Assembly: GCF_000312385.1 (NCBI RefSeq)
Contig: NZ_HE997626.1
Location: 2,454,405-2,518,404 of the forward strand
Length of the DNA stretch: 64,000 nt
Direction of reading: 5' to 3'
From: Tsukamurella sp. 1534
Lineage (GTDB): Bacteria > Actinomycetota > Actinomycetes > Mycobacteriales > Mycobacteriaceae
Positions 1-64,000 of the stretch are shown in pieces. Position 1 is the stretch's first letter; every line of letters begins with the position of its first letter. A program made the translations under genes and the position numbers. The notes under the pieces were generated by a model that was not told the DNA's origin, made no database searches, and worked only from the letters and a program-made list of their open reading frames with translations.

Positions 1-2
1 CC

Positions 3-911
3 GACGCGGATCGCGGACAGCTGGTGCGGGATTGCGTCGACGCGGTGCTGCACGAGGCAGGAGGAACCCCGCCCGCAGTGGTGCTCACCGCCGCACAGGC
101 GCCCGGGAGCATGTGCCCGGGAAACCTGGACGAGTACGGAGATCCGGCCGCCCGTCTGAGTCCTGCGCTCGACGGGCTGCCCGAGACGCTCGTGAGCCAC
201 GCCTGTGCGTCCGGCGGGCTCGCCATCGCAGTGGGGGCGTCACTCGTCGAATCCGGTGACGCCCGGCGTGTTCTGGTGCTCGGGGCGATGCGACCGCGAT
301 TCATCGAGTCCGCCGCCTTCGACAGTGCGGGGGCACTGTCCGCCGCTCCCTTCTGCCGTCCGTTCGACGCCGCCGCGGACGGCACCGCGTTGGGCGGATT
401 CACCGGTGCCATGCTGCTCGGCGCGGGCGACAGTGGCCCGGAGATCGCGGGTACGGGCGTTCGTACCCTCGGCAGCGGTGCGCAGTCCGACCGCGACAGC
501 CAGGCCGAGTGCATGCGCGCAGCCATCGACCACTCGGGCGGGTTCCCGGACTTCGTTGCCGCCCACGCCACGGGGACGGTACACGGAGACAGGGTCGAGC
601 TGGATGCCGTGTCGGAGGTGGCCGCCGCCGCGCAAACGATCCTCCCGGTCACGTCCTGCAAGGGGGCGCTGGGGCATTCCGTGCACGCCGCCGGCCTCGC
701 ATCCGCGATGTTCGCGCTCGAGGCGCTCGCTTCGGGCACGCTCCCCGGAACCGCCCATTGCACCGATCCACTCGTCGCTGAGCACGCCGCAGTACTCACC
801 GAGAACGAAGAGGTGCTCGACTCCCCGGCGACGACCGCTCTGGTGAACGCCTTCGGGTTCGGTGGCAGCTCCTGCTCACTGCTCTTCCACTGGGATCGTT
901 CGCCCGAGTGA
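3..911 (+). CDS. beta-ketoacyl-ACP synthase (5' end outside window)
   Basis: Thiolase-fold ketosynthase, which would perform decarboxylative Claisen condensation on an acyl carrier protein. The frame is open to the left edge, so the N-terminal third is missing; the GTG at 24 is only the first in-window start codon. Active-site residues visible are the nucleophilic Cys in SHACASGG, His in AHATGT, and Lys and His in CKGALGHS, giving the Cys-His-His triad of elongating KAS I/II rather than the Cys-His-Asn of KAS III. The C-terminal NAFGFGGSS loop is also typical. It is followed after 28 bases by an ACP gene, so it heads a biosynthetic operon. The substrate cannot be read from sequence. It could be a type II PKS-like or a stand-alone fatty-acid-type KS. 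Confidence 0.85.
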   Translation, partial: DADRGQLVRDCVDAVLHEAGGTPPAVVLTAAQAPGSMCPGNLDEYGDPAARLSPALDGLPETLVSHACASGGLAIAVGASLVESGDARRVLVLGAMRPRFIESAAFDSAGALSAAPFCRPFDAAADGTALGGFTGAMLLGAGDSGPEIAGTGVRTLGSGAQSDRDSQAECMRAAIDHSGGFPDFVAAHATGTVHGDRVELDAVSEVAAAAQTILPVTSCKGALGHSVHAAGLASAMFALEALASGTLPGTAHCTDPLVAEHAAVLTENEEVLDSPATTALVNAFGFGGSSCSLLFHWDRSPE

Positions 912-939
912 CCCCATCCCCGTATCGAAAGGAAACACC

Positions 940-1227
940 ATGTCCGACACGCACATCACCACCTCCGACATCACGGCGGACGCGGAGGCGTTCCGTCGCC
1001 TGGTGGCCGAAGAGGTCGCGCGGATCAATGACCTCGACGCCGACGAGGTCTCCGTGAGCCCCGACGATTCGCTGGTCGACGATCTCGGACTCGACTCGCT
1101 CGGCATCCTCGAACTGGTGCTCCAAGTGCAGAACCGCTACGCGGTCGAGCTGCCGGAGGACAGGGTGCGCGAGGCGGAGAGCGTCGCGCAGTTCTGGGCA
1201 CTCCTGCGTGAGCGCGCGGCGGCCTGA
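940..1227 (+). CDS. acyl carrier protein
   Basis: A 95-residue acyl carrier protein. Ser53 in the LDSLG motif is the expected phosphopantetheine attachment site, flanked by the usual acidic helix II (DDLGLDSLGILEL). The ATG at 940 is chosen because a purine-rich AAGGAAA lies 6-12 bases upstream and the upstream in-frame GTG at 862 would overlap the ketosynthase. Its N-terminus is somewhat longer than that of a housekeeping AcpP. It ends 2 bases before the next start, so translation is coupled. It probably carries the substrate for the adjacent ketosynthase, acyltransferase-like and MaoC proteins. Confidence 0.9.
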   Translation: MSDTHITTSDITADAEAFRRLVAEEVARINDLDADEVSVSPDDSLVDDLGLDSLGILELVLQVQNRYAVELPEDRVREAESVAQFWALLRERAAA

Positions 1228-1229
1228 CC

Positions 1230-1817
1230 GTGCCGATGGTGAACCCGGTACTCGACACCGCATCCGCGGCCGCCGCCGTACGCGTGCTGGTCGCGAACCC
1301 GGGGTCCCTGGTGACCTCTCGCGGCCCGCAATGGGTCGAGGAGGACGCCGCCCGCGCCATGCTGGCGGACGCCGCCATCTCATTCCTGGTGGACGGAGAC
1401 GCGGCCGTGGTCCTCGCCGAGCGTATGCAGACCCCGGGGCACTTCCGGTTGTCCGTCGCGGTCGCGGACGACGACTCGATCACCGCGGCGGTCCTCGACG
1501 TCGCGCTGCGGGATGTGTCGGCCTTTCTCGTCGCCTCCGTCGACACGGTGCGGATCGACCTCGTGTTCGGGGTCTACAACGAGCGGTTCGTCGAATGGGC
1601 GCTGGCGGCCGAGGGGGTGCGTTTCGAGGGGGTGCTCTCGGACGCGTTCTACGCCGGCGGCCGGCACTGGGAGGGCGTGATCGCCGCGATCACGGGCGAC
1701 GACCTGGACGAGTTCCGCTCCGGCGGTGCCGCATCCCGCGAACGCCGGATCGTCGACCGGTTACGCGACCGGATCAGAGAGGACCTGCGGCGGCACGGAG
1801 CGGAGGTGCCGGGGTGA
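1230..1817 (+). CDS. GNAT-like acyltransferase-fold protein
   Basis: A 195-residue protein whose middle (about residues 75-150: beta strands, then VYNERFVEWALAAEGVRFEG) resembles the C-terminal half of GNAT N-acetyltransferases. The pyrophosphate-binding Q/RxxGxG/A loop is not obvious, so catalytic competence is uncertain. GTG start directly behind the ACP gene; its stop overlaps the next start. A second GNAT-like gene follows, so the pair may act as a heterodimer or on successive acyl intermediates. That is inference from position only; the fold assignment itself is tentative. Confidence 0.6.
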   Translation: MPMVNPVLDTASAAAAVRVLVANPGSLVTSRGPQWVEEDAARAMLADAAISFLVDGDAAVVLAERMQTPGHFRLSVAVADDDSITAAVLDVALRDVSAFLVASVDTVRIDLVFGVYNERFVEWALAAEGVRFEGVLSDAFYAGGRHWEGVIAAITGDDLDEFRSGGAASRERRIVDRLRDRIREDLRRHGAEVPG

Positions 1818-2407
1818 TCCGCGGAATGTGGACGGAGCTGACAGTGGGAACGGACCGAAACACGCACCGGCTCAACGGTGCCGATGAATTCGTCCGCGCC
1901 GTCCACGACGCCGATGCGCGCACACTGTTCGCGGGCTCCGGCGTCGAGCAGTTCACCTGGACCGACGAACAGGCGGACGGGCATGTCGGGGGCGCGATCC
2001 TGCGGCGCGACGATCCGGACCGCCGCGTGATCGGCGTGTACGACCTCGCGTGGGCCGGCGCCGGAAGGTTCGGGCTCGGTGTGGTGCTCGCCGATCCGGA
2101 GGATTGGGGGAGGGGGCTCGGCATGGACGCGATGACAGCGGTGATGCGACACGTCTTCTACCACGAGGGCGCACGGACTTTCGCAATGGCGGCCGGCGTG
2201 CACAACTTCAACACCGCCCTGATCCTGGCGTCGGGGAAGATCCGGCCGGAGGCGTTGTGCGCGGCATCCATCGTGGACCGCGGAAGGCTCACTCTTCTCG
2301 CTCTGGGAGCGATGAATCGCACGGAGTTCGAGGAGGCGGGGTACGGCCCGCCGCCGCTGAGCGATCGCCTGTGGCGCGATGCGCGCGCCGCGGCGGGGTC
2401 CCGATGA
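1814..2407 (+). CDS. GNAT family N-acetyltransferase
   Basis: A 197-residue GNAT-fold protein. The acyl-CoA binding motif A is visible as EDWGRGLGMDAM with a following helix, and the region HNFNTALILASGKIR matches the motif B Asn/loop. It probably transfers an acyl group from CoA or the neighbouring ACP to an amine or hydroxyl; the acceptor is unknown. The GTG at 1814 gives a GTGA overlap with the previous stop; ATG 1826 is an in-frame alternative. The gene ends with an ATGA overlap into the MaoC gene, so this is a tightly coupled operon. Confidence 0.75.
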   Translation: MIRGMWTELTVGTDRNTHRLNGADEFVRAVHDADARTLFAGSGVEQFTWTDEQADGHVGGAILRRDDPDRRVIGVYDLAWAGAGRFGLGVVLADPEDWGRGLGMDAMTAVMRHVFYHEGARTFAMAAGVHNFNTALILASGKIRPEALCAASIVDRGRLTLLALGAMNRTEFEEAGYGPPPLSDRLWRDARAAAGSR

Positions 2408-2847
2408 CCGCCCCGGAGTCCGTCACCGTGACCCAGCCGATGATCGATGCGTTCGCCGAGATCACCGGCGATCGGCAATGGATCCACACCGACGTCGACC
2501 GCGCGGCTCGCGCCGCGGCCGGCGGCACCGTCGCGCACGGCATGCTCGTGGCGTCGCTGATCCCGCCCCTGGCCGCGGATTCGATCGACGACTTCGCCGA
2601 GGTCCGGGCCTTCACCGGTAAGCACCCGGAGGTCGAGGTGATCAACCTCGGCGTCGACAGGTTGTCCTTCGCACACCCCGTGCGGCCCGGGACCGTCCTG
2701 ACCGCGGAAGCGCGACCGCGCCGTGTCGAGGAGCGGGGGTACGAGGTGGACGTGGCCGTCGACGTCACGGTGTGGCTGGTAGGCGAGCGGCGACGGATCG
2801 CTGCGGCCGGCACGCTCCGGCTCCGGTACCGGGCGGCCGGCGCATGA
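2404..2847 (+). CDS. MaoC-like hot-dog dehydratase
   Basis: A 147-residue single hot-dog domain of the MaoC/(R)-specific enoyl hydratase family. The hydratase-2 motif is present as ITGDRQWIHTD, keeping the catalytic Asp and His although the usual GDxNPxH is varied to GDRQWIH, followed by GGTVAHGM. Members hydrate or dehydrate 2-enoyl/3-hydroxyacyl thioesters on CoA or ACP. Start and stop both overlap neighbours by 4 bases (ATGA). In this operon it could dehydrate the beta-hydroxy product of the ketosynthase step, but no ketoreductase is visible in the window. Confidence 0.85.
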   Translation: MTAPESVTVTQPMIDAFAEITGDRQWIHTDVDRAARAAAGGTVAHGMLVASLIPPLAADSIDDFAEVRAFTGKHPEVEVINLGVDRLSFAHPVRPGTVLTAEARPRRVEERGYEVDVAVDVTVWLVGERRRIAAAGTLRLRYRAAGA

Positions 2848-4442
2848 GCACCGTGTGGGACCGCTGTGCCGAATTGCTCGGCTCGTCGCGACTGTTCGCG
2901 GGAGTGGCCGGCGACGATCCCGGGCTGCTGGACGCGGCGGTCCTCGCCGGCGCTCCGGTCCTGCCGTGTCGCGACCAGCGCACCGCCGCGTTCGCCGCCG
3001 CGGGCGCTTCGATGGTGTCCGGAGCGCCGGCCGTGCTCTGTACGCACAGTGGCCCGGACCTGCTCAACGCGCTCGTCGGCGTCTCCGAGGCGTACAGCGC
3101 CGGCGTCCCGATGGTGGTGGTCACGGCGACCCTCGGCCACGCCGAAGTGGGCCGCGGCGCCTTTCAGCACTTCCCTGTCCAGGACCTCGGTCCAGGTCTT
3201 TTCCACTGGGTGCACCGGGCTGTCGACGAGGCCGATCTCTACTGGGCGCTGGGCCGTGCCGATCGCTTGGCACGCGCGGCGAGCGGTCCCGTTCACGTCG
3301 TTGTCGACGGCGCAACCGGGGCGACCGGTGCAGCGGTGGCGCCGCCGCCCCAGCCGGAGGAGCAGATCCCGCCCGCGGTCGCGCCGGAGACAGCAGCGCA
3401 CATCGCCGACACGCTCGCCGACGCGGAGCGGCCGGTGCTCGTGCTGGGGGGTGGTGCGCGCGGCGGGGACCCGGACGATCTGACTCGGATCGCCGACGGC
3501 ACCGGTGCGGTCGTGCTCACCACCGCCTCCGGCCGCGGCGTCTTCCCCGAGTCGCACCCCCGCTTCGCCGGGCTCCTGGGGCTCTACCTCGCTCCTGAAT
3601 CACGCACCGCGCTCGAGGCCGCGGACGAGATCCTCGTCGTCGGAAGCAGACTCGAGGAGACCGCGCGGATGGGGTGGACACCGGGCCCCGCTGCGCGGAT
3701 CACACAGGTCGACACCGACCCGCGGATGATCGGGCGGGCTCACCCGGCGACCGCCGTCGTCGCTGACGCCCCAGCCCTCGTCCGCGCGGTGGCGCGAGCC
3801 GTCCCCGGGGCGTCGCCGGACCGCCATACCTGGGATGGGTTGCAGCCCCACTCCACTCATGCCGACGAGCGGAGCAGCGTGGCGCTCACCGCTCCGGCCT
3901 TCTTCCGGGTACTCGGGACGCGGCTGGCGGATTCGGACGTGGAGGTGCTCGCGCAGGAGAACGGTCTCGCCGATCTGTGGGGCTACTACGCGCCCGTGTT
4001 CCGGCTGCCGCGTGGTGTGCGTCCCCTGGTTCCGGGCGAGCAGACCGCGCTCGGTTTCGGCCTCGGCGCGGGGCTGGGTGCTGCGATGACGGGGCGCAAG
4101 GTCTTGGCCGTCGGCGGTGACGGGGCGTTCGGCATGAACGTCGCGACACTGTCGACGGCGATCGAGAACCGTGCGACAATCGCGTTCGTCGAGCTGATCG
4201 ACGGGGGATTCGGCTGGCCGTCGACGACTCGGGCCTGCCGAGACCGACTGGTGGATTTCCGGGTGCCGAGCGGTGCGGCAGCGCTGGCGGCGGCGACGGG
4301 AACGCCGGTGTTGCACGTGACGATCGCGGAGGAGCTGCCGGACGCCATCGAGAACATCCTGGGGGAGACCGGTCCCGCCCTACTGTGCGTCCACCTCGAT
4401 GCCCGGCGGACGTTTCCCCCGCCGAGTACGTGGCCGTCATGA
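2844..4442 (+). CDS. thiamine diphosphate-dependent enzyme, acetolactate-synthase-like
   Basis: A 532-residue three-domain ThDP enzyme: PYR domain (about 1-170), central domain (about 180-330) and PP domain (about 350-525). The PP domain holds the GDG...N metal/diphosphate motif near residue 423 (GGDGAFGMN), though the motif ends in DGG instead of NN. The PYR strand reads CRDQRTAA where acetolactate synthases have RHEQxA. The Glu that protonates the thiamine aminopyrimidine therefore aligns with Gln45. Family members decarboxylate 2-oxo acids and form C-C bonds. It is the last gene of the coupled operon and precedes a two-component system by 27 bases. The substrate is unknown. Confidence 0.8.
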   Translation: MSTVWDRCAELLGSSRLFAGVAGDDPGLLDAAVLAGAPVLPCRDQRTAAFAAAGASMVSGAPAVLCTHSGPDLLNALVGVSEAYSAGVPMVVVTATLGHAEVGRGAFQHFPVQDLGPGLFHWVHRAVDEADLYWALGRADRLARAASGPVHVVVDGATGATGAAVAPPPQPEEQIPPAVAPETAAHIADTLADAERPVLVLGGGARGGDPDDLTRIADGTGAVVLTTASGRGVFPESHPRFAGLLGLYLAPESRTALEAADEILVVGSRLEETARMGWTPGPAARITQVDTDPRMIGRAHPATAVVADAPALVRAVARAVPGASPDRHTWDGLQPHSTHADERSSVALTAPAFFRVLGTRLADSDVEVLAQENGLADLWGYYAPVFRLPRGVRPLVPGEQTALGFGLGAGLGAAMTGRKVLAVGGDGAFGMNVATLSTAIENRATIAFVELIDGGFGWPSTTRACRDRLVDFRVPSGAAALAAATGTPVLHVTIAEELPDAIENILGETGPALLCVHLDARRTFPPPSTWPS

Positions 4443-4469
4443 CCAGGCGGCTGCCGACAGGGGGAACGC

Positions 4470-5735
4470 GTGAGTGTTGTGCATCCGCGGCACCGGGTGA
4501 TGAGCACTGCGGTGGGAAGGGCGATCATGCGCAGTGACGTCGGCCAGGCCGCCCTGACGCCGGTATTCGCGGCGTTCTGCTCGGTGGCGCTGGCCGCCGT
4601 TCAGCACGCCATGGGCGTCGACATGCCGTTCCTGCGGATTCCGGAGCGGCTGTCGGCGGCTCTGTTCGTGCTCGCCGCGATGGTCGTGGTGTCAGCTCTA
4701 CGAAACAGTCACCCGGAGGAGGCCTTCCTCGGGTCCGCGGCGCTCATGGCGGTGCTCGTCTTCGTCACCGGAGTCCCCGAATTCTGCGCCACCCCCATCT
4801 GGTGGCTCGCCATCGTCAACCTGGCGTCGCAGGTGCGTGGCCGCAGACTGTTGGTGCTGGCGCTGATCGGCGTGGCCGTCGGCATCGCGGTCGGCGCCTC
4901 GATGCCGGGCGACGCGCCGTCGGGACTCACGCTGAACGTGGCCGCGAACACGATCGTGATGTTCGGAGTGTTCCTGCTGATCGGGATCACCATCGCGCGA
5001 GGGCGCCAAGTGGCCGACCACAGCGTTCGGGCCCTGCGCTCCGCCCAGGACGAGTACGAGGAGCGGCTCGCCCGTTCGATTGAGGACGAGCGCCGGGAGA
5101 TGGCCCGAGAACTGCATGATGTCGCCGCGTTCCACCTGACCGGCATGCTCGTGCAGGCGCGAGCGGCGGAGGCCGTCTACGACGCCGACCGCGATCGCGC
5201 ACGAGACCTTCTCTCGGGGGCGATCGCGCAGGGCCAGCGCTCGCTCGACGGTCTGCGGCAGATCGTCGAAGTCCTGCGCTACGCAGAGGATCCTCACCCG
5301 CAGCCCACCATCTGTGCGATTCCGGCGCTGGTGGAGCAGGTGGCGCCGTCGTTCCCCTCGGTCAGGCTGCATTTCGACGTCGACGAGTCGGCTCTGGAGG
5401 AGATCGACAGCGGCACGCACCTGACCGCGTACCGGATCGTTCAGGAATCGGTGGCGAACGCGCTCCGGCACGCGCCCGGGGAGACGGTCGACGTGCGAGT
5501 GTGGACCGCCGACGACGTGCGGATCGAGGTCCGTAACAGGGTGCCGCGGCAGCGGAAGTCGACCGAGCGGCGCGGGTTCGGTCTCGCGGGTATGCGCGAG
5601 CGGGCGAGCCTGCTCGGTGGCCGCGTAGTGGCCGGGTTCGACGACGGTGACTGGGTGGTGCGCGCACAACTTCCGCGGTTCGGTGGCGCGGCGGAGTGGT
5701 CGGGGGCTCCCCTGTCGCGGTCGGGGGCGTCGTGA
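4470..5735 (+). CDS. sensor histidine kinase, NarL/DesK type
   Basis: A 421-residue membrane histidine kinase. About five hydrophobic segments (roughly 26-50, 62-78, 86-108, 125-143, 156-175) replace a large extracellular sensor, so it may sense the membrane or a hydrophobic ligand. The HisKA_3 dimerisation motif ELHDVAAFHL carries the phospho-acceptor His216. The ATPase domain shows the N box (IVQESVANALRHAP) and a G box (GFGLAGMRERA). GTG start with GGGGGA 5 bases upstream; its stop overlaps the response-regulator start. It lies directly behind the biosynthetic operon and is its likely regulator, by position only. Confidence 0.9.
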   Translation: MSVVHPRHRVMSTAVGRAIMRSDVGQAALTPVFAAFCSVALAAVQHAMGVDMPFLRIPERLSAALFVLAAMVVVSALRNSHPEEAFLGSAALMAVLVFVTGVPEFCATPIWWLAIVNLASQVRGRRLLVLALIGVAVGIAVGASMPGDAPSGLTLNVAANTIVMFGVFLLIGITIARGRQVADHSVRALRSAQDEYEERLARSIEDERREMARELHDVAAFHLTGMLVQARAAEAVYDADRDRARDLLSGAIAQGQRSLDGLRQIVEVLRYAEDPHPQPTICAIPALVEQVAPSFPSVRLHFDVDESALEEIDSGTHLTAYRIVQESVANALRHAPGETVDVRVWTADDVRIEVRNRVPRQRKSTERRGFGLAGMRERASLLGGRVVAGFDDGDWVVRAQLPRFGGAAEWSGAPLSRSGAS

Positions 5736-6421
5736 CCGTGCGCAATCTGATCCGTGTGCTCATCGCCGACGATCAGCCGGTGGTGCGGCAGGGATTCGAG
5801 CTCTTCCTCTCCGCGGATCCGGGCATCACCGTGGTGGGGCACGCCCACAACGGTGTCGTCGCGGTCGAGGCTGCCACCAGGCTCCGCCCGGACGTCGTCC
5901 TGATGGATGTGCGGATGCCCATGCGCAGTGGGTTCTGGGCGTCCCGCGCGATCCTGTCCGAGCCGGACCCGCCGCGGGTGCTCATCGTGACCACATTCGC
6001 TCTGGACGAGTACCTGTTCGAGGCGCTCGACCTCGGTGCGTCGGGCTTCATCCTCAAGGACAGTGAGCCGAAGGAACTGGTAGCCGCGGTGCGCAACGTC
6101 GCCCGCGGTGGAGTCGCGGTCTCACCCAGGGTCGCGCCGCGGCTGGTCGCCGAGTTCGCTCGCCGCAAGCCGGGAAAGGGTTCCGCGGCGGTCCACGCGC
6201 CGGACCCCGGTCTGTCCGACCGCGAACTGCAGGTGCTCGGTCTACTGGTGCAGGGGATGTCGAACGACGAGATCGCTCAGTCGCTGCACCTCGAGGCCAG
6301 CACCGTCAAGAGCCATGTGGGCAACATATGCCGGAAGGTCGGGGTGAAGAACCGCGTCCAGGTGGTGGTGTGGGCCTATGAGACCGGGGTTGTCCACCAA
6401 CTGGACGCGGGACGGACCTAA
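5732..6421 (+). CDS. response regulator, NarL/LuxR family
   Basis: A 229-residue response regulator. The N-terminal receiver has the acidic pair D13/D14, phospho-acceptor D59 (LMDVRMP), a conserved Thr (IVTTFA) and Lys (ILKDS). The C-terminal LuxR helix-turn-helix is LSDRELQVLGLLVQG plus STVKSHVGNI. GTG 5732 overlaps the kinase stop (GTGA), so the pair is co-translated. It is the cognate partner of the upstream kinase. Its 3' end overlaps the convergent DUF3107 gene by 4 bases. Confidence 0.92.
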   Translation: MTVRNLIRVLIADDQPVVRQGFELFLSADPGITVVGHAHNGVVAVEAATRLRPDVVLMDVRMPMRSGFWASRAILSEPDPPRVLIVTTFALDEYLFEALDLGASGFILKDSEPKELVAAVRNVARGGVAVSPRVAPRLVAEFARRKPGKGSAAVHAPDPGLSDRELQVLGLLVQGMSNDEIAQSLHLEASTVKSHVGNICRKVGVKNRVQVVVWAYETGVVHQLDAGRT

Positions 6422-6645
6422 CCCGCGGCGAAACCGACGGTGCGGCTGTCGGCGGTGCCGATCTCGACGTACGCCAGGCGCGTGAACGGGACGAGGTACT
6501 GCTTGCCCTTCTCGTCGTTCAGCTCGAGGATCTCGCTGCGGCCCGCGAGGGCCTCGGTGACGGCCTTGCGCACGTTCTCCGCCGAATCATTGCTCTGCAC
6601 CACGAGTTCGCGGTTCGAGTCCGCGATACCGATCTTGATCTCCAT
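6418..6645 (-). CDS. DUF3107 protein (TB9.4-like)
   Basis: A 75-residue actinobacterial DUF3107 protein, equivalent to M. tuberculosis Rv3208A (TB9.4). The sequence begins MEIKIGIADSNRELVV and has the beta-rich pattern of the family; the molecular function is unknown. It is probably leaderless: TAACCT lies at 6652-6657 (minus strand), 6 bases before the ATG. The nearby ferritin-like and DEAD-box genes occupy the same positions as in mycobacteria, which supports orthology. Confidence 0.85.
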   Translation of the reverse strand: MEIKIGIADSNRELVVQSNDSAENVRKAVTEALAGRSEILELNDEKGKQYLVPFTRLAYVEIGTADSRTVGFAAG

Positions 6646-6651
6646 GGCACG

Positions 6652-6657
6652 AGGTTA
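6652..6657 (-). promoter_or_regulatory. -10 element, leaderless DUF3107 gene
   Basis: Minus-strand TAACCT ends 6 bases before the ATG at 6645, so transcription would begin at or next to the start codon. No clear -35. Confidence 0.5.
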
Positions 6658-6715
6658 TCCGCCCGGGCCGCCCGCGGTCGCGCCGGTTCTGCTGACAGCA
6701 GCCGGGCGGTGCCCG

Positions 6716-7387
6716 TCAGCCGAGGCCGAGGGTGGCCATCCGCTCGGCGTGCCGGGTCTGCAGAGATTCGAAGAACTGCGTCACGCCCGGCAGGTCGGCG
6801 GAGGCCTCGAACAGGAGCGCGGCCAGCTCGTCGCGGGTGGCGAGCACCTCCTGCGCCTGCGTGATGGCCTCGGACAGCAGCCGCCGGCCCCACAGCGTGA
6901 GCGGCGACCGCAACGCGGGATTGGTCGCGAGCGCCTCACGGATCCGGTCCACGACGAAGCCGGAACGTTCGGTGTCGGAGAGCACCTCGCTGACCACCGC
7001 GCCGGGCCCGGCGGGCAGTGCGCGGGCCACCTCGCTGTAGAAGTCGGCGGCGAGGCCGTTGCCGATGTAGGCCTTGACCAGGGCCTCGTTCCAGTTCCGC
7101 GGCGTGGTGCGGGCGTGGTAGCGGGAAATGACGGGCTCGAACGGTGCGGTGGCCTCCACCACGTCCAGGCCGCGGGCGGCGAGCTCGGCGGCGAGGTCGT
7201 CGAAGTGCCGCATCTGGGCGGCGGCCATCGAACCGATGGCGATCCGGCCGCGGAGGTCGGGGGACATCTCGGCCTCTCTCGCGAGCCGTTCGAAGGCTGC
7301 GAGTTCGCCGTAGGCGAGGACCGCGAACAGCGCCGCGACCCCGGGGTGCTCGGCGGTCGTTCCCGGGTCCTGCAGCTGATCGCTCAT
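6716..7387 (-). CDS. ferritin-like domain protein (MiaE-like)
   Basis: A 223-residue helical protein of the ferritin-like family related to tRNA hydroxylase MiaE, corresponding in position to M. tuberculosis Rv3210c. Candidate metal ligands are Glu residues in AYGELAAFE and the Gln/Met/His set in AAAQMRHFDDL, with later ETERS/HAER-type residues near the C-terminus. The acidic/His ligand set is not complete enough by eye to be sure it binds two irons. Its ATG is preceded at 6 bases by TAGCAT, so the mRNA is probably leaderless. It is divergent from the DEAD-box helicase gene. Confidence 0.75.
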   Translation of the reverse strand: MSDQLQDPGTTAEHPGVAALFAVLAYGELAAFERLAREAEMSPDLRGRIAIGSMAAAQMRHFDDLAAELAARGLDVVEATAPFEPVISRYHARTTPRNWNEALVKAYIGNGLAADFYSEVARALPAGPGAVVSEVLSDTERSGFVVDRIREALATNPALRSPLTLWGRRLLSEAITQAQEVLATRDELAALLFEASADLPGVTQFFESLQTRHAERMATLGLG

Positions 7388-7393
7388 GCGCTC

Positions 7394-7399
7394 ATGCTA
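7394..7399 (-). promoter_or_regulatory. -10 element, leaderless ferritin-like gene
   Basis: Minus-strand TAGCAT, 6 bases upstream of the ATG at 7387. Confidence 0.5.
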
Positions 7400-7419
7400 G
7401 TGGGGACGGCGCGACGGGG

Positions 7420-7450
7420 TACGATGGTCGGGTGCGATCGATTCGATCGC
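7420..7450 (+). promoter_or_regulatory. candidate rhlE promoter and leader dyad
   Basis: TACGAT at 7420-7425 is a plausible -10 for the helicase gene. It is followed at 7434-7450 by a perfect 8-bp dyad, GCGATCGA-T-TCGATCGC. With the start at 7596 or 7653 this implies a 5' leader of about 160-220 bases, as is common for autoregulated DEAD-box genes. No good -35 is visible. Confidence 0.35.
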
Positions 7451-7652
7451 CGGTATGTTGTGCGCGCACTCCGCCCTCCATCGGGGCGTCGACAGGGCGA
7501 TGAGCGGCCGAGCAGGCCGCCGTTCCATTGGCCGCGATATGTGCGCGCGAGGAAGTAGAAGCGACACATTCGCCGCCAGTGAAAGGCTGAAACCCATCAC
7601 CACCGCATCGCAGAACAACGACATCCACACCGAGCCCGCCACCGAAGCGGGC

Positions 7653-9200
7653 ATGCCCGACGTGCACGTGATCGGCGACGATCACGTCTCCCCGTCGTTC
7701 GCCGAGCTCGGCGTCGACCAGGCCATCGTCGACGCCCTCGGCAAGCGCGGTATCGAGCGCACCTTCGCCATCCAGGAGCTGACGCTGCCGCTCGCGCTCG
7801 CCGGCAACGACCTCATCGGCCAGGCCCGCACGGGCATGGGCAAGACCTACGGTTTCGGCGTCCCGCTGCTGAACCGGCTCGTCACGCAGGCCCGGGCCGA
7901 GGTGGGCGAGGACGGCCTGCGGGCGCTCGACGGTACGCCCCGCGCCCTGATCATCGTGCCCACCCGCGAGCTGTGCGTGCAGGTCACCGAGGATCTGGAG
8001 CGCGCCTCCGACGGCGTCCGGGTGCAGACCACCAAGGGCGAGCGCGACCTGAAGATCACGTCCATCTACGGCGGCCGTCCCTACGAGTCGCAGATCGAGG
8101 CGCTGCAGAAGGGCGTCGACGTGGTCGTCGGCACCCCGGGGCGCCTGCTGGACCTGGCCAACCAGGGGCACCTGGTTCTCGGCAAGATCCAGATCCTGGT
8201 TCTCGACGAGGCCGACGAGATGCTCGACCTGGGCTTCCTGCCGGACATCGAGAAGGTCCTCGGCATGGTTCCCACCGACCGCCAGACTATGCTGTTCTCG
8301 GCCACCATGCCGGGCCCGATCATCACGCTGGCCCGCACCTTCCTGCGCCGGCCCACGCACGTGCGCGCCGAGCACCACGACGATTCCGCCGTGCACGAGC
8401 GCACCACCCAGTACGTGTACCGCGCGCACGCGCTGGACAAGGCCGAGCTGGTGGCGAAGGTCCTGCAGGCCGAGGGCCGCGGCGCCACGATGATCTTCAC
8501 CCGCACCAAGCGCACCGCGCAGAAGGTGGCCGACGACCTCGCCGAGCGCGGATTCAAGGTCGGCGCCGTGCACGGCGACCTCGGCCAGGTGGCCCGCGAG
8601 AAGGCCCTGGGCAAGTTCCGCGACGGCTCGATCGACGTGCTCGTGGCCACCGACGTGGCGGCGCGCGGCATCGACATCGACGACGTCACCCACGTCATCA
8701 ACTTCCAGTGCCCGGAGGACGACAAGACCTACGTGCACCGCATCGGCCGCACCGGCCGCGCGGGCAAGACCGGCATCGCCGTCACCCTGGTCGACTGGGA
8801 CGAGCTGCACCGCTGGGAGCTCATCGACAAGGCGCTGGGCCTGGGCAAGCCGGAGCCGGCGGAGACCTACAGCTCCAGCGAGCACCTGTTCACCGACCTG
8901 GGCATCGACCCGAAGGTCAAGGGCCGCCTCCCCGGCGTCCGCAAGCGCGCCGAGGGCGAGATCGTCGAGCGCAAGCCGCGCGAGAAGCGCGAGAGCACCC
9001 GCACGCGCACCCGGACCCGGACGCGGGGCGGTCAGAAGGCCGACGGTGCGCCGCAGGCCCCGAAGGCCGACAGGGCGGCGTCCGAGGGCGCACCGTCGAC
9101 CGCCGCCGACGGCGAGGGCGGCGCCCCGCGCAAGCGTCGCCGTCGCCGCCGTTCCGGCGCGTCGAAGGCCGAGGGCACGGCCGGCACCGCCGCCGAGTAG
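7653..9200 (+). CDS. rhlE: DEAD-box RNA helicase (RhlE/CsdA-like)
   Basis: ATP-dependent RNA helicase, orthologous in position to M. tuberculosis Rv3211. Motifs in order: Q motif (FAELG...FAIQELTLPLAL), motif I GQARTGMGKT, PTRELCVQV, motif II DEAD, motif III SAT, RGIDIDDVTHV and motif VI HRIGRTGRAG. A low-complexity basic tail rich in RTRTRT and KRRRRRR follows, likely for RNA binding. The ATG at 7653 is the first conventional start near the conserved core, but the frame is open upstream to ATG 7455. A GAAAGG ribosome-binding site sits 9 bases before an ATC at 7596 whose translation (xTTASQNN) looks like a natural N-terminus, so the true start may be non-canonical. Confidence 0.93.
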   Translation: MPDVHVIGDDHVSPSFAELGVDQAIVDALGKRGIERTFAIQELTLPLALAGNDLIGQARTGMGKTYGFGVPLLNRLVTQARAEVGEDGLRALDGTPRALIIVPTRELCVQVTEDLERASDGVRVQTTKGERDLKITSIYGGRPYESQIEALQKGVDVVVGTPGRLLDLANQGHLVLGKIQILVLDEADEMLDLGFLPDIEKVLGMVPTDRQTMLFSATMPGPIITLARTFLRRPTHVRAEHHDDSAVHERTTQYVYRAHALDKAELVAKVLQAEGRGATMIFTRTKRTAQKVADDLAERGFKVGAVHGDLGQVAREKALGKFRDGSIDVLVATDVAARGIDIDDVTHVINFQCPEDDKTYVHRIGRTGRAGKTGIAVTLVDWDELHRWELIDKALGLGKPEPAETYSSSEHLFTDLGIDPKVKGRLPGVRKRAEGEIVERKPREKRESTRTRTRTRTRGGQKADGAPQAPKADRAASEGAPSTAADGEGGAPRKRRRRRRSGASKAEGTAGTAAE

Positions 9201-9217
9201 GTCCCCCGAACGACGGA

Positions 9218-9247
9218 CCCCGTGATCACCGATCGGTGGTTACGGGG
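9218..9247 (+). terminator. stem-loop terminator after rhlE
   Basis: A 13-bp stem (CCCCGTGATCACC with CGGTGGTTACGGGG partner, two GU pairs) and a GATC loop, 18 bases after the rhlE stop. No U-tract, as is usual in high-GC actinobacteria. Confidence 0.6.
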
Positions 9248-9276
9248 CCCTCGTGTGCGGTGGGACCGTGAACGGC

Positions 9277-10419
9277 ATGACCGCAACCACATCGGCGCCT
9301 CCGTCGCGCCGCATCGCGTCGCTGGACGTGGCCCGGGGGATCGCGATCCTGGGGACCCTCGGCACCAACGTGTGGATCTTCACCGAGCCCTCGGGCATGG
9401 TCGGCTACTTCGACACGGTGGGCGCGGAATCGCTGCCCATCCGGGTGCTGCAGACCCTCGCTCAGGGCAAGTTCCTGGGGCTGCTGAGCCTCATGTTCGG
9501 TGTGGGCCTGGCGATCCAGCAGGCCTCCGCGGCGCGACACGACCGCCCGTGGCCAGGCCGCTACTGGCGCCGAGCCCTGGTGCTGTTCCTCGACGGCCTC
9601 CTGCACTTCCTGCTGGTCGCCGAGTTCGACGTGCTCATGGGGTACGCGATCGTCTCGTTCCTGGTGTCGGCGCTGCTGATCCTGCGGCCCGGGGTGCGCA
9701 ACCGGTGGGTGATCGGTGCCGTCGCGATCCACCTGACCGTCGTGGCGCTCGCGGTGATCGGGATGCTGCTGCCCTCGGGCGGCACGGCCACCCCGTCGGA
9801 CGCGCGCGGGGACTTCAACCCGTACGCGGACGGTTCGTTCCTCGACCTGGTGGCGTTCCGCATCGATCACGCCCTGCTGTTCCGCGCGGAGACGATCTTC
9901 ATGATCCCGCTGACGATCGCGATGTTCCTCACGGGGGCAAGGCTTTTCCAGTCCGGTCTGTTCGAGGACGACGGTGCCTCGCTGCGTCGCAGGCTGATGC
10001 TGGCGGGCGGGATCGCGGCGCCGATCGATCTGGCCCTGGGGATCGCGGGCGCGCCGCTCGACATGGCCGGACCGGCGGTGTTCGTCGGCCGGTACGTCGT
10101 CGCGCCGGTCGTGGCGCTCGGGCTGCTCGGGGTGATCGCGGAGTTCTACCAGCGGCGCCCGGTCGGCCGGGTGGGCTCGGCTATGAGCCGGATCGGGACC
10201 ACGGCGTTGAGCTGCTACGTCCTGCAGAACCTCATCGCGTCGGCGCTCTGCTACGGCTGGGGGCTCGGCCTGGCCGCGCGGTACGGCGGCGAGCACCGGC
10301 TGCTGTTCACGGCGGCGGTGTACGCGGCGGTGGTGGCGTGCCTGATCGCGGCGTCCGCCCTGTGGACCCGGCGCTTCCCGCGCGGGCCGATCGAGATGAT
10401 GATGCACCGCTTCGCCTGA
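9277..10419 (+). CDS. DUF418 family membrane protein
   Basis: A 380-residue polytopic membrane protein of the DUF418 family. It opens with the family hallmark RIASLDVARGIAILGTLGTN and has about eight to ten hydrophobic segments, ending in the DUF418 C-terminal block (LSCYVLQNLI to FPRGPIEMMM). Relatives of the acyltransferase-3-like YeiB group have no assigned reaction. The ATG at 9277 is chosen; GTG at 9253 or 9268 are alternatives in the same frame. The gene starts just after the rhlE terminator and is convergent with the TetR gene. Confidence 0.85.
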   Translation: MTATTSAPPSRRIASLDVARGIAILGTLGTNVWIFTEPSGMVGYFDTVGAESLPIRVLQTLAQGKFLGLLSLMFGVGLAIQQASAARHDRPWPGRYWRRALVLFLDGLLHFLLVAEFDVLMGYAIVSFLVSALLILRPGVRNRWVIGAVAIHLTVVALAVIGMLLPSGGTATPSDARGDFNPYADGSFLDLVAFRIDHALLFRAETIFMIPLTIAMFLTGARLFQSGLFEDDGASLRRRLMLAGGIAAPIDLALGIAGAPLDMAGPAVFVGRYVVAPVVALGLLGVIAEFYQRRPVGRVGSAMSRIGTTALSCYVLQNLIASALCYGWGLGLAARYGGEHRLLFTAAVYAAVVACLIAASALWTRRFPRGPIEMMMHRFA

Positions 10420-10454
10420 CGGGCCGGTGCGTAGCGCGGACCGTCGGGAGAGGG

Positions 10455-11147
<693 letters not shown>

Positions 11148-11244
11148 TCAGGCCCACGGCGCGGGCCTCGACCGTTCGACAATACTCCCGTGTCGCGCGC
11201 GGGGTCGTGCGCGCCGCGCGTCGGGCTCTGGCAAGCTCTTCGGC

Positions 11245-12237
11245 GTGGCGGCACTCGCGCAGGTGGATCGGGAGAGCGACGTCTGGCCGGGAGAGTTCCT
11301 CTCGCTCCGCGGACGGCGCGTGTTCGCCCGGCACGTCGACGGTGCCGCGGCCACCACGGCGCCGCCCGACGGCAGGCCCACCGCGGTCATGATCCACGGC
11401 CTGGGCGGCTCGTCCATCAACTGGACCGACCTCGGGCAGGTGCTGGCCCCGTCGGTCGCGTCCTACGCCCTCGACCTGCCCGGATTCGGGCTGTCCGATC
11501 CTCCCGCGGACGGTGACTACGGCATCGAATCGTTCGCCGAGACGGTGGTCGCGTACCTGGAGACGGTGGTCGCGGTGCGCCGCCGGCCGGGCGGCGCACC
11601 GGGCGGCACGGCGAACGGTCCGGACGGGGTGCACCTGATCGGGAACTCGCTCGGCGGCGCCGTCGCCGTGCGGGTCGCGATGCTGCGCCCGGACCTGGTG
11701 CGCAGCCTCACCCTCATCTCGCCGGCGTTCCCCGACCTGCGTCCCCGCGTCCGCCGGCTGCAGTTCCTGCCGCTGTCCCTGGTGCGGATCCCCGGCGTCG
11801 GCCCCGCGGGGTTCCGGCTGATCGGCAGCGCGTATCCGGAGCGGCAGGTCGATTCCACGTTCCGCGAGATCCTGGTGGACCCGGAAGTGATGGGACCTGT
11901 GCGGCGGCGGCAGGCCGTCGATCAGGCGGCGGCGCGGGCGTCGATGGCGTGGGCGCCCGATGCGCTGGCGGCCAGCTTCAACGCGCTGGTGCGCAGCTGG
12001 GTCATGGACCTGGGGGCGTCGCACTGGGCCGCGGCGCGGGCGGTCTCGGTGCCCACCGCGGTGATCTGGGGAGCGCGTGACCTGCTGGTGAGCGTCGGCG
12101 TGGCGCCGAAGGTGGTGCGGCACATCCGGGGCAGCACGCTGACCGTGTTCGAGGGCGTGGGGCACGTGGCGCAGATGGAGCGCCCGGCCGAGACGGCGCG
12201 GATCGTGCGGGACCTGATCGAGATGGCGGATTCGTGA
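11245..12237 (+). CDS. alpha/beta hydrolase
   Basis: A 330-residue alpha/beta hydrolase. The oxyanion strand is HGLGGSSINW, the nucleophile elbow GNSLGG (Ser about 134), and the C-terminal His lies in GVGHVAQMERP. A cap region lies at about 165-260. There is no signal peptide, so it is cytoplasmic. GTG 11245 is chosen because the region upstream has shadow-like composition. It is divergent from the TetR gene and followed closely by the DUF3152 gene on the same strand. The substrate is unknown; esterase or C-C hydrolase activity is possible. Confidence 0.85.
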   Translation: MAALAQVDRESDVWPGEFLSLRGRRVFARHVDGAAATTAPPDGRPTAVMIHGLGGSSINWTDLGQVLAPSVASYALDLPGFGLSDPPADGDYGIESFAETVVAYLETVVAVRRRPGGAPGGTANGPDGVHLIGNSLGGAVAVRVAMLRPDLVRSLTLISPAFPDLRPRVRRLQFLPLSLVRIPGVGPAGFRLIGSAYPERQVDSTFREILVDPEVMGPVRRRQAVDQAAARASMAWAPDALAASFNALVRSWVMDLGASHWAAARAVSVPTAVIWGARDLLVSVGVAPKVVRHIRGSTLTVFEGVGHVAQMERPAETARIVRDLIEMADS

Positions 12238-12289
12238 TACTGCGTGTCGATTCGGTCGTCCCGGGGCCGGACATGGGATGGTTGGCGAC

Positions 12290-13291
12290 GTGAGTAGTCC
12301 TTCGAGCCCGAGGCGCCCCCGACCTGACGGGCGTGCGCCGCTGCGGGCCGAGTGGGACCCGATCAACCCGTCCGGCGGCGCGTCGGGGGACGGGCGGAAC
12401 CGGCCGCCCCGCGAGCGCAAGTACCCGAAACAGAGTGCGCTGACCCGGATCCTGAACACCTACGGGTGGCGCGCCTACGCGGTGCCGGTGCTCGCCGTGC
12501 TCACGATCCTGGCGCTGGTGTTCACGTTCTGGGGGAACCCGTTCGGCGCGGACAAGGCGTCGGACACCGTCACGGAGAACCCGCTCTCGCGCAACCCGAA
12601 CCCGGAGAAGACCATCGTCGGCGCGCGACGAGCGGCCGGCCCGGTGCCGCAGGCCGGGATGCTGCCCAACGGCGGCCCGTTCACCGAGAAGGGACAGGGG
12701 ATCTGGCACGTCGTGCCCGGCGCCACCGGACAGGTGGGCGAAGGTAAGCAGCACGTGTACACCTACCAGGTGGCCGTCGAGGACGGCGTGGACATGGGCG
12801 CGCTGGGCGGCGATCAGACCTTCGCGACGATGATCGACCGGACCCTCGGCGACCCGCGGAGCTGGATCCACGATCCGGCGATCGGCTTCCGCCGCGTGGA
12901 CGGCGACACCAAGCCGGACTTCACCATCTCATTGTCCTCCCCGATCACCACCCGCTCGGCGTGCGGCTATCAGATCCAGCTGGAGTCGTCCTGCTACAAC
13001 GGCGAGTTCGGCCGCGTGGTGATCAACCTGGCCCGCTGGTCGCGTGGCGCGAACGCCTTCGAGGGCGACCTCACCGGCTACCGGCAGTACGCCATCAACC
13101 ACGAGGTGGGGCACGCCATCGGCTACCCGCAGCACGTGCCGTGCCCGTCGAACGGCGGCCTGGCGCCGATCATGATGCAGCAGACCTTCGGCGTGAACAA
13201 CCGGGACATCTTCAACCTGGACAAGTCCGACGGGTTCGACAACGACCTGACGTGCCGGCCGAACGCGTGGGTGGCGCCGGTCCTGCGTTAG
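12290..13291 (+). CDS. DUF3152 zinc metalloprotease-like membrane protein
   Basis: A 333-residue protein similar to M. tuberculosis Rv3207c. A Pro/Arg-rich cytoplasmic tail (1-50) leads to one transmembrane helix (about 58-78, AVLTILALVFTFW) and an extracytoplasmic DUF3152 domain. The domain holds a zincin motif NHEVGHAIGYPQH, with His271, Glu272, His275 and a third His at 282. The third ligand is one residue later than in the metzincin HExxHxxGxxH. Two Cys pairs (CGY...SCY and VPCP...LTC) could form disulfides. GTG start. It sits between the hydrolase and moeZ. Confidence 0.85.
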   Translation: MSSPSSPRRPRPDGRAPLRAEWDPINPSGGASGDGRNRPPRERKYPKQSALTRILNTYGWRAYAVPVLAVLTILALVFTFWGNPFGADKASDTVTENPLSRNPNPEKTIVGARRAAGPVPQAGMLPNGGPFTEKGQGIWHVVPGATGQVGEGKQHVYTYQVAVEDGVDMGALGGDQTFATMIDRTLGDPRSWIHDPAIGFRRVDGDTKPDFTISLSSPITTRSACGYQIQLESSCYNGEFGRVVINLARWSRGANAFEGDLTGYRQYAINHEVGHAIGYPQHVPCPSNGGLAPIMMQQTFGVNNRDIFNLDKSDGFDNDLTCRPNAWVAPVLR

Positions 13292-13333
13292 GGGCCCGGG
13301 AATGAGTGGGGCGGCGCCGTCGTTCCACCTCAC

Positions 13334-14524
13334 GTGAGTACGTTGCCACCGCTCGTCGAACCCGCCGCCGATCTGACCCGCGACGAGGTCGCGCGGTACT
13401 CGCGGCACCTGATCATCCCGGAGATGGGCGTCGAGGGGCAGAAGCGCCTGAAGAACGCCAAGGTCCTGGTCATCGGCGCCGGCGGTCTCGGCAGCCCGGC
13501 GTTGCTCTACCTGGCCGCCGCCGGCGTGGGCACCATCGGCATCGTCGAGTTCGACGAGGTGGACGCCTCGAACCTGCAGCGCCAGGTGATCCACGGCGTG
13601 TCCGACCTGGGCCGCCCGAAGGGGGAGAGCGCACGGGACTCGATCGCCGAGATCAACCCGCTGGTCACCGTCAACCTGCACCCGGAGCGGCTGGAGCCGG
13701 AGAACGCGGTGCAGTTGTTCGAGCAGTACGACCTGATCCTCGACGGCACCGACAACTTCGCCACCCGCTACCTGGTCAACGACGCTGCGGTGCTCGCGCA
13801 CAAGCCCTACGTCTGGGGCTCGATCTTCCGGTTCGAGGGACAGGCGTCCGTGTTCTGGGAGGACGCGCCCGACGGGCCGGACGGCGAGAAGCAGGGCCTG
13901 AACTACCGCGATCTGTACCCCGTGGCGCCGCCGCCCGGGATGGTTCCCTCGTGCGCGGAGGGCGGCGTCCTGGGCATCCTGTGCGCCTCGATCGGGTCGA
14001 TCATGGGCACCGAGGCGGTCAAGCTGATCACCGGTATCGGCGAGAGCCTCCTGGGCCGCCTCATGGTGTACGACGCCCTGGAGATGAGCTACCGCACCAT
14101 CCGGATCCGCAAGGACCCGGAGTCGCCGGAGGTCACGGAGCTCATCGATTACGAGGAGTTCTGCGGTGTCGTGTCCGACGAGGCCGAGCGCGCCGCCGCG
14201 GGCAGCACCATCACCCCGGCGGAGCTCGCCGGCCTGGGCGCCGCGGGCGTCGATTACGAGTTGGTGGACGTGCGCGAGCCCGTCGAGTGGGAGATCGTGC
14301 ACCTGGACGGCGCGAAGCTGGTCCCCAAGTCCGCGTTCGAATCCGGCGAGGGGCTGGGGCAGGTCTCGCCGGACAAGAAGCTGGTCCTGTACTGCAAGAC
14401 GGGGATCCGCTCCGCCGAGGTGCTCGCCGCCGTGCAGGGCGCGGGCTACCGCGACGCCGTGCACCTGCAGGGCGGCATCAACGCCTATGCGCGGCAGGTG
14501 GATCCGTCGCTGCCCGTCTACTGA
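13334..14524 (+). CDS. moeZ: MoeZ, E1-like adenylyltransferase/sulfurtransferase
   Basis: A 396-residue fusion of a ThiF/MoeB adenylating domain (about 1-270; GAGGLGSPALLYLAAAGVG nucleotide loop, Arg finger in SNLQRQV, Cys in CAEGGVLGILC) and a C-terminal rhodanese (about 285-396; active Cys in YCKTGIRSAE). It activates the C-terminal Gly-Gly of small sulfur carriers (MoaD/CysO/ThiS-like) and loads sulfur for molybdopterin, cysteine or other thio-cofactor synthesis. The CxxC zinc pairs of E. coli MoeB are absent, as expected for MoeZ. GTG start. The stop abuts the convergent acyl-CoA synthetase with no gap. Confidence 0.93.
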   Translation: MSTLPPLVEPAADLTRDEVARYSRHLIIPEMGVEGQKRLKNAKVLVIGAGGLGSPALLYLAAAGVGTIGIVEFDEVDASNLQRQVIHGVSDLGRPKGESARDSIAEINPLVTVNLHPERLEPENAVQLFEQYDLILDGTDNFATRYLVNDAAVLAHKPYVWGSIFRFEGQASVFWEDAPDGPDGEKQGLNYRDLYPVAPPPGMVPSCAEGGVLGILCASIGSIMGTEAVKLITGIGESLLGRLMVYDALEMSYRTIRIRKDPESPEVTELIDYEEFCGVVSDEAERAAAGSTITPAELAGLGAAGVDYELVDVREPVEWEIVHLDGAKLVPKSAFESGEGLGQVSPDKKLVLYCKTGIRSAEVLAAVQGAGYRDAVHLQGGINAYARQVDPSLPVY

Positions 14525-16051
14525 TCACACTTCGATCAGCCGCTTCACCAGCTTCCCCGTGGGCGTCCGGGGCAGGGAGTCCACGAACCGCACCGCGCGG
14601 GGGAGCTTGTAGCGGGCCAGGTCGCGGCCCCCGTACGCGATGAGCTCCTGCGCGAGCTCGTCCGACGGGGCCGTCCCCGGCGCGAGTTGCACGCAGGCCA
14701 GGGCGGTCTCGCCGAGTTCGTCGTCGGGGACGCCGATGACGGCGACGTCGGCGACTGCGGGGTGCATGATCAGGGCGCTCTCCGCCTCCTGCGGGTACAC
14801 GTTTACCCCGCCGGAGATGATCACGAAGTCTTTGCGGTCCGTGAGGTAGAGGTACCCGTCCTCGTCGAGGTAGCCCACGTCGCCGGTCGTCGCCCAGTTG
14901 GCGTGGTCGGGATGCTGTGCGGCGCTCGTCTTCTCGGGTGCGTTGTGGTACCGGAACGGCATCTCGTCGCGCTCGAAGTAGATCGTGCCCACCTCGCCGG
15001 CGGGCAGCTCGGCACCGTCGTCCCCGCAGATCCGGGCGATGCCCACCTGGGCCCGACCCACGGAGCCGGGGCGCTCCAGCGCCTCCTGCGGGCCGATGAA
15101 CGTGGCGCCCGCACCCTCGGTGGAGCCGTAGTACTCGTGGATGACGGGGCCCCACCAGTCGATCATCGACCGCTTGACCTCGGCGGGGCACGGGGCGGCC
15201 GCGTGCACCGCGACGCGCAGGCTGCTCGTGTCGTAGTGCGCGCGGGACCGCGCCGGCAGCTTCAGCATCCGGACGAACATCGTGGGCACCCACTGACTGT
15301 GCGTGACGCGGTACTTCTCGATGAGTGCGAGGGCCTCCTCGGCGTCGAACCGGTGCATCATGATCACGGTGCCGCCCACCGACATGGTGACGCCGCAGAA
15401 CCGCAGTGGCGCAGCGTGGTACAGCGGCGCCGGGGAGAGGTACACGGTGTCCTCGTCCATGCCGTACGCGGGGGAGAAGATGGCGGTGTAGGCGTCGGGC
15501 ACCTCGTCCACCTGCCCTTCGGGCAGCGGGATCCGGATCCCCTTGGGGCGCCCCGTGGTCCCGGACGAGTACAGCATGTCGGTTCCGCGCGGCTGGTCCG
15601 CCAGGCGCGTCGACGGCGCAGCCGCGAGCACGTCGTCGTACGCGGCGAAGCCGTCGATCGGGCCGCCCCAGGCGATCGCGTGCCCGGGCGCGGCGAGCGC
15701 GGCGATCTCGCGGGCTCGCGAGACCGCCTCCGCCACATCGGCGCCCGCGAACACCGCCTTCGCCGCGCAGTCGTCGAGGATGTAGTTCACCTCGCCGGGC
15801 GTGAGGTGGAAGTTCACGGCCGCCACGTACAACCCGCTGCGGATCGCCGCGAAGTAGGCGACGAAGACCCGCAGGTCGTTGCCGGCCACGACCGCGATCG
15901 TGTCGCCGCGGCGCAGCCCCAGCCCCGCGAGGTGGTGCGCCAGGCGGGTCGACTGCTCGTCCAGCCGCGCGTAGGTCAGGATCTCGCCCGTCGAGGCGTC
16001 GATGGCGGCGGGTTTGCCGGGGGTCAGGTCAGCGAATGCACCGGGATACAA
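14525..16051 (-). CDS. acyl-CoA synthetase (AMP-forming)
   Basis: A 508-residue ANL-superfamily adenylating enzyme. Core motifs: A3 YSSGTTGRPKG, A5 YYGSTEGAG, A7 TGDVGYLDEDGYL, A8 DRKDFVIISGGVNVYP, and the catalytic Lys in PRTPTGKLVKR near the C-terminus. It resembles mycobacterial FadD acid-CoA ligases such as the FadD4 type; the chain length is not readable. The start is a TTG with GCGGAGG 5 bases upstream. It is convergent with moeZ. The flanking genes show no beta-oxidation partners, so its pathway is open. Confidence 0.9.
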   Translation of the reverse strand: MYPGAFADLTPGKPAAIDASTGEILTYARLDEQSTRLAHHLAGLGLRRGDTIAVVAGNDLRVFVAYFAAIRSGLYVAAVNFHLTPGEVNYILDDCAAKAVFAGADVAEAVSRAREIAALAAPGHAIAWGGPIDGFAAYDDVLAAAPSTRLADQPRGTDMLYSSGTTGRPKGIRIPLPEGQVDEVPDAYTAIFSPAYGMDEDTVYLSPAPLYHAAPLRFCGVTMSVGGTVIMMHRFDAEEALALIEKYRVTHSQWVPTMFVRMLKLPARSRAHYDTSSLRVAVHAAAPCPAEVKRSMIDWWGPVIHEYYGSTEGAGATFIGPQEALERPGSVGRAQVGIARICGDDGAELPAGEVGTIYFERDEMPFRYHNAPEKTSAAQHPDHANWATTGDVGYLDEDGYLYLTDRKDFVIISGGVNVYPQEAESALIMHPAVADVAVIGVPDDELGETALACVQLAPGTAPSDELAQELIAYGGRDLARYKLPRAVRFVDSLPRTPTGKLVKRLIEV

Positions 16052-16152
16052 GAGAACCTCCGCTTACTTGTCGGTCCGGTCACCGTATCGCCGCGGCGCG
16101 GATCCGCGAGCGGTATCGAAGATCTGGAACCGGCTCTCCACGAATCCGTCAT

Positions 16153-16788
16153 CTATCCCGGCGTCGGCCCCGCATCGTCGAACCGGGACAGCCAGGAGGC
16201 GTAGTCGTTCAGCAGCGCGAGGAGCGGGAGCGCGTCGACGGTGCCCACGGGCTCGCCCGCGAGGGCGGCCCGGATTCCCGGAAGGCGGGATTCGATCTGC
16301 TGCCGTGTGGACAACTCGTGGTGGCTGTCGCCGCGCTGTTCGCCCAGCACGATCCGCCGCGAGTGCACCGCGCGGAACGTGGACAACAGCTCCGCGAACT
16401 CCTCGTGGGTGAGCGCGGGAAGGTGCACCGAGAAGCTCACCACCGGCCCGGGGTCGGCGTCGTCGGCCTCCGCGGACTCCTCCAGCCAGTCGGCGTACTC
16501 CTGGCTCAGGTCGTCGAGCGCCTCCTCGTCGTCGAACGAGAGCCTCCGCCCGGCGACCGCGGCCTGCAGCCCCGCGACGAGGGCCCGCACCGTCTCCGGA
16601 TCCGAGGACGCCGCGTACCACCGGTGCGCCTCGTGCGGCACGACGGCGCGGCCGGGCCGCCCGGCGGTGAGCCGCTCGCGCACCTCCTCGAACTCGCGGA
16701 CGCTCAGGTCGGGGAACTGGACGGAGACGGTCACGACGGGCGCGTGCCGCCCGGCGGGGGACGGGGAGTTCGACTGCACGGTCTCCAT
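16153..16788 (-). CDS. uncharacterised protein with internal duplication
   Basis: A 211-residue acidic cytoplasmic protein I do not recognise. It consists of two similar halves, about 17-110 and 113-208. Each begins with PVV(T/S)xSVxxP and a helix (REFEEVRERL; EEFAELLSTF), has a basic strand with H/R and V residues, and ends with a YA(D/S)WL segment. An Ala/Glu/Asp linker joins the halves. No enzyme motif or membrane segment is seen. The ATG at 16788 lies 29 bases from the divergent nitroreductase start. The upstream in-frame start would overlap that gene. Confidence 0.65.
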   Translation of the reverse strand: METVQSNSPSPAGRHAPVVTVSVQFPDLSVREFEEVRERLTAGRPGRAVVPHEAHRWYAASSDPETVRALVAGLQAAVAGRRLSFDDEEALDDLSQEYADWLEESAEADDADPGPVVSFSVHLPALTHEEFAELLSTFRAVHSRRIVLGEQRGDSHHELSTRQQIESRLPGIRAALAGEPVGTVDALPLLALLNDYASWLSRFDDAGPTPG

Positions 16789-16805
16789 TGTCCAGGGATC
16801 CGACC

Positions 16806-16811
16806 TACCCT
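16806..16811 (+). promoter_or_regulatory. -10 element within divergent dyad
   Basis: TACCCT lies 6 bases before the ATG at 16818 (leaderless geometry). It sits inside the dyad TCCAGGG-N10-CCCTGGA (16791-16814) that fills the 29-base space between two divergent starts. Confidence 0.45.
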
Positions 16812-16817
16812 GGAGCC

Positions 16818-17258
16818 ATGGCACTCGAAGGCGATTACGCGCAGGAGAAGACGGGCTGGGTCGCGGACCAGCTCGCGAAGATCGATGAGACCGGCACCAC
16901 GTCCTCCGTGGCCGTCGCGGGCATGTCCGTGGTGCTCTTCACATACCGCGGCCCCAAGTCGGGCAAGCTGTTCCGCCGGCCGCTCATGCGGGTGGAGAAG
17001 GACGGCGTGTACGCCGCCGTCGCGTCGCTGGGCGGCGCGCCGGAGAACCCCGTGTGGTTCTCGGCGATGCTCAAGAACGACGAGGTCGAGGTGCAGGACG
17101 GCAGCACCGTGGTCTCCGGCCCGGTCCGCGAGATCCACGGTGCGGAGCGCGAGGAGTGGTGGACGCGCGCCGTCGCCGCGTACCCGCCGTACGCCGATTA
17201 CCAGGAGAAGACGGACCGGCTGATCCCCATCGTCCTGGTGGAACCGGGCCGCGCCTGA
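16818..17258 (+). CDS. F420-dependent nitroreductase-family protein (DUF385/Ddn-like)
   Basis: A 146-residue split-barrel protein of the deazaflavin (F420)-dependent nitroreductase/DUF385 family. The core RGPKSGKLFRRPLMRVEKDG followed by YAAVASLGGAPENPVWFSAML carries the Lys/Arg and Gly residues that bind F420 phosphates in the family. The C-terminal WWTRAVAAYPPYADYQEKT helix is characteristic. It likely transfers hydride from F420H2 to a quinone or other acceptor; the substrate is unknown. Probably leaderless. Divergent from the duplicated unknown protein. Confidence 0.88.
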   Translation: MALEGDYAQEKTGWVADQLAKIDETGTTSSVAVAGMSVVLFTYRGPKSGKLFRRPLMRVEKDGVYAAVASLGGAPENPVWFSAMLKNDEVEVQDGSTVVSGPVREIHGAEREEWWTRAVAAYPPYADYQEKTDRLIPIVLVEPGRA

Positions 17259-17281
17259 CGCGTCCTTAACCATCGCGCAGG

Positions 17282-17287
17282 TAGATT
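17282..17287 (+). promoter_or_regulatory. -10 element, leaderless TIGR02569 gene
   Basis: TAGATT, 7 bases before the GTG at 17295. Confidence 0.45.
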
Positions 17288-17294
17288 TCATGGT

Positions 17295-18149
17295 GTGAGC
17301 CCCGTCGAACCCCCCGCGCACGTCCTCGCAACCTTCGGTCTGGACGGCATCGAGCCCATCGCGCTCGGTGCGGACTGGGACGGTGGATGGCGTTGCGGGG
17401 AAGTCGTCCTGTCCCTGATCGCGGACCACGCCCGCGCGGCGTGGTCCGCCAAGGTCCGTGAGGACCTGTACGTCGACGGCATGCGCTTGGCACGCCCGTT
17501 CCGCGCCACCGACGGCCGGTACGTGGTGTCCGGATGGCGCGCCGACACCTTCATCGCGGGGTCCCTCGAGCCGCGGTTCGACGAGATGATCTCGATGGCC
17601 AACCGGCTGCACGACGTGACCCGGAAGCTGGAGCGCCCGCGGTTCCTGCTGTCCCCGGCCGTCGCGCCGTACAGCGACGTGGACTACTTCGGTTTCGCCG
17701 ACCGCGCGGCGTGGGAGGAGCACCCGCTCGCGATGGCCCGCAAGCTCGGCGCGCTCGACGAGACCCGCGAGGACCGCAAGCGCGCCGTCGAGCTGGTGGG
17801 CGAGCTCGCCGCCCTGCGCGCCCCGACCACCTCCGAGCCGCAGCTGGTGCACGGCGACCTCTCCGGCGCCGTCCTGTTCGCCGGCGCCGCGGCGCCCGGA
17901 CTCACCGATTTCACGCCCTACTGGCGGCCCGCGGCCTGGGCGGCCGCCGTGGTCGCGGTGGACGGCCTCGTCTGGGGCGGTGCCGACGACGGCCTCCTGC
18001 TCCGCTGGAAGGACCTGCCGGAGTGGCCGCAGATGGTGCTCCGCGCCCTCATTTTCCGGCTCGCCGTGCACGCCCTGCACCCGAAGTCCGATGCGGAGGC
18101 CCTCCCCGGTCTCGAGCACCTCGCCGAGATGGCGCGGTGGCTGCTCTGA
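17295..18149 (+). CDS. TIGR02569 family protein (phosphotransferase-like)
   Basis: A 284-residue member of an actinobacterial family (TIGR02569, M. tuberculosis Rv3205c-like) distantly resembling aminoglycoside/choline kinases. A Brenner-like segment LVHGDLSGAVLF keeps HGDLS but lacks the usual downstream N, and a DFTPYWRPAAW segment follows in place of DxD. Kinase activity is therefore doubtful. GTG start, probably leaderless. The 3' end overlaps the chelatase gene by 13 bases, so the two are coupled. Confidence 0.8.
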   Translation: MSPVEPPAHVLATFGLDGIEPIALGADWDGGWRCGEVVLSLIADHARAAWSAKVREDLYVDGMRLARPFRATDGRYVVSGWRADTFIAGSLEPRFDEMISMANRLHDVTRKLERPRFLLSPAVAPYSDVDYFGFADRAAWEEHPLAMARKLGALDETREDRKRAVELVGELAALRAPTTSEPQLVHGDLSGAVLFAGAAAPGLTDFTPYWRPAAWAAAVVAVDGLVWGGADDGLLLRWKDLPEWPQMVLRALIFRLAVHALHPKSDAEALPGLEHLAEMARWLL

Positions 18150-18835
18150 CCGATCCGCCCCGCCGGATCCTCGTCGCGCACGGCACCCGCTCCGCGCACG
18201 GCGTCGCGATGGTCCGCGACCTCGCGGATGCGGTCGCCTCCCGGATCGGCCCGCTCGACGTGGCGTTCGTGGACGTCCTGGGCCCGTCACCGTCGGACCT
18301 CCTGTCCGGGGACGACCGCCCGACGGTGCTCGTGCCCGCCTTCCTCGCGGCCGGCTACCACGTGCGCACCGACGTGCCGCGGCACGTCGCGGCGAGCGGG
18401 CACGCGCGCGTCGCGATCACCGACCCGCTCGGGCCCGACCCCGCCCTGGTGGACGGCCTGCTGCGCCGGCTCGGCGAGGCCGGGTGGCGGCCCGGGGACG
18501 CCGTGCTGCTCGGCGCGACGGGCTCCTCGGACCCGCACGCCCGCGCCGATGTGCGAGCGATGGCGGCGATGCTCGCCTCCCGGCTCGGCGGGGCCGTGCC
18601 CGTGGGTTTCCTCGCCGCGGGCGAGCCCGTCGTCGAGGACGCCGTCGCGAGGTTGGACCGCCGCGGCCGGCGGCTGTTCCTGGCCGCCTACCAGCTGGCC
18701 GACGGGCTGTTCCACGCCCGCCTGCAGCGGGCGGACGCCGACGGGGTGGCGCAGCCGCTGGGGCTCGCGCCGGAGGTGATCGGCCTGCTGGCCGCGCGGT
18801 TCCGCGCCGGCGAGCGGGAGCTTCAGAGCCGGTAG
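18137..18835 (+). CDS. sirohydrochlorin chelatase-like protein (CbiX/SirB)
   Basis: A 232-residue protein with two CbiX half-domains. The first keeps the metal/proton-transfer His in VAHGTRSAHG and the PAFLAAGYHVRTDVP motif; the second is degenerate (FLAAGEPVVEDAV, FLAAYQLADGLFH). The family inserts Fe2+, Co2+ or Ni2+ into sirohydrochlorin for siroheme, B12 or F430. GTG 18137 is chosen because it keeps the conserved LVAHGT strand about 14 residues in. Its last bases overlap the convergent alkyltransferase-like gene by 13 bases. Confidence 0.87.
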   Translation: MAALTDPPRRILVAHGTRSAHGVAMVRDLADAVASRIGPLDVAFVDVLGPSPSDLLSGDDRPTVLVPAFLAAGYHVRTDVPRHVAASGHARVAITDPLGPDPALVDGLLRRLGEAGWRPGDAVLLGATGSSDPHARADVRAMAAMLASRLGGAVPVGFLAAGEPVVEDAVARLDRRGRRLFLAAYQLADGLFHARLQRADADGVAQPLGLAPEVIGLLAARFRAGERELQSR

Positions 18836-19113
18836 CGCCGCAGGTCGATCCGGCCGTCGTCGGCGAGCACGCCCTCGGCGCGGAGGTTCTCCAGCTGCCG
18901 GGTGCGGATGTGCTCCGCGGGCCGGCCGCTCGCGGGCACCACGCGGTGCCACGGCAGGTCCGCGGCGTCCGTGCGCATCACCCAGCCGACGATCCGCGGC
19001 GACGACAGTCCCACCTCGCCGGCGATGTCGCCGTACGTCCGCACGTTCCCCGGAGGGATGGCCGCGATCAGGGCGCGCACCGCCTCGACCTGCTCCTCCG
19101 TCACCTTCGCCAC
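18823..19113 (-). CDS. alkyltransferase-like protein (MGMT family)
   Basis: A 96-residue MGMT-family DNA-binding domain corresponding to M. tuberculosis Rv3204. The arginine-finger helix SSPRIVGWVMRT and the YGDIA winged-helix segment are intact. The active-site PCHR motif reads PWHRVV: the acceptor Cys is replaced by Trp, the hallmark of alkyltransferase-like proteins that bind O6-alkylguanine and hand it to nucleotide excision repair rather than repairing it directly. GTG 19113 is the start; it lies 5 bases after the upstream hydrolase stop, so the two are co-transcribed. Confidence 0.88.
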   Translation of the reverse strand: MAKVTEEQVEAVRALIAAIPPGNVRTYGDIAGEVGLSSPRIVGWVMRTDAADLPWHRVVPASGRPAEHIRTRQLENLRAEGVLADDGRIDLRRYRL

Positions 19114-19118
19114 GCCGA

Positions 19119-19889
19119 TCAGCCCAGCATTCGCCGCGCGTGCTCGCCCACCACGGCCGGGATCTCCTGCGCCACCATGTGATCGGCGTCCACCGGCACC
19201 ACCTCCGTGCCTGCGGGCATCGCGGCGAGCTGGCCCTCGGTGACGAAGTTCGCGCGCTCCGCCCGGAGCAGCACCGTCGGTACGCCGGCCGGCGCGCCGA
19301 CGGGCGTCCGGGCCAGTTCGCCCCACAGCGCCGTCACCGCCGCGCAGCCGATGTTCCACTCCCACCGGCCGGAGTCACGGCGCACCAGGTGTTCGGCGAT
19401 CTCGGTGTCGATCACCTCGTCCGGGACCCGCTCCCAGGCGCCGGACTTCTTGTCCTGCTTCGCCTCCTCGGGCGAGGTGAAGTCGAAGAACTCGATGGTC
19501 TGATCGGCGATGGTCAGGCACATCTCGGGGTCGAGGCCCTGCGCGGGATCGACGAGCAGCAGGCCGCGCACCAGCCCCGGCCGCGCGTGCGCGAGGCGGC
19601 AGGCGAGTGCGCCGCCCAGCGAGTGGCCGATCACCAGCACCGGGGCGGCGTCCGTCACCCCGTGCCGCTCCAGGACCGTGACCAGGTCCGCGACGTGCTG
19701 CTCGAAGTGCCACGGGGGCTCCCACGTGGACCGGGCGTGGCCGCGCAGGTCGGGCGCGAGCACGCGGACCCCTGGGAGCTCGTCGTCGGCGAGGCGGCGC
19801 CAGCGGGCGCCGTGCCCGGTGACGCCGTGGATCGCGAGCACCGTGGGCGCGCCGGGTTCGTCGGGCCCGTACACGTGGGTGTTGAGCAT
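19119..19889 (-). CDS. alpha/beta hydrolase (LipV-like)
   Basis: A 256-residue alpha/beta hydrolase in the position of M. tuberculosis Rv3203 (lipV). It has the oxyanion motif HGVTGHGARW, nucleophile GHSLGG, Asp about residue 205-225 and catalytic His in DADHMVAQE. It is cytoplasmic, without a signal peptide. The start ATG 19889 is preceded by a CACAAT hexamer, a weak -10, 7 bases upstream. It is co-transcribed with the alkyltransferase-like gene and divergent from adnA. The substrate is likely a short or medium ester; uncertain. Confidence 0.85.
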   Translation of the reverse strand: MLNTHVYGPDEPGAPTVLAIHGVTGHGARWRRLADDELPGVRVLAPDLRGHARSTWEPPWHFEQHVADLVTVLERHGVTDAAPVLVIGHSLGGALACRLAHARPGLVRGLLLVDPAQGLDPEMCLTIADQTIEFFDFTSPEEAKQDKKSGAWERVPDEVIDTEIAEHLVRRDSGRWEWNIGCAAVTALWGELARTPVGAPAGVPTVLLRAERANFVTEGQLAAMPAGTEVVPVDADHMVAQEIPAVVGEHARRMLG

Positions 19890-19977
19890 GCCCCCGATTG
19901 TGCCCTGCCGGGCGCCTCCGCGGGACTGTCGGTGGCCTGTGATGAGATCGAGGCCTGACCCGGGGAAGGGGGTGCGG

Positions 19978-22900
19978 ATGTCCGGTAGCGGTACGGCCGA
20001 CGGTGCGCGCAGGCACCGCCGCGCGGGGACGCAGGCCGCCCCGCGGCTCACCCTCTCCTACTCGGCGCCCGAGCCGCCGCCCGCGCGGGAGTGGGCCGGG
20101 CCGGTCGCCGAGCTGGCGGCACCGTCGAGCGGGGCACTGCCGCTCGACGTGGGCGGCTGGGCGCCCTACCGGATCCGCGGCGGGCCGGGAACGGGCAAGA
20201 CGTCGGCCCTGATCGACATCGCCGTGGCCAAGCTCACGGACCCCTTCGTCGAGCCGGAGTCGGTGCTGGTGCTCACGGGCGGCAAGCGGGCGGCGTCGGC
20301 GTTGCGGCGGGAGCTGTCGGCCCGGGTGCTCGCCGGCCGGGAGCAGGACGGCGTGCACGCGTCGGGGGAGCCGCTGGTGCGCACGGTGCACTCGCTGGCG
20401 TTCGCGGTGCTGCGGCTGCAGGCGGCGCAGACGTCGAGCCCGCCGCCGCGGCTGATCACCGGGTCCGAACAGGACGCGGTGGTGCGGGAGCTGCTGCGTG
20501 GGCACCTCGAGGACGGCGGCGCGTTCTGGCCCGAACGGCTGCGTCCGGCCCTGTCCACCAACGGTTTCGCAGGCGCGCTGCGCGACTTGTTCGCCCAGGC
20601 GGCGCAACGCGGAGCCGATGCGGACGTCGTCGAGCAGCTGGCCCGCCGGTACGACCGCGGGGAGTGGCTCGCGGCGTCGGCGGCGATGCGCGAGTACCAG
20701 GAGACCACCCTGCTGCGCGGTTCGGTCGGCCTCGCCGGCCCGCAGGCCGTGGCTCCCGCCGTGGACGCTGCCGAACTCATCGACGCGGCGGTCACGGCCC
20801 TCGCCACGGACGACGCGCTGCTCGCCCAGCAGCGCGAGCGCATCCGCTTCCTGCTGGTGGACGACGCGCAGAACCTGGACCCTCTCGCCTCGGCCCTGAT
20901 CCGCCTGCTGGGCACCGGGACCGAGCTCACCGTGATCGCGGGGGACCCGGATCAGGCGGTCAACGCGTTCCGCGGCGCCAGCACCCGGTTCCTGCAGGAG
21001 CTCGACGTGACCGAGGAGCGGGACATCGTGCTGGAGCGCAGCTTCCGGTTCGGCGCCGAGATCGCGGACGCCGTGAACCGGGTCTCGTCCCGGCTGCCGC
21101 ACCGGTCCGGCGCCGTCGCCCCGGAGCGGCCCCGGCCCGGCGCGGCCTCGGTGCGGCTGTTCTCCACCCCGGCGAAGGAGGCGGACGCCGTCGCCGCGCT
21201 GCTCCGCCGCGAGCACGTCGTGGGCGGCGTGCCGTGGGAGGACATGGCGATCGTGGTGCGGTCCGTCTCCGCGTCGGCCGCGCCCCTGCGCCGCGCCCTC
21301 GCGTACGCGGGCGTCCCCGTCACCGTCCCGACGGACGACGTGCCGCTCGCCCGGCAGCGCGCGGTCAACGCCCTCCTGCTGGTGCTGCGCGCCGCCGAGG
21401 CGCCGGAGGGACTGGAACCCGCCGAGGCGGTGGCCCTGCTGTCCGGCCCTGTCGGCGGGGGAGACCCGCTCACGCTGCGCCGCGTGCGCCGGGCCGTGCG
21501 CCGCGCGGACCCGGCGGACGAGCGCGGCTCCGCCGAGATCCTCACCGCGGTGCTCACCGGTGCCGCCGAGTTCGCCCCCTACCGGTCGGCGCTCACCGAG
21601 TTGGAGGCCGAGCCCGTGGAGCGGGTGCTCGCCGCCGTGCGCGCCGCCCGCACCGCCGCCGAGACCGGCACCGTCGAGGAGGTGCTGTGGGCCGCGTGGG
21701 CCGTCACCGGCCTGGCCGCCCGCTGGGGCGCCCTCGCGCTGCGCGGCGGCAGCCTGGGCGATCAGGCGGACCGCGACCTGGACGCGGTGATGGGCCTGTT
21801 CGACGCCGCCGCGGACTTCACCGACACTCTGCCCACGGCCTCCGTGGCCGCGTTCGTGGAATATCTGGAGCAACTGCAGATCCCGCGGTCAGGGATCCGC
21901 AGGGATCAGCCGACCACCCCCGGCGTCACCCTGCTGTCCGCCCACAGCGCGGTGGGCCGGGAATGGGAGGTGGTGGCCGTGCCGGGAGTGCAGGAGGGGC
22001 GCTGGCCCAACCTGCGCCGGCGCGGTGGCCTGCTCGGCACCGACGAGCTGCTGGACGCGCTCGACGGGATGGACCCGTCGGCCCTGCCCACGGTGTCCCG
22101 CTCGCTGCCGCTGCTCGCGGAGGAGCGGCGGCTGCTGCTCGTCGCGTGTTCGCGCGCCCGCCGCCGGCTGTTGCTCACCGCGGTCGACACCGCCGACGGA
22201 GAGGGTGACCTGGTGCCCTCCCGGTTCCTGCAGGGCGTCGCCCCGTCGGACGACGAGGACCCCGAGACCTACACTCCCGCCGTCGAATCCGCGCCGGAAT
22301 ACTCGCTGGACCTGCGCACCCTCGTGGCCGTGCTGCGGGCCGCGGTGTGCGATCCGGAGCGCGACGAGGAGGAGCGCGCGCACGCGGCGCGGCAGCTCGC
22401 CCGCCTCGCCGCCGACCGGGTGCCCGGCGCGCACCCCGACAGTTGGTACGGCCTGGCCGGCGCGAGCACGGACGATCCGCTGTGGCAGCCCGAGGACGGA
22501 CCGGTGGCGCTGTCCCCGTCGAACGTGGAGTCCCTGTCCGCCTGCGCGCTGCGCTGGGTGCTGGAACGCTTCGGCGGCAGCGACGGGGACTCGGCGAAGC
22601 AGGCCACCGGCAACCTCGTGCACACCCTGGTGCAGGCCGTCGCGGGCCGGATCCCCAAGGAGGACGTCACCGCATCGCTCGAGAAGGTCTGGGACCGTGT
22701 GGACCTGGAGGCGGACTGGTTCGCCCGCCGCGAGCTGGCCCGCACCGAGGAGATGCTGGAGTCGTTCCGGGCCTGGCTCTCCGGCAGCCGCACCGATCTC
22801 ACCGAGGCGGGCGTCGAGGTACCGGTGGACGCCGTGATCGAGGGCGAGGGCGGCGAGCCCGACGTGCGGATCCGGGGGCGCATCGACCGGCTCGAGCGCG

Positions 22901-23280
22901 ACCCGCTCGGCCGCGCCGTCGTGGTGGACGTCAAGACCGGACGTACGGTGCCCACGCAGGCCGACGGGCAGGCGCAGGCGCAGCTGCGCACCTATCAGGT
23001 GGCCCTCGCACACGGCGGGATCGGTGGTGTTCCCGAGACCCCCGGCGGCGGGAAGCTCGTGTACGTCGCCAAGGGACACACCAAGACCGGGTCGACGGTC
23101 CGCGATCAGGACGCCCTCTCGCCGGAAGACGTGGACGAGTGGCTCGGCGTGATCCGCGAGGCGGCCCGGCGCACCCGCGGACCGGCGTTCCCCGCCACGC
23201 TCAACGCCTCCTGTCAGTACTGCGCCGTCGCGTCCTGCTGCCCCGTCGTGGACAAGGGGAGGAGCGTCGTCGATGACTGA
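19978..23280 (+). CDS. adnA: AdnA subunit of the AdnAB helicase-nuclease
   Basis: An 1100-residue SF1A motor fused to a C-terminal RecB-like nuclease, matching mycobacterial AdnA (Rv3202c). Walker A is GGPGTGKT (about 68-75). Motif II reads VDDAQN instead of DExQ, losing the catalytic Glu. Later motifs include DPDQAVNAFRGA and the LLSAHSAVGREW region. The nuclease domain (from about 845) has an iron-sulfur Cys set (SACALRW plus CQYCAVASC) and a catalytic VVDVKTGR strand. With AdnB it resects double-strand breaks. ATG 19978 has GGGGAAGGGGG upstream. AdnB overlaps it by 8 bases. Confidence 0.93.
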   Translation: MSGSGTADGARRHRRAGTQAAPRLTLSYSAPEPPPAREWAGPVAELAAPSSGALPLDVGGWAPYRIRGGPGTGKTSALIDIAVAKLTDPFVEPESVLVLTGGKRAASALRRELSARVLAGREQDGVHASGEPLVRTVHSLAFAVLRLQAAQTSSPPPRLITGSEQDAVVRELLRGHLEDGGAFWPERLRPALSTNGFAGALRDLFAQAAQRGADADVVEQLARRYDRGEWLAASAAMREYQETTLLRGSVGLAGPQAVAPAVDAAELIDAAVTALATDDALLAQQRERIRFLLVDDAQNLDPLASALIRLLGTGTELTVIAGDPDQAVNAFRGASTRFLQELDVTEERDIVLERSFRFGAEIADAVNRVSSRLPHRSGAVAPERPRPGAASVRLFSTPAKEADAVAALLRREHVVGGVPWEDMAIVVRSVSASAAPLRRALAYAGVPVTVPTDDVPLARQRAVNALLLVLRAAEAPEGLEPAEAVALLSGPVGGGDPLTLRRVRRAVRRADPADERGSAEILTAVLTGAAEFAPYRSALTELEAEPVERVLAAVRAARTAAETGTVEEVLWAAWAVTGLAARWGALALRGGSLGDQADRDLDAVMGLFDAAADFTDTLPTASVAAFVEYLEQLQIPRSGIRRDQPTTPGVTLLSAHSAVGREWEVVAVPGVQEGRWPNLRRRGGLLGTDELLDALDGMDPSALPTVSRSLPLLAEERRLLLVACSRARRRLLLTAVDTADGEGDLVPSRFLQGVAPSDDEDPETYTPAVESAPEYSLDLRTLVAVLRAAVCDPERDEEERAHAARQLARLAADRVPGAHPDSWYGLAGASTDDPLWQPEDGPVALSPSNVESLSACALRWVLERFGGSDGDSAKQATGNLVHTLVQAVAGRIPKEDVTASLEKVWDRVDLEADWFARRELARTEEMLESFRAWLSGSRTDLTEAGVEVPVDAVIEGEGGEPDVRIRGRIDRLERDPLGRAVVVDVKTGRTVPTQADGQAQAQLRTYQVALAHGGIGGVPETPGGGKLVYVAKGHTKTGSTVRDQDALSPEDVDEWLGVIREAARRTRGPAFPATLNASCQYCAVASCCPVVDKGRSVVDD

Positions 23281-26200
23281 GCAGATTCCCGATGTGCGGG
23301 ACGTGGGCGGATTCCCACATGAGCCGCTCATCTCCGCGGTCGACCTGGCACACGAGCTGGGCCAGGCGTTCGCGCCCACCGAGGAGCAGCGCGCCGTGAT
23401 CGAGGCGCCGCTCGGCCCGTGCCTCGTGGTGGCCGGCGCCGGGGCCGGCAAGACCGAGACGATGGCGGGCCGCGTGGTCTGGCTCATCGCCAACAGGTAC
23501 GTCACACCCGACCGGGTTCTGGGCCTCACCTTCACCCGGAAAGCCGCGCAGCAGCTGATGATCCGCGTGCGCAAGCGGCTGGCCCGCCTCGCCGGGGCAC
23601 CCGTGGTGGACCGGATCGATCCGTCCGGCGAGCTCCGCGGGCTGCTGCGCACCGTCGAGCCCGAGATCAGCACGTATCACGCGTACGCCGGCCGGCTGCT
23701 GGGCGACTACGGCATGCTGCTGCCGGTGGAGCCGTCGGTGCGCCTGGTGTCGGAGACCGAACGGTGGCAGATCGCGTACGACGTGATCACCGGATGGGAC
23801 GATGCGCTGGAGACGGACAAGAACCCCGCCACCCTCACCGAACAGGTGCTGGGGCTGTCCGGCGCGCTCGCGGACCACCTCGTGACCCCCGATCAGCTGG
23901 AGGCCGACGACGACGAGCTGGAGCGCCTCATCGGTCTGCTGCCGCCCGGCCCCCGGCAGCGCGCCACCCCGAACGCGGCCCTGCTCAAGGCCGCCGAGAT
24001 CCAGGAGCAGCGGCGGAACCTCATCCCGCTGGTGCGGGCCGTGGCGGCGGAGATGCGGGCCCGGGAGGTGCTCGACTTCGGCAGCCAGATGGGCCTGGCC
24101 GCACAGTTGGCACTCGCGAATCCCGATGTGGCGGTACTGGAACGGGCACGGTTCGGCGCCGTTCTGCTCGACGAGTACCAGGACACCGGGCACGCGCAGC
24201 GGATGCTGCTGGCCTCGCTGTTCGGCGGAGCCGGGACCGGCGGCGCCGGCACCACCGGCTCGGGCGCGGTCACCGCGGTGGGGGACCCGATCCAGTCGAT
24301 CTACGGCTGGCGCGGGGCCTCCGCCGCCAACCTGCCCCGGTTCGCCACCGACTTCCCGCAGGCGGACGGACCGCCCGCGCCCCGCCGCGAACTACTCACC
24401 AGCTGGCGCAATCCCACGTCGGCGCTGAGCCTGGCGAACGCTGTCTCGGAGGACCTGCGCAGCCGCGGCGTGCCCGTCTCCGAGCTCAAGGCCAGGCCGG
24501 ACGCCCCCACGGGCGACCTTCGGATAAGCCTGCACCCCACCGTGATCGACGAGCGGAACTGGGCGGCCGAGGCGATCGCCGGCCTGTGGCGCGAGCGTCT
24601 CGAATCGGGAGAGGAGCCGCCGACGGTCGCGATCCTGGTGCGCCGCAACGCCGATTCCGCCGGCATCGCCGCGGCGCTGAGCGAGCGGGGCGTCCCCGTC
24701 GAGGTCGTGGGCCTCGGCGGGCTGCTGCACACGCCGGAGGTGCAGGACGTGGTTTCGCTGCTGCGGCTGGCGGTGGAGCCCCTCGCCGGCACCGCGGCGA
24801 TGCGCCTGCTCACCGGGCCGCGGTGGCAGCTCGGTGCCGCGGACCTGCGCGCGCTGTGGGACAGGGCCCGCCGGATCGCGCACGGCACCGGCCGCGCCGC
24901 GACCGGCGTCGTCACCTCCGCGGACGAGCTGGATTCGGCGCTCGACGCGACGCTCCCCGCGGAACTGCTCGACGCCGCGGGCCTCGGCGACGCGATCGCC
25001 GACCCGGGGCCGGAGTCCGGCTACTCGGCGACCGGATTCGCCAAGATCCGCTCCCTCGACCGCGAGGTGCGGCACGTCCGCGAGCGGCTCGGTCACCCGT
25101 TGCCGGAGATCGTCGCCGAGGCCGAGCGGGTTCTCGGCGTCAGCATCGAGACCCGGATCCGGGCGTCGCGGCAGCTGGGCGGCCGCGCGACCGGGCGTGA
25201 GCATCTCGACGCGTTCGCCGATGTCGTGGTCTCCTACGCCGAACGCCCCGCGGCCTCGCTGCCGGGGCTCCTCGCCTTCCTCGCCGCCGCGGAGAAGGTG
25301 GAGGGCGGCCTCACGCCGGGCGACGTGGAGGTGGCCACGGACCGCGTGCAGGTGCTCACGGTGCACTCCGCGAAGGGCCTGGAATGGGACGTGGTGGCGG
25401 TGCCGCACCTCTCCGAGGGCATCTTCCCGTCGAACCGCGCGCTGCCCACATGGCTTTCGACGCCCGCCGAGCTCCCGCCGGGCCTTCGCGGCGACGTGGC
25501 CGAGCCGGGGGAGAGCGACGGCGTGCCGCGCCTGGACCTCGCGGGGTGCAACAACCGCAAGGAGCTCGAGGACGAGGTCGACGCGCACAAGAAGGCGCTC
25601 AAGGCGATGAACATGCACGAGGACGAGCGGCTGTTCTACGTCGCCGTCACCCGCACCCAGGGCACGCTCCTGCTGTCCGGGCACTACTGGAGCGAGGACG
25701 TCAAGACGCCGAAGGCGCCGTCCCGCTTCCTCGATCGCGCCCGCGAGCACGCGCCCGATGCGGTGACCGAGTGGGCCGAATCCCCGGCGGACGAGGCGGC
25801 CAACCCGCTCGAGGCCGATCCGGTGCAGGCGGCCTGGCCGCGGGACTTCCTCGCCGCGCACCGGCCGTCGGTGGACGGTGGCGCCGAGCTGGTGCTCGCG
25901 GCCCTCTCCGACCTGCCGTCGGGCGACGCGGCGGGCGAGGACTCCGGTGCAGACGCGGATGCTGCCGGGACCGACGATCCGCACGGCTGGGCGGCCGACG
26001 TCACCGCGCTGCTCGCCGAGCGGGCGCGGAACGCGGCGCAGGAACTCGAGGTGGCCGTGCCTCGCGAGGTGTCCGTGAGCCAGCTCGTGGAACTGCGCCG
26101 CAGCCCGTCGACCTTCGCACGCAGGCTGCGTCGGCCCGTTCCGTTCAAGCCGAACCCGTACGCGCGCAGGGGAACCGCTTTCCACGCCTGGTTGGAGCGG

Positions 26201-26656
26201 CGGTACGGCGCGTCACGTCTGCTGGACCTCGACGAGCTGCCCGGCGCGGCGGACGGCGACGCGGGCGCGGACGAGAACCTGGCGCTGCTGCAGCAGCGGT
26301 TCGAGGCGAGCGAGTGGGCCGCCCGCACCCCCGTCGACATCGAGGTGCCGTTCGAGATCGCCGCCGCCGGCACCGTGGTGCGCGGCCGGATGGACGCGGT
26401 GTTCCGGGACCCCGGCGGCGGCTTCACCGTCGTCGACTGGAAGACCGGCGCGCGGCCCGCGGAACCCACCGACGAGCGGGCCGCGGCGGTACAGCTGGCC
26501 GCGTACCGTCTGGCCTGGGCCCGGCTGCGCGACGTCCCGGTCGAGGACGTGCGCGCCGCGTTCTTCTACGTGCGCTCCGGCGAGACGGTGGCGCCGTCGG
26601 ACCTGCTCGACCAGGACGGCCTGGAGCTCCTGATCACGAGCGCCGGGCAGGGCTAG
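23273..26656 (+). CDS. adnB: AdnB subunit of the AdnAB helicase-nuclease
   Basis: An 1127-residue partner of AdnA (Rv3201c type). UvrD-like motor: Walker A VAGAGAGKT (about 53-61), TFTRKAA, motif II LLDEYQDTGHAQ with the catalytic Glu, GDPIQSIYGWRGA, HSAKGLEWD and YVAVTRTQ. The C-terminal RecB-like nuclease has GTAFHAWLE and VVDWKTGARP with metal-binding Asp/Lys. This subunit keeps a complete ATPase, so it is the expected driving motor. It starts inside the 3' end of adnA. The stop directly abuts the convergent DoxX gene. Confidence 0.94.
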   Translation: MTEQIPDVRDVGGFPHEPLISAVDLAHELGQAFAPTEEQRAVIEAPLGPCLVVAGAGAGKTETMAGRVVWLIANRYVTPDRVLGLTFTRKAAQQLMIRVRKRLARLAGAPVVDRIDPSGELRGLLRTVEPEISTYHAYAGRLLGDYGMLLPVEPSVRLVSETERWQIAYDVITGWDDALETDKNPATLTEQVLGLSGALADHLVTPDQLEADDDELERLIGLLPPGPRQRATPNAALLKAAEIQEQRRNLIPLVRAVAAEMRAREVLDFGSQMGLAAQLALANPDVAVLERARFGAVLLDEYQDTGHAQRMLLASLFGGAGTGGAGTTGSGAVTAVGDPIQSIYGWRGASAANLPRFATDFPQADGPPAPRRELLTSWRNPTSALSLANAVSEDLRSRGVPVSELKARPDAPTGDLRISLHPTVIDERNWAAEAIAGLWRERLESGEEPPTVAILVRRNADSAGIAAALSERGVPVEVVGLGGLLHTPEVQDVVSLLRLAVEPLAGTAAMRLLTGPRWQLGAADLRALWDRARRIAHGTGRAATGVVTSADELDSALDATLPAELLDAAGLGDAIADPGPESGYSATGFAKIRSLDREVRHVRERLGHPLPEIVAEAERVLGVSIETRIRASRQLGGRATGREHLDAFADVVVSYAERPAASLPGLLAFLAAAEKVEGGLTPGDVEVATDRVQVLTVHSAKGLEWDVVAVPHLSEGIFPSNRALPTWLSTPAELPPGLRGDVAEPGESDGVPRLDLAGCNNRKELEDEVDAHKKALKAMNMHEDERLFYVAVTRTQGTLLLSGHYWSEDVKTPKAPSRFLDRAREHAPDAVTEWAESPADEAANPLEADPVQAAWPRDFLAAHRPSVDGGAELVLAALSDLPSGDAAGEDSGADADAAGTDDPHGWAADVTALLAERARNAAQELEVAVPREVSVSQLVELRRSPSTFARRLRRPVPFKPNPYARRGTAFHAWLERRYGASRLLDLDELPGAADGDAGADENLALLQQRFEASEWAARTPVDIEVPFEIAAAGTVVRGRMDAVFRDPGGGFTVVDWKTGARPAEPTDERAAAVQLAAYRLAWARLRDVPVEDVRAAFFYVRSGETVAPSDLLDQDGLELLITSAGQG

Positions 26657-27052
26657 TCACTTGTCGCGGGCGATCTTCACGGCGGTCGTGATCATCGGCA
26701 GCTGCAGCGGGAGCCGCGCGTACGCGCCCAGGCGCAGGGGGAGCGGCTTGTCCGACCACTGCTGCGCCATGTAGACGTTGGCCGGGAACACCGCGGCGAA
26801 CAGCGCGACGGCGGCCACGCCGCCCAGCCGGCGGGTGCGCGGCACCGCGAGCAGGCCGGCCGTGGTCAGCTCTGCGACGCCGGACAGCTGCGTCGCGCGG
26901 CGCGGCGTGAGCCCCAGCGGCAGGTTCGGCGGGACGATCGAGTCGAACGGCTTGGGGGCGACGAAGTGCGCGACGCCCATGCCCGCCAGCGAGAGGGCCA
27001 TGCCGCGCGCGGCCTTGTCGGAGCGGCGGGGGCCGTCAGTGGTGGACACCAT
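26657..27052 (-). CDS. DoxX-family membrane protein
   Basis: A 131-residue protein with about four hydrophobic helices, including FVAPKPFDSIVPPNLP and SGVAELTTAGLLAV, typical of DoxX/DoxD-like membrane proteins. Function is unknown; relatives are linked to thiol redox or quinone reactions. It ends with a short Lys-rich tail. It is convergent with adnB with no spacer and divergent from the potassium channel gene. Confidence 0.8.
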   Translation of the reverse strand: MVSTTDGPRRSDKAARGMALSLAGMGVAHFVAPKPFDSIVPPNLPLGLTPRRATQLSGVAELTTAGLLAVPRTRRLGGVAAVALFAAVFPANVYMAQQWSDKPLPLRLGAYARLPLQLPMITTAVKIARDK

Positions 27053-27148
27053 GCACCGATTGTGGCAGATTGCTCGTCGGTTCCGGCAGACGTGCTAGAC
27101 CGGACATGTACTGCAAAGCCGCTGTGCAAAGGAACGTCCAGGTAGGTA

Positions 27149-28249
27149 ATGGCCGCACGAACCAAGTTCCGTCGCCGGAGCAAGTCCGAGCTGACGGATC
27201 TCCCCGACCACGCACTGGTCAGCGTCCTGCGGATCCCCGCGGGGGACGCCAGTCCCTGGCGCGCCATCGGTGCCCGCGTCCTCGTCGCCCTCGGAGCGCT
27301 TTTCCTTGCCGTGATCGTGGTGTACCTCGAGCGCGACGGCTACCGCGACGCCGCCATCGAGGGCGACTACACCACCAACAAGCAGCTGACGTTCCTCGAC
27401 TGCCTGTACTACGCGACGGTCTCGCTCTCGACCACGGGCTACGGCGACATCACGCCGGTCACGCAGTCGGCGCGACTGATCAACGTTCTACTCATCACGC
27501 CTTTGCGCGTGCTCTTCCTCATCGTCCTGGTCGGTACCACTCTGCAGGTCCTCACGGAGCGGTCCCGGCAGGCGTTCAAAATCAAGAGCTGGAGGTCTGC
27601 TGTGCACAACCACACGATCGTCGTGGGCTACGGCACCAAGGGCCGGACCGCGGTGAGCGCGATGATCAACGACGGCATGGAGCCGAGCAAGATCGTCGTC
27701 GTCGACACCGATCAGGCCGTCCTGGAGGCCGCCGAGATCGATGGTCTCGTCACCGTCCGCGGCGACGCCACCAAGGCCGACGTCCTGCGGCTCGCGGGCG
27801 CGCCCCGCGCGGCGTCGATCATCGTCGGCGCGAACCGGGACGACGCCGCGGTGATGGTCACCCTCACGGCGCGCGAGCTGGCGCCGAGGGCCAAGATCGT
27901 CGCCTCCATCCGGGAGTCCGAGAACACCCACCTGCTGCGGCAGTCCGGCGCCGATTCCGTGGTGGTCTCCTCCGAGACCGCGGGCCGCCTGCTGGGCATG
28001 GCCACCACGACCCCGTCGGTGGTGGAGATGATCGAGGACCTGCTGTCCCCGGGCGACGGTTTCAACATCGCCGAGCGCGAGGTGACCCGCGTCGAGGTGG
28101 GCCGCTCCCCGCGCCACCTGCCGAACATTGTTCTCGGCGTGGTCCGCAAGGGCAATCTGTACCGCGTCGATTCGCCCGCCGTCGCCGTCGTCGAGGCCGG
28201 CGACCGCCTCCTGTTCGTCCGCAACGCCGACGCCAAGGTCCCCAACTAG
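27149..28249 (+). CDS. potassium channel with RCK/TrkA-N domain
   Basis: A 366-residue K+ channel, equivalent in position to M. tuberculosis Rv3200c. Two transmembrane helices (about 37-57 and 105-129) flank a pore loop with selectivity filter TTGYGD. A cytoplasmic RCK domain (Rossmann GYGTKGRTAV, about 150-270) and a TrkA-C domain follow, so gating by nucleotide or ions is expected. ATG 27149 lies about 100 bases after the divergent DoxX start. It stands alone between convergent genes. Confidence 0.93.
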   Translation: MAARTKFRRRSKSELTDLPDHALVSVLRIPAGDASPWRAIGARVLVALGALFLAVIVVYLERDGYRDAAIEGDYTTNKQLTFLDCLYYATVSLSTTGYGDITPVTQSARLINVLLITPLRVLFLIVLVGTTLQVLTERSRQAFKIKSWRSAVHNHTIVVGYGTKGRTAVSAMINDGMEPSKIVVVDTDQAVLEAAEIDGLVTVRGDATKADVLRLAGAPRAASIIVGANRDDAAVMVTLTARELAPRAKIVASIRESENTHLLRQSGADSVVVSSETAGRLLGMATTTPSVVEMIEDLLSPGDGFNIAEREVTRVEVGRSPRHLPNIVLGVVRKGNLYRVDSPAVAVVEAGDRLLFVRNADAKVPN

Positions 28250-28301
28250 CCACCCGCGTTCCGAGATTCGGGTCCTACGAGGGCCGGCTGCCGGACGGCG
28301 G

Positions 28302-29117
28302 TCAGGGGCCCGTGGCGACGGGGCGGGAGTCGTCGGCCGAGTACTGGGACCAGCTTCCCGGGTACAGCAGGCCGTGGCCGAAGCCGGCGTGCTCCGCGAC
28401 CACGAGGTCGTGGCAGGCGCTGACGCCCGACCCGCAGTAGGCGATGAACGGCCCGTCGGGCGTGAGGCCCGCGTCCGAGAACCGTTGCCGGAGCACGTCG
28501 ACGGGCAGCAGCGCGCCCTCGACGACGTGCTCCCGGCACGGAACGTTGCGGGCGCCGGGGATGTGGCCGGCGCGGGGATCGATCGTCTCGTTCTCCCCGG
28601 CGAATCGGTCCGCGGGCCGGGCGTCGATCACCGGCATCGCGCCGGATTCGGCGGCGCGGGCGGTGTCGTCGAGCGAGGCCAGCAGTTCCGTCGGCCAGGG
28701 GCGCGGGGTGAATTCCGCGGGAGCCGGCGGCGCGCTCTCCGGGGTGAACGCGCCGAGCGCCTCGGGCGGACCGTCGAGCAGTGCCGCGGATTCGCCGAGC
28801 GCGCGCAGCATCCACACGAGCCGCGCGGCCATCACGCCGCCCGCGTCGTCGTAGGCCACCACGGTGGCGCCGTCGCCGATCCCGGCCGCAGACATCCCCG
28901 CGGCGAACACCTCGGGTGAGGGAAGCGGGTGGCGGCCCTCGGCCGCGCTCGGCGACCCCGCGAGGAAGGTGTCCAGATCGACGTACACCGCGCCCGGGAC
29001 GTGCCCCGCGTCGTAGGCCTCCCGCGTCGAGCTGCCGTCCAGGTAGCAGCGGGTGTCGGCGAGGATCACGGTGGGCTCGGCGCGCACCCGGGCGGCGTCC
29101 ACGATCGGTTCGATCAT
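28302..29117 (-). CDS. thiosulfate/3-mercaptopyruvate sulfurtransferase
   Basis: A 271-residue two-domain rhodanese. The N-terminal inactive domain has YDDAGGVMAARL; the C-terminal catalytic domain has the Cys in YCGSGVSACHD. The CGSGxTA-type loop, here CGSGVSA, is more typical of mercaptopyruvate sulfurtransferases than of CRKGVT rhodaneses. It transfers sulfane sulfur to cyanide or thiols. Its ATG is 6 bases after TAGGCT on the minus strand, a -10 that overlaps that of the divergent nudC, so both are probably leaderless and start within about 25 bases of each other. Confidence 0.9.
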   Translation of the reverse strand: MIEPIVDAARVRAEPTVILADTRCYLDGSSTREAYDAGHVPGAVYVDLDTFLAGSPSAAEGRHPLPSPEVFAAGMSAAGIGDGATVVAYDDAGGVMAARLVWMLRALGESAALLDGPPEALGAFTPESAPPAPAEFTPRPWPTELLASLDDTARAAESGAMPVIDARPADRFAGENETIDPRAGHIPGARNVPCREHVVEGALLPVDVLRQRFSDAGLTPDGPFIAYCGSGVSACHDLVVAEHAGFGHGLLYPGSWSQYSADDSRPVATGP

Positions 29118-29123
29118 GCCCTC

Positions 29124-29133
29124 AGCCTACGAT
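29124..29133. promoter_or_regulatory. overlapping divergent -10 elements
   Basis: AGCCTACGAT holds TAGGCT (minus, 29129-29124) 6 bases before the rhodanese ATG at 29117, and TACGAT (plus, 29128-29133) 7 bases before GTG 29141 of nudC. The two hexamers share the TA at 29128-29129, so polymerase should occupy only one at a time. Confidence 0.55.
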
Positions 29134-30037
29134 GGTGAGCGTGGCAAAGCTCACCCTGACAGTGCCCCCTCTCCTCTCCCGCTACCACGTCGACCGCGCC
29201 GACGAGCTGCGCGCCGACCCCGCGGCCCTCGACACGGCGTGGCCCACCGCCGAGGTGCTGCGGGTCGACCCGCGCGGCCGCTTCGCCCTCGACGGCACCG
29301 CGCTCGTGTTCGCGCGCGGCCACGAGATCGCCGCCGAACGCCCGGTGGGCGCGGTCCTGCTCGGCAGGGTCGACGGTGCGCTCGTGTTCGCCCTGCGGGT
29401 GGAGAAGTTCGACGGCGCGGACCTCCGGATGCGCGGGCACCTGCTCTCACCGGTCGATTCGGCGCTGATCGCCGAGGCGCTCGGCATCCTGAACTGGCAC
29501 GCGTCGGCCGGGTTCTCCCCGGTCGACGGGGGCCCGACGGTGCCCGGCCGCGCCGGCTGGGTGCGCTCCACGGAGTCCGGTGCGGAGGAGTTCCCGCGAA
29601 CCGACGCGGCGATGATCACGCTGGTCCACGACGGCGCGGATCAGGTGCTGCTGGGCCGCCAACACCAGTGGCCCGAGCGACTGTTCTCGCTGTTCGCGGG
29701 CTTCGTGGAGCCGGGCGAGTCGCTCGAACAGTGCGTGGCGCGGGAACTGCGCGAGGAGGTGGGCATCGAGGTCGACGACATCGCCTACGTCGCCAGCCAG
29801 CCGTGGCCGTTCCCGCGGTCGCTCATGCTGGGGTTCACGGCCCGCGCGGATCGGGAGGCGCAGCTGACCTTCCACGACGGCGAGATCGCCGAGGCGCGCT
29901 GGTTCAGCCGCCTGCAGGTGCGCGAGGCGCTGGCGGCGGGCGACTGGAGCACCGATGCCCCCGATGCCCCGCTCCTGCTGCCCAATTCGATCTCCATCGC
30001 CCGGGGCATCGTCGAGGCCTGGGCGGGCGTCGACTGA
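29132..30037 (+). CDS. nudC: NAD(H) diphosphatase NudC
   Basis: A 301-residue Nudix hydrolase cleaving NAD(H), and possibly NAD-capped RNA, to NMN(H) and AMP; Rv3199c counterpart. The Nudix box GFVEPGESLEQCVARELREE is followed by VGI and the NudC-specific SQPWPFPRSLM. The zinc ribbon is degenerate: the segment NWHASAGFSPVDGGPTVP has no Cys where E. coli NudC has CxxC pairs. ATG 29132 is the first start, but the -10 TACGAT overlaps it and places leaderless transcription at GTG 29141, so the protein may begin VAKLTLTVP. Confidence 0.9.
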   Translation: MVSVAKLTLTVPPLLSRYHVDRADELRADPAALDTAWPTAEVLRVDPRGRFALDGTALVFARGHEIAAERPVGAVLLGRVDGALVFALRVEKFDGADLRMRGHLLSPVDSALIAEALGILNWHASAGFSPVDGGPTVPGRAGWVRSTESGAEEFPRTDAAMITLVHDGADQVLLGRQHQWPERLFSLFAGFVEPGESLEQCVARELREEVGIEVDDIAYVASQPWPFPRSLMLGFTARADREAQLTFHDGEIAEARWFSRLQVREALAAGDWSTDAPDAPLLLPNSISIARGIVEAWAGVD

Positions 30038-30061
30038 CGGAGTCCGAACAGACGGACCGGA

Positions 30062-30301
30062 TCAGACGCCCAGCTTGCGCTTGACGTCGGCGAGCGACGG
30101 GTTGGTCGCGGTGCTGCCGTCGGTGTACTTCACGGTGGGCACGGTCTGGTTGCCGCCGTTGACGCCCTCGACGAACTGCGCGGCCGACGGATCCTCCTCG
30201 ATGTTGATCTCGGTCCACTCGATCCCGTTGGCCTTGAGGCCGGTCTTGAGGCGGTTGCAGTATCCGCACCACGTGGTGGTGTACATCGTCAGCTGGCTCA
30301 T
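30062..30301 (-). CDS. mrx1: mycoredoxin 1
   Basis: A 79-residue glutaredoxin fold with active site WCGYC and the cis-Pro segment TVPTVKYTDG, matching mycoredoxin Mrx1 (Rv3198A). It reduces mycothiol-mixed disulfides in the cytoplasm of mycothiol-producing actinobacteria. The flanking order nudC-mrx1-uvrD2 is as in mycobacteria. The ATG at 30301 is used; an upstream in-frame start would run into the uvrD2 promoter. It converges on nudC with a 24-base gap. Confidence 0.93.
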   Translation of the reverse strand: MSQLTMYTTTWCGYCNRLKTGLKANGIEWTEINIEEDPSAAQFVEGVNGGNQTVPTVKYTDGSTATNPSLADVKRKLGV

Positions 30302-30378
30302 ACCTGTAGCCAACCATGCGCGGGCCGCGATTCTTCCCCGCCCCGGACTTGTCGGGGCGGGCTGGAATACTCGGGGCC

Positions 30379-32475
30379 GTGATCGAAGCATTGGACCCGG
30401 AGCAGCAGGAAGCGGTCGTCGCGCCGCGAGGGCCGGTGTGCGTGCTGGCGGGCGCGGGCACGGGTAAGACCCGCACGATCACCCACCGGATCGCGCACCA
30501 GGTGTCCACGGGGCACGTCGCCGCCGGTCAGGTGCTCGCCGTCACGTTCACCTCCCGCGCCGCGGGAGAGATGCGGGCCCGGCTGCGCAGCCTGAACATC
30601 GGCGGGGGAGACGGTGCGCCCGGCGTCCAGGCCGTCACGTTCCACGCCGCCGCGATGCGGCAGTTGCGGTACTTCTGGCCGCGCGCCATCGGGGACACGC
30701 GCTGGGAGCTGCTGGACAACAAGTTCCCCATCGTCGGCCGCGCGGCGCGCGACTGCGACCTGCGGCCGGAGACGGACACCGTGCGCGACCTGCTGTCCGA
30801 GATCGACTGGGCGAAGGCATCGCTGGTCACGCCGGAGACCTACGCCAAGGCCGTCGAGGACGCGGACCGCACCGCGCCGATGGCGCCCGGCACCGTCGCC
30901 GACGTGTACGCCGCCTACGAGCGCCGCAAGACCGACGCCGAGGGCAACCGGCTGCTCGACTTCGACGACCTGATCCTGGTCACCGCCGCCATCCTGGAGG
31001 ACAACCCCGTGGTGGCGGAGGAGTTCCGGGACCGCTACCGCAGCTTCGTCGTGGACGAGTACCAGGACGTCACGCCCCTGCAGCAGCAGCTGCTCAACGC
31101 GTGGCTCGGTGAGCGTGACGACCTGACCGTGGTCGGGGACGCGAACCAGACCATCTACTCCTTCACCGGCGCCACCCCGAACTATCTGCTGGACTTCACC
31201 CGCCGGTTCGAGGACGCCACCATCGTGCGGCTGCAGCGCGACTACCGCTCCACGCCGCAGGTCGTCGCCCTGGCCAACAAGGTGATCGGGGAGGCCAAGG
31301 GCCGCGTCGCGGGCACCCGGCTCGAGCTGGTGGGGCAGCGCGGGGACGGTCCCGCACCCATCTACGCGGAGGCCGACGACGAGCCGGCCGAGGCCAAGCT
31401 CGTGGCCACCCGGATCCGCGAGCTCATGGCCAAGGGCGTTCCCGCCAGCGAGATCGCCATCCTCTACCGGATCAACGCGCAGTCGGCCGTCCACGAAGCC
31501 GCGCTCACCGAGGCCGGTATCCCGTACCAGGTGCGCGGGGGCAGCGCCTTCTTCGAGCGGCCCGAGATCGGGCAGGCCGTCCGCGCCCTGATGTCCCGCG
31601 CGGGCCAGTTCGGCGGCGTCTCGGGCGACGAGCTGCTGTCCCTCGTCTCCGGTGCCCTGGAGGGCCTCGGCCTCACCAAGGAGCCGCCCGACGGTGCGCG
31701 CGCCCTGGAACGCTGGCAGGCGCTCAACGCGCTGGTGGAGCTCACCGCCGACCTGGCGAGGGAGCGTCCCGGGCTGACGCTCGCCGAACTCCTGGGGGAG
31801 CTGCGCGCCCGCGCGGAGGCCAAGCACCCGCCCACCATGCAGGGCGTCACGCTGTCGTCGCTGCACGCCGCGAAGGGCCTGGAGTGGGACGCGGTGTTCC
31901 TGGTGGGGCTGACCGAGGGATCGGTGCCGATCGCGCAGGCCATCGCCAAGGGCGACCCGGAGCCGATCGAGGAGGAGCGCCGACTGCTGTACGTGGGCGT
32001 GACCCGCGCCCGCGAGCACCTGCACCTGTCCTGGGCGCTGGCCCGCAACGAGGGCGGCCGCAAGACGCGGAAGCGCACCCGCTTCCTCGACGTGGTCTCC
32101 GCGCACGCCGACGCGGGCCGGCCGCGCACCCTCGTCGACTCCGGGCCGTCGAAGGGCAAGCGCCGCTCGTCGGACGTGTGCCGGGTGTGCGGTTCGATCC
32201 TCGACACCCGCGAGGAGAAGCTGCTCTCCCGCTGCGAGGACTGCCCCTCGGACCTCAACGACGAGCTGCTCAAGGCGCTCAAGGTGTGGCGCACGAGCCA
32301 GGCCAGCGACCAGCAGATCCCGCCCTACACGATCTTCTCGAACGCCACCCTGTTCGCGATCGCCGAGCACCAGCCGCGCAGCCGCGCCCAATTGGTCCGG
32401 ATCAACGGCATCGGCGCCACGAAAGCTGACAAGTACGGTGACGAGGTCCTGGCGCTCGTCTCCGAGCACGGGTAG
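30379..32475 (+). CDS. uvrD2: UvrD2-type DNA helicase with HRDC domain
   Basis: A 698-residue SF1A 3'-5' helicase. Walker A AGAGTGKTRT, motif II VDEYQDVTPLQ, GDANQTIYSFTGA, SSLHAAKGLEWD and YVGVTRAREHLH are all intact. The C-terminal part carries the UvrD2-specific tetracysteine module (CRVCGS then CEDC, about residues 600-625) and an HRDC domain (about 630-698). In mycobacteria this helicase is essential or near-essential. GTG 30379 is chosen; AATACT 7 bases upstream suggests a leaderless mRNA. The whiB7 leader follows. Confidence 0.94.
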   Translation: MIEALDPEQQEAVVAPRGPVCVLAGAGTGKTRTITHRIAHQVSTGHVAAGQVLAVTFTSRAAGEMRARLRSLNIGGGDGAPGVQAVTFHAAAMRQLRYFWPRAIGDTRWELLDNKFPIVGRAARDCDLRPETDTVRDLLSEIDWAKASLVTPETYAKAVEDADRTAPMAPGTVADVYAAYERRKTDAEGNRLLDFDDLILVTAAILEDNPVVAEEFRDRYRSFVVDEYQDVTPLQQQLLNAWLGERDDLTVVGDANQTIYSFTGATPNYLLDFTRRFEDATIVRLQRDYRSTPQVVALANKVIGEAKGRVAGTRLELVGQRGDGPAPIYAEADDEPAEAKLVATRIRELMAKGVPASEIAILYRINAQSAVHEAALTEAGIPYQVRGGSAFFERPEIGQAVRALMSRAGQFGGVSGDELLSLVSGALEGLGLTKEPPDGARALERWQALNALVELTADLARERPGLTLAELLGELRARAEAKHPPTMQGVTLSSLHAAKGLEWDAVFLVGLTEGSVPIAQAIAKGDPEPIEEERRLLYVGVTRAREHLHLSWALARNEGGRKTRKRTRFLDVVSAHADAGRPRTLVDSGPSKGKRRSSDVCRVCGSILDTREEKLLSRCEDCPSDLNDELLKALKVWRTSQASDQQIPPYTIFSNATLFAIAEHQPRSRAQLVRINGIGATKADKYGDEVLALVSEHG

Positions 32476-32490
32476 CGCCGAAACCGCAGG

Positions 32491-32530
32491 TCAAAAATAA
32501 CTTGTGTGAATAGTTTCGCCCGCATACTGT
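32491..32530 (+). promoter_or_regulatory. whiB7 promoter with WhiB7-type AT-rich element
   Basis: TCAAAAATAA (32491-32500) lies directly upstream of -35 TTGTGT (32502-32507), a 17-base spacer, and -10 TACTGT (32525-32530). An AT-rich stretch next to the -35 is the binding site through which WhiB7 with SigA activates its own gene in mycobacteria and Streptomyces. The match is by eye. Confidence 0.75.
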
Positions 32531-32626
32531 GGATCTCGACCGCACGGGAAGACGCGCGAGGCTGGTTTCTGGCCGCCTCGCCCGCCGAGCCGTGATTGAC
32601 CGTACGCATGGAAGGAGGCAAACGAA

Positions 32627-32833
32627 ATGAACAACGCAATCATCAACGCAGGACAGCAGTTCACCGCAGCAGAGGGTGGAGTGTTCGCTGCAGCAGCGGT
32701 TCGTGTCGACGCCTCCGCCCACGCCCTGCCCGTCATGACGCCGCGACCCTGGCGTCATCGCACCGGCAAGGCGACGTACGTCGTCGATCGCGAACCGCTC
32801 ACGCGCCCCGTGTGTTCCATGCGACGAGGTTAG
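32627..32833 (+). CDS. whiB7 upstream ORF (leader peptide)
   Basis: A 68-codon ORF in the whiB7 leader with a strong ribosome-binding site, AAGGAGG at 32612-32618, 8 bases before the ATG. The peptide begins MNNAIINAGQQFTAAEGG, is Ala- and Arg-rich, and has no recognised domain. In mycobacteria a uORF in this place couples ribosome stalling by antibiotics to read-through of an attenuator and whiB7 induction. Position, RBS strength and hairpins support the same role here. The ORF ends 209 bases before whiB7. It probably acts through its translation rather than as a product. Confidence 0.65.
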   Translation: MNNAIINAGQQFTAAEGGVFAAAAVRVDASAHALPVMTPRPWRHRTGKATYVVDREPLTRPVCSMRRG

Positions 32834-32860
32834 GTCTCAGACCCACCTCCATCACATTCA

Positions 32861-32928
32861 CCACGGGACCCGCAGCCGCGCGGAACCCGTGGTTCTCCGG
32901 TACCTGATCCGCCCCGCCTCGTCGGGGC
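32861..32928 (+). promoter_or_regulatory. whiB7 leader hairpins (candidate attenuator)
   Basis: Two hairpins lie between the uORF stop and whiB7: CCACGGG (32861-32867) with CCCGTGG (32886-32892), and GCCCCG (32911-32916) with CGGGGC (32923-32928) around a CCTCGT loop. They have no U-tract. Their position fits an attenuator or anti-terminator controlled by uORF translation. Confidence 0.5.
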
Positions 32929-33042
32929 CTCGAGCAGGTCACCGCCACACGGTTCGCGCACTCACCGTCAGAGAACATCCCGTGCGCCTACCCGGCGCCG
33001 CTACCGAGGCCGCCTGTGAACCAGGCGGAAAGGTGACCAGAA

Positions 33043-33339
33043 GTGCCGACCATCATGGACGAACGCCCGGTCGTCCGAAACATCGAAGAAGTTGACATCG
33101 ACATCAGCGGCAGTATCCCCTGCCGCGCAACCGATCCCGACCTGTGGTTCGCCGAGGCCCCGTCGGACCTCGAGCACGCCAAGCAGCTCTGCGAAGGATG
33201 CCCCCTCCAGCGCGCCTGCCTCGCCGCCGCTCTCGAGCGTGGCGAGCCGTGGGGCGTGTGGGGCGGACAGATCTTCGACCAGGGTGTCGTGATCGCCCGC
33301 AAGCGTCCTCGCGGACGGCCGCGGAAGAACGCGGCGTGA
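33043..33339 (+). CDS. whiB7: WhiB7 redox-sensitive antibiotic-response regulator
   Basis: A 98-residue Wbl protein. The 4Fe-4S ligands are Cys27, Cys50, Cys53 and Cys59; the beta-turn EPWGVWGGQ follows. The C-terminal RPRGRPRK (88-95) is the AT-hook that distinguishes WhiB7 from other Wbl proteins and binds the AT-rich promoter element. It works with the principal sigma factor to switch on intrinsic drug-resistance genes. GTG 33043 is preceded by GGCGGAAAGG; ATG 33055 is an alternative. The long leader with uORF indicates attenuation control plus autoactivation. Confidence 0.95.
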   Translation: MPTIMDERPVVRNIEEVDIDISGSIPCRATDPDLWFAEAPSDLEHAKQLCEGCPLQRACLAAALERGEPWGVWGGQIFDQGVVIARKRPRGRPRKNAA

Positions 33340-33353
33340 CGCCGCTCGACACG

Positions 33354-33406
33354 GTGAGCCCCGGCTCCCGGCCCTCGCAGCAGGGCCTCGGGAGACCGGG
33401 GCTCAC
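33354..33406 (+). terminator. terminator after whiB7
   Basis: A perfect 11-bp outer stem, GTGAGCCCCGG with CCGGGGCTCAC, continues through CTCCC/GGGAG and GCCCT/AGGGC to a short loop. No U-tract. The rest of 33407-33612 up to the acyl-CoA dehydrogenase gene shows nothing I can name. Confidence 0.8.
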
Positions 33407-33612
33407 TCGTCTCCGGGGCCGGTGCGCCTCGGGCCGGCGCGCCGGCAGCGGCGCAGGGCGACCCGTTGGTCCCCGTCACGCCGCGACGTCCCGCGGACTG
33501 TCTCCCCGCACATAGGCTCCCGCCGGTCCCGCCCCGCACACTGGGAATGCGCCCGCCGTGACCCGCCTCACACGGCGAGCGCGAGGCGATCACGCCGACG
33601 AAGGGACCTCCC

Positions 33613-34821
33613 ATGACCGATCAGACCACCGCCGCGCTGGCCGACGGCATCGCCCGCGCCCGCGGGACCGACTACCTGCACATGCGCGCCCTGCTCAGCC
33701 CGGACGAGTCCGCACTGCTCGACAAGGTGCGCGACTTCGGTGAGCGGGAACTGCTGCCGATCGTCAACGACTACTGGGAGCGCGGCGAATTCCCCTTCGA
33801 GGTGCTTCCGAAGCTCCGCGATCTGCAGATCGTGGGCGACACGATGAGCGGATACGGCATCACCCCGATGACCGCGGTGGGGCAGGGGCTCGTCTCCTAC
33901 GAGCTCGGCCGGATCGACGGCAGCATAGGCACTTTCATGGGCGTGCACGTGGGGCTCGCCATGCAGTCCGTGTACAAGCTGGGCTCCGAGGAGCAGCGGG
34001 AGCGGTGGCTGCCCGCGATGGCGCGGCTCGAGAGGATCGGCGCCTTCGCGCTCACCGAGCCCGACCACGGTTCCGACTCGGTGGCCCTCGAGGCCACGGC
34101 CACCCGCGACGGCGACCACTGGGTCCTCAACGGCGCCAAGCGCTGGCCCGGCAACGCGGTGTGGTGCGACGTCATCGTGGTGTTCGCGCGCGACACCGCC
34201 GACGGCAAGGTGAAGGCGTTCGTCGTGGAGAAGGACGACCCCGGATACGGCGCTACCAAGATCGAGGGCAAGGTGTCGCTGCGGATGGTGCAGAACGCGG
34301 ACATCGTGCTCGACGGGGTCCGCGTGCCCGACGACCGGCGGCTGGTGCACTGCAACGGGTTCCCCGACGTGGCCAAGGTTCTCATGGGCACCAGGAACAT
34401 GGTGGCGTGGGCGTCCGCCGGGCACGCCGTGGCGGCCTACGAGATCGCGCTCACGTACGCGCAGCGGCGGATCCAGTTCGGCAAGCCGATCGCGGCGACG
34501 CAGGGCGTGCAGGCGAAGTTGGTGGAGATGCTCGCCGAGGTCACAGCGATGCAGCTGTACTGCATCCGCCTGGGCCGGCTGCTCGACGAGGGTGCGGTCA
34601 CCGACACCATGGCCGCCCTGGCGAAGTACTTCTGCAGCGTCAAGGCGCGGCACGTGTGCCGCCTGGCGCGGGACGTGCTCGGCGGCAACGGGATCACGCT
34701 CGACTTCCACGTCATGCGTCACCTCTGCGATATGGAGGCGCTGGTCACCTACGAGGGGACCGCCGAGGTGCAGTCGCTCATCGTCGGCCGGGACATCACG
34801 GGCTCGGGCGCGTTCGCGTGA
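33613..34821 (+). CDS. acyl-CoA dehydrogenase (glutaryl-CoA dehydrogenase-like)
   Basis: A 402-residue flavin acyl-CoA dehydrogenase. The FAD/substrate segment FALTEPDHGSD, WVLNGAKRWPGNA, and QFGKPIAATQGVQAKLVEM are typical, and the catalytic Glu lies in TYEGTAEVQSLIVGRDITG, the position used by glutaryl-CoA and short-branched dehydrogenases. The Arg specific for glutarate is not certain. The ATG has GGGACC upstream. It stands alone between the whiB7 terminator and a convergent VOC gene, so its pathway cannot be read from neighbours. Confidence 0.88.
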   Translation: MTDQTTAALADGIARARGTDYLHMRALLSPDESALLDKVRDFGERELLPIVNDYWERGEFPFEVLPKLRDLQIVGDTMSGYGITPMTAVGQGLVSYELGRIDGSIGTFMGVHVGLAMQSVYKLGSEEQRERWLPAMARLERIGAFALTEPDHGSDSVALEATATRDGDHWVLNGAKRWPGNAVWCDVIVVFARDTADGKVKAFVVEKDDPGYGATKIEGKVSLRMVQNADIVLDGVRVPDDRRLVHCNGFPDVAKVLMGTRNMVAWASAGHAVAAYEIALTYAQRRIQFGKPIAATQGVQAKLVEMLAEVTAMQLYCIRLGRLLDEGAVTDTMAALAKYFCSVKARHVCRLARDVLGGNGITLDFHVMRHLCDMEALVTYEGTAEVQSLIVGRDITGSGAFA

Positions 34822-34828
34822 CGTGCGC

Positions 34829-35191
34829 TCACGCGGGGGCCGAGGCGGGCTGTGACAGGCAGACGAGGTGGCCGTCGGCGTCCCGCACGACGGCCATCCG
34901 TTCGCCCCACGGCCTCGTCGACGGGGCGTCGGCCACGGCGCCGCCGTCGTCGATCCACCGCGCGACGGTCGCGTCCACGTCGTCGACGAGGAAGCCGAGC
35001 GCGACAGCGGTGTCACTGGCCCGCGCCGGGCGTTCGTGCAGCATGAGCTCGACGCCGTCGTCGGTGCGCAGCCACGCGAGTTCGCCGGCCGCGCGTTCCA
35101 CCGGCAGTCCCAGCAGGTCCCGGTAGAAGCCGAGCGCCTGCTCGAGCCCGGACACGGAGACGACGATCCGGGAGATCCGCGGTGTGGTCAT
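34829..35191 (-). CDS. VOC/glyoxalase-family protein
   Basis: A 120-residue vicinal-oxygen-chelate fold with two beta-alpha-beta-beta-beta units (RIVVSVSGLEQALGFYRDLLG; LGFLVDDVDATVARWIDDG). Metal ligands appear incomplete, with one Glu in VELMLHE, so it may be a binding protein or isomerase of unknown substrate. The ATG at 35191 is 6 bases from TACGGT on the minus strand, giving a leaderless mRNA. Its promoter lies at the truncated end of the adjacent MarR remnant, suggesting the pair was once a divergent gene plus regulator. Confidence 0.82.
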   Translation of the reverse strand: MTTPRISRIVVSVSGLEQALGFYRDLLGLPVERAAGELAWLRTDDGVELMLHERPARASDTAVALGFLVDDVDATVARWIDDGGAVADAPSTRPWGERMAVVRDADGHLVCLSQPASAPA

Positions 35192-35197
35192 GCTCGA

Positions 35198-35203
35198 ACC
35201 GTA
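35198..35203 (-). promoter_or_regulatory. -10 element, leaderless VOC gene
   Basis: Minus-strand TACGGT, 6 bases before the ATG at 35191, abutting the MarR remnant. Confidence 0.5.
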
Positions 35204-35208
35204 GCGTG

Positions 35209-35428
35209 CGCGAGACCGTCGAGCGGCTCGAACGCGACGGCCTGGTGGAACGGGGACCGAATCCGGCGGACCGTCGGGCGCCCCTGGTGCGCCTCACGCC
35301 CGACGGTGCCGCCGCGCTCGACCACGTGGGGCCCGCCCGCGGCCTGCGCGGCGGAGCCCGCCCGCGGCCTCGATGACGCCGAACTGGGTGCGGCGCTGGC
35401 GGTCCTGCGCAGGCTGCGCGAGAGGTGA
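35209..35428 (+). pseudogene. MarR-family regulator remnant
   Basis: Translation from 35209 gives the second half of a MarR winged helix (ETVERLERDGLVERGPNPA followed by DRRAPLVRLTPDG) but no recognition helix or N-terminal helices, so the 5' half is lost. The frame is then broken at a 25-base tandem duplication: GCCCGCCCGCGGCCT occurs at 35331-35345 and again at 35356-35370. Removing one 25-base copy restores an unbroken tail, DHVGPARGLDDAELGAALAV and on to the stop at 35428. There is no start codon or RBS of its own. It is clearly non-functional. Confidence 0.75.
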
Positions 35429-35432
35429 GGGT

Positions 35433-36749
35433 CTAGTCCTCGGTGTCGAGCAGCGGCACCCAGTGCTCGACGATGGCCCGGTACGGCGCCTCCGCCTCCA
35501 TCTGCGAGCAGATGCCCACCATGCCGAGCAGCACGCGGAACAGCATCACGTACTCGGTGGGCAGCGACAGCTTGCGGCCGGTCTGGAACTGCTCGCTGCG
35601 CACATCGGCCGACGTGTTGGCCACCCGCATCAGCCACTTGCGGGTGAAGTGGAAGCTCTCCGAGCGCAGCGGATCGACGTACGGCGCGAGGTACGAGCGG
35701 ATCTCGTCCGGCGTGATGTCCAGGCGCGGCGGGATGAACCCCTGGCTGCGCAGCAGCGGGAACAGCGCCTCGTAGTCCTCGTCGCGGGCCAGCCGGAGGA
35801 TCTCGCCGACCGCGGGCGGGATACCGCCCGGGTACTCGGCGACCGCGCCGAAGTCGAGCGCTATGAGGCGGCCGTCGTCGGCGATCATGAAGTTGCCCGG
35901 GTGCGGGTCGCCGTGCAGCAGGCCGGTGCGGGCGGGCGCGCTCACCTCGAACTCGGTGAGCTTGGCGGCGGCGTCGTTCCGCTCCTGCTGCGTTCCCGAC
36001 GAGATCACCTCGCGCAGCGGCTTCCCGGTGACCCATTCGCTGATGATCACCTTGGGTGCGCTCGCGATGATCTTGGGGACCACCACGTTCGGGTCCCCGT
36101 CGAAGGCCTTGGCGAACTTGCGCTGGTTCGTGGCCTCGTAGCGGTAGTCGAGCTCGGCCTCCGTACGGTCGGTGAGCTCCTGGACCAGGGACTTGATGTC
36201 GGCCCCCGGCGTCAGCGGCTTGATCACCGAGCTCAGGCGGCCCAGCGCTTTGAGGTCGGCGCGCAGGGCCTCGTCGGCACCCGGGTACTGCACCTTGATC
36301 GCCACCTCGCGGCCGTCGGCCCACACGCCGCGGTGCACCTGGCCGATCGATGCGGAGGCGGCCGCCTCGTCGTCGAACGAGCCGAACCGGTCCCGCCAGC
36401 CCGTCCCCAGCTGCTGGTCGAGCACCTTGTGCACCGTCGCGGCGGGCATCGGCGGGGCCTCGTTCTGCAGCTTGGCCAGCGCCTCGCGGTAGGGCTCGGC
36501 GTACTCCGGTGGCACCGCGGCCTCCATCACGCTCATGGCCTGCCCCAGCTTCATGGCGCCGCCCTTGAGCTCGCCGAGCACCTCGAACAGCTGCTCGGCG
36601 GCCTTGGCCTGCAGCTCGGCGTTCACCGCGTCGCGGTCGGCGCCGGCGAGGCGCTTGCCCCAGCCCACGGCCGTTCGGCTCGCCATCCCGAGGGGAAGGC
36701 CCGCCAGTTTCGCGGTGCGCTTCGCGCCGCCGCGGGTGATCTCGGACAC
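35433..36749 (-). CDS. ABC1/UbiB-family atypical kinase (MABP-1-like)
   Basis: A 438-residue ABC1/ADCK/UbiB kinase-like protein, equivalent to M. tuberculosis Rv3197. The family KxGQ motif is present (AMKLGQAMS), then the Ala-rich nucleotide loop (AAASASIGQVH), Lys in VAIKVQYPG, the catalytic-loop HGDPHPGNF, and DFGAV metal-binding Asp. Relatives are ATPases supporting isoprenoid-quinone or lipid metabolism, and this ortholog has been linked with antibiotic tolerance together with whiB7. GTG start. It is followed 18 bases downstream of the cyclodehydratase-like gene in the same operon. Confidence 0.9.
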   Translation of the reverse strand: MSEITRGGAKRTAKLAGLPLGMASRTAVGWGKRLAGADRDAVNAELQAKAAEQLFEVLGELKGGAMKLGQAMSVMEAAVPPEYAEPYREALAKLQNEAPPMPAATVHKVLDQQLGTGWRDRFGSFDDEAAASASIGQVHRGVWADGREVAIKVQYPGADEALRADLKALGRLSSVIKPLTPGADIKSLVQELTDRTEAELDYRYEATNQRKFAKAFDGDPNVVVPKIIASAPKVIISEWVTGKPLREVISSGTQQERNDAAAKLTEFEVSAPARTGLLHGDPHPGNFMIADDGRLIALDFGAVAEYPGGIPPAVGEILRLARDEDYEALFPLLRSQGFIPPRLDITPDEIRSYLAPYVDPLRSESFHFTRKWLMRVANTSADVRSEQFQTGRKLSLPTEYVMLFRVLLGMVGICSQMEAEAPYRAIVEHWVPLLDTED

Positions 36750-36767
36750 CTGGCCCCCTGATGTACG

Positions 36768-37664
36768 TCATCCTGTCGTGGCGGCCGCGGCGGTGTCGTC
36801 GGCGGGACGACCGCATCCGCAGCCGGGGTGCATGGTCCAACGCCGGACGGCGATGCCGCAGCCCTCGACCTCCAAAGTACATCCGAGCACATCCAGAGGG
36901 GCGCTCCGGAGGGCGGTCCCGGCGCCGTCGCCCGGCGCGGGTTCGTCGGCCCTCAACGCCGCGATCGCACCCACCTGCTGGGCCGCCACCGCGGAGGTGA
37001 CCCGAAGGACCTGGTCCGAGGCGCGTCCCGTCCGGCCGAACAGTTGGCACGCGAGGGTCGGCCAACCGGGGTCGGCGTCGGAGCGGGTGTGGTCCAGGCA
37101 CCGCAGGCACGGGGAGGCGCCGGGCAGGACGAGCGGCCCCACCACTCCGATGCCGTCGCGCACCAGGACCGGCAGGTGCGGTACCCGGGCCAGCATCAGC
37201 CTGCGGACCAGCACGGGATCCGGCGTCAGCACGTCGGTGAGCACCGCGAGGTCGATGCCGCGGCCCGTCGGAGTCCAGCCGCGGGCGGTCCCGGCGCTCA
37301 CCCGCACCGCGTCGACCGATTCGAGTTCGCCGAGCAGGGAATCGGCGACGGGGCCCTTGCCGTGCAGGTACACGTGCAGCGGCGCGCCCGCGGGCTCGCG
37401 CTGCAGCAGGCCGTGCGCGCGCAGCTCGGCGAGGAGCTCCGCCACGTCGCCCTCCGTCATCCCCGAGTCGGCCGCCCGTCGTTCCACCTCCCGCCGGGTG
37501 CGGTAGGTCTGCATCCATCGGACCAGCCCGGCGGCGGTGTCGGGCGGCAGCCACGACGGCGGCCGGAGCACCGGGGCGCCCGTGGCCGCGGCACCGAGCT
37601 GCACGAGCGTGGGCGGCCGCACCACGACGGTCAGATAGGGGTCTACCCGGACGCGTTCCTCCAT
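36768..37664 (-). CDS. E1/cyclodehydratase-like protein (Rv3196 family)
   Basis: A 298-residue protein resembling the TOMM cyclodehydratase/ThiF-like leader-binding family (SagC/YcaO partner). It has an N-terminal winged-helix-like region (about 35-100), a weak Rossmann segment (VYLHGKGPVADSLLGEL), and the diagnostic PCLRCLDHTRSDADPGW with CxxC. A second Cys set near the end (MHPGCGCGRP) could complete a zinc site. No YcaO gene is in the window. ATG 37664 is chosen. It lies in the ABC1 operon next to a peptidase gene; its biochemical role is unknown. Confidence 0.7.
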   Translation of the reverse strand: MEERVRVDPYLTVVVRPPTLVQLGAAATGAPVLRPPSWLPPDTAAGLVRWMQTYRTRREVERRAADSGMTEGDVAELLAELRAHGLLQREPAGAPLHVYLHGKGPVADSLLGELESVDAVRVSAGTARGWTPTGRGIDLAVLTDVLTPDPVLVRRLMLARVPHLPVLVRDGIGVVGPLVLPGASPCLRCLDHTRSDADPGWPTLACQLFGRTGRASDQVLRVTSAVAAQQVGAIAALRADEPAPGDGAGTALRSAPLDVLGCTLEVEGCGIAVRRWTMHPGCGCGRPADDTAAAATTG

Positions 37665-37754
37665 GCGCCGAGCCTCGCATCCCGCGGACCCGCGCACACG
37701 CGGAGAACGCCGGTTATCCACAGGGGATGACCGGCGTCCACCAGGGGTTACGTG

Positions 37755-39116
37755 CTACTTCTCGGACTCGTCGGAAATCCCGGAATCCCCGGGCTCGCCG
37801 GAGTCCCGGCGCATCTCGCGCTCGATCGCGGCGATGGGGTCGTCCAGGTCGGAGGAGTCCGCGAGGAACCGGTCGATGAAGCCGGCGGGGGAGTCGAGGT
37901 CCGAGGCGTCGGGAATGAGATCCGGGTGTGCCCAGACCCCGTCGCGCTGCTCGAGCGAGGTGGCGGTCAGGAGCCGCTCCCACAGGTCGGCGGCCTCGCG
38001 GACCTTGCGGGGCCGCAGCTCCAGGCCGACCAGGGTGGCGAAGGTCTGCTCCGCGGGCCCGCCGGATGCCCGGCGGCGGCGCATCGTCTCGCGCAGCGCG
38101 GCGGCGCTCGGCAGCCGGTCCGCGATCGCGGCGTGCACCACGGTCTCCACCCAGCCCTCGATGAGCGCCAGCAGTGTCTCGAGACGCTCGAGCGCCACGG
38201 TCTGCTCGGGCGTGGTCTTCGGCTGCAGCGCCGCGCCCTGCGCGGACATCAGTTCCTCGAGCTTGGCCGGGTCCTGCAGCGCCGACGGGTCGAGGTTGCG
38301 GGAGAGCTCCTCGATGCCGGACATGTCGATCTGGATGCCGCGGGCGTACTGCTCGACCGTGTCCAGCAGGCGCGAGCGCAGCCACGGCACGTGCGAGAAC
38401 AGGCGCTGGTGCGCCGCCTCGCGGGCCGCGAGGAACACGAGGATCTCCTGGTCCTTCTGCTCCAGGTCCTTGCTGAACGCCTCGATCGCCTCGGGGAGCA
38501 GGGCCGCGCTGTCGTCCGGCCCCAGGGGCAGGCCGATGTCGGTGCTGGTGAGCACCTCCTTGGACAGGCTGCCGAGGGCCTGGCCGAGCTGCGTGCCGAA
38601 GGACATCGAGCCCAGCTGGGTGAACATGCCCATCATGGGCGCGGCCATCTCCCGCGCCTCCTCGGGCATGCCCTGAAGCCATGCGCCGGAGATCTTCTCG
38701 GCGACGGGGTTCACGAGCCGCTTCCACGTGGGCAGGGTCTTCTCCTGCCAGTCCACGGGCGTCCAGGCGACCGTCTTCTGCGGGCCGGCGGGCAGCACCG
38801 TCGCCTCGTCCAGCCACAGCTGCGCGAGGTGCATGGACTCGTCGACGGCGTTGCGCTGGCGGTCCGACACCGGCTCGTGCTTGCCGAGGGTCTGCCGGGC
38901 GAGCTGCGCGGCCACGCTGTAGTTGACCGGGTCGCCGGATTGGCCGCCCGGCGCCGTCATCCCCGCGCCCATGCCGGAGATCATCTGGCCGAGCTGGCTG
39001 AGCATGTCGCCGAGTTGGCTCATGTCGAAGGGTTGGTTGGGGTCGGCGCCGAACGGCTTGTCACGGCCGTCGCCGTCGTCGTTCGACGCGGAGAATCCGA
39101 AGGGCAAGTCGTTCAT
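37755..39116 (-). CDS. zinc-dependent metalloprotease family protein (DUF2342)
   Basis: A 453-residue protein of the TIGR03624/DUF2342 putative hydrolase family (Rv3195). A disordered Gly/Asp/Met-rich N-terminus (1-75) precedes a helical zincin-like domain. The expected HExxH is written REAAH (LAAREAAHQRLF), keeping Glu and the second His; this variant is usual in the family. Other conserved blocks are EGWVETVV and LVGLELRPRKVREAADLW. The C-terminus is acidic. The ATG is 6 bases after minus-strand TACCGT, so it is leaderless and divergent from the Lon/PDZ gene. Confidence 0.85.
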   Translation of the reverse strand: MNDLPFGFSASNDDGDGRDKPFGADPNQPFDMSQLGDMLSQLGQMISGMGAGMTAPGGQSGDPVNYSVAAQLARQTLGKHEPVSDRQRNAVDESMHLAQLWLDEATVLPAGPQKTVAWTPVDWQEKTLPTWKRLVNPVAEKISGAWLQGMPEEAREMAAPMMGMFTQLGSMSFGTQLGQALGSLSKEVLTSTDIGLPLGPDDSAALLPEAIEAFSKDLEQKDQEILVFLAAREAAHQRLFSHVPWLRSRLLDTVEQYARGIQIDMSGIEELSRNLDPSALQDPAKLEELMSAQGAALQPKTTPEQTVALERLETLLALIEGWVETVVHAAIADRLPSAAALRETMRRRRASGGPAEQTFATLVGLELRPRKVREAADLWERLLTATSLEQRDGVWAHPDLIPDASDLDSPAGFIDRFLADSSDLDDPIAAIEREMRRDSGEPGDSGISDESEK

Positions 39117-39122
39117 GATTCC

Positions 39123-39128
39123 ACGGTA
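39123..39128 (-). promoter_or_regulatory. -10 element, leaderless DUF2342 gene
   Basis: Minus-strand TACCGT, 6 bases before the ATG at 39116; probably drives the operon of peptidase, Rv3196-like and ABC1 genes. Confidence 0.5.
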
Positions 39129-39187
39129 CTGCCCGCGTCGACGGTCCGCCGCAGCCTCCGTCACGCCGTCAGCGAACAGGCGGCCGC

Positions 39188-39193
39188 TACTGT
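39188..39193 (+). promoter_or_regulatory. -10 element, leaderless PDZ/Lon gene
   Basis: TACTGT, 8 bases before the GTG at 39202. Confidence 0.5.
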
Positions 39194-39201
39194 GGGTGCC
39201 T

Positions 39202-40218
39202 GTGACGGAGCGCAGGATCACGACGGTGCTGGCGGCCCTGGTGCCGCTTCTGGTGCTGGTGCTGCTCGGGATGTTCGTGACCGTGCCCTACGTGGCGGTC
39301 GGCCCCGGCGACACCGCCGACACCCTCGGCGAATACGACAAGAAGCAGGTCATCAAGGTCGAGGGCCTCCCCGTGCACCATCCGGCCGGGCAGCTGCGGT
39401 TCACCACCATCGCGGTGACCGACGGGCTCAACCTGTTCAGCGCCCTCGGCAAGTGGGCGTCCGGTGAGCAGCTCGCTCCGCGGGACGCCTACTACAAGCC
39501 GGGTGCCACCCGCGAGGAGATCGAGCAGGGGAACCGCGAGCAGTTCACGGGGTCGGAGTCCTCGGCCACCCTCGCGGCGCTGCGCTATCTCAAGGTCCCG
39601 ACCGCCACCGGCGTGTCCGCGCTGGTCCAGGGCGGACCGTCGGACGGGAAGCTGCGCGGCAGCGACGTCATCCAGTCGGTGGACGGCGCCCCGACCACGG
39701 ACGCCGCGTCGGTCGCGAAGGCAATGGAGGGGAAGAAGCGCGGCGACACGGTGACGGTGGGCGTGCTCCGGCCCGAGGGGCCGGCGCAGGTCCCCGTCGT
39801 GCTCGACGAGAAGGACGGCAAGGCCCGCCTCGGGATCGTGGTCGGGCAGGTGCCCGCGGACCCCAAGGTCAAGGTCGGCTTCGGCGTGGAGAAGGTGGGC
39901 GGCCCCTCGGCGGGCCTGATGCTCACGCTCGGCATCATCGACATGGTGCAGCCGGGCGACATCACCGGCGGCAAGATCGTCGCAGGCACCGGCGAGATCG
40001 CGGCCGACGGTGCGGTCGGCCCGATCGGCGGGATCTCGCACAAGCTCAAGGGCGCCAAGCGCGACGGTGCGTCGGTGTTCCTGGTCCCGTCGGGCAACTG
40101 CCAGGAGGCCAAGACGTCGCCGCCCGACGGCCTCCGGCTGGTCAAGGTGGAGAACGTCGACGGTGCGGTCAAGGCCTTGGACGACGTGCGGGAGGGGCGC
40201 CCCGCGCCCTCGTGCTGA
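39202..40218 (+). CDS. membrane-anchored PDZ and Lon-type (S16) serine protease
   Basis: A 338-residue protein (Rv3194c type): N-terminal signal-anchor helix (about 7-28), an extracytoplasmic PDZ domain (about 130-210; GKLRGSDVIQSVDG), then a Lon-like S16 protease domain. The catalytic dyad is Ser in VGGPSAGLMLTLGI and Lys in ISHKLKGAKRDGA. It lacks an ATPase, so it is a stand-alone protease on the outer face of the membrane. It is divergent from the DUF2342 operon. In actinobacteria this pair is conserved, but substrates are not known to me. Confidence 0.9.
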   Translation: MTERRITTVLAALVPLLVLVLLGMFVTVPYVAVGPGDTADTLGEYDKKQVIKVEGLPVHHPAGQLRFTTIAVTDGLNLFSALGKWASGEQLAPRDAYYKPGATREEIEQGNREQFTGSESSATLAALRYLKVPTATGVSALVQGGPSDGKLRGSDVIQSVDGAPTTDAASVAKAMEGKKRGDTVTVGVLRPEGPAQVPVVLDEKDGKARLGIVVGQVPADPKVKVGFGVEKVGGPSAGLMLTLGIIDMVQPGDITGGKIVAGTGEIAADGAVGPIGGISHKLKGAKRDGASVFLVPSGNCQEAKTSPPDGLRLVKVENVDGAVKALDDVREGRPAPSC

Positions 40219-40228
40219 CGGCGGTCGG

Positions 40229-40825
40229 CTAATCCTCGTCGAAGGTGGCGAGCAGCCCCTGCACCAGGCCGGGCGCCAGCTGATCGGCGCGCAGCAGGTC
40301 CGGGGCGGCGAAGGGGTCGTCGTCCTCGTCGTCCGGGCGCACCATGAGCAGCGTGATCCGGTGCCCGTCGCGGAGCACCGCGGCGACCATCCGCGCGGTC
40401 TTGCGGCCCGGGTGGCTCTCGGCGGCCGCGCGACCGGCGCGGTCGGCCTTCGAGACGTCGTCGAGGTGGGGCTCGAGCGCACCGTCGAGATCGGCCTCCG
40501 CGGCCGGGGGCAGCACGATGATCTCCTGCACCAGCGCGCAGCCGACCACCTCGTCCGGCCACGTGGTGGTGGCGAGCACGTGATCGAGTTCGGAGCTCCC
40601 GCCCTCCGGATCACCGGGCAGCGGCTCCTGCTCGATGACGGTGAGCGAGGCGCCGTCGTCGAGCATGTCGGCCCATTCGGGCTGGCTGGTGGCCAGGAGT
40701 GAGGTGGGGACGAAGCCGAACAGCTGGGGCGGCTGGCCCCACCCCTGCGGCTCCACGAACTCGATGGCCTCGCGGGCGGCGCGGCCCAGCGCCGCCTCGT
40801 CGAATTCCTGCTCGTCGTAGGTCAC
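40229..40825 (-). CDS. PPA1309 family protein
   Basis: A 198-residue acidic soluble protein of the actinobacterial PPA1309 family (Rv3192 neighbourhood). The diagnostic block WGQPPQLFGFVPTSLL is followed by LTVIEQEPLP and LATTTWPDEVVGCALVQEII. No catalytic motif is recognised and the function is unknown. GTG 40825 is chosen because upstream sequence reads as shadow. It is divergent from the UPF0182 gene and converges on the PDZ/Lon gene with a 10-base gap. Confidence 0.82.
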   Translation of the reverse strand: MTYDEQEFDEAALGRAAREAIEFVEPQGWGQPPQLFGFVPTSLLATSQPEWADMLDDGASLTVIEQEPLPGDPEGGSSELDHVLATTTWPDEVVGCALVQEIIVLPPAAEADLDGALEPHLDDVSKADRAGRAAAESHPGRKTARMVAAVLRDGHRITLLMVRPDDEDDDPFAAPDLLRADQLAPGLVQGLLATFDED

Positions 40826-40891
40826 GACCCCATGATCGCATTCCCCGGGCGCAGCACGGAGCCGCCCCGAGGAAGGATCGGGACAAATCCG

Positions 40892-40897
40892 TACAGT
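40892..40897 (+). promoter_or_regulatory. -10 element, leaderless UPF0182 gene
   Basis: TACAGT, 7 bases before the GTG at 40905. Confidence 0.5.
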
Positions 40898-40904
40898 AGT
40901 TGTC

Positions 40905-43862
40905 GTGACGACTCCTCGTGCTGCCGGTGTCCCCTCGCTCTCGAGGCGCGCCAAGATCTTGATCGGCCTTGCGGTGGTGCTGCTCGCACTGCTGCTCATC
41001 GGGCCGCGGGTGGTGGACGTGTACACCGGCTTCCTGTGGTTCTCCTCGCTGGGACACGCGGGCGTGCTGCGCACGGTGCTGCTGTCGCGGTTCGGCTTGT
41101 TCGTGATCACGGGCCTGATCCTGGCGGTGTTCACGTTCGCCGGGATGTGGCTCGCGTACCGGGTGCGGCCCGCGTTCCTGCCCTCGCCCACCGACGATCC
41201 GGTGGTGCGCTACCGCGCGGTGGTCACCAGCAAGCTGAAGACCTTCGCCGTGGTTCCCGCCGTTCTCGTCGGCCTCATCGCCGGCATCTTCGGGCAGGCG
41301 TCGTGGCAGCAGGTGCTGCTGTTCTTCAACCGCGAGACGTTCGGCGTGCAGGACCCCGAGTTCGGCAAGGACATCGGCTTCTACGCGTTCACGCTGCCGT
41401 TCATCGAGTTCCTCCTCGGTTTCGTGTTCGCCGGCCTCATCGTGATGTTCCTGGCGAATCTGCTGGCGCACTACGTGTTCGGCGGAATCCGGCTCGCGGG
41501 CCGGGACGGTTCCCTCTCGCGCGGCGCCCGTATCCAGCTGGCCTCCATCGCGGGCGTGTTCCTGGTGACCAAGGCCGTGGCCTACTGGTTCGACCGGTAC
41601 GCGCTGGTCTACTCGAACCGGTCCAGCATGTTCACCGGCGCCAACTACACCGACATCAACGCGGTGCTCCCGGCGAAGGCCATCCTCACGGGCATCGCGA
41701 TCATCTGCGCCGCGGCGTTCTTCGCGGGCATCGTGATGAGGGACCTGCGGGTCCCGGCGATCGCCACCGTGCTCATGCTGTTCTCCTCGCTGGTCGTCGG
41801 GTTCGGCTGGCCGCAGGCGGTGCAGACCTTCTCCGTCGGCCCGAACACCGAGCGTGAACTGCCGTACATCAACAGGAACCTCGAGGCGACCAAGGAGGCG
41901 TACGGGCTCACCGACGCCAAATACGAGAAGACGGACTCCAAGGTCTCCGACGACACGCTGCAGACCCTGACGCAGAAGGACGCGCCGTCGCTGCAGAACG
42001 TGCGCCTACTGGACCCGAACGTGGTCTCGCGCGCCTTCTCCACGCTCAACCAGCTCAAGGAGTACTACCGCCTCCCGGACCAGCTGGCGGTGGACCGGTA
42101 CGACGTGGGCGGCCGGCCCACCAACGTGCTGATGGCGCCGATCGAGCTGAACCCGGACAAGACGCCCACCGACTGGACGTCGCGGCACATGGTCTACACC
42201 CACGGCAACGGCCTGATCACCGCGCCCGCGGGCGAGGTCGACCAGGTGGTCACCGAGGGCAACAAGGACGCGGTGAACAACACCGCCGGCGGCCAGCCGG
42301 TGTTCACCCGCGACGGTGTCGGCAAGCAGCAGACGGTCAAGCAGAACCGGCTCTACTACGGCGAGATCATCGGCTCGGACCCGAACTTCTACTCGATCGT
42401 CGGCAGCAAGGGCGAGGCGCGCGAGTACGACTCGGACACCGCGCGCTCGCGGTACGAGGGCGACGGCGGCGTGAACGTGGGCTCGTGGCTGCCGCGCCTG
42501 GCCTACGCGATCAAGTTCACCGAGCGGAACATCCTGCTGAACCCCAACATCGGTGACGAGTCGAAGATCATCTACCAGCGCGACCCGCGCGACCGCGTCA
42601 AGCAGATCGCGCCGTTCCTCACGGTGGACACGAAGACGTACCCGGTGGTGGACTCGCGGTCCGGCCGCATCCAGTGGGTTGTCGACGGCTACACCACGCT
42701 GCCGAAGTACCCCTACGCGCAGCAGACCTCGCTGTCGGACGCCACCGGCTCCCGTCAGCAGGCCGCGCCGGGCCAGCCGCAGCAGCGGCGCCAGCCCGAC
42801 GAGAAGGTGGGCTACATCCGGAACTCGGTGAAGGCCACCGTCGACGCGTACGACGGGTCGGTACACCTGTACCAGGTGGACGACAAGGACCCGGTGCTCA
42901 ACGCGTGGAAGAAGATCTTCCCCAGCGTGATCGAGCCGGGCGGCAACGCCCCGTCGGAGATCCGGCAGCACTTCCGTTACCCGCAGGACCTGTTCGAGGT
43001 GCAGCGGTTCCTGCTGCAGAAGTACCACACGAACGACGCCAACACCTTCCGTCAGCAGAACGACGTGTGGCAGGTGGCGGGCGCCCCCGCGGACACCCCG
43101 GACAAGGACGGCCTGCAGGCGCCGTACTACTCCGTCGCGGCGCAGCCCGGCGGCGGTCCGGCGCAGTTCCAGCTGTCGTCCGTGCTGCAGCCGCGCGACC
43201 AGCCGTACGTGTCGGCGCGGGTGTCGGTGTCCTCGGACGGGGATGACGCGGGCCGGATCATCGTGCGCGACATGCCCCGTCGCACGCCCGGCCCGAGCCA
43301 GGCGGCGGACCTGATCAAGGGCTCGCCCCCGTACACCGCGGACAACGCCAACATCAGCGCGCTCAACCCGCGGTTCGGCAACCTCCAAGCGTTGGGGCTC
43401 GCGAACGGCGGTCAGGTGTACGTGTGGCCGATGTACGCGCAGAGCAGCGAGCAGAACACGCCGCCGAAGCTGATCAAGGTGCTCACGCTGAACCCGGTCA
43501 CCTCCGGTGCCGGCTACCAGCCGACGGTCGCCGCGTCGCTGACGCAGGCGGGTTTCCGCGGGGTGGACGCGGCCCTCGCCGCGGCCGCGCCCGGTGTGAG
43601 CGGGCCGACGGCGGGCGCGACGGTGCCCGGCCCCAACGGGGAGCAGGGGCAGCAGCCCGGCACGACGCCGGGCATCGTGCCCGGTGGCCCCGAGACGCCC
43701 GAGCTCGAGGCGGCGGTGCAGGCCGTGTCCGATGCGTGGGGAGCGGTGCTCTCGGCGCAGCGCAGCGGCGATCAGGTCGCCGTGGGCCAGGCGATGAAGC
43801 GCCTGGGCGACGCGGTGGGCAAGCTGCAGGAGGCCGAGGGCAAGTCGCAGGGCGGCAACTGA
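40905..43862 (+). CDS. UPF0182 family membrane protein
   Basis: A 985-residue integral membrane protein, orthologue of M. tuberculosis Rv3193c. About seven transmembrane helices occupy residues 15-305, followed by a very large extracytoplasmic domain (about 310-890; NLEATKEAYGL, YGEIIGSDPNFYSIVG) and a Pro/Gly/Gln-rich linker plus a helical tail. The family is widespread in actinobacteria and cyanobacteria without a defined function. GTG start, leaderless promoter. It stands alone and ends in a hairpin terminator before the initiator tRNA. Confidence 0.93.
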   Translation: MTTPRAAGVPSLSRRAKILIGLAVVLLALLLIGPRVVDVYTGFLWFSSLGHAGVLRTVLLSRFGLFVITGLILAVFTFAGMWLAYRVRPAFLPSPTDDPVVRYRAVVTSKLKTFAVVPAVLVGLIAGIFGQASWQQVLLFFNRETFGVQDPEFGKDIGFYAFTLPFIEFLLGFVFAGLIVMFLANLLAHYVFGGIRLAGRDGSLSRGARIQLASIAGVFLVTKAVAYWFDRYALVYSNRSSMFTGANYTDINAVLPAKAILTGIAIICAAAFFAGIVMRDLRVPAIATVLMLFSSLVVGFGWPQAVQTFSVGPNTERELPYINRNLEATKEAYGLTDAKYEKTDSKVSDDTLQTLTQKDAPSLQNVRLLDPNVVSRAFSTLNQLKEYYRLPDQLAVDRYDVGGRPTNVLMAPIELNPDKTPTDWTSRHMVYTHGNGLITAPAGEVDQVVTEGNKDAVNNTAGGQPVFTRDGVGKQQTVKQNRLYYGEIIGSDPNFYSIVGSKGEAREYDSDTARSRYEGDGGVNVGSWLPRLAYAIKFTERNILLNPNIGDESKIIYQRDPRDRVKQIAPFLTVDTKTYPVVDSRSGRIQWVVDGYTTLPKYPYAQQTSLSDATGSRQQAAPGQPQQRRQPDEKVGYIRNSVKATVDAYDGSVHLYQVDDKDPVLNAWKKIFPSVIEPGGNAPSEIRQHFRYPQDLFEVQRFLLQKYHTNDANTFRQQNDVWQVAGAPADTPDKDGLQAPYYSVAAQPGGGPAQFQLSSVLQPRDQPYVSARVSVSSDGDDAGRIIVRDMPRRTPGPSQAADLIKGSPPYTADNANISALNPRFGNLQALGLANGGQVYVWPMYAQSSEQNTPPKLIKVLTLNPVTSGAGYQPTVAASLTQAGFRGVDAALAAAAPGVSGPTAGATVPGPNGEQGQQPGTTPGIVPGGPETPELEAAVQAVSDAWGAVLSAQRSGDQVAVGQAMKRLGDAVGKLQEAEGKSQGGN

Positions 43863-43869
43863 TTCCGGT

Positions 43870-43907
43870 TCCCCCGTCGCTCGTGAGAGCGTCGCGGCGG
43901 CGGGGGA
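43870..43907 (+). terminator. terminator after UPF0182 gene
   Basis: An 11-bp stem, TCCCCCGTCGC (43870-43880) with GCGGCGGGGGA (43897-43907), one GU pair, beginning 8 bases after the stop. Confidence 0.6.
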
Positions 43908-43973
43908 GACGGGCGTCACGTTCAAGTGATTTGCACATCGAGAGCAGCTTCCAGTAACGTGGTGTTCACCCGA

Positions 43974-44047
43974 CGCGGGGTGGAGCAGCTCGGTAGCTCG
44001 CTGGGCTCATAACCCAGAGGTCGCAGGTTCAAATCCTGTCCCCGCTA
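43974..44047 (+). tRNA. initiator tRNA-fMet (CAU)
   Basis: A 74-nt cloverleaf. Acceptor CGCGGGG pairs with CCCCGCT except position 1-72 (C-U mismatch), the initiator signature. The anticodon stem has three GC pairs (CTGGG/CCCAG) around CTCATAA, so the anticodon is CAU. The T loop is TTCAAAT. The 3' CCA is not encoded; the genome reads ACTA. Confidence 0.96.
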
Positions 44048-44056
44048 CTAGGTCGA

Positions 44057-44082
44057 AGGGCCCCGGAGAAATCCGGGGCCCT
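44057..44082 (+). terminator. terminator after tRNA-fMet
   Basis: A perfect 10-bp stem, AGGGCCCCGG with CCGGGGCCCT, loop AGAAAT, followed by TT. Confidence 0.85.
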
Positions 44083-44096
44083 TTCGCATTTCCGCG

Positions 44097-44102
44097 TACG
44101 GT
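44097..44102 (+). promoter_or_regulatory. -10 element, leaderless acetyltransferase gene
   Basis: TACGGT, 6 bases before the GTG at 44109. Confidence 0.45.
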
Positions 44103-44108
44103 CGTGGG

Positions 44109-44675
44109 GTGATCGACGAACGGGGACGGATGCTCGCGGGCGAGCCGTATCGCGACAGCGATCCCGAGCTCGTGGCCATGCGGAAGGCGTGCGGCCGGCT
44201 GCTGGACCGGTTCAACGGCACCGCCGCCGACGACGACGCGCAGCGCCTCCGGATCCTCCAGGAGCTTCTGGGCGGCATCGGCGAGGGATCCTGGGTCATG
44301 CCGCGGTTCCAGTGCGATTACGGCGCTCACATCACCATCGGAGCCAACAGCTTCCTCAACTACGACGCGATCCTGATGGACTGCGCGCCCATCTCGATCG
44401 GCGACGACGTGTCCGTCGGGCCACGGGCGCAACTCCTCACGGCCCTGCATCCGGTCGGGGACCACGCGGCGCGGCGTGCGCGCTGGGAGACCGCGGAACC
44501 GATCGCGATCGGCGACAACGTGTGGCTGGGCGGCGGCGTGATCGTGTGTCCCGGCGTGAGGATCGGCCGGAACGCGGTGATCGGGGCGGGCAGCGTCGTC
44601 ACCCGCGACGTCCCGGACCACGTGGTCGCGGTCGGCAACCCCTGCCGTGTCGTGCGGCGACTCCCGCCGGAGTAG
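44109..44675 (+). CDS. maltose/galactoside-type O-acetyltransferase
   Basis: A 188-residue left-handed beta-helix acetyltransferase. An N-terminal maltose-acetyltransferase helix (MLAGEPYRDSDPELVAMR) is followed by hexapeptide repeats (ITIGANSFLN, ISIGDDVSVGP, IAIGDNVWLGGGVIVCPGVRIG, AVIGAGSVV). The catalytic His is in TALHPVGDHAARR. It acetylates sugar hydroxyls from acetyl-CoA as a trimer; the acceptor is unknown. The gene is leaderless and single, between the tRNA terminator and the cyclase gene. Confidence 0.9.
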   Translation: MIDERGRMLAGEPYRDSDPELVAMRKACGRLLDRFNGTAADDDAQRLRILQELLGGIGEGSWVMPRFQCDYGAHITIGANSFLNYDAILMDCAPISIGDDVSVGPRAQLLTALHPVGDHAARRARWETAEPIAIGDNVWLGGGVIVCPGVRIGRNAVIGAGSVVTRDVPDHVVAVGNPCRVVRRLPPE

Positions 44676-44724
44676 TCGCAGCACGATTGCCGCCGTATCC
44701 GGACCGGCACGGGGCTTTCCTGCG

Positions 44725-44730
44725 TACGCT
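44725..44730 (+). promoter_or_regulatory. -10 element, leaderless cyclase gene
   Basis: TACGCT, 7 bases before the GTG at 44738. Confidence 0.45.
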
Positions 44731-44737
44731 CGCTGCT

Positions 44738-45979
44738 GTGCCGACCAGCGCAGACCTCCGGACGTGGTGCTCTTCGCGCGACGTGGACGAGCGCGAGACA
44801 TCGGAGACCGATCGGCGCGGGCGTCGCCTGGTCTCGATCGCCGCGTACGGAGCATCGGCGGTGAGTTTCGTTTTCGCCGTGATCGGCGGCGCGTTCGGCG
44901 GGCCGGTGAACGTCGCGGTGATCAACGCCGTGTCCGGGGCGGCGTTCGCCGTGGTCCCGTCCCTGCGCCGGCTCGGCGCGCTCGCTCCTGCCACGGGCTT
45001 CTTCATCGTCGCGTCCGCCGCTCTGTGGAGCCTGTGCACCGCGATCGGCGAGGGCGCCGGGTTGCTCTACTACTTCCTGGTCATGGCCGTCGGGGTGCCG
45101 ATGGTGGTCGGCATCCGCAGGGTCGTGGCGTCCGCCGTGGTGGTGGCGCTGTGCCTGGCGGCGGTGATCCACCTTCACTTCGCGGTGCCCGAGGACACCG
45201 GCCTGGCGCCGCCGTGGCTGCTCACCGTGGGATTCGTGATCAACGTGACGGTCGCGGCCACGCTGGCGGTGGCGACCGTCGGCTCGGGGCTGTTCGAGAT
45301 CGCCCGCGCCGAGGCGGCCCTCGCGGAGGAGTACCGGCGGTCGGAGGCGCTGCTCGACAACATTCTTCCGCGCAGCGTCGCGGACCGGCTCAAGCAGCCG
45401 GGCCACCGCGAGGTCGCGGACGCCTATGACGACGCCTCGGTCCTGTTCGCCGATATCGCCGGGTTCACCGAGATGTCCGGGCACACGGCTCCCGCCGAGG
45501 TGGTGCGGTACCTCGACCGCCTCTACACGGTGCTCGACGGTCTGGTGGAGGCGCACGGCCTGGAGAAGATCAAGACGTCCGGCGACTCGTACATGGTGGT
45601 CAGCGGCGTACCCGAGCCGCGGCGCGATCACCTCGCCGCCCTGGCCCGGTTCGGGCTGGCGATGCGGGTCGCCGCCGCGTCCGTCGCCGACGCGGACGGC
45701 CGGGCGACGCCGATGCGGATCGGTCTCGCCGACGGGCCGGTGGTGGCGGGCATCGTCGGCTCGAAGAAGGTGTTCTTCGACGTGTGGGGCGACGCGGTCA
45801 ACGTCGCGTCCCGGATGGAGTCGACGGGGATCGTCGACCGCATCCAGGTCACATCGTCGGTGCGCGACAGGCTGTCCGAGGAGGGCTTCGACTTCGAGGA
45901 GCGGGGGATCATCGCCGTGAAGGGCAAGCCCGATCAGCGCACGTGGTTCCTCGTCGGCGAGGGCGCCCGCCCGCGATGA
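44738..45979 (+). CDS. membrane-bound class III adenylate/guanylate cyclase
   Basis: A 413-residue cyclase resembling mycobacterial Rv1625c: about six transmembrane helices (residues 35-195), a short linker helix (LLDNILPRSVADRL), and a class III catalytic domain (about 225-405). All key residues are visible: metal Asp in LFADIAGFT and in TSGDSYM, base-selecting Lys in EKIKTSGD and Asp in FDVWGDAVN, and transition-state Asn/Arg in VNVASRME. This combination favours ATP, so cAMP is the likely product, with activity as a homodimer. No HAMP domain. GTG start, leaderless. Confidence 0.92.
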   Translation: MPTSADLRTWCSSRDVDERETSETDRRGRRLVSIAAYGASAVSFVFAVIGGAFGGPVNVAVINAVSGAAFAVVPSLRRLGALAPATGFFIVASAALWSLCTAIGEGAGLLYYFLVMAVGVPMVVGIRRVVASAVVVALCLAAVIHLHFAVPEDTGLAPPWLLTVGFVINVTVAATLAVATVGSGLFEIARAEAALAEEYRRSEALLDNILPRSVADRLKQPGHREVADAYDDASVLFADIAGFTEMSGHTAPAEVVRYLDRLYTVLDGLVEAHGLEKIKTSGDSYMVVSGVPEPRRDHLAALARFGLAMRVAAASVADADGRATPMRIGLADGPVVAGIVGSKKVFFDVWGDAVNVASRMESTGIVDRIQVTSSVRDRLSEEGFDFEERGIIAVKGKPDQRTWFLVGEGARPR

Positions 45980-46046
45980 GTTCGCTGGAGTCGCCGTCGA
46001 GCCGCCTCTCCGGCGTCCCGGACGGCGGCTGAGCGACACCCGAGTT

Positions 46047-46130
46047 CCGATCACCGTGATCGGGACCGTTCCCGGACGGAGCGCTGAACGGCAGAGTGGC
46101 CTGTCATACACGGACGAGTCCCTTCGTCCG
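46047..46130 (+). promoter_or_regulatory. candidate operator dyads upstream of tauE-like gene
   Basis: Two dyads lie in the 176-base gap before the transporter: CCGATCA-CCG-TGATCGG (46047-46063) and CGGACGA-GTCCCT-TCGTCCG (46111-46130). The second is 26 bases before the ATG and may be an operator or 5' UTR hairpin. No regulator gene adjoins. Confidence 0.35.
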
Positions 46131-46155
46131 GATCAGCCGTACAGGGAGAATCACC

Positions 46156-47115
46156 ATGCCGACTCTGGTCATCGTCGCGTTCGTGGGGCTGCTGGGGCAG
46201 CTCGTGGACGGGAGCCTGGGAATGGCCTTCGGCGTCACCGCCACGACGTTCCTCGTCGCACTCACCACGCTGTCGCCGGCCGCGATCTCCGCGACCGTCC
46301 ACCTCGCGGAGATCGGCACCAGCGCCGTATCGGGCGCCTCGCACTGGCGCTTCGGCAACGTCGATTGGAAGGTCGTCCGCCGGATCGGCGTCCCCGGCGC
46401 GATCGGTGCGTTCATCGGTGCGACGGTGCTCTCCAACCTCTCGACCGAGGTGGCCAAGCCGGTGATGTCGACGATCCTGTTGCTGCTGGGCCTGTACGTG
46501 CTCCTGCGCTTCACCTTCCGCGGCATCGACACCAAGAACCTGGGCCGCCCGCTCAAGCGCCGCTTCCTGGCCCCGCTCGGCCTGTTCGGCGGCTTCGTCG
46601 ACGCGACGGGCGGCGGCGGTTGGGGCCCCGTCGGGACCCCCGCGCTGCTCGCCTCGGGCCGGATGGAGCCCCGCAAGGTGGTCGGCACGATCGACACCAG
46701 TGAGTTCCTCATCGCGCTCGCCGCCTCCCTGGGTTTCCTCGCCAACCTCGGCGGCGAGGGCGTGAACTTCGCCTACGCCGGCGCGATCCTGCTGGGCGGC
46801 GTCATCGCGGCCCCGATCGCGGCCTGGCTCGTGCGGCACTTCCCGCCGCGCCTGTTGGGCGCCTCGGTGGGCGGCCTGATCATCCTCACCAACGCCAAGA
46901 CGCTGATGGGCAAGAGCGGTCTCGCGCTCGATCCGGGCGTCACGCGCATCGTGTACATCCTCATCGTGGCGCTGTGGATCGCGGCCTTCGCGTACTCCTT
47001 CGTCCAGTACCGCCGCGACGCGAGTGTCGAGTCCGCCGACTCCATCAGCGCCCTCGCCGAGCGCAACGCCGACGACCCGAAGGCCGAGGAGCCCAGGGAG
47101 CCCGTCCCCGCCTGA
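46156..47115 (+). CDS. TauE/SafE family anion permease
   Basis: A 319-residue membrane protein with eight to nine hydrophobic helices and two internal repeats. The family motifs LGQLVDGSLGMAFGV in repeat one and FGGFVDATGGGGWGP in repeat two are clear. TauE/SafE proteins export sulfite, sulfonates or related organic anions. The C-terminus is a short acidic cytoplasmic tail. ATG 46156 has CAGGGAGAA upstream, so unlike many neighbours it has a leader. A long inverted repeat follows 12 bases after the stop. Confidence 0.9.
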   Translation: MPTLVIVAFVGLLGQLVDGSLGMAFGVTATTFLVALTTLSPAAISATVHLAEIGTSAVSGASHWRFGNVDWKVVRRIGVPGAIGAFIGATVLSNLSTEVAKPVMSTILLLLGLYVLLRFTFRGIDTKNLGRPLKRRFLAPLGLFGGFVDATGGGGWGPVGTPALLASGRMEPRKVVGTIDTSEFLIALAASLGFLANLGGEGVNFAYAGAILLGGVIAAPIAAWLVRHFPPRLLGASVGGLIILTNAKTLMGKSGLALDPGVTRIVYILIVALWIAAFAYSFVQYRRDASVESADSISALAERNADDPKAEEPREPVPA

Positions 47116-47126
47116 TCGCCCCGCCC

Positions 47127-47207
47127 CGCGTCGCGAATCTTCGCCGCAGAGGTACCTCGCAGCCATAATGGCCGCGTCCACCCTCTACAGCGAAGATTCG
47201 CGACGCG
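47127..47207. repeat. 18-bp perfect inverted repeat with structured centre
   Basis: CGCGTCGCGAATCTTCGC (47127-47144) is repeated inverted at 47190-47207. The 45-base centre contains two further palindromes, GAGGTACCTC (47149-47158) and GCCAT-A-ATGGC (47162-47172). It lies between tandem genes, and the right arm ends 8 bases before the -10 of the next gene. It could be a bidirectional terminator, an operator pair, or a small mobile element. Confidence 0.8.
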
Positions 47208-47215
47208 TCCGCTTG

Positions 47216-47221
47216 TAACCT
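47216..47221 (+). promoter_or_regulatory. -10 element, leaderless GNAT gene
   Basis: TAACCT, 6 bases before the ATG at 47228. The -35 region coincides with the right arm of the inverted repeat. Confidence 0.5.
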
Positions 47222-47227
47222 GGCGGC

Positions 47228-47698
47228 ATGGACGTCTGGAGGGCCGATCCCGCGCGGGACGCGGCCGTGGTGGCCGCGTTGCGGTACGCCTGGGCCGCCA
47301 CGACGGGCCGCGCCCACGGGCCCTGCGACGACGGGTTCACCGAGCAGATCCGGCGGTGGTGGGTCGACGACGATCGCACGGTGTTCGTGGCGGGGGACCG
47401 CTCTGACCGCGGCGGGGTCGCGGGGATGATCACGGTGCACGAGTACCGGCGGATGCCGATGCCGGGCGCGGTGCCGGCCGCATGGGGATACGTGGGTCAC
47501 CTCTTCGTGCTTCCGGCCGCGCGGCGGCAGGGAGTGGGCCGGGCACTGGTCGAGCGGGCGCAGGAAGAGGCCCGCTCGCGCGATTACCGAAGGCTGGTTC
47601 TCTCGCCGACCGATGAGTCGGTGGACCTGTACCGCCGCATGGGATTCCGTTCCGCGGATGAGCTCATGCTCTGGACGCCCGAGGTGCCCACGTCGTGA
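47228..47698 (+). CDS. GNAT family N-acetyltransferase
   Basis: A 156-residue GNAT protein. Motif A is VGHLFVLPAARRQGVGRALV with the RRQGVGRAL pyrophosphate loop, and the C-terminal strand reads YRRMGFRSADELM. It acetylates an unknown primary amine from acetyl-CoA. The gene is leaderless and its promoter region includes the inverted repeat. The last 35 bases overlap the convergent MFS gene, so transcripts from both strands would be antisense to each other there. Confidence 0.9.
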   Translation: MDVWRADPARDAAVVAALRYAWAATTGRAHGPCDDGFTEQIRRWWVDDDRTVFVAGDRSDRGGVAGMITVHEYRRMPMPGAVPAAWGYVGHLFVLPAARRQGVGRALVERAQEEARSRDYRRLVLSPTDESVDLYRRMGFRSADELMLWTPEVPTS

Positions 47699-48890
47699 GT
47701 GACTCCGGCCCGGCCCCGCGGTCGAGGGCGCGGACGAACACCGCGCACCCGATACCGGAGAGCACCATCCCGGTCCCGAACGCCGCGGTGTAGCCGAACA
47801 CGTCGCCCACCGCGCCCCCGGCGAATCCGGCGAGGCCCTGCGCGCCCACCACTGCGCAGGCCAGCAGTGTGTAATCGGCCCCGGCGAACTCGCGCTCGCT
47901 GGCGTCCATCATCAGGGTGAACAGGGCGACGGTGGCGGCGCCTCCGAGGACGTGCTCGGTCATCGTCGCGGTCACCACGAGTCCGTAACCGCCGAAACCG
48001 GCGGCGGCGACGACGTACAGCCCGATCGCCAGGGTCTGCGCGACGCCGCCCGCGAGGAGGGCGGGCCGCCGGCCGTAATGGTAGGCCAGCCATCCGCCGA
48101 CGGCGGAGCCGAGCAGTGCGCCCGCGGAGCTCAGGGCGCCGCTCACGAGCGCGATCTGGCCGAGGCTCAGTCCCACGTCGTGCAGGAACGGACCGGCGAT
48201 CGACGAGGCCATCGCGTTGCCGAACTTGTAGGCCGCGAGAAGCGCGATCAGGCCGACCACGCCGGGGCGGCGCAGGCGCTGCCACCACGCCGTCGTCAGT
48301 GCCTCGCGCGCGGGCTCGGGTTCGACGGTCCGCGGCTCGTCGCGGACGAGAGCGACGACCGGCAGCGTGCAGAGCAGGATGAGGCACCCGAGGGTGAGCA
48401 TCAGCACGCGCCAGCCGTATTCGGAGAACACCCACCGCAGGCCTCCGCCGCCCACGATCATCCCGATCCGGTAGGCGCCGGTCTGGATGCCGTTGCCGAT
48501 GCCCCGATCGCGGGGCCCGAGGAGCCGCACCGCGAGGCCGTCGGTCGCCACGTCCTGCGTGGCCGCCAGCAGGTTGATCACGGCGATGCCCACGAAGACC
48601 CACCGGAGGGAGCCGGTGACGTCGGTCGCGGCGAGTGCGAACGCCGTGCCCGCGGAGCCGAGCTGGGTGATCAGGAGCCACCGCCTGCGGGTGCCCAGCC
48701 GGTCGACGGCAGGGGCCCAGAGGAACTTGATGCCCCACGGCGCGTACAGGAGTGACGTGAGACTGATCGCGGTGAGGGAGTAGCCGGCGTCACGGAGGAG
48801 CACCGGCACGGCCTGGGTGAAGAAGCCGAAGGGGAGTCCCTGCGCGAAGTAGAGCCCCGTCAGAAGGACGAGGACGCCGGAGCGGAGCAC
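47664..48890 (-). CDS. MFS transporter (AmpG/PAT-like)
   Basis: A 408-residue 12-helix major facilitator protein. The opening LLTGLYFAQGLPFGFFTQAVP with YAPWGIKFLWAPAVDRLGTR is typical of the AmpG/peptide-acetyl-CoA transporter branch. AmpG relatives import muropeptides; the substrate here is not determined. GTG start with a weak CAGAAT hexamer 6 bases upstream. The 3' end overlaps the GNAT gene. It shares the interval with the convergent-facing rpf terminator hairpin. Confidence 0.87.
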   Translation of the reverse strand: MLRSGVLVLLTGLYFAQGLPFGFFTQAVPVLLRDAGYSLTAISLTSLLYAPWGIKFLWAPAVDRLGTRRRWLLITQLGSAGTAFALAATDVTGSLRWVFVGIAVINLLAATQDVATDGLAVRLLGPRDRGIGNGIQTGAYRIGMIVGGGGLRWVFSEYGWRVLMLTLGCLILLCTLPVVALVRDEPRTVEPEPAREALTTAWWQRLRRPGVVGLIALLAAYKFGNAMASSIAGPFLHDVGLSLGQIALVSGALSSAGALLGSAVGGWLAYHYGRRPALLAGGVAQTLAIGLYVVAAAGFGGYGLVVTATMTEHVLGGAATVALFTLMMDASEREFAGADYTLLACAVVGAQGLAGFAGGAVGDVFGYTAAFGTGMVLSGIGCAVFVRALDRGAGPESLTTWAPRASRA

Positions 48891-48931
48891 CCGCTGATTC
48901 TGTCAGGTGCGGCCCTCGGTGCGAACGCGGA

Positions 48932-48979
48932 AACGCCTGTGGCGGCCGATCCCTTCGGGGACCGACCGCCACAGGCGTT
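48932..48979 (-). terminator. terminator of rpf
   Basis: A perfect 14-bp stem, AACGCCTGTGGCGG with CCGCCACAGGCGTT, 21 bases beyond the rpf stop; the loop contains a further CCC/GGG pairing. No U-tract. Confidence 0.75.
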
Positions 48980-48999
48980 CGTCAGTGTGCGACAGGCTC

Positions 49000-49640
<641 letters not shown>

Positions 49641-49747
49641 GATCACGGTAGGCTGTGAGGTGGGTAAGACCAGGTCAGCCGTAATGATGCTAGCAATAGT
49701 TCGCATAGGCACTGACCAGCGCGAAGTGGTGGAGGTCACAGAAAAAA

Positions 49748-49763
49748 TGTGACTGGCGTCACG
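49748..49763. promoter_or_regulatory. CRP/GlxR-type binding site
   Basis: TGTGA-CTGGCG-TCACG differs from the palindromic CRP/GlxR consensus TGTGA-N6-TCACA at one position. It lies about 425 bases upstream of the rpf ATG and some 70-75 bases upstream of a TGCTAGCAT extended -10-like sequence (minus, about 49695-49687). CRP control of rpf genes is known in Mycobacterium and Corynebacterium. Confidence 0.55.
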
Positions 49764-49970
49764 ACAATTCGGTCACGAAATGATGAACGAGATTCGATTC
49801 CGATAGCAGCGCAACTACTTTCCTTACGGAGGTAGGGCGGCGCGGAGTACCGGGGAAGGGTCGCCGGGACTTTCGGCCGCGACACGCGCTCTGAGGGCTG
49901 CTCCGCGCGCGGACGACGCGCGGTGCGCGAGATGTGCCCGCGTGCGCGAAAAACGTTGCGCGCACGAGAA

Positions 49971-50003
49971 CGGGGCGCCGCCATCGATGATGGCGACGCC
50001 CCG
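49971..50003 (-). terminator. terminator of the acyl-CoA dehydrogenase operon
   Basis: CGGGGCG-C-CGCCATC pairs with GATGGCG-A-CGCCCCG, two 7-bp blocks with one mismatch and a GAT loop, 16 bases past the stop. A second hairpin (CGTGCGCG/CGCGCACG, 49941-49966) lies further downstream. Confidence 0.75.
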
Positions 50004-50019
50004 TCGGATCCTCCCCGGG

Positions 50020-51270
50020 CTACTTCAGCTGGGAGCTGGTGAGATCCAGGTGGCGCCGGGCGATGATGAGCTGCTGGATCTGCTGGGTGCCCTCGAAGAT
50101 GTCCAGGATCTTCGAATCGCGGGCCCACTTCTCCAGGAGCGTGCGCTCCGAGTATCCCAGCGCACCCGCGAGTTCCACCGCCTTGAGGGTCACATCCGAG
50201 CCGACGCGGCCGGCCTTCGCCTTGGCCATCGACGCGTTCATCGAGTTCGGCACCTTGTTATCGGCCATCCAGCCGGACTTCAGCGTGAGCTGGTACGCGG
50301 CCTCCCAATCGGATTCGAGGCGGATGAACTCGGCGGCCGCGTGCGGCAGCGTGTTCACCGGTGCGTCGTAATCGATGGCGATACCCGCGTCCTCCAGGAC
50401 CGTGCGCAGCTCCTCGAGCGACGCGCGCGCGCAGCCGATCGCCATCGCGGCGACGAGCGGGCGGGTGTTGTCGAACGTCTGCATGACGCCCGCGAAGCCC
50501 TTCTCCACGTTGACTTCCGGGCTGCCGAGGATGTTCTCGAACGGGATGCGGCAGTCCTCGAAGCGGATCTCCGCGGTGTCCGACGCACGGATGCCCAGCT
50601 TGTGCTCGAGCCGGGCGACGGTCACGCCGGGGTGCTCGCGGGGCACCACGAACGACTTGATCGCCGCGCGGCCCAGGCTCTTGTCCACGGTGGCCCACAC
50701 GACCACGTGGTCGGCACGCGAACCCGAGGTGACGAAGATCTTGGTGCCGTTGAGGACCCACTCGTCGCCGTCGCGGGTCGCGGTGGTGGTGACGGCGGCG
50801 GAGTCGGAGCCGAACGAGGGCTCGGTGATGGCCATCGAGGCCCATACCTTGCCGAAGCGCTCCAGCTGCTCGTCGGTCGCGACCGCGGCGATCGCGGCGT
50901 TGCCGAGTCCCTGGAACGGGAACGCCAGCATGAGACCGGTATCGCCCCAACACATCTCGATCGCGTTGATGATCGACTCCATGGTGCCGCCGTTGCGGTT
51001 GCCCGCAGTGACATCGACCGCCGGCTTCGGCTTCTCCGCCTCGGCCTCGGGGGCCTCGCTCTTCTTGCGGTCACCGCTCGCGGCGGACGGGGCCTGGCCG
51101 GCGTCGGCGAGGCCGTCGTAGAGCGCCGCGATGGTGTCGAGTTCCTTGGGGTACTCGTGTTCGGCGAGGTCGTACTTGCGCGAGATGGGGCGGAAGATCT
51201 CGGCCGCGCCCTGGTGGGACATCTCCGCCGAGGCCTTGAGCTTCTTGGGAAGTTCCAGATTGATTGCCAT
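50020..51270 (-). CDS. fadE23: acyl-CoA dehydrogenase, FadE23-like
   Basis: A 416-residue flavin acyl-CoA dehydrogenase in the position of mycobacterial fadE23. Motifs: SMAITEPSFGSDSA, WVLNGTKIFVTSGS, EHPGVTVARLEHKLGIRASDT, and the C-terminal FEGTQQIQQLIIARR with catalytic Glu. An Ala/Glu/Lys/Pro-rich insert (about residues 60-90) interrupts the N-terminal helical domain, probably as a surface loop. It is co-transcribed behind fadE24 (27-base gap), and the two likely form a heteromeric dehydrogenase. The substrate is unknown. Confidence 0.87.
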   Translation of the reverse strand: MAINLELPKKLKASAEMSHQGAAEIFRPISRKYDLAEHEYPKELDTIAALYDGLADAGQAPSAASGDRKKSEAPEAEAEKPKPAVDVTAGNRNGGTMESIINAIEMCWGDTGLMLAFPFQGLGNAAIAAVATDEQLERFGKVWASMAITEPSFGSDSAAVTTTATRDGDEWVLNGTKIFVTSGSRADHVVVWATVDKSLGRAAIKSFVVPREHPGVTVARLEHKLGIRASDTAEIRFEDCRIPFENILGSPEVNVEKGFAGVMQTFDNTRPLVAAMAIGCARASLEELRTVLEDAGIAIDYDAPVNTLPHAAAEFIRLESDWEAAYQLTLKSGWMADNKVPNSMNASMAKAKAGRVGSDVTLKAVELAGALGYSERTLLEKWARDSKILDIFEGTQQIQQLIIARRHLDLTSSQLK

Positions 51271-51297
51271 GATGGTTCTTTCGTGTCAGAAGGTCGG

Positions 51298-52665
51298 CTA
51301 GAGGACGACGACGCCCTCGGCGATGCCCACGGCGCGCAGGTCGCGATACCAGCGCTCGACCGGGTGCTCCTTGGTGAATCCGTGGCCGCCGAGCAGCTGC
51401 ACGCCGTCGAGGCCGATGCGCATGCCCTTGTCGGTGGCGAACTTCCGCGCCAGCGCCGCCTCGCGGCTGAACGAGAGGCCCTGCTCGGCGCGCGAGGCGC
51501 CGCGCCACACGAGCAACTCGAGGCCCTCGATCTCGGTGGCCATGTCGGCCACCGCGAACGCGACGGCCTGGCGGTGGGCGATCGGCTCGCCGAAGGCCTC
51601 GCGCTCCTTGACGTACGGGGTCACGTAGTCGAGGACGGCACGCGAGGTGCCCAGCGCGAGCGCCGACCAGCCGAGGCGGGCGAGGCGCACCACGTCGGTG
51701 TAGTTCTGCGCGGCGGTGTCGAGGTCGACTTCGCCCAGCAGCGCCGTCGACGGCACCTTGACGTTGTTGAGGTTGAGGCGGCCGAGCGAGGCGGCGCGCA
51801 GGCCCATGCTGGGGTCGCCCTCCACGATCACGCCGTCGGTGCCGGACTCCACGATGAACAGCGCGGGCTTGCCGTCCAGTTCGGCGCCGACCACGAACAG
51901 CTCGGCCGAACCGGCCTGCGGCACCATCGACTTCACGCCGCTGAGCACGTAGCCGCCCGAGGTGCGGGTGGCCTTGGTGGACAGCGCGAACGGATTGAAC
52001 AGGGCGCCGGGCTCCGCGATCACCACGGAGGACTGCGGCACCTCCTCGCCCGCGAACTCGGTGAGGTAGGTCTTCTGCTGGCCGTCGGAGCCGAACTGCG
52101 ACAGCGCCACCGCGACGCCGCTCGGCGCGATGATCGGCAGCGCGAGGCCCATGTCGCCGTAGGCGAGGGCCTCGGCCACGAGCGCGTTGGTGACCACGCC
52201 GCGGTCGGTGCCGGCGCCGTCCAACTCCTCCGGCACGTTGATCATCGTGATGCCCAGCTCGGTGGCGCGCTCGAGCAGCGACTCCGGGGCCTCGGTCGCG
52301 GCGTCCGCGTCGAACGCTGCGGGCCGGACGATCTCGGCGGCGAAGTCCTTGACCGTGTCGACGATCATCTTCTGCTCGTCGTCGGGCGTGAGGTCGTAGG
52401 TCGTCTTCGTGCTGGCGCCGAGCCGTTTGGGCTTACCGGTGCCGGCGACCACCTTGAAGGTGCGGTTCGCGGCGCCGAGCGCCTTGAAGCCGGTCTTGGT
52501 GCCCTCGTAGGCGACGCGGTTCACGAGGTCCTGGAGGCCTCGGTTCTGCACGAACGGCGTCTGGACCACGGCCATCAGGGCGCGGATCAGCTGGCCGGTC
52601 GGGTTTCGCCGGATCGGGTTCTTCCCGATGGCGCTGGTGTCCCGGGGGTCGGTTGACGTGCTCAT
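51298..52665 (-). CDS. fadE24: acyl-CoA dehydrogenase, FadE24-like
   Basis: A 455-residue acyl-CoA dehydrogenase with an N-terminal extension of about 80 residues before the usual fold, as in mycobacterial FadE24. It contains VPEELDGAGTDRGVV, SSVVIAEPGA, REAFGEPIAHRQAVAFAVADM and GVQLLGGHGFTKEHPVERWYRD. The YEGT-type catalytic Glu is not obvious, so it may be the partner subunit completing the FadE23 site. ATG 52665 is chosen; ATG 52674 is 3 codons upstream. A perfect dyad sits about 85 bases before the start and is the likely operator. Confidence 0.85.
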   Translation of the reverse strand: MSTSTDPRDTSAIGKNPIRRNPTGQLIRALMAVVQTPFVQNRGLQDLVNRVAYEGTKTGFKALGAANRTFKVVAGTGKPKRLGASTKTTYDLTPDDEQKMIVDTVKDFAAEIVRPAAFDADAATEAPESLLERATELGITMINVPEELDGAGTDRGVVTNALVAEALAYGDMGLALPIIAPSGVAVALSQFGSDGQQKTYLTEFAGEEVPQSSVVIAEPGALFNPFALSTKATRTSGGYVLSGVKSMVPQAGSAELFVVGAELDGKPALFIVESGTDGVIVEGDPSMGLRAASLGRLNLNNVKVPSTALLGEVDLDTAAQNYTDVVRLARLGWSALALGTSRAVLDYVTPYVKEREAFGEPIAHRQAVAFAVADMATEIEGLELLVWRGASRAEQGLSFSREAALARKFATDKGMRIGLDGVQLLGGHGFTKEHPVERWYRDLRAVGIAEGVVVL

Positions 52666-52750
52666 CTCCACCATCTTGTCGTCGTGGGCGACGCCGGTGG
52701 GGGAGCTGGTCCCGGGCCTTCGCCGCCAACTTACTCTTGAGTCAGTTAAG

Positions 52751-52770
52751 ACCTTACTCCGCGGTAAGGT
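52751..52770. promoter_or_regulatory. perfect dyad operator upstream of fadE24-fadE23
   Basis: ACCTTAC-TCCGCG-GTAAGGT, 7-bp arms and 6-base spacer, in the 142-base gap between hisN and fadE24. Size and symmetry fit a TetR- or FadR-type operator; the regulator is not adjacent. Confidence 0.55.
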
Positions 52771-52807
52771 CGGTGCCAAGAGGTGGGACGAAACATGCGT
52801 CCGTGTG

Positions 52808-53605
52808 TCACGGATTGAGACGTCGCAGCACATAGGGGTGCAGTGCCGGGTTCGCGGCGATCGCCGAACCACCGTGCGGGCCGGGCGCACCGTCGTACCC
52901 CGTGAACACGCCCCCGGCCTCTCGGACCAGGATCTCCACGGCGGCCAGGTCCCAGAGCGACACCTCGGGTTCCGCCGCGACGTCCACGGCACCCTCGGCC
53001 ACCAGGCAGTAGCTCCAGAAGTCGCCGTAACCGCGCAGGCGCCACGCGTCGTCCGCCAGGGCCAGGAACCGGGCCCGCGCCTCGCGGTCCGCGAAGTAGG
53101 AGAGGTCGGAGAAGGAGATGCTCGCGTCCGCGATCTCGGAGACGGCGGACACGCGGATCCGACGGGGCTCGCCACCGTCGAACACGACGAACGCGCCGCC
53201 GCCCGCCGAGGCGTACCACCGGCGGCGCAGCGCGGGCGCGGACACCACGCCGGCCACCGGCACGCCGTCCTCGAGCAGCGCGATGAGCGTCGACCACACG
53301 GGCACGGACCGCACGTAGTTCTTGGTGCCGTCGATCGGATCGATCACCCACTGCCGCCCCGAGAACACCGCGTCGCCGCCGAACTCCTCGCCGAGCACCG
53401 CGTCGTCCGGGCGGTCCGCGGCCAGGCGCTCGCGCAGCGCCGTCTCGGTGGCGAGGTCCGCGTCCGAGACCGGAGTGAGGTCCGGTTTGGCGTCCACCCG
53501 GAGATCGAGCGCGCCGAAGCGCGCCATGGTGATCGAGTCGGCCAGGTCCGCGAGGGCCAGGGCGAGAACGAGATCGGAGGAGGGGTTCGACGGTGCGCTC
53601 GACAT
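52808..53605 (-). CDS. hisN: histidinol-phosphatase HisN (inositol monophosphatase fold)
   Basis: A 265-residue Mg2+-dependent phosphatase. It has the IMPase motifs [16 protein letters not shown] and, near the C-terminus, [21 protein letters not shown]. Actinobacteria use this fold as histidinol-phosphate phosphatase in histidine synthesis (Rv3137 is the positional match). The gene is leaderless: minus-strand TACCTT lies 6 bases before the ATG at 53605. It reads towards the fadE operon and is divergent from the DUF3592 gene. Confidence 0.88.
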
Positions 53606-53611
53606 ACGAGC

Positions 53612-53617
53612 AAGGTA
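53612..53617 (-). promoter_or_regulatory. -10 element, leaderless hisN
   Basis: Minus-strand TACCTT, 6 bases before the ATG at 53605. Confidence 0.5.
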
Positions 53618-53689
53618 CCCACCGGGCCCGGTGCGCGGGTCACCGCGCGTCCGATCGTCGCGCGGGCCTCACCCCGCCGGGTCGATCGC

Positions 53690-53695
53690 TAATCT
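53690..53695 (+). promoter_or_regulatory. -10 element, leaderless DUF3592-like gene
   Basis: TAATCT, 6 bases before the ATG at 53702; one of the clearest -10 matches in the window. Confidence 0.55.
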
Positions 53696-53701
53696 GGGCG
53701 T

Positions 53702-54094
53702 ATGGAGCTGATCTGGATCGCGATTCTCGGGGTGATTCTCGCGGCGCTCGTCATGGGCTGGCGGCGCTCGCGGAAGGTGGTCGCGGGCACGGCGGTGGCG
53801 GGGCCCGGTATGGAGGACGGTGTCCTCACCATCAGCGGGGTGACCGAACGGCCGGACGACGCGGACCAGAACGGCCAGGCGTTCGCCACCATCTCCGGCA
53901 GCATCACCGGGCCCAGCGCGCGGCCCACGCAGGTGTACCGCCGGCTCGTCATGGATTTCGGTCAGCGCTGGCCGGAGGTGGGTGATCAACTGCCCGTGTA
54001 CTACAAGGTGGGCAAGGTCGAGACCTCCTGGGAGGTCGGGAGCCTAACCCCGCCACCGGACTCGTACGGCCCGCCCGAGCAGTATCCTGGATAA
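53702..54094 (+). CDS. small membrane-anchored protein (DUF3592-like)
   Basis: A 130-residue protein with one N-terminal transmembrane helix (about 3-19) and a soluble beta-rich remainder ([22 protein letters not shown], then [14 protein letters not shown]) resembling DUF3592 domains. Function is unknown. Leaderless promoter. It ends 2 bases before prfB, whose own -10 lies inside its last codons, so prfB may be read both from here and separately. Confidence 0.75.
54083..54088 (+). promoter_or_regulatory. -10 element, leaderless prfB
   Basis: TATCCT inside the end of the preceding gene, 8 bases before the GTG at 54097. Confidence 0.4.
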
Positions 54095-54096
54095 CT

Positions 54097-55212
54097 GTGC
54101 ATCCTGACGTGACCGCAGACATCGAGAGCCTCGAGACCACCCTCCGGACAGTGGAGAAGGTGATCGATCTCGAGGAGCTGGGACGCCGGGTCGACGAGCT
54201 CGAGCAGAAGGCGTCCGACCCCGACCTCTGGAACGATCAGGCCAACGCCCAGCAGGTCACGAGCGAGCTCTCGCACGCCCAGTCCGAGCTGCGCCGCGTG
54301 ACGGACCTGCGGCAGCGCCTCGACGACCTGCCCGTCCTCTACGAGCTGGCCGAGGCGGAGGAGGGCGACGATCGTGCGGTCGCGCTCGAGGACGCCGACG
54401 GCGACCGCGCGCAGTTGCGCTCGGAGATCGAGGCCATGGAAGTGAAGACCATGCTCTCGGGCGAGTACGACCACCGCGACGCACTGGTGAACATCCGCGC
54501 GGGCGCGGGCGGCGTGGACGCCGCGGACTGGGCCGAGATGCTCATGCGCATGTACGTGCGCTGGGCCGAGAAGCACGGCTACGGCGTGGAGGTCTACGAC
54601 ACCAGCTACGCCGAGGAGGCGGGCCTGAAGTCCGCGACGTTCGCCGTCAAGACCGACTACGCCTACGGCACCCTCTCCGTGGAGATGGGCACGCACCGGC
54701 TCGTGCGGATCAGCCCGTTCGACAACCAGGGCCGCCGCCAGACCTCCTTCGCCGAGGTCGAGGTGCTGCCCGTGGTGGAGACCACCGACCACATCGACAT
54801 CGACGAGAACGAGGTGCGCGTCGACGTGTACCGCAGCTCGGGTCCCGGCGGTCAGTCGGTCAACACCACCGACTCCGCGGTCCGGCTGACCCACGTCCCC
54901 ACGGGCATCGTGGTGACCTGCCAGAACGAGAAGAGCCAGCTGCAGAACAAGGTCTCGGCCATGAAGGTGCTGCAGGCCAAGCTGCTCGAGCGCAAGCGCC
55001 AGGAGGAGCGGGCCCAGATGGACGCGCTCAAGACGAACGAGGGTGCGTCCTGGGGCAACCAGATGCGCTCGTACGTGCTGCACCCGTACCAGATGGTCAA
55101 GGACCTGCGGACCAACTACGAGGTGAACAACCCGTCGGGCGTGCTCGACGGTGACCTCGACGGCTTCATCGAGGCCGGCATCCGGTGGCGGATGAGGGGC
55201 GATGACGAGTAG
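54097..55212 (+). CDS. prfB: peptide chain release factor 2
   Basis: A 371-residue class I release factor. The stop-codon reading tripeptide SPF ([12 protein letters not shown]) marks RF2 (UGA/UAA) and the peptidyl-hydrolysis GGQ is in [19 protein letters not shown]. The frame is continuous from GTG 54097, so there is no programmed +1 frameshift of the E. coli type. It overlaps the mechanosensitive-channel gene by 11 bases and begins the prfB-mscS-ftsEX-smpB-ssrA block of translation and division genes. Confidence 0.95.
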
Positions 55213-56122
55213 CGCGCTCCTGGCCGGCGTCTTCGACCTCCCGTCCACGGCGGGCTGGCGACTACTGCTGTTCCACCGCATCCTGCCGGTGCTGCTGTGG
55301 CTGATCGCCGCCGTCCTGGCCAACCGGTTCGTCAACTGGGCGTCCGCGCGGGTCACCATGCGCATCGACGCGCAGTTCGCGCACAGCGATTCGCTGGTCC
55401 GTTCCGAATCGGCGAAGCACCAGCACGCGCTGATCCAGGTGGTCAGCTGGGTCGCGATCGCGATCATCTACCTGTTCACCAGCTATCAGATCGTCACGGC
55501 GCTGGGCGTGCCGATCAACGCGCTGGTCGCCCCGGCCACCATCATCGGCGCGGCACTGGGCTTCGGCGCGCAGCGCGTGGTGCAGGACCTGCTGGCGGGG
55601 TTCTTCCTCATCACCGAGCGGCAGTACGGCTTCGGCGACGTGGTGAACCTCGCGCTGGTCGGCGGTTCCGAGGCGGAGGGCACCGTCGAGGACGTGACGC
55701 TGCGCGTGACCAAGCTGCGCAACACCGACGGCGAGGTGATCACCGTGCCCAACGGCCAGGTGGTCAAGGCCACCAACCTGTCCAAGGACTGGGCGCGCGC
55801 CGTGGTCGACATCCCGCTGCCGAAGACCGTCGACATGGGGAAGGTCAACCCGCTCCTGCACCGCGTGGGGGAGCGCGCGGCCACCGACCCGCGGCTGTCC
55901 ACCCTGCTGCTCGACAAGCCCACGGTGATGGGCGTCGAATCGATCGACCTCAGCCAGGTCAACGTGCGGATGGTCGCGCGGACCCTGCCCGGCAAGCAGT
56001 TCGAGGTGGGGCGCAACCTGCGCGAGCGCATCGTCCGCAGCCTCGCCACCGCGGGCATCGACGTGGACCCGGTCACCGACACCGTCGAGGACGCGGCCGA
56101 GGGGGAGGTGGCGTCGAAGTGA
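55202..56122 (+). CDS. MscS-type mechanosensitive channel
   Basis: A 306-residue small-conductance mechanosensitive-channel-like protein (Rv3104c position). Three N-terminal hydrophobic helices (about 20-38, 75-95, 98-118) lead into the MscS beta domain with the family run [20 protein letters not shown], then [12 protein letters not shown] and [14 protein letters not shown] with VPNGQVV. It would relieve turgor in the inner membrane. Its start lies inside prfB and its stop overlaps the following gene by 4 bases. Confidence 0.9.
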
Positions 56123-56724
56123 CCGACCCCCGCGACCCGCGGAACGACGGGCCGAAGCCCGACGCCCCGACCGAGAAGATCGAGGCCGCCACGCAGAAGC
56201 TCGACGGCTCGGCGGTGAAGCCGCCGGAGGAGCAGGGCGCCGCCAAGCGCCTCTCACCGCCGCTGTGGGACCGGCTTCCCAAGCACATCCCGCACACCCG
56301 GGCCCGCACCAGCACCGTGATCCTGCTCGTCCTGTTCGTGCTGCTGCTCTGGTGGTACCTCACGCTGCGGGACGAGTTCGTCCCCATCGAGGAGCAGAAG
56401 ACCGGCAAGCCCGCGGCGACCTCGTCGGAGACGCAGGCTCCCGTGCGGCCCGAGACCACCGATTCGCGGACGCCGTGGACCGAGTCGAGCCCGGCGCCGT
56501 CGTCGAGGGCGGGCACCAGCGGTTCGACGGTGCCCTCCGGCGCGTCCGCCACGGGGGTCCCGTCCGGGGACCGCGAATCGACCGACGGCGCACCGTCGAG
56601 CGGGACGACGACGGCGAACGGGATCCCGATCCCGGGCATCGGCACGGTGCCCCTGCCGACCCGGCCGGGCCAGGGCGAACCGTCCACGGGCGGCGCACCG
56701 ACGACGGCGGCTCCCGCGGCCTGA
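56119..56724 (+). CDS. Pro/Ser/Thr-rich single-pass membrane protein (Rv3103c-like)
   Basis: A 201-residue protein: a charged cytoplasmic N-terminus (1-70), one transmembrane helix (about 74-92, TVILLVLFVLLLWWYL) and a low-complexity extracellular tail rich in Pro, Ser, Thr and Gly. M. tuberculosis has a proline-rich membrane protein (Rv3103c) between mscS and ftsE in the same place. Function is unknown, perhaps wall-spanning. GTG start in a GTGA overlap with the mscS stop. Confidence 0.8.
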   Translation: MTDPRDPRNDGPKPDAPTEKIEAATQKLDGSAVKPPEEQGAAKRLSPPLWDRLPKHIPHTRARTSTVILLVLFVLLLWWYLTLRDEFVPIEEQKTGKPAATSSETQAPVRPETTDSRTPWTESSPAPSSRAGTSGSTVPSGASATGVPSGDRESTDGAPSSGTTTANGIPIPGIGTVPLPTRPGQGEPSTGGAPTTAAPAA

Positions 56725-56737
56725 GCTCACCGGTGGT

Positions 56738-56743
56738 TACACT
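56738..56743 (+). promoter_or_regulatory. -10 element, leaderless ftsE
   Basis: TACACT, 8 bases before the GTG at 56752. Confidence 0.5.
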
Positions 56744-56751
56744 GGGCGACC

Positions 56752-57441
56752 GTGATCACGCTCCAGAACGTCACTATGAAATACAAGGCGTCGGCCCGGC
56801 CGGCGCTCAACGATCTGTCGTTGCAGATCGGTAAGGGGGAGTTCGCTTTCCTCATCGGACCGTCGGGTTCGGGCAAGTCGACGTTCTTCCGGCTGCTGCT
56901 CAAGGAGGACAGGCCGACCACCGGCGACGTGTACGTCGGCGACTTCCACGTGAACAAGCTGTCCGGGCGCCGCGTTCCGCTGCTCCGGCAGTCGATGGGG
57001 TGCGTGTTCCAGGACTTCCGGCTGCTCCAGCAGAAGACGGTGGCGGAGAACGTGGCGTTCGCGCTCGAGGTGATCGGCAAGTCCCGCACCGTGATCGACC
57101 GCACGGTGCCGCAGGTGCTCGACTACGTGGGGCTCGGTGGCAAGGCGGACCGGATGCCCGACGAGCTGTCGGGCGGCGAGAAGCAGCGCGTCGCGATCGC
57201 GCGCGCCATCGCCAACCGCCCGCTGGTGCTGCTCGCCGACGAGCCCACCGGCAACCTCGACCCCGACACCTCGGCGGAGATCGTGGACGTGCTGGACCGG
57301 ATCAACCGGGCCGGGACCACCGTGGTCATGGCCACACACGACCGCCACATCGTCGACTCGATGCGCCGCCGCGTCATCGAGTTCCGACTGGGCGAGATGG
57401 TGCGCGACGACGCCACCGGCGTCTACGGCCTGGGCCGCTGA
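56752..57441 (+). CDS. ftsE: cell-division ABC ATPase FtsE
   Basis: A 229-residue ABC ATPase. Walker [11 protein letters not shown]-loop VFQDF, signature [14 protein letters not shown], Walker [12 protein letters not shown] and H-loop ATHD are all intact. With FtsX it transmits cytosolic ATP hydrolysis to periplasmic peptidoglycan hydrolases (RipC in mycobacteria) at the septum. GTG start, probably leaderless. FtsX follows after 39 bases. Confidence 0.97.
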
Positions 57442-57480
57442 CGCGCAGACGATCGAGACGAATCGAAGGACTGATTTCGA

Positions 57481-58386
57481 GTGCGTGCCAGCTTCATCAC
57501 CAGCGAGGTCCTCACGGGCCTGCGCCGGAACGTGAGCATGACCATCGCCATGATCCTCACCACCGCCATCTCGCTGGGCCTCTTCGGCGGCGGGCTGCTG
57601 GTGGTGCGTATGGCCGATAAGAGCCAGGACATCTTCCTGCAGCGGGTGGAGATCCAGGTGTTCGTCGACGACAAGGTCGCCGCCGAGGATCCGAACTGCC
57701 AGAAGGAGACGTGCCAGGCGATCGAGGCCAAGATCAAGCAGCAGTCCGGCGTCGACTCCGTGGACTACATCTCCCAGGACGAGGCCCTGGAGACGGCGAA
57801 GACCAAGACCTTCGCCGGGCAGCCCGAGCTCGCAGACCTGGTGCGACCCGGCGTGCTGCCGGCGTCGTTCAAGGTGCGCGTCGAGGACGAGAACAAGTTC
57901 TCCGCGGTGATCGACGCGGTCAAGGCGCAGCCGGGGGTGGCCGGCGTTCAGGACCAGCGCGAGCTGGTCGAGAGGGTGTTCTCCGTGCTCAACGGCGCCC
58001 GGAACGCCGCCTTCTTCGTCGCCCTGATCCAGGCCGTCGCGGCGGTCCTGCTGATCGCGAACATGGTCCAGGTCGCGGCGTACACGCGCAGGACGGAAGT
58101 GTCGATCATGCGGCTCGTGGGCGCCTCCCGCTGGTACACCCAGCTGCCGTTCCTGTTGGAGGCCGTGCTCGCCGCGGTGATCGGCGCCGGCCTCGCCGTG
58201 GCCGGCCTGTTCGTGGGCAAGGGGCTGTTCTTCGACAAGGCGCTGCGTGAGCTCTACGGCGTGAACATCCTGGCGCGGATCACCAACACCGATGTGCTCC
58301 TCGTGTCTCCCTGGCTCATCGTGGTCGGCGCCGGGATGGCGGCGCTGACGGGGTACGTGACCCTCCGCTTCTACGTCCGCGAGTAG
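57481..58386 (+). CDS. ftsX: cell-division protein FtsX
   Basis: A 301-residue permease-like subunit with four transmembrane helices (about 22-45, 175-200, 220-245, 272-292) and an extracellular domain between helices 1 and 2 (about 46-170) that binds the hydrolase. It carries the FtsX start RASFITSEVLTGLRRNVSM and the helix-2 run RRTEVSIMRLVGASRWY. The extracellular domain contains a Cys pair (NCQKETC), a likely disulfide. GTG start. A hairpin terminator closes the ftsEX unit. Confidence 0.96.
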   Translation: MRASFITSEVLTGLRRNVSMTIAMILTTAISLGLFGGGLLVVRMADKSQDIFLQRVEIQVFVDDKVAAEDPNCQKETCQAIEAKIKQQSGVDSVDYISQDEALETAKTKTFAGQPELADLVRPGVLPASFKVRVEDENKFSAVIDAVKAQPGVAGVQDQRELVERVFSVLNGARNAAFFVALIQAVAAVLLIANMVQVAAYTRRTEVSIMRLVGASRWYTQLPFLLEAVLAAVIGAGLAVAGLFVGKGLFFDKALRELYGVNILARITNTDVLLVSPWLIVVGAGMAALTGYVTLRFYVRE

Positions 58387-58398
58387 CGGCGGTCGTGA

Positions 58399-58425
58399 CC
58401 GGGGAGGCGAAACTCGCTTCCCCGG
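58399..58425 (+). terminator. terminator after ftsX
   Basis: A 12-bp stem, CCGGGGAGGCGA with TCGCTTCCCCGG (one GU pair), around a 3-base AAC loop, 12 bases past the ftsX stop. Confidence 0.7.
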
Positions 58426-58444
58426 CACCGTCGGGCGACCGTAG

Positions 58445-58463
58445 ACTGGACTGGTTGTCCAGT
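58445..58463 (+). promoter_or_regulatory. dyad in smpB upstream region
   Basis: ACTGGAC-TGGTT-GTCCAGT, perfect 7-bp arms, overlapping TAGACT (58442-58447), a plausible smpB -10. It may be an operator or a hairpin at the 5' end of the smpB mRNA. Confidence 0.35.
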
Positions 58464-58518
58464 TCCGTGTCCGGGCTCGTCGCCCGGTCCCGTAGGTGTT
58501 CGAAAGGAAGGTCGCGTC

Positions 58519-58998
58519 GTGGCGAAGGAGAAGGGTCGCTCGGTGATCGCCAGCAACCGCAAGGCCCGCCACAACTACGCCGTTCTCGACACCTTCGAGG
58601 CCGGCGTGGTGCTGGTCGGGACCGAGGTCAAGGCGCTGCGCGACGGCAAGGCGTCGCTCGTGGACGCGTACGCCACGATCGACGACGGCGAGGTCTGGCT
58701 GCGCGGCCTGCACATCCCGGAGTACGGGAACGGGTCCTGGACCAACCACACCCCGCGGCGCACGCGGAAGCTGCTGCTGCACCGCCGCCAGATCGACATG
58801 CTGACCGGCAAGGTCCGCGAGGGCAACCTGACCCTGGTGCCGCTGTCGATGTACTTCAGCGACGGTCGGGTCAAGGTGGAGCTCGCGCTCGCCAAGGGCA
58901 AGCAGGACTACGACAAGCGGCAGGACATCGCCCGCCGCACCGCCGAGCGCGAGCTGGTCCGTGAGCTGGGCCGGCGCGTCAAGGGCATGCGCGGCTGA
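58519..58998 (+). CDS. smpB: SsrA-binding protein SmpB
   Basis: A 159-residue OB-fold protein that delivers tmRNA to stalled ribosomes. Family blocks visible: [55 protein letters not shown] and the basic C-terminal tail [17 protein letters not shown] that forms a helix in the mRNA channel. GTG 58519 is preceded by AAAGGAAGG. It lies 350 bases upstream of its RNA partner ssrA. Confidence 0.97.
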
Positions 58999-59123
58999 GC
59001 TGCGATTCTCCCTCTGTTTCACGTCCGTACGGCGTGGCGCGTTGTGTCGCGTTCGCCGGAGTTCTTCAATGGTTACAGAGTTGCTGATGTGACTCTTGTG
59101 ACTCAAGTGAGGAGCGGATCGCG

Positions 59124-59243
59124 ATGAGCGTCGAGAACAAGGCCAAGATCACGTCCTGGGCACGTCGAGTGGGCGCGGTGCTGATCACCGTGCTCGCGAA
59201 CATGAGTGCCTCCACCGCCAGTACCCGCCTGCGCCTGGTCTGA
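59124..59243 (+). CDS. small ORF, 39-residue amphipathic/hydrophobic peptide
   Basis: ATG 59124 is preceded by GAGGAG 9 bases upstream, and the frame encodes a 39-residue peptide. A charged N-terminus (MSVENKAKITSWARR) is followed by a hydrophobic stretch (VGAVLITVLANM) and a Ser/Thr/Arg tail. The gap between smpB and ssrA is otherwise empty. The good RBS, start and membrane-active look suggest a real small protein, but without homologues at hand this stays a candidate. Confidence 0.45.
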   Translation: MSVENKAKITSWARRVGAVLITVLANMSASTASTRLRLV

Positions 59244-59350
59244 CCGCACGCGTTCGCCCACCGAGAAAAGGGGTGGACGCGGGCCCGTCGAGATGGAGTA
59301 CCCTGGAGTCTCCACCCCGCAAGGAGTGGGCTCCGCGGAAGCGGCGATGA

Positions 59351-59717
59351 GGGGCCGATCGGTTTCGACTTCGTTTGTTGACGCGGGGGAAGCGTGCCGG
59401 TGCAGGCTGGAGACCACCGTAAGCGTCGCGGCAACCAATTAAGCGCCGATTCCAATCAGCGCGACTTCGCTCTCGCTGCCTAAGCAGCCAGGCGAGTCTG
59501 TCAGCCCGGGTTCGCCCTCGGCCCGGTCACTGGCATCAGCTAGAGGGATCACCTCACGGTGCGGTCGCGGCATCGTGAGGGACATCAAACAGCGACTGGG
59601 ATCGTCATCCCGGCTCGTCCGTGAGACCGGGAGATCCGAGTAGAGACACAGCGGACTGCGCACGGAGAAGCCCCGTAGAAATGACGGAGGACCCGGGTTC
59701 AATTCCCGGCGGCTCCA
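59351..59717 (+). ncRNA. ssrA: tmRNA
   Basis: Acceptor stem 5' GGGGCCG pairs with 3' CGGCTCC (one GU), followed by discriminator A at 59717. The 5' GATCGGTTTCGAC and 3' GGTTCAATTCCCGGC T-arm are diagnostic. The tag frame runs from resume codon GCC at 59445 to TAA at 59481-59483 and encodes ADSNQRDFALAA, close to the mycobacterial tag. CCA is not encoded. It rescues stalled ribosomes with SmpB and marks products for ClpXP-type degradation. Confidence 0.96.
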
Positions 59718-59724
59718 CAGGACG

Positions 59725-59751
59725 GCGCCCCCGACCACCGGTCGGGGGCGC
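59725..59751 (+). terminator. terminator after ssrA
   Basis: A perfect 11-bp stem, GCGCCCCCGAC with GTCGGGGGCGC, loop CACCG, followed by TTCG. Confidence 0.85.
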
Positions 59752-59848
59752 TTCGTCGTCGTGGGGGTCGTCGGCGGATCGACGGGCGGCCGCCCAGAAT
59801 CTGTAGAACAAGTTCTAACAATCGCGTCCCTTCCGGGGTGACAGCGGT

Positions 59849-59854
59849 TATTGT
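59849..59854 (+). promoter_or_regulatory. -10 element, leaderless lipase gene
   Basis: TATTGT, 8 bases before the ATG at 59863. Confidence 0.45.
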
Positions 59855-59862
59855 CAGCGAAC

Positions 59863-60816
59863 ATGAACCTGCGTTCCGTACTGCGCCGGACGGTGGCGGC
59901 CGCATCGTCGGCGATCCTGCTCGCCGGGCTCGCCGCGCCGGCCCAGGCCGAGCCCCTGCCCGAGAACTACAACTTCTTCGGCGGCATCCCGTTCGAGCTG
60001 TCCAACCCCAACGGCTCGCTGCCGGGGACCAACGACTACTCCTGCACGCCCACGGCGAAACACCCGAATCCGGTCGTGCTCGTGCACGGGACGGGCGGCG
60101 GCTCGCAGACCAACTGGGGTGCCTACGCGCCGCTGCTCAAGAACAACGGCTACTGCGTGTTCAGCTTCACCTACGGTGCCCTGCCGGGCGCGCCGTGGCC
60201 GGTCAACCAGATCGGCGGGACCCGGCCACTGGCACAGAGCGCGCAGCAGCTCAAAGGCACGGTGGAACGCGTTCTGAAAGCGACGGGCGCGAAGAAGGTG
60301 GACCTGATCGGCCACTCGCAGGGCACGCTGATGCCCTCGTACTACGTGAAGAAGCTCGGCGGCGCGGGCACGGTGGGCAGGTACGTCTCCCTGGCGCCCC
60401 TGTGGCGCGGCACCGGGGGTGACCTCGGGCGCGCCGCGTCGGTGTTCGTCCGGGGCCTGAACATCCGCGATCCGTTCTTCCCGGTCTTCGAGTCGATCGG
60501 CGACATGCTCCCCGGATCGCGCTTCCTCGACGAGGTCTGGGCCGGTGGCACGCCCTACGCGAAGGGCGTGGAGTACACGAACATCTCCACCCGGTACGAC
60601 GAGCTCGTACTCCCGTACACGAGCGGTCAGCTCGACGGTCCGCCCGGAACGACGGTGCGCAACATCGTCGTCCAGGACACCTGCGGGCAGGACTTCTCGG
60701 ACCATCTGGCCATCGCGGGCTCGCGGCGCGCCGCCTACTTCGTGCTCAACGCGCTCGATCCGCAGCACCCGCGGCCGGTGCCCTGCTACGTGGTGCCGCC
60801 GTTCTTCGGTGCCTGA
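59863..60816 (+). CDS. secreted triacylglycerol lipase/esterase
   Basis: A 317-residue secreted alpha/beta hydrolase. Signal peptide 1-29 (RR near the start, cleavage after AQA). The oxyanion strand is VVLVHGTGGGSQTNW, the nucleophile elbow GHSQG, and the acid/base residues lie around RYDELV and DHLAIAG. Two Cys pairs (YSC...YC and DTC...PC) likely form disulfides. It resembles the class I.7/extracellular lipases of actinobacteria. Leaderless promoter. Its last 31 bases overlap the convergent CDF gene. Confidence 0.9.
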   Translation: MNLRSVLRRTVAAASSAILLAGLAAPAQAEPLPENYNFFGGIPFELSNPNGSLPGTNDYSCTPTAKHPNPVVLVHGTGGGSQTNWGAYAPLLKNNGYCVFSFTYGALPGAPWPVNQIGGTRPLAQSAQQLKGTVERVLKATGAKKVDLIGHSQGTLMPSYYVKKLGGAGTVGRYVSLAPLWRGTGGDLGRAASVFVRGLNIRDPFFPVFESIGDMLPGSRFLDEVWAGGTPYAKGVEYTNISTRYDELVLPYTSGQLDGPPGTTVRNIVVQDTCGQDFSDHLAIAGSRRAAYFVLNALDPQHPRPVPCYVVPPFFGA

Positions 60817-61775
60817 GGCGGCACCCGCAGCGTCATGGTCTCGGGCTCGGCGAGGATCGGCTCGCCGTGCTGCTCCCCGCAGTGCTCCTCCTCGCCGACG
60901 TGGTCCACCTGCAGCGTCGCGTGCTCGATGGCGTAGTCGTCGTGCAGCTTCGCGCTCACCGACGCGCGCACCGCGTGGCAGTCCGCGCCGGGGGTCACCA
61001 GGACGTGCGCGGAGAGCGCCGCCTGGCCGGAGGTGATCTCCCAGATGTGCAGGTCGTGCACCTCCTCGACGGCGGGCACGGTGGCGATGTCCTGGCCGAC
61101 CGAGGCCGGGTCGACGCCCTCGGGTGCGGCCTCGAGGAAGATCCGGCCGGAGGCCTTGACGAGGCCCCAGCCCGCCTTGAGCATGAGCGCGGCCACCACG
61201 AGGGCGGCGACGGCGTCCGCACGGCCCCATCCTGTGGTCCAGATGATCGCGCCGGCGATCGCGGTGGCGATGAACGCGTAGAGGTCGTTGAGGATGTGCT
61301 GGTACGCGCCCTCGACGTTGAGGCTGGTGCGGTTCGCCCGGCGGATGCACCAAGTGGCGGCGAGGTTCACCGCGCACCCGGCCAGTGCCGTGAAGAACAC
61401 GAGCCTGCCGTCGACGTCCGGCGGGGTGATCAGCCGCGAGACGCCCTCGTAGACGAAGAACGCCGCGAGCAGCAGCAGCGTGATGCCGTTGGCCTGGGCG
61501 GAGAGGATCTCGGCCCGCTTGAGCCCGAACGTGTAGCCGCCCTTGGCCGGCTTCGCGGAGATCCGGATGGCGACCAGCGCGAGCACGATCGCGGCGGCGT
61601 CGGTGAGCATGTGCGCCGCGTCGGTGATCAGGGCCAGCGAACTGGCGATGATGCCGATCGTCACCTCGATCGCCATGAAGGCGACGAGGAGCGCGAGCGC
61701 GATGCTCAGCCAGCGCTTGTCCGCGTCGGCCGACACCCCGTGATCGTGCCCCGCGTGCGAATGTCCCGCGCCCAT
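60786..61775 (-). CDS. cation diffusion facilitator (Zn2+/Cd2+/Co2+ exporter)
   Basis: A 329-residue CDF transporter of the CzcD/ZitB type. It has a His-rich N-terminus (HSHAGHDH), six transmembrane helices, and metal-site A residues in helix II (ITDAAHMLTDAAAI) and helix V (HILNDLYAF), i.e. the HD-HD set typical of zinc. A cytoplasmic C-terminal domain (about 210-310) has further His/Cys residues (EEEHCGEQHGEP). SD GGAGGGA precedes ATG 61775. The leader begins with a strong hairpin and the promoter lies at 61827-61856. Confidence 0.93.
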   Translation of the reverse strand: MGAGHSHAGHDHGVSADADKRWLSIALALLVAFMAIEVTIGIIASSLALITDAAHMLTDAAAIVLALVAIRISAKPAKGGYTFGLKRAEILSAQANGITLLLLAAFFVYEGVSRLITPPDVDGRLVFFTALAGCAVNLAATWCIRRANRTSLNVEGAYQHILNDLYAFIATAIAGAIIWTTGWGRADAVAALVVAALMLKAGWGLVKASGRIFLEAAPEGVDPASVGQDIATVPAVEEVHDLHIWEITSGQAALSAHVLVTPGADCHAVRASVSAKLHDDYAIEHATLQVDHVGEEEHCGEQHGEPILAEPETMTLRVPPQAPKNGGTT

Positions 61776-61796
61776 GCGACGTTCCCTCCGGTCATC

Positions 61797-61816
61797 GCCC
61801 GGGCTTCAGCCCGGGC
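61797..61816 (-). promoter_or_regulatory. 5' leader hairpin of CDF gene
   Basis: GCCCGGGC-N4-GCCCGGGC; each arm is itself palindromic. With the predicted start near 61820 the hairpin sits within the first few bases of the mRNA, before the SD. It could stabilise the 5' end or control translation. Confidence 0.5.
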
Positions 61817-61826
61817 ATCCGGGGGA

Positions 61827-61856
61827 ACGATACATTGTGACATTCGCATATAACAA
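61827..61856 (-). promoter_or_regulatory. promoter of CDF exporter gene
   Basis: Minus-strand TTGTTA (61856-61851), 18-base spacer, TATCGT (61832-61827). The spacer has the AT-rich TATGCGAATGTCACAATG. This is locally the most AT-rich stretch and could host an ArsR/SmtB- or MerR-type metal regulator; no clear dyad. Confidence 0.55.
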
Positions 61857-61865
61857 CAGCTGGGC

Positions 61866-62270
61866 TCAGTCGAGGACGGCGAGCGCGTCGATCTCGACCA
61901 GCATCACCTCGTGCGGCAGGTCCACGAACACCGTGGTGCGGCAGGGGAGCGCGGCGCCCTCGGGGACGTTCTCGGCGATGAACTCGCCGTAGGCCTCGTT
62001 CATCGGGCCGAAGTCGTCGCGGGTGGTGAGGTACACGCGGAACATCATCACGTCGGCGATCGACGCGCCGCCGGCGGCGAGGATGGCCTTGACGTTCTCC
62101 AGCGTCCGGCGGGTCTGCGCCTTGACGTCACCCTCGGCGATGTACTGGTTGGTGGCCGGGTCCATCGGGCCCTGGCCCGAGACCTGCAGCAGGTTTCCGC
62201 GGCGCACCCCCTGGCTGAAGAAGTGGGCGGGGGCCGGTGCGTCGGTGGTCGAGACGGCGGTGGCGGGCAT
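61866..62270 (-). CDS. RidA family enamine/imine deaminase-like protein
   Basis: A 134-residue RidA/YjgF trimer-fold protein. The family segment VSGQGPMDPATN, the EGDVKAQTRRTLENVKAILA helix and CRTTVFVDLPHEVMLVEIDA are clear. The canonical Arg of deaminase RidA would lie in the CRTTVFV strand (Arg present), so hydrolysis of reactive enamines/imines is plausible. AGGAGAACCC precedes the ATG. It is last in the pfkB-iclR-ridA operon, suggesting a role in the same catabolic route. Confidence 0.88.
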   Translation of the reverse strand: MPATAVSTTDAPAPAHFFSQGVRRGNLLQVSGQGPMDPATNQYIAEGDVKAQTRRTLENVKAILAAGGASIADVMMFRVYLTTRDDFGPMNEAYGEFIAENVPEGAALPCRTTVFVDLPHEVMLVEIDALAVLD

Positions 62271-62316
62271 GGGTTCTCCTCTACTCTCTTACGGTTCCCG
62301 GGGTCCCCGGGAGGAT

Positions 62317-63063
62317 TCAGCGCGGGCGGAACCCGCAGTCGGCGGAGATCGCGGCGCACGTCGCGCGCAGCGGCTCCAGCAGTTTCAGCAGCTCGTCGAA
62401 GGGCAGCACCACGTCGGGGACCGACACCGAGGCCGCGGCGACGACGGCGCCGGACGCGTCCCTGATCGGTGCGCCGATGCAGTTGATGGAGGGCTCGTTC
62501 TCCTCGCGGTCCGCCGCCCAGTCCTGTTCGCGCACGGTAGCGATCTCCGCGAGGTAGGCCTCCGGCGTCACGATCGTGTTGGCGGTCCGCCGGGTGAAGT
62601 CCATCCCCGCCACGATCTGCCGAAGCTCGGTGTCCGGCAGGTCGGCCAGCAGGATCTTCCCGACGGCGCTCGAATTCAGGTTGGCCTCCATGCCCACCCG
62701 CGAGTACATCCGGATGAGGTCCCGGGACTCCAGTTTGTCGATGTAGACCACCGCGTCGCCCTCGCGGGCGGCCAGGTGCGTGGTGCGTCCGTGCTCGCGA
62801 TTGAATTCGACCAGGTGCGGCGACGCGACCGTGCGCACGCCGCGCTGCTCGGCCGCCCGCGCGGAAAGGTCGAACAGCCTCGAGCCCAGGTGGTAACGGT
62901 GCGTCTCGTCGTGGTAGGTGAACCGGGCGTCGGTGAGCGGGCGCAGCAGGCGCAGCACGGTGGTCTTGTGCACCCCCAGCTCGTCGGCCAGTTCGTCGAG
63001 GGTCGCGGGCCCGTCGCCGAGCAGGGTGAGGATGTCGAGTGCGCGGATCAGGCTCTGGCTCAT
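62317..63063 (-). CDS. IclR family transcriptional regulator
   Basis: A 248-residue IclR regulator: N-terminal winged helix (LDILTLLGDGPATLDELADE, LGVHKTTVLRLLRPL) and a C-terminal GAF-like effector domain (NLNSSAVGKILLADLP, INCIGAPIRDASGAVVAAAS). Such proteins respond to sugar acids or aromatic acids. ATG 63063 overlaps the pfkB stop by 4 bases, so it is co-translated with the kinase and probably senses that pathway's substrate. Confidence 0.92.
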   Translation of the reverse strand: MSQSLIRALDILTLLGDGPATLDELADELGVHKTTVLRLLRPLTDARFTYHDETHRYHLGSRLFDLSARAAEQRGVRTVASPHLVEFNREHGRTTHLAAREGDAVVYIDKLESRDLIRMYSRVGMEANLNSSAVGKILLADLPDTELRQIVAGMDFTRRTANTIVTPEAYLAEIATVREQDWAADREENEPSINCIGAPIRDASGAVVAAASVSVPDVVLPFDELLKLLEPLRATCAAISADCGFRPR

Positions 63064-64000
63064 GCGGTCCCCCTCGGCGCGGGGAACGTCGTCCCGGCGA
63101 GGAGGGCGCCTTCGGGTCCGACATGTGCTGCGGCCCAGTCCTCCTCGGAACACGTGAGCAGCGCATCCAGGGATGCCGGAGGGAGCACCGCGAAGTCGGC
63201 GCGCACCGTCAGTGTCGCGGCCGCGCCCGCGTGGCCGCGCCGCAGGCAGCTGCGGAGGTCGTCGCCGCGCGCCAGGCCGTGCAGGAACCCGGCTGCGAAC
63301 GAGTCCCCGGCGCCGACGGGCTCGACGACGGTGACCGACAGCGCGGGCACGGAGGTCTCGGTTCCGTCCCGGTCGACGGAGACTGCGCGCTCGGCGCCGT
63401 CCTTGACGACGACGGTGCGCGGTTCCGGCAGCAGTGCGCGGACGGCGGCGGGGTCGCCGGTGCCCAGGACGCGCTCGGCCTCGTCGGACCCGACGAGCAC
63501 CACGTCCGCGCTGCGCGCGAGTTCGACGACGAGGCCGGGATCGCCGTCGGGCCAGAGCTGCTCGCGCCAGTTCACGTCGAAGGTGACGGTGCCGGATACG
63601 CCGCGTCGGTCGCGGAGCAGGGCGGAGGTGAGCGCCGCGCAGGTCGGCGACAGGGCGGGCGTGATGCCGGTGGTGTGCACGATCGAGGCCTCGTGGAGCG
63701 CGGGCGCGACCGCGGGGCGCCGCAGGTAGTCGGGGGCCATCGCCGACGCGGCGGACCCCGCCCGCCGGTACGTGCTCGTGGTCGCGGGCTCGCCCGCCGC
63801 GTCCACGCCCTCGGTCTTGGCGTAGCGGCCGGTGAAACCCGACGGGTCCGTCTCGAGGGGGCCCACGTCCACGCCGTGCTCACGCAGGTAGGCGGCGATC
63901 GCCGCCCCCTCGGCGTCAGCGCCGACGCGGCCGACGAAGGCGACGCGGCTACCGAGCGTCGCGAGCCCTGCGGCGACGTTGGCCTCGGCGCCGCCGACGT
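63060..64000 (-). CDS. PfkB-family carbohydrate kinase, KDG kinase-like (5' end outside window)
   Basis: PfkB sugar kinase read to the right edge with no start codon or stop, so the N-terminal part is missing. The in-window frame begins at VGGAEANVAAGLATLGSR, the substrate-binding motif near the N-terminus, so only about 30-40 residues are lost. The C-terminal catalytic motif EPVGAGDSFAAGFLHG has the base Asp. TFDVNWREQLW is typical of 2-keto-3-deoxygluconate kinases. It heads the pfkB-iclR-ridA operon. Substrate assignment to KDG is tentative. Confidence 0.88.
   Translation of the reverse strand, partial: VGGAEANVAAGLATLGSRVAFVGRVGADAEGAAIAAYLREHGVDVGPLETDPSGFTGRYAKTEGVDAAGEPATTSTYRRAGSAASAMAPDYLRRPAVAPALHEASIVHTTGITPALSPTCAALTSALLRDRRGVSGTVTFDVNWREQLWPDGDPGLVVELARSADVVLVGSDEAERVLGTGDPAAVRALLPEPRTVVVKDGAERAVSVDRDGTETSVPALSVTVVEPVGAGDSFAAGFLHGLARGDDLRSCLRRGHAGAAATLTVRADFAVLPPASLDALLTCSEEDWAAAHVGPEGALLAGTTFPAPRGTA

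Follow-up and report, generated by a model that had tools for sequence, protein, structure and literature searches.

An operon of Tsukamurella sp. 1534 is very probably the right half of a nocavionin-type lipolanthine gene cluster

At the left edge of the window (the whole stretch of 64,000 nucleotides from Tsukamurella sp. 1534 that was analysed), genes for a ketosynthase (KS), an acyl carrier protein (ACP), two GNAT-type proteins, a MaoC-fold dehydratase and a ThDP-dependent enzyme are followed by a two-component system, and the question is which product such a gene set could make. The earlier note had found that it matches no pathway and had called it the best candidate for an undescribed system. 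In an open reading frame check of the window, the gene calls, coordinates and junctions of that note held, with all six packed genes, the gap of 27 bases between the ThDP and histidine kinase (HK) genes and the pair of HK and response regulator (RR) present (Table 1). The identities given to KS, ACP, GNAT2, MaoC, the ThDP enzyme, HK and RR were supported by Pfam, that of GNAT1, which has no match in Pfam or NCBIfam, being less certain. The families matched by KS, ACP and MaoC are in agreement with the suggested building of an acyl chain on a carrier.

Table 1. Genes of the operon inside the window
Feature	Position in window	Strand	Basis
Ketosynthase KS, 338 aa	1..911 (5' part outside window)	+	PF02801 2.5e-18, PF00109 6.1e-7
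Acyl carrier protein ACP	940..1227 (ATG 940; longer GTG frame from 862)	+	PF00550 1.9e-10
GNAT1, probable acyltransferase-fold protein	1230..1817	+	AlphaFold2 topology, Foldseek, hhalign to GNAT2
GNAT2, candidate acyl-ACP:peptide N-acyltransferase	1814..2407	+	PF13302 3.1e-7
MaoC-fold dehydratase	2404..2847	+	PF01575 1.3e-17
ThDP-dependent enzyme, Gln45 at standard position 51	2844..4442	+	PF00205/PF02776/PF02775, best 6.2e-29
Sensor histidine kinase HK	4470..5735	+	PF07730 (HisKA_3), PF02518 (HATPase_c)
NarL/LuxR-type response regulator RR	5732..6421	+	PF00072 (Response_reg), PF00196 (GerE); right end of insertion

The window cuts the operon in two, and its missing left half of about 12 kb was read from the same contig. 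The truncated KS gene starts 106 bases further left (L009 15300, window position 1 being L009 15406) and is preceded by ten cluster genes, all outside the window, encoding a precursor peptide, LanD, LanKC, an SDR, an aldehyde-dehydrogenase-like protein (ALDH), orf158 and an AMP ligase, together with divergent PRMT-like, ABC ATPase and permease genes. The precursor, lanD and lanKC lie directly upstream on the same strand, neighbouring genes abut or overlap in the series LanD/LanKC/SDR/ALDH/orf158/AMP ligase/KS, and a promoter/terminator scan over L009 7800-8500 found nothing. The leftward extension which the earlier note had asked for thus runs into lipolanthine genes, and with precursor, LanD and LanKC a pathway can be named. 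A candidate ketoreductase, the SDR, lies on the contig 3.0-3.8 kb to the left, and none had been in view because the window edge excludes it. The operon very probably belongs, as its right-hand half, to a lipolanthine gene cluster of nocavionin type, about 18 kb long and inserted in the Tsukamurella chromosome, a reading in which gene content, gene order, conservation, motifs and insertion site are observed. The antibiotic family, ribosomal peptides with a fatty tail, is already known; what is new is the genus Tsukamurella.

The precursor has 31 residues and ends in ASVSSSGC; the precursors of all six clusters found are short, with a C-terminal Cys and the motif SxxSxxC. LanKC matched RamC_N above the cut-off, NF038151 with an E-value of 4.5e-156 and a solved LanKC structure with 9e-47, and its kinase catalytic residues are kept; against the NCBI equivalog it scored 521.5 bits, below the cut-off of 575. 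Likewise, LanD was above the cut-off for PF02441 (HFCD-type) and matched the CypD structure with 1.5e-15, its score against the NCBI CypD equivalog (65.7 bits) being below the cut-off of 215. Nocaviogua has been described as Ala-Avi-Val-Ser-Avi-Asp/Asn-Gly-Avi with a bis-methylated guanidino C13 fatty acid (PMC10435860).

In the proposed mechanism, the ribosome would make the precursor, LanKC would dehydrate Ser25 and Ser28, LanD would decarboxylate Cys31 and the avionin bridge would be closed in the C-terminal motif; the bridge is proposed from the precursor motif, the enzymes present and the structure published for nocaviogua. A dissociated small PKS/FAS made of KS, ACP, SDR (ketoreductase) and MaoC (dehydratase) should assemble an acyl chain, unsaturated and bound to the ACP; its starter is probably a guanidino acid which the ThDP enzyme, the ALDH and the AMP ligase provide and to which the PRMT-like enzyme adds methyl groups. 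The leader would be cleaved off by a protease (the annotated cluster genes include none); GNAT2, perhaps with GNAT1, would by analogy join the acyl-ACP to the N-terminal Ala, and the ABC system would export the product. Should the tail match the one in nocaviogua A, C40H64N11O10S+ with m/z 890.455 is expected, a precise mass which is open to test.

Among the chain-building proteins, Cys104, His224 and His261 of KS are invariant across the six sequences aligned and the Ser of the ACP motif DSLG is kept in 6/6. The Tyr-Lys spacing of the SDR is unusual, and neither an enoyl reductase nor an acyltransferase (AT) was found among the annotated cluster genes. The PRMT-like protein matched PRMT structures by profile (7.7e-20) and its gene fits a bis-methylated guanidino tail; in G173, which carries the full 13-gene set described below, this gene was not found, so guanidine methylation cannot be general. 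A predicted GNAT fold of GNAT1 is supported by its AlphaFold2 model, itself modest (mean pLDDT 66), for which acetyltransferases predominate among the 50 PDB neighbours listed by Foldseek (best E-value 0.013, none below 0.001; probabilities up to 1.00; TM-scores mostly 0.3-0.5), and a profile comparison with GNAT2 gave an E-value of 0.002 at a probability of only 13.7% (hhalign). GNAT2 is a candidate for the acyltransferase joining acyl-ACP and peptide, by analogy with the joining enzyme of lipolanthine clusters, presumably a GNAT. Two other assignments were discarded. A missing KS half was not recognized in orf158 (profile comparison with KS, probability 0.2; poor model, pLDDT 55; no fold match), and the AMP ligase, ACP and KS match AmcH, AmcB and AmcF of the cispentacin-type (Amc) set weakly, far below the cut-offs.

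The gene set recurs elsewhere: the order KS-ACP-GNAT-GNAT-MaoC-ThDP was found in five other genomes, which is beyond chance. These are the five in which GNAT2 had a strong match outside the present genome, and in each of them the six genes are part of one series of 13, reaching from the precursor to the ThDP enzyme in unchanged order. These carriers include Tsukamurella sp. TY48 and Nocardia sp. CDC159; with the family known and the cluster complete in five further genomes, the idea of an undescribed system is not supported. G404, of the genus of CDC159, has 13/13 genes in common, with one lanD plus a weak CoaBC-sized match, and is a candidate for N. terpenica IFM 0706, described as a nocavionin producer (PMC7441235). 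The novelty claimed earlier hinged on the gene set having no known product, and such a product is now largely given through the probable identity of G404. Weak GNAT2 matches in G005 (29%, E-value 9.5e-4) and G389 (8.6e-4; a short locus with no cluster gene) were dropped. Six of the 15 non-own class matches were read (G642, G536, G456, G750, G517 and G645, the last reached via its ALDH): a GNAT2 relative adjoins LanKC in G642, G536, G456 and G645, no LanKC stands beside the GNAT in G750, and the LanKC match in G517 reached only an E-value of 0.001.

The cluster is an 18-kb insertion, the empty site being found in 9/14 other Tsukamurella having the right-hand marker, and this comparison places its right end at the RR; GC content gave no clear mark of insertion. 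The two-component system, earlier called dedicated, follows the ThDP gene in 3/6 clusters, an ABC transporter taking its place in the three clusters of the genus Nocardia, and in G308 there is only a 33% HK match, located upstream, with no RR match. It may regulate the cluster in some strains.

It is very improbable that the genes from KS to ThDP enzyme and the two-component system form a complete stand-alone pathway to acyl products derived from acyloins or 2-oxo acids, with no relation to the upstream lanthipeptide genes. In 6/6 clusters the operon runs on without a break from precursor, lanD and lanKC, and the order is the same throughout; from LanD through KS, adjoining genes touch or overlap where the border would have to lie. 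Such a pathway would find support in five loci (L105, L106, L107, L108 and L109) where ALDH, ThDP enzyme and AMP ligase occur together, mostly with KS, and no LanKC was detected, so that the ALDH-ThDP-ligase set can work outside a peptide pathway. Within the lipolanthine cluster, the chemistry of the tail-building enzymes is the least explained part. At standard position 51, where 94% of ThDP decarboxylases carry the catalytic Glu51, the ThDP enzyme has Gln45. Position 51 is Gln in 12/13 aligned ThDP proteins (own included) and His in 1/13, and the motif DQR is kept in 12/13; the enzyme thus has neither the Glu51 of the ordinary superfamily nor the Val51 of glyoxylate carboligases. Its nearest PDB structures by profile are E. 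coli AHAS I and BbmA, and 2-hydroxyacyl-CoA lyases/synthases are also among its PDB neighbours; for BbmA/CsmA, both ThDP neighbours in PDB, no paper on their role was among the matches listed. Gln51 leaves some room for the suggestion that acyloin- or 2-oxo-acid-derived acyl units may arise via this enzyme. The ALDH in turn is without the ELGG-type glutamate, a loss which, read as a motif, makes release of a free acid by hydrolysis less likely. Its search gave 27 matches with E-values up to 1e-20, of which only the 8 below 1e-60 were looked at further.

Two directions can be imagined for the starter. The ThDP enzyme could decarboxylate a 2-oxo acid (e.g. 6-guanidino-2-oxohexanoate) to an aldehyde; oxidation by the ALDH would yield a thioester or an acid, which the ligase would load as a 5-guanidinopentanoyl starter. 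This is possible, at somewhat under an even chance. In the available NMR data of nocaviogua, C9-C13 are a five-carbon guanidino starter and the rest four two-carbon units, so the C13 tail requires just such a starter. The NCBIfam matches of the ThDP enzyme include 5-guanidino-2-oxopentanoate decarboxylase, in seventh place (3.3e-36; 125 bits, cut-off 500). AruI itself (2-oxoarginine decarboxylase) was rejected on this low rank and score and on the carbon count, the 2-oxo acid of arginine giving a four-carbon starter. Ordinary decarboxylase chemistry should also suffer without Glu51, and the altered ALDH speaks against the free-acid variant. Alternatively, ligase and ALDH would turn an acid into an aldehyde by reduction, in the manner of ligase/reductase pairs (LuxE/LuxC, for example), and the Gln51 enzyme would join this aldehyde to a small donor by carboligation, so that the starter is already longer when KS begins its work; this is doubtful, and we know of no such donor. 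Fusions of AMP ligase and ALDH in three genomes (G536, G757 and G645) count in favour of either direction. Carboligation is the activity of the glyoxylate carboligases, which are marked by Val instead of Glu51 (PMC3534367), and it gains from the 2-hydroxyacyl-CoA lyases/synthases mentioned above; however, the tail has no acyloin oxygen in the available part of the nocaviogua assignment (PMC10435860), and an extra deoxygenation would be needed. Against both directions stand two strong ALDH loci, G505 (50 kb read) and G759 (20 kb read), where KS and ACP but neither ThDP enzyme nor ligase were found.

It is tentatively proposed, as a rather unlikely reading, that ribosomal lipopeptide and nonribosomal clusters share a portable acyl-building module, which consists of the Gln51 ThDP enzyme, the AMP ligase, KS and an ALDH whose active site is altered. 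In this module the ThDP enzyme, lacking the canonical Glu, would form a C-C bond on an aldehyde (or an ACP- or ALDH-bound acyl group), giving an unusual odd-numbered guanidino starter. If true, polyketide chains could be started by a route new to them, and the ThDP families that do without Glu51 would gain one more. The set does recur, with its non-canonical ThDP active site, across RiPP and NRPS-type clusters, and its reaction, once assigned, would account for the beginning of the guanidino fatty tail.

In NRPS-type clusters on Streptomyces plasmids (pADI95-16b; S. zaomyceticus NBC_00088), ALDH, ThDP enzyme (DQR) and AMP ligase are close together, with a KS in pADI95-16b; no lanthipeptide genes are annotated there, and NikS-like, ATP-grasp, cysteine-synthase-like and adenylation-domain genes occur instead. 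The clusters of the actinomycetes G645 and G536 have LanKC, GNAT, ThDP enzyme (DQR), ligase-ALDH fusion and KS in common with the present one; no LanD homologue was detected in their stretches L058 and L110, G536 has two candidate precursors and G645 has in addition a FabI-type enoyl reductase and an SDR. According to the partial accounts available, microvionin (MicKC-MicD) and goadvionin likewise combine LanKC and LanD, leading to AviCys/avionin, with a long N-terminal acyl chain, a likeness at the level of enzyme classes. In goadvionin an acyltransferase, which we take to be a GNAT, reportedly joins polyketide and peptide. Before nocaviogua, lipolanthines counted 12 members in three groups (PMC10435860), a small class with some potent antibacterials which now reaches Tsukamurella as an 18-kb insertion. 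The three clusters of the genus Nocardia differ from this one by an ABC transporter where it has its NarL-type two-component system, and nocavionin (Nocardia terpenica) is probably made by the same 13 genes, if G404 is indeed that species. Nocaviogua A/B of Nocardia sp. XZ19_369 have the core A-S-V-S-S-N/D-G-C with avionin at 2, 5 and 8, from which the predicted core differs at position 6 alone, with Ser in place of Asp/Asn, and the host here is Tsukamurella.

The contig was re-read and the operon is present in the sequence as the earlier note described it; the window edge falls inside the KS gene, and for that reason alone 35 codons and one further base are missing from the start of KS. The stretch reaching left of the window (L009, contig positions 2439000-2458999) was annotated with start codons of our choice, and the genes are listed in the table. 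Together, the SxxSxxC precursor, LanD, LanKC, the dissociated PKS/FAS genes and the GNAT proteins make this a lipolanthine cluster (ribosomal peptide with avionin ring and N-terminal fatty acyl tail), so that the operon is of a known kind and not the undescribed system for which that note had thought it the best candidate. The LanKC and LanD scores fall under the NCBI equivalog cut-offs and their placement therefore relies on Pfam and on kinship to enzymes of solved structure, not on NCBI equivalog status.

Genes of the cluster, its flanks and ThDP enzymes with Gln for Glu51 (window position = L009 minus 15405)
Feature	Coordinates	Strand	Evidence or remark
Left flank gene, 412-aa protein	L009 2395-3633		beta-propeller-like by eye
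FtsX-like permease	L009 3698-6013	minus, divergent	FtsX 20.0 bits, below cut-off of 25.5
ABC ATPase	L009 6010-6738	minus, divergent	PF00005 9e-29
PRMT-like protein	L009 6749-7834	minus, divergent	profile of 5 homologues matches PRMT structures, best 7.7e-20
Precursor peptide, 31 aa, MIDVTDINSLQAIESHSATSELLASVSSSGC	L009 8256-8351	operon strand	C-terminal SxxSxxC
LanD, HFCD flavoprotein	L009 8446-9072	operon strand	PF02441 5.4e-6; CypD structure 6jdd 1.5e-15
Class III LanKC, 854 aa	L009 9073-11637	operon strand	PF25816 RamC_N 5.5e-51; NF038151 4.5e-156; solved LanKC 8sao 9e-47
SDR	L009 11639-12391	operon strand	PF00106 7.8e-13
Aldehyde-dehydrogenase-like protein (ALDH), 404 aa	L009 12391-13605	operon strand	PF00171 1.6e-13
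orf158, 158 aa	L009 13602-14078	operon strand	without family; 41-64% in 5 clusters
AMP ligase, 416 aa	L009 14068-15318	operon strand	PF00501 5e-21
KS	L009 15300-16316	operon strand	crosses window's left edge
ThDP enzymes with Gln (DQR) for Glu51	window 2844-4442; L105 13682-15439; L106 11182-12903; also L107, L108, L110, L058
Right flank gene (right-hand marker), 75-aa protein	window 6418-6645

The usual SDR motif is YxxxK; the Tyr-Lys spacing is Y-x6-K in all six homologues. Cys210 of ALDH is conserved in 7/7 aligned sequences, in which the ELGG-type stretch reads FGxGxNP. Family and fold searches gave no known family or fold for orf158, which carries a conserved LPTEVLNADGCR stretch, and the PRMT-like protein as a single sequence had no Pfam match.

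GNAT2 was searched in 301 genomes of the family (E<=1e-3 in 5, 4 strong, own genome counted) and in 150 Nocardia-genus genomes (4 matched, 3 strong, 1 already known from the family search). All 6 strong-GNAT2 genomes, own included, keep one and the same order for the 13 genes that run from the precursor gene to the ThDP gene. No further strong GNAT2 was found in a class-wide sample (394 genomes, 16 with a match; next best 1.5e-14). Carriers of the cluster include Tsukamurella sp. TY48 and Nocardia sp. CDC159, from a LanD-profile scan of genome contigs in which 2 of 63 candidate stretches were confirmed; G404, of the same genus as CDC159, has one strong LanD and one weak CoaBC-sized match. The ThDP gene is followed by the two-component system in three of the six clusters (own, TY48 and G173) and by an ABC transporter instead in the three of the Nocardia genus. 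The PRMT-like gene occurs in 5/6; G173 shows just a 21-residue tblastn match to it, with an ABC exporter gene at that place.

Weaker GNAT2 relatives of G642, G536, G456 and G645 adjoin a LanKC. The G642 stretch (L057 9640-13122) holds a GNAT-LanKC pair, together with two candidate precursors (..SSVSYNCG, ..SSASWNCGG), flanked left and right by KS/ACP matches; no LanD match lies within it. Three near-identical candidate precursors (MTVLDLQNLEAPEGEAEAMLS...DC) adjoin LanKC and GNAT in G456 (L060 ~559-900, minus). The LanKC-GNAT cluster of G645 (L110) also has fused ligase-ALDH, KS, SDR, FabI-type and Nudix genes, and looks like a lanthipeptide cluster with a fatty acid synthase of its own.

Strong LanD was found in 2/16 Tsukamurella genomes; all 16 also show a weak LanD-profile match in a larger frame, probably CoaBC. 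Because the flank genes nearly abut (30-45 bases between aligned ends) in 9 of the 14 other Tsukamurella with the right-hand marker, the cluster (~L009 3634 to window 6417, 18.2 kb) is, as judged from gene order, an insertion, by transfer or rearrangement. TY48 is one of these nine, and its cluster sits elsewhere. The flank genes are ~0.9 kb apart in 2/14, the left one was not seen within the 1.5-kb flank in 3/14, and the right-hand marker had no match in one of the 16 genomes.

The oddness of the operon's enzyme mix had been rightly noted. The ThDP-ALDH-ligase set recurs across clusters. The ALDH profile matched 27/394 class genomes at E<=1e-20, eight of them under 1e-60; it included the G536 sequence, whose match is by construction. 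Among these eight (own included), KS lies within the stretch read in all and ThDP plus AMP ligase in six; G505 and G759 have ALDH, KS and ACP, yet neither ThDP nor ligase in the stretches read. Ligase and ALDH are fused in G536 (L058 12475-15063), G757 (L107 9332-12031) and G645 (L110 9258-12002). ALDH relatives (<=41.5% identity over <=76% of the query) occur in 13 Streptomyces plasmid records, and the two inspected (L105, L106) have ThDP and AMP ligase near ALDH in NRPS-type clusters; the set also occurs in L108, and KS is beside it in L105 and L108. NikS-like, ATP-grasp and cysteine-synthase-like genes are seen in L105 and L106, with an 'enediyne antibiotic chromoprotein' gene nearby. In G757, genes for ThDP, ligase-ALDH and a fatty acid desaturase lie close to a type I PKS with a terminal BioF/serine-palmitoyltransferase-like domain (L107 12057-16544).

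Gln45 of the ThDP enzyme aligns with the catalytic Glu of E. coli AHAS I and BbmA. This site reads DQR in 12/13 aligned ThDP proteins, own included, and AHR (His for Glu51) in the one from stretch L109; the GDG motif is conserved in 13/13. According to a numbering study of the superfamily (PMC3534367), 94% of sequences carry Glu51 and 3% have Val there, which is characteristic of glyoxylate carboligases.

Lipolanthines are among the RiPP cluster classes of a Nocardia genome survey (PMC12153302), and N. terpenica IFM 0706 is a nocavionin producer (PMC7441235). Among the open-literature matches listed (titles and abstract openings; subscription papers outside the search), none described a Tsukamurella lipolanthine and no paper treated the ThDP enzyme of such clusters. 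The acyl chain of nocaviogua A/B, from a Nocardia, is C13, guanidino and bis-methylated, with double bonds at 2, 4 and 8 and nitrogen on C13 (PMC10435860). Carbon counting on this published tail suggests a guanidino acyl starter of five carbons that would undergo four extensions, with full reduction in one cycle, although the annotated cluster genes include no enoyl reductase. The nocaviogua peptide is Ala-Avi-Val-Ser-Avi-Asp/Asn-Gly-Avi (PMC10435860). From it we infer a leader/core cut before ASV in the precursor, and the predicted core, ASVSSSGC, differs from that of nocaviogua at a single position.
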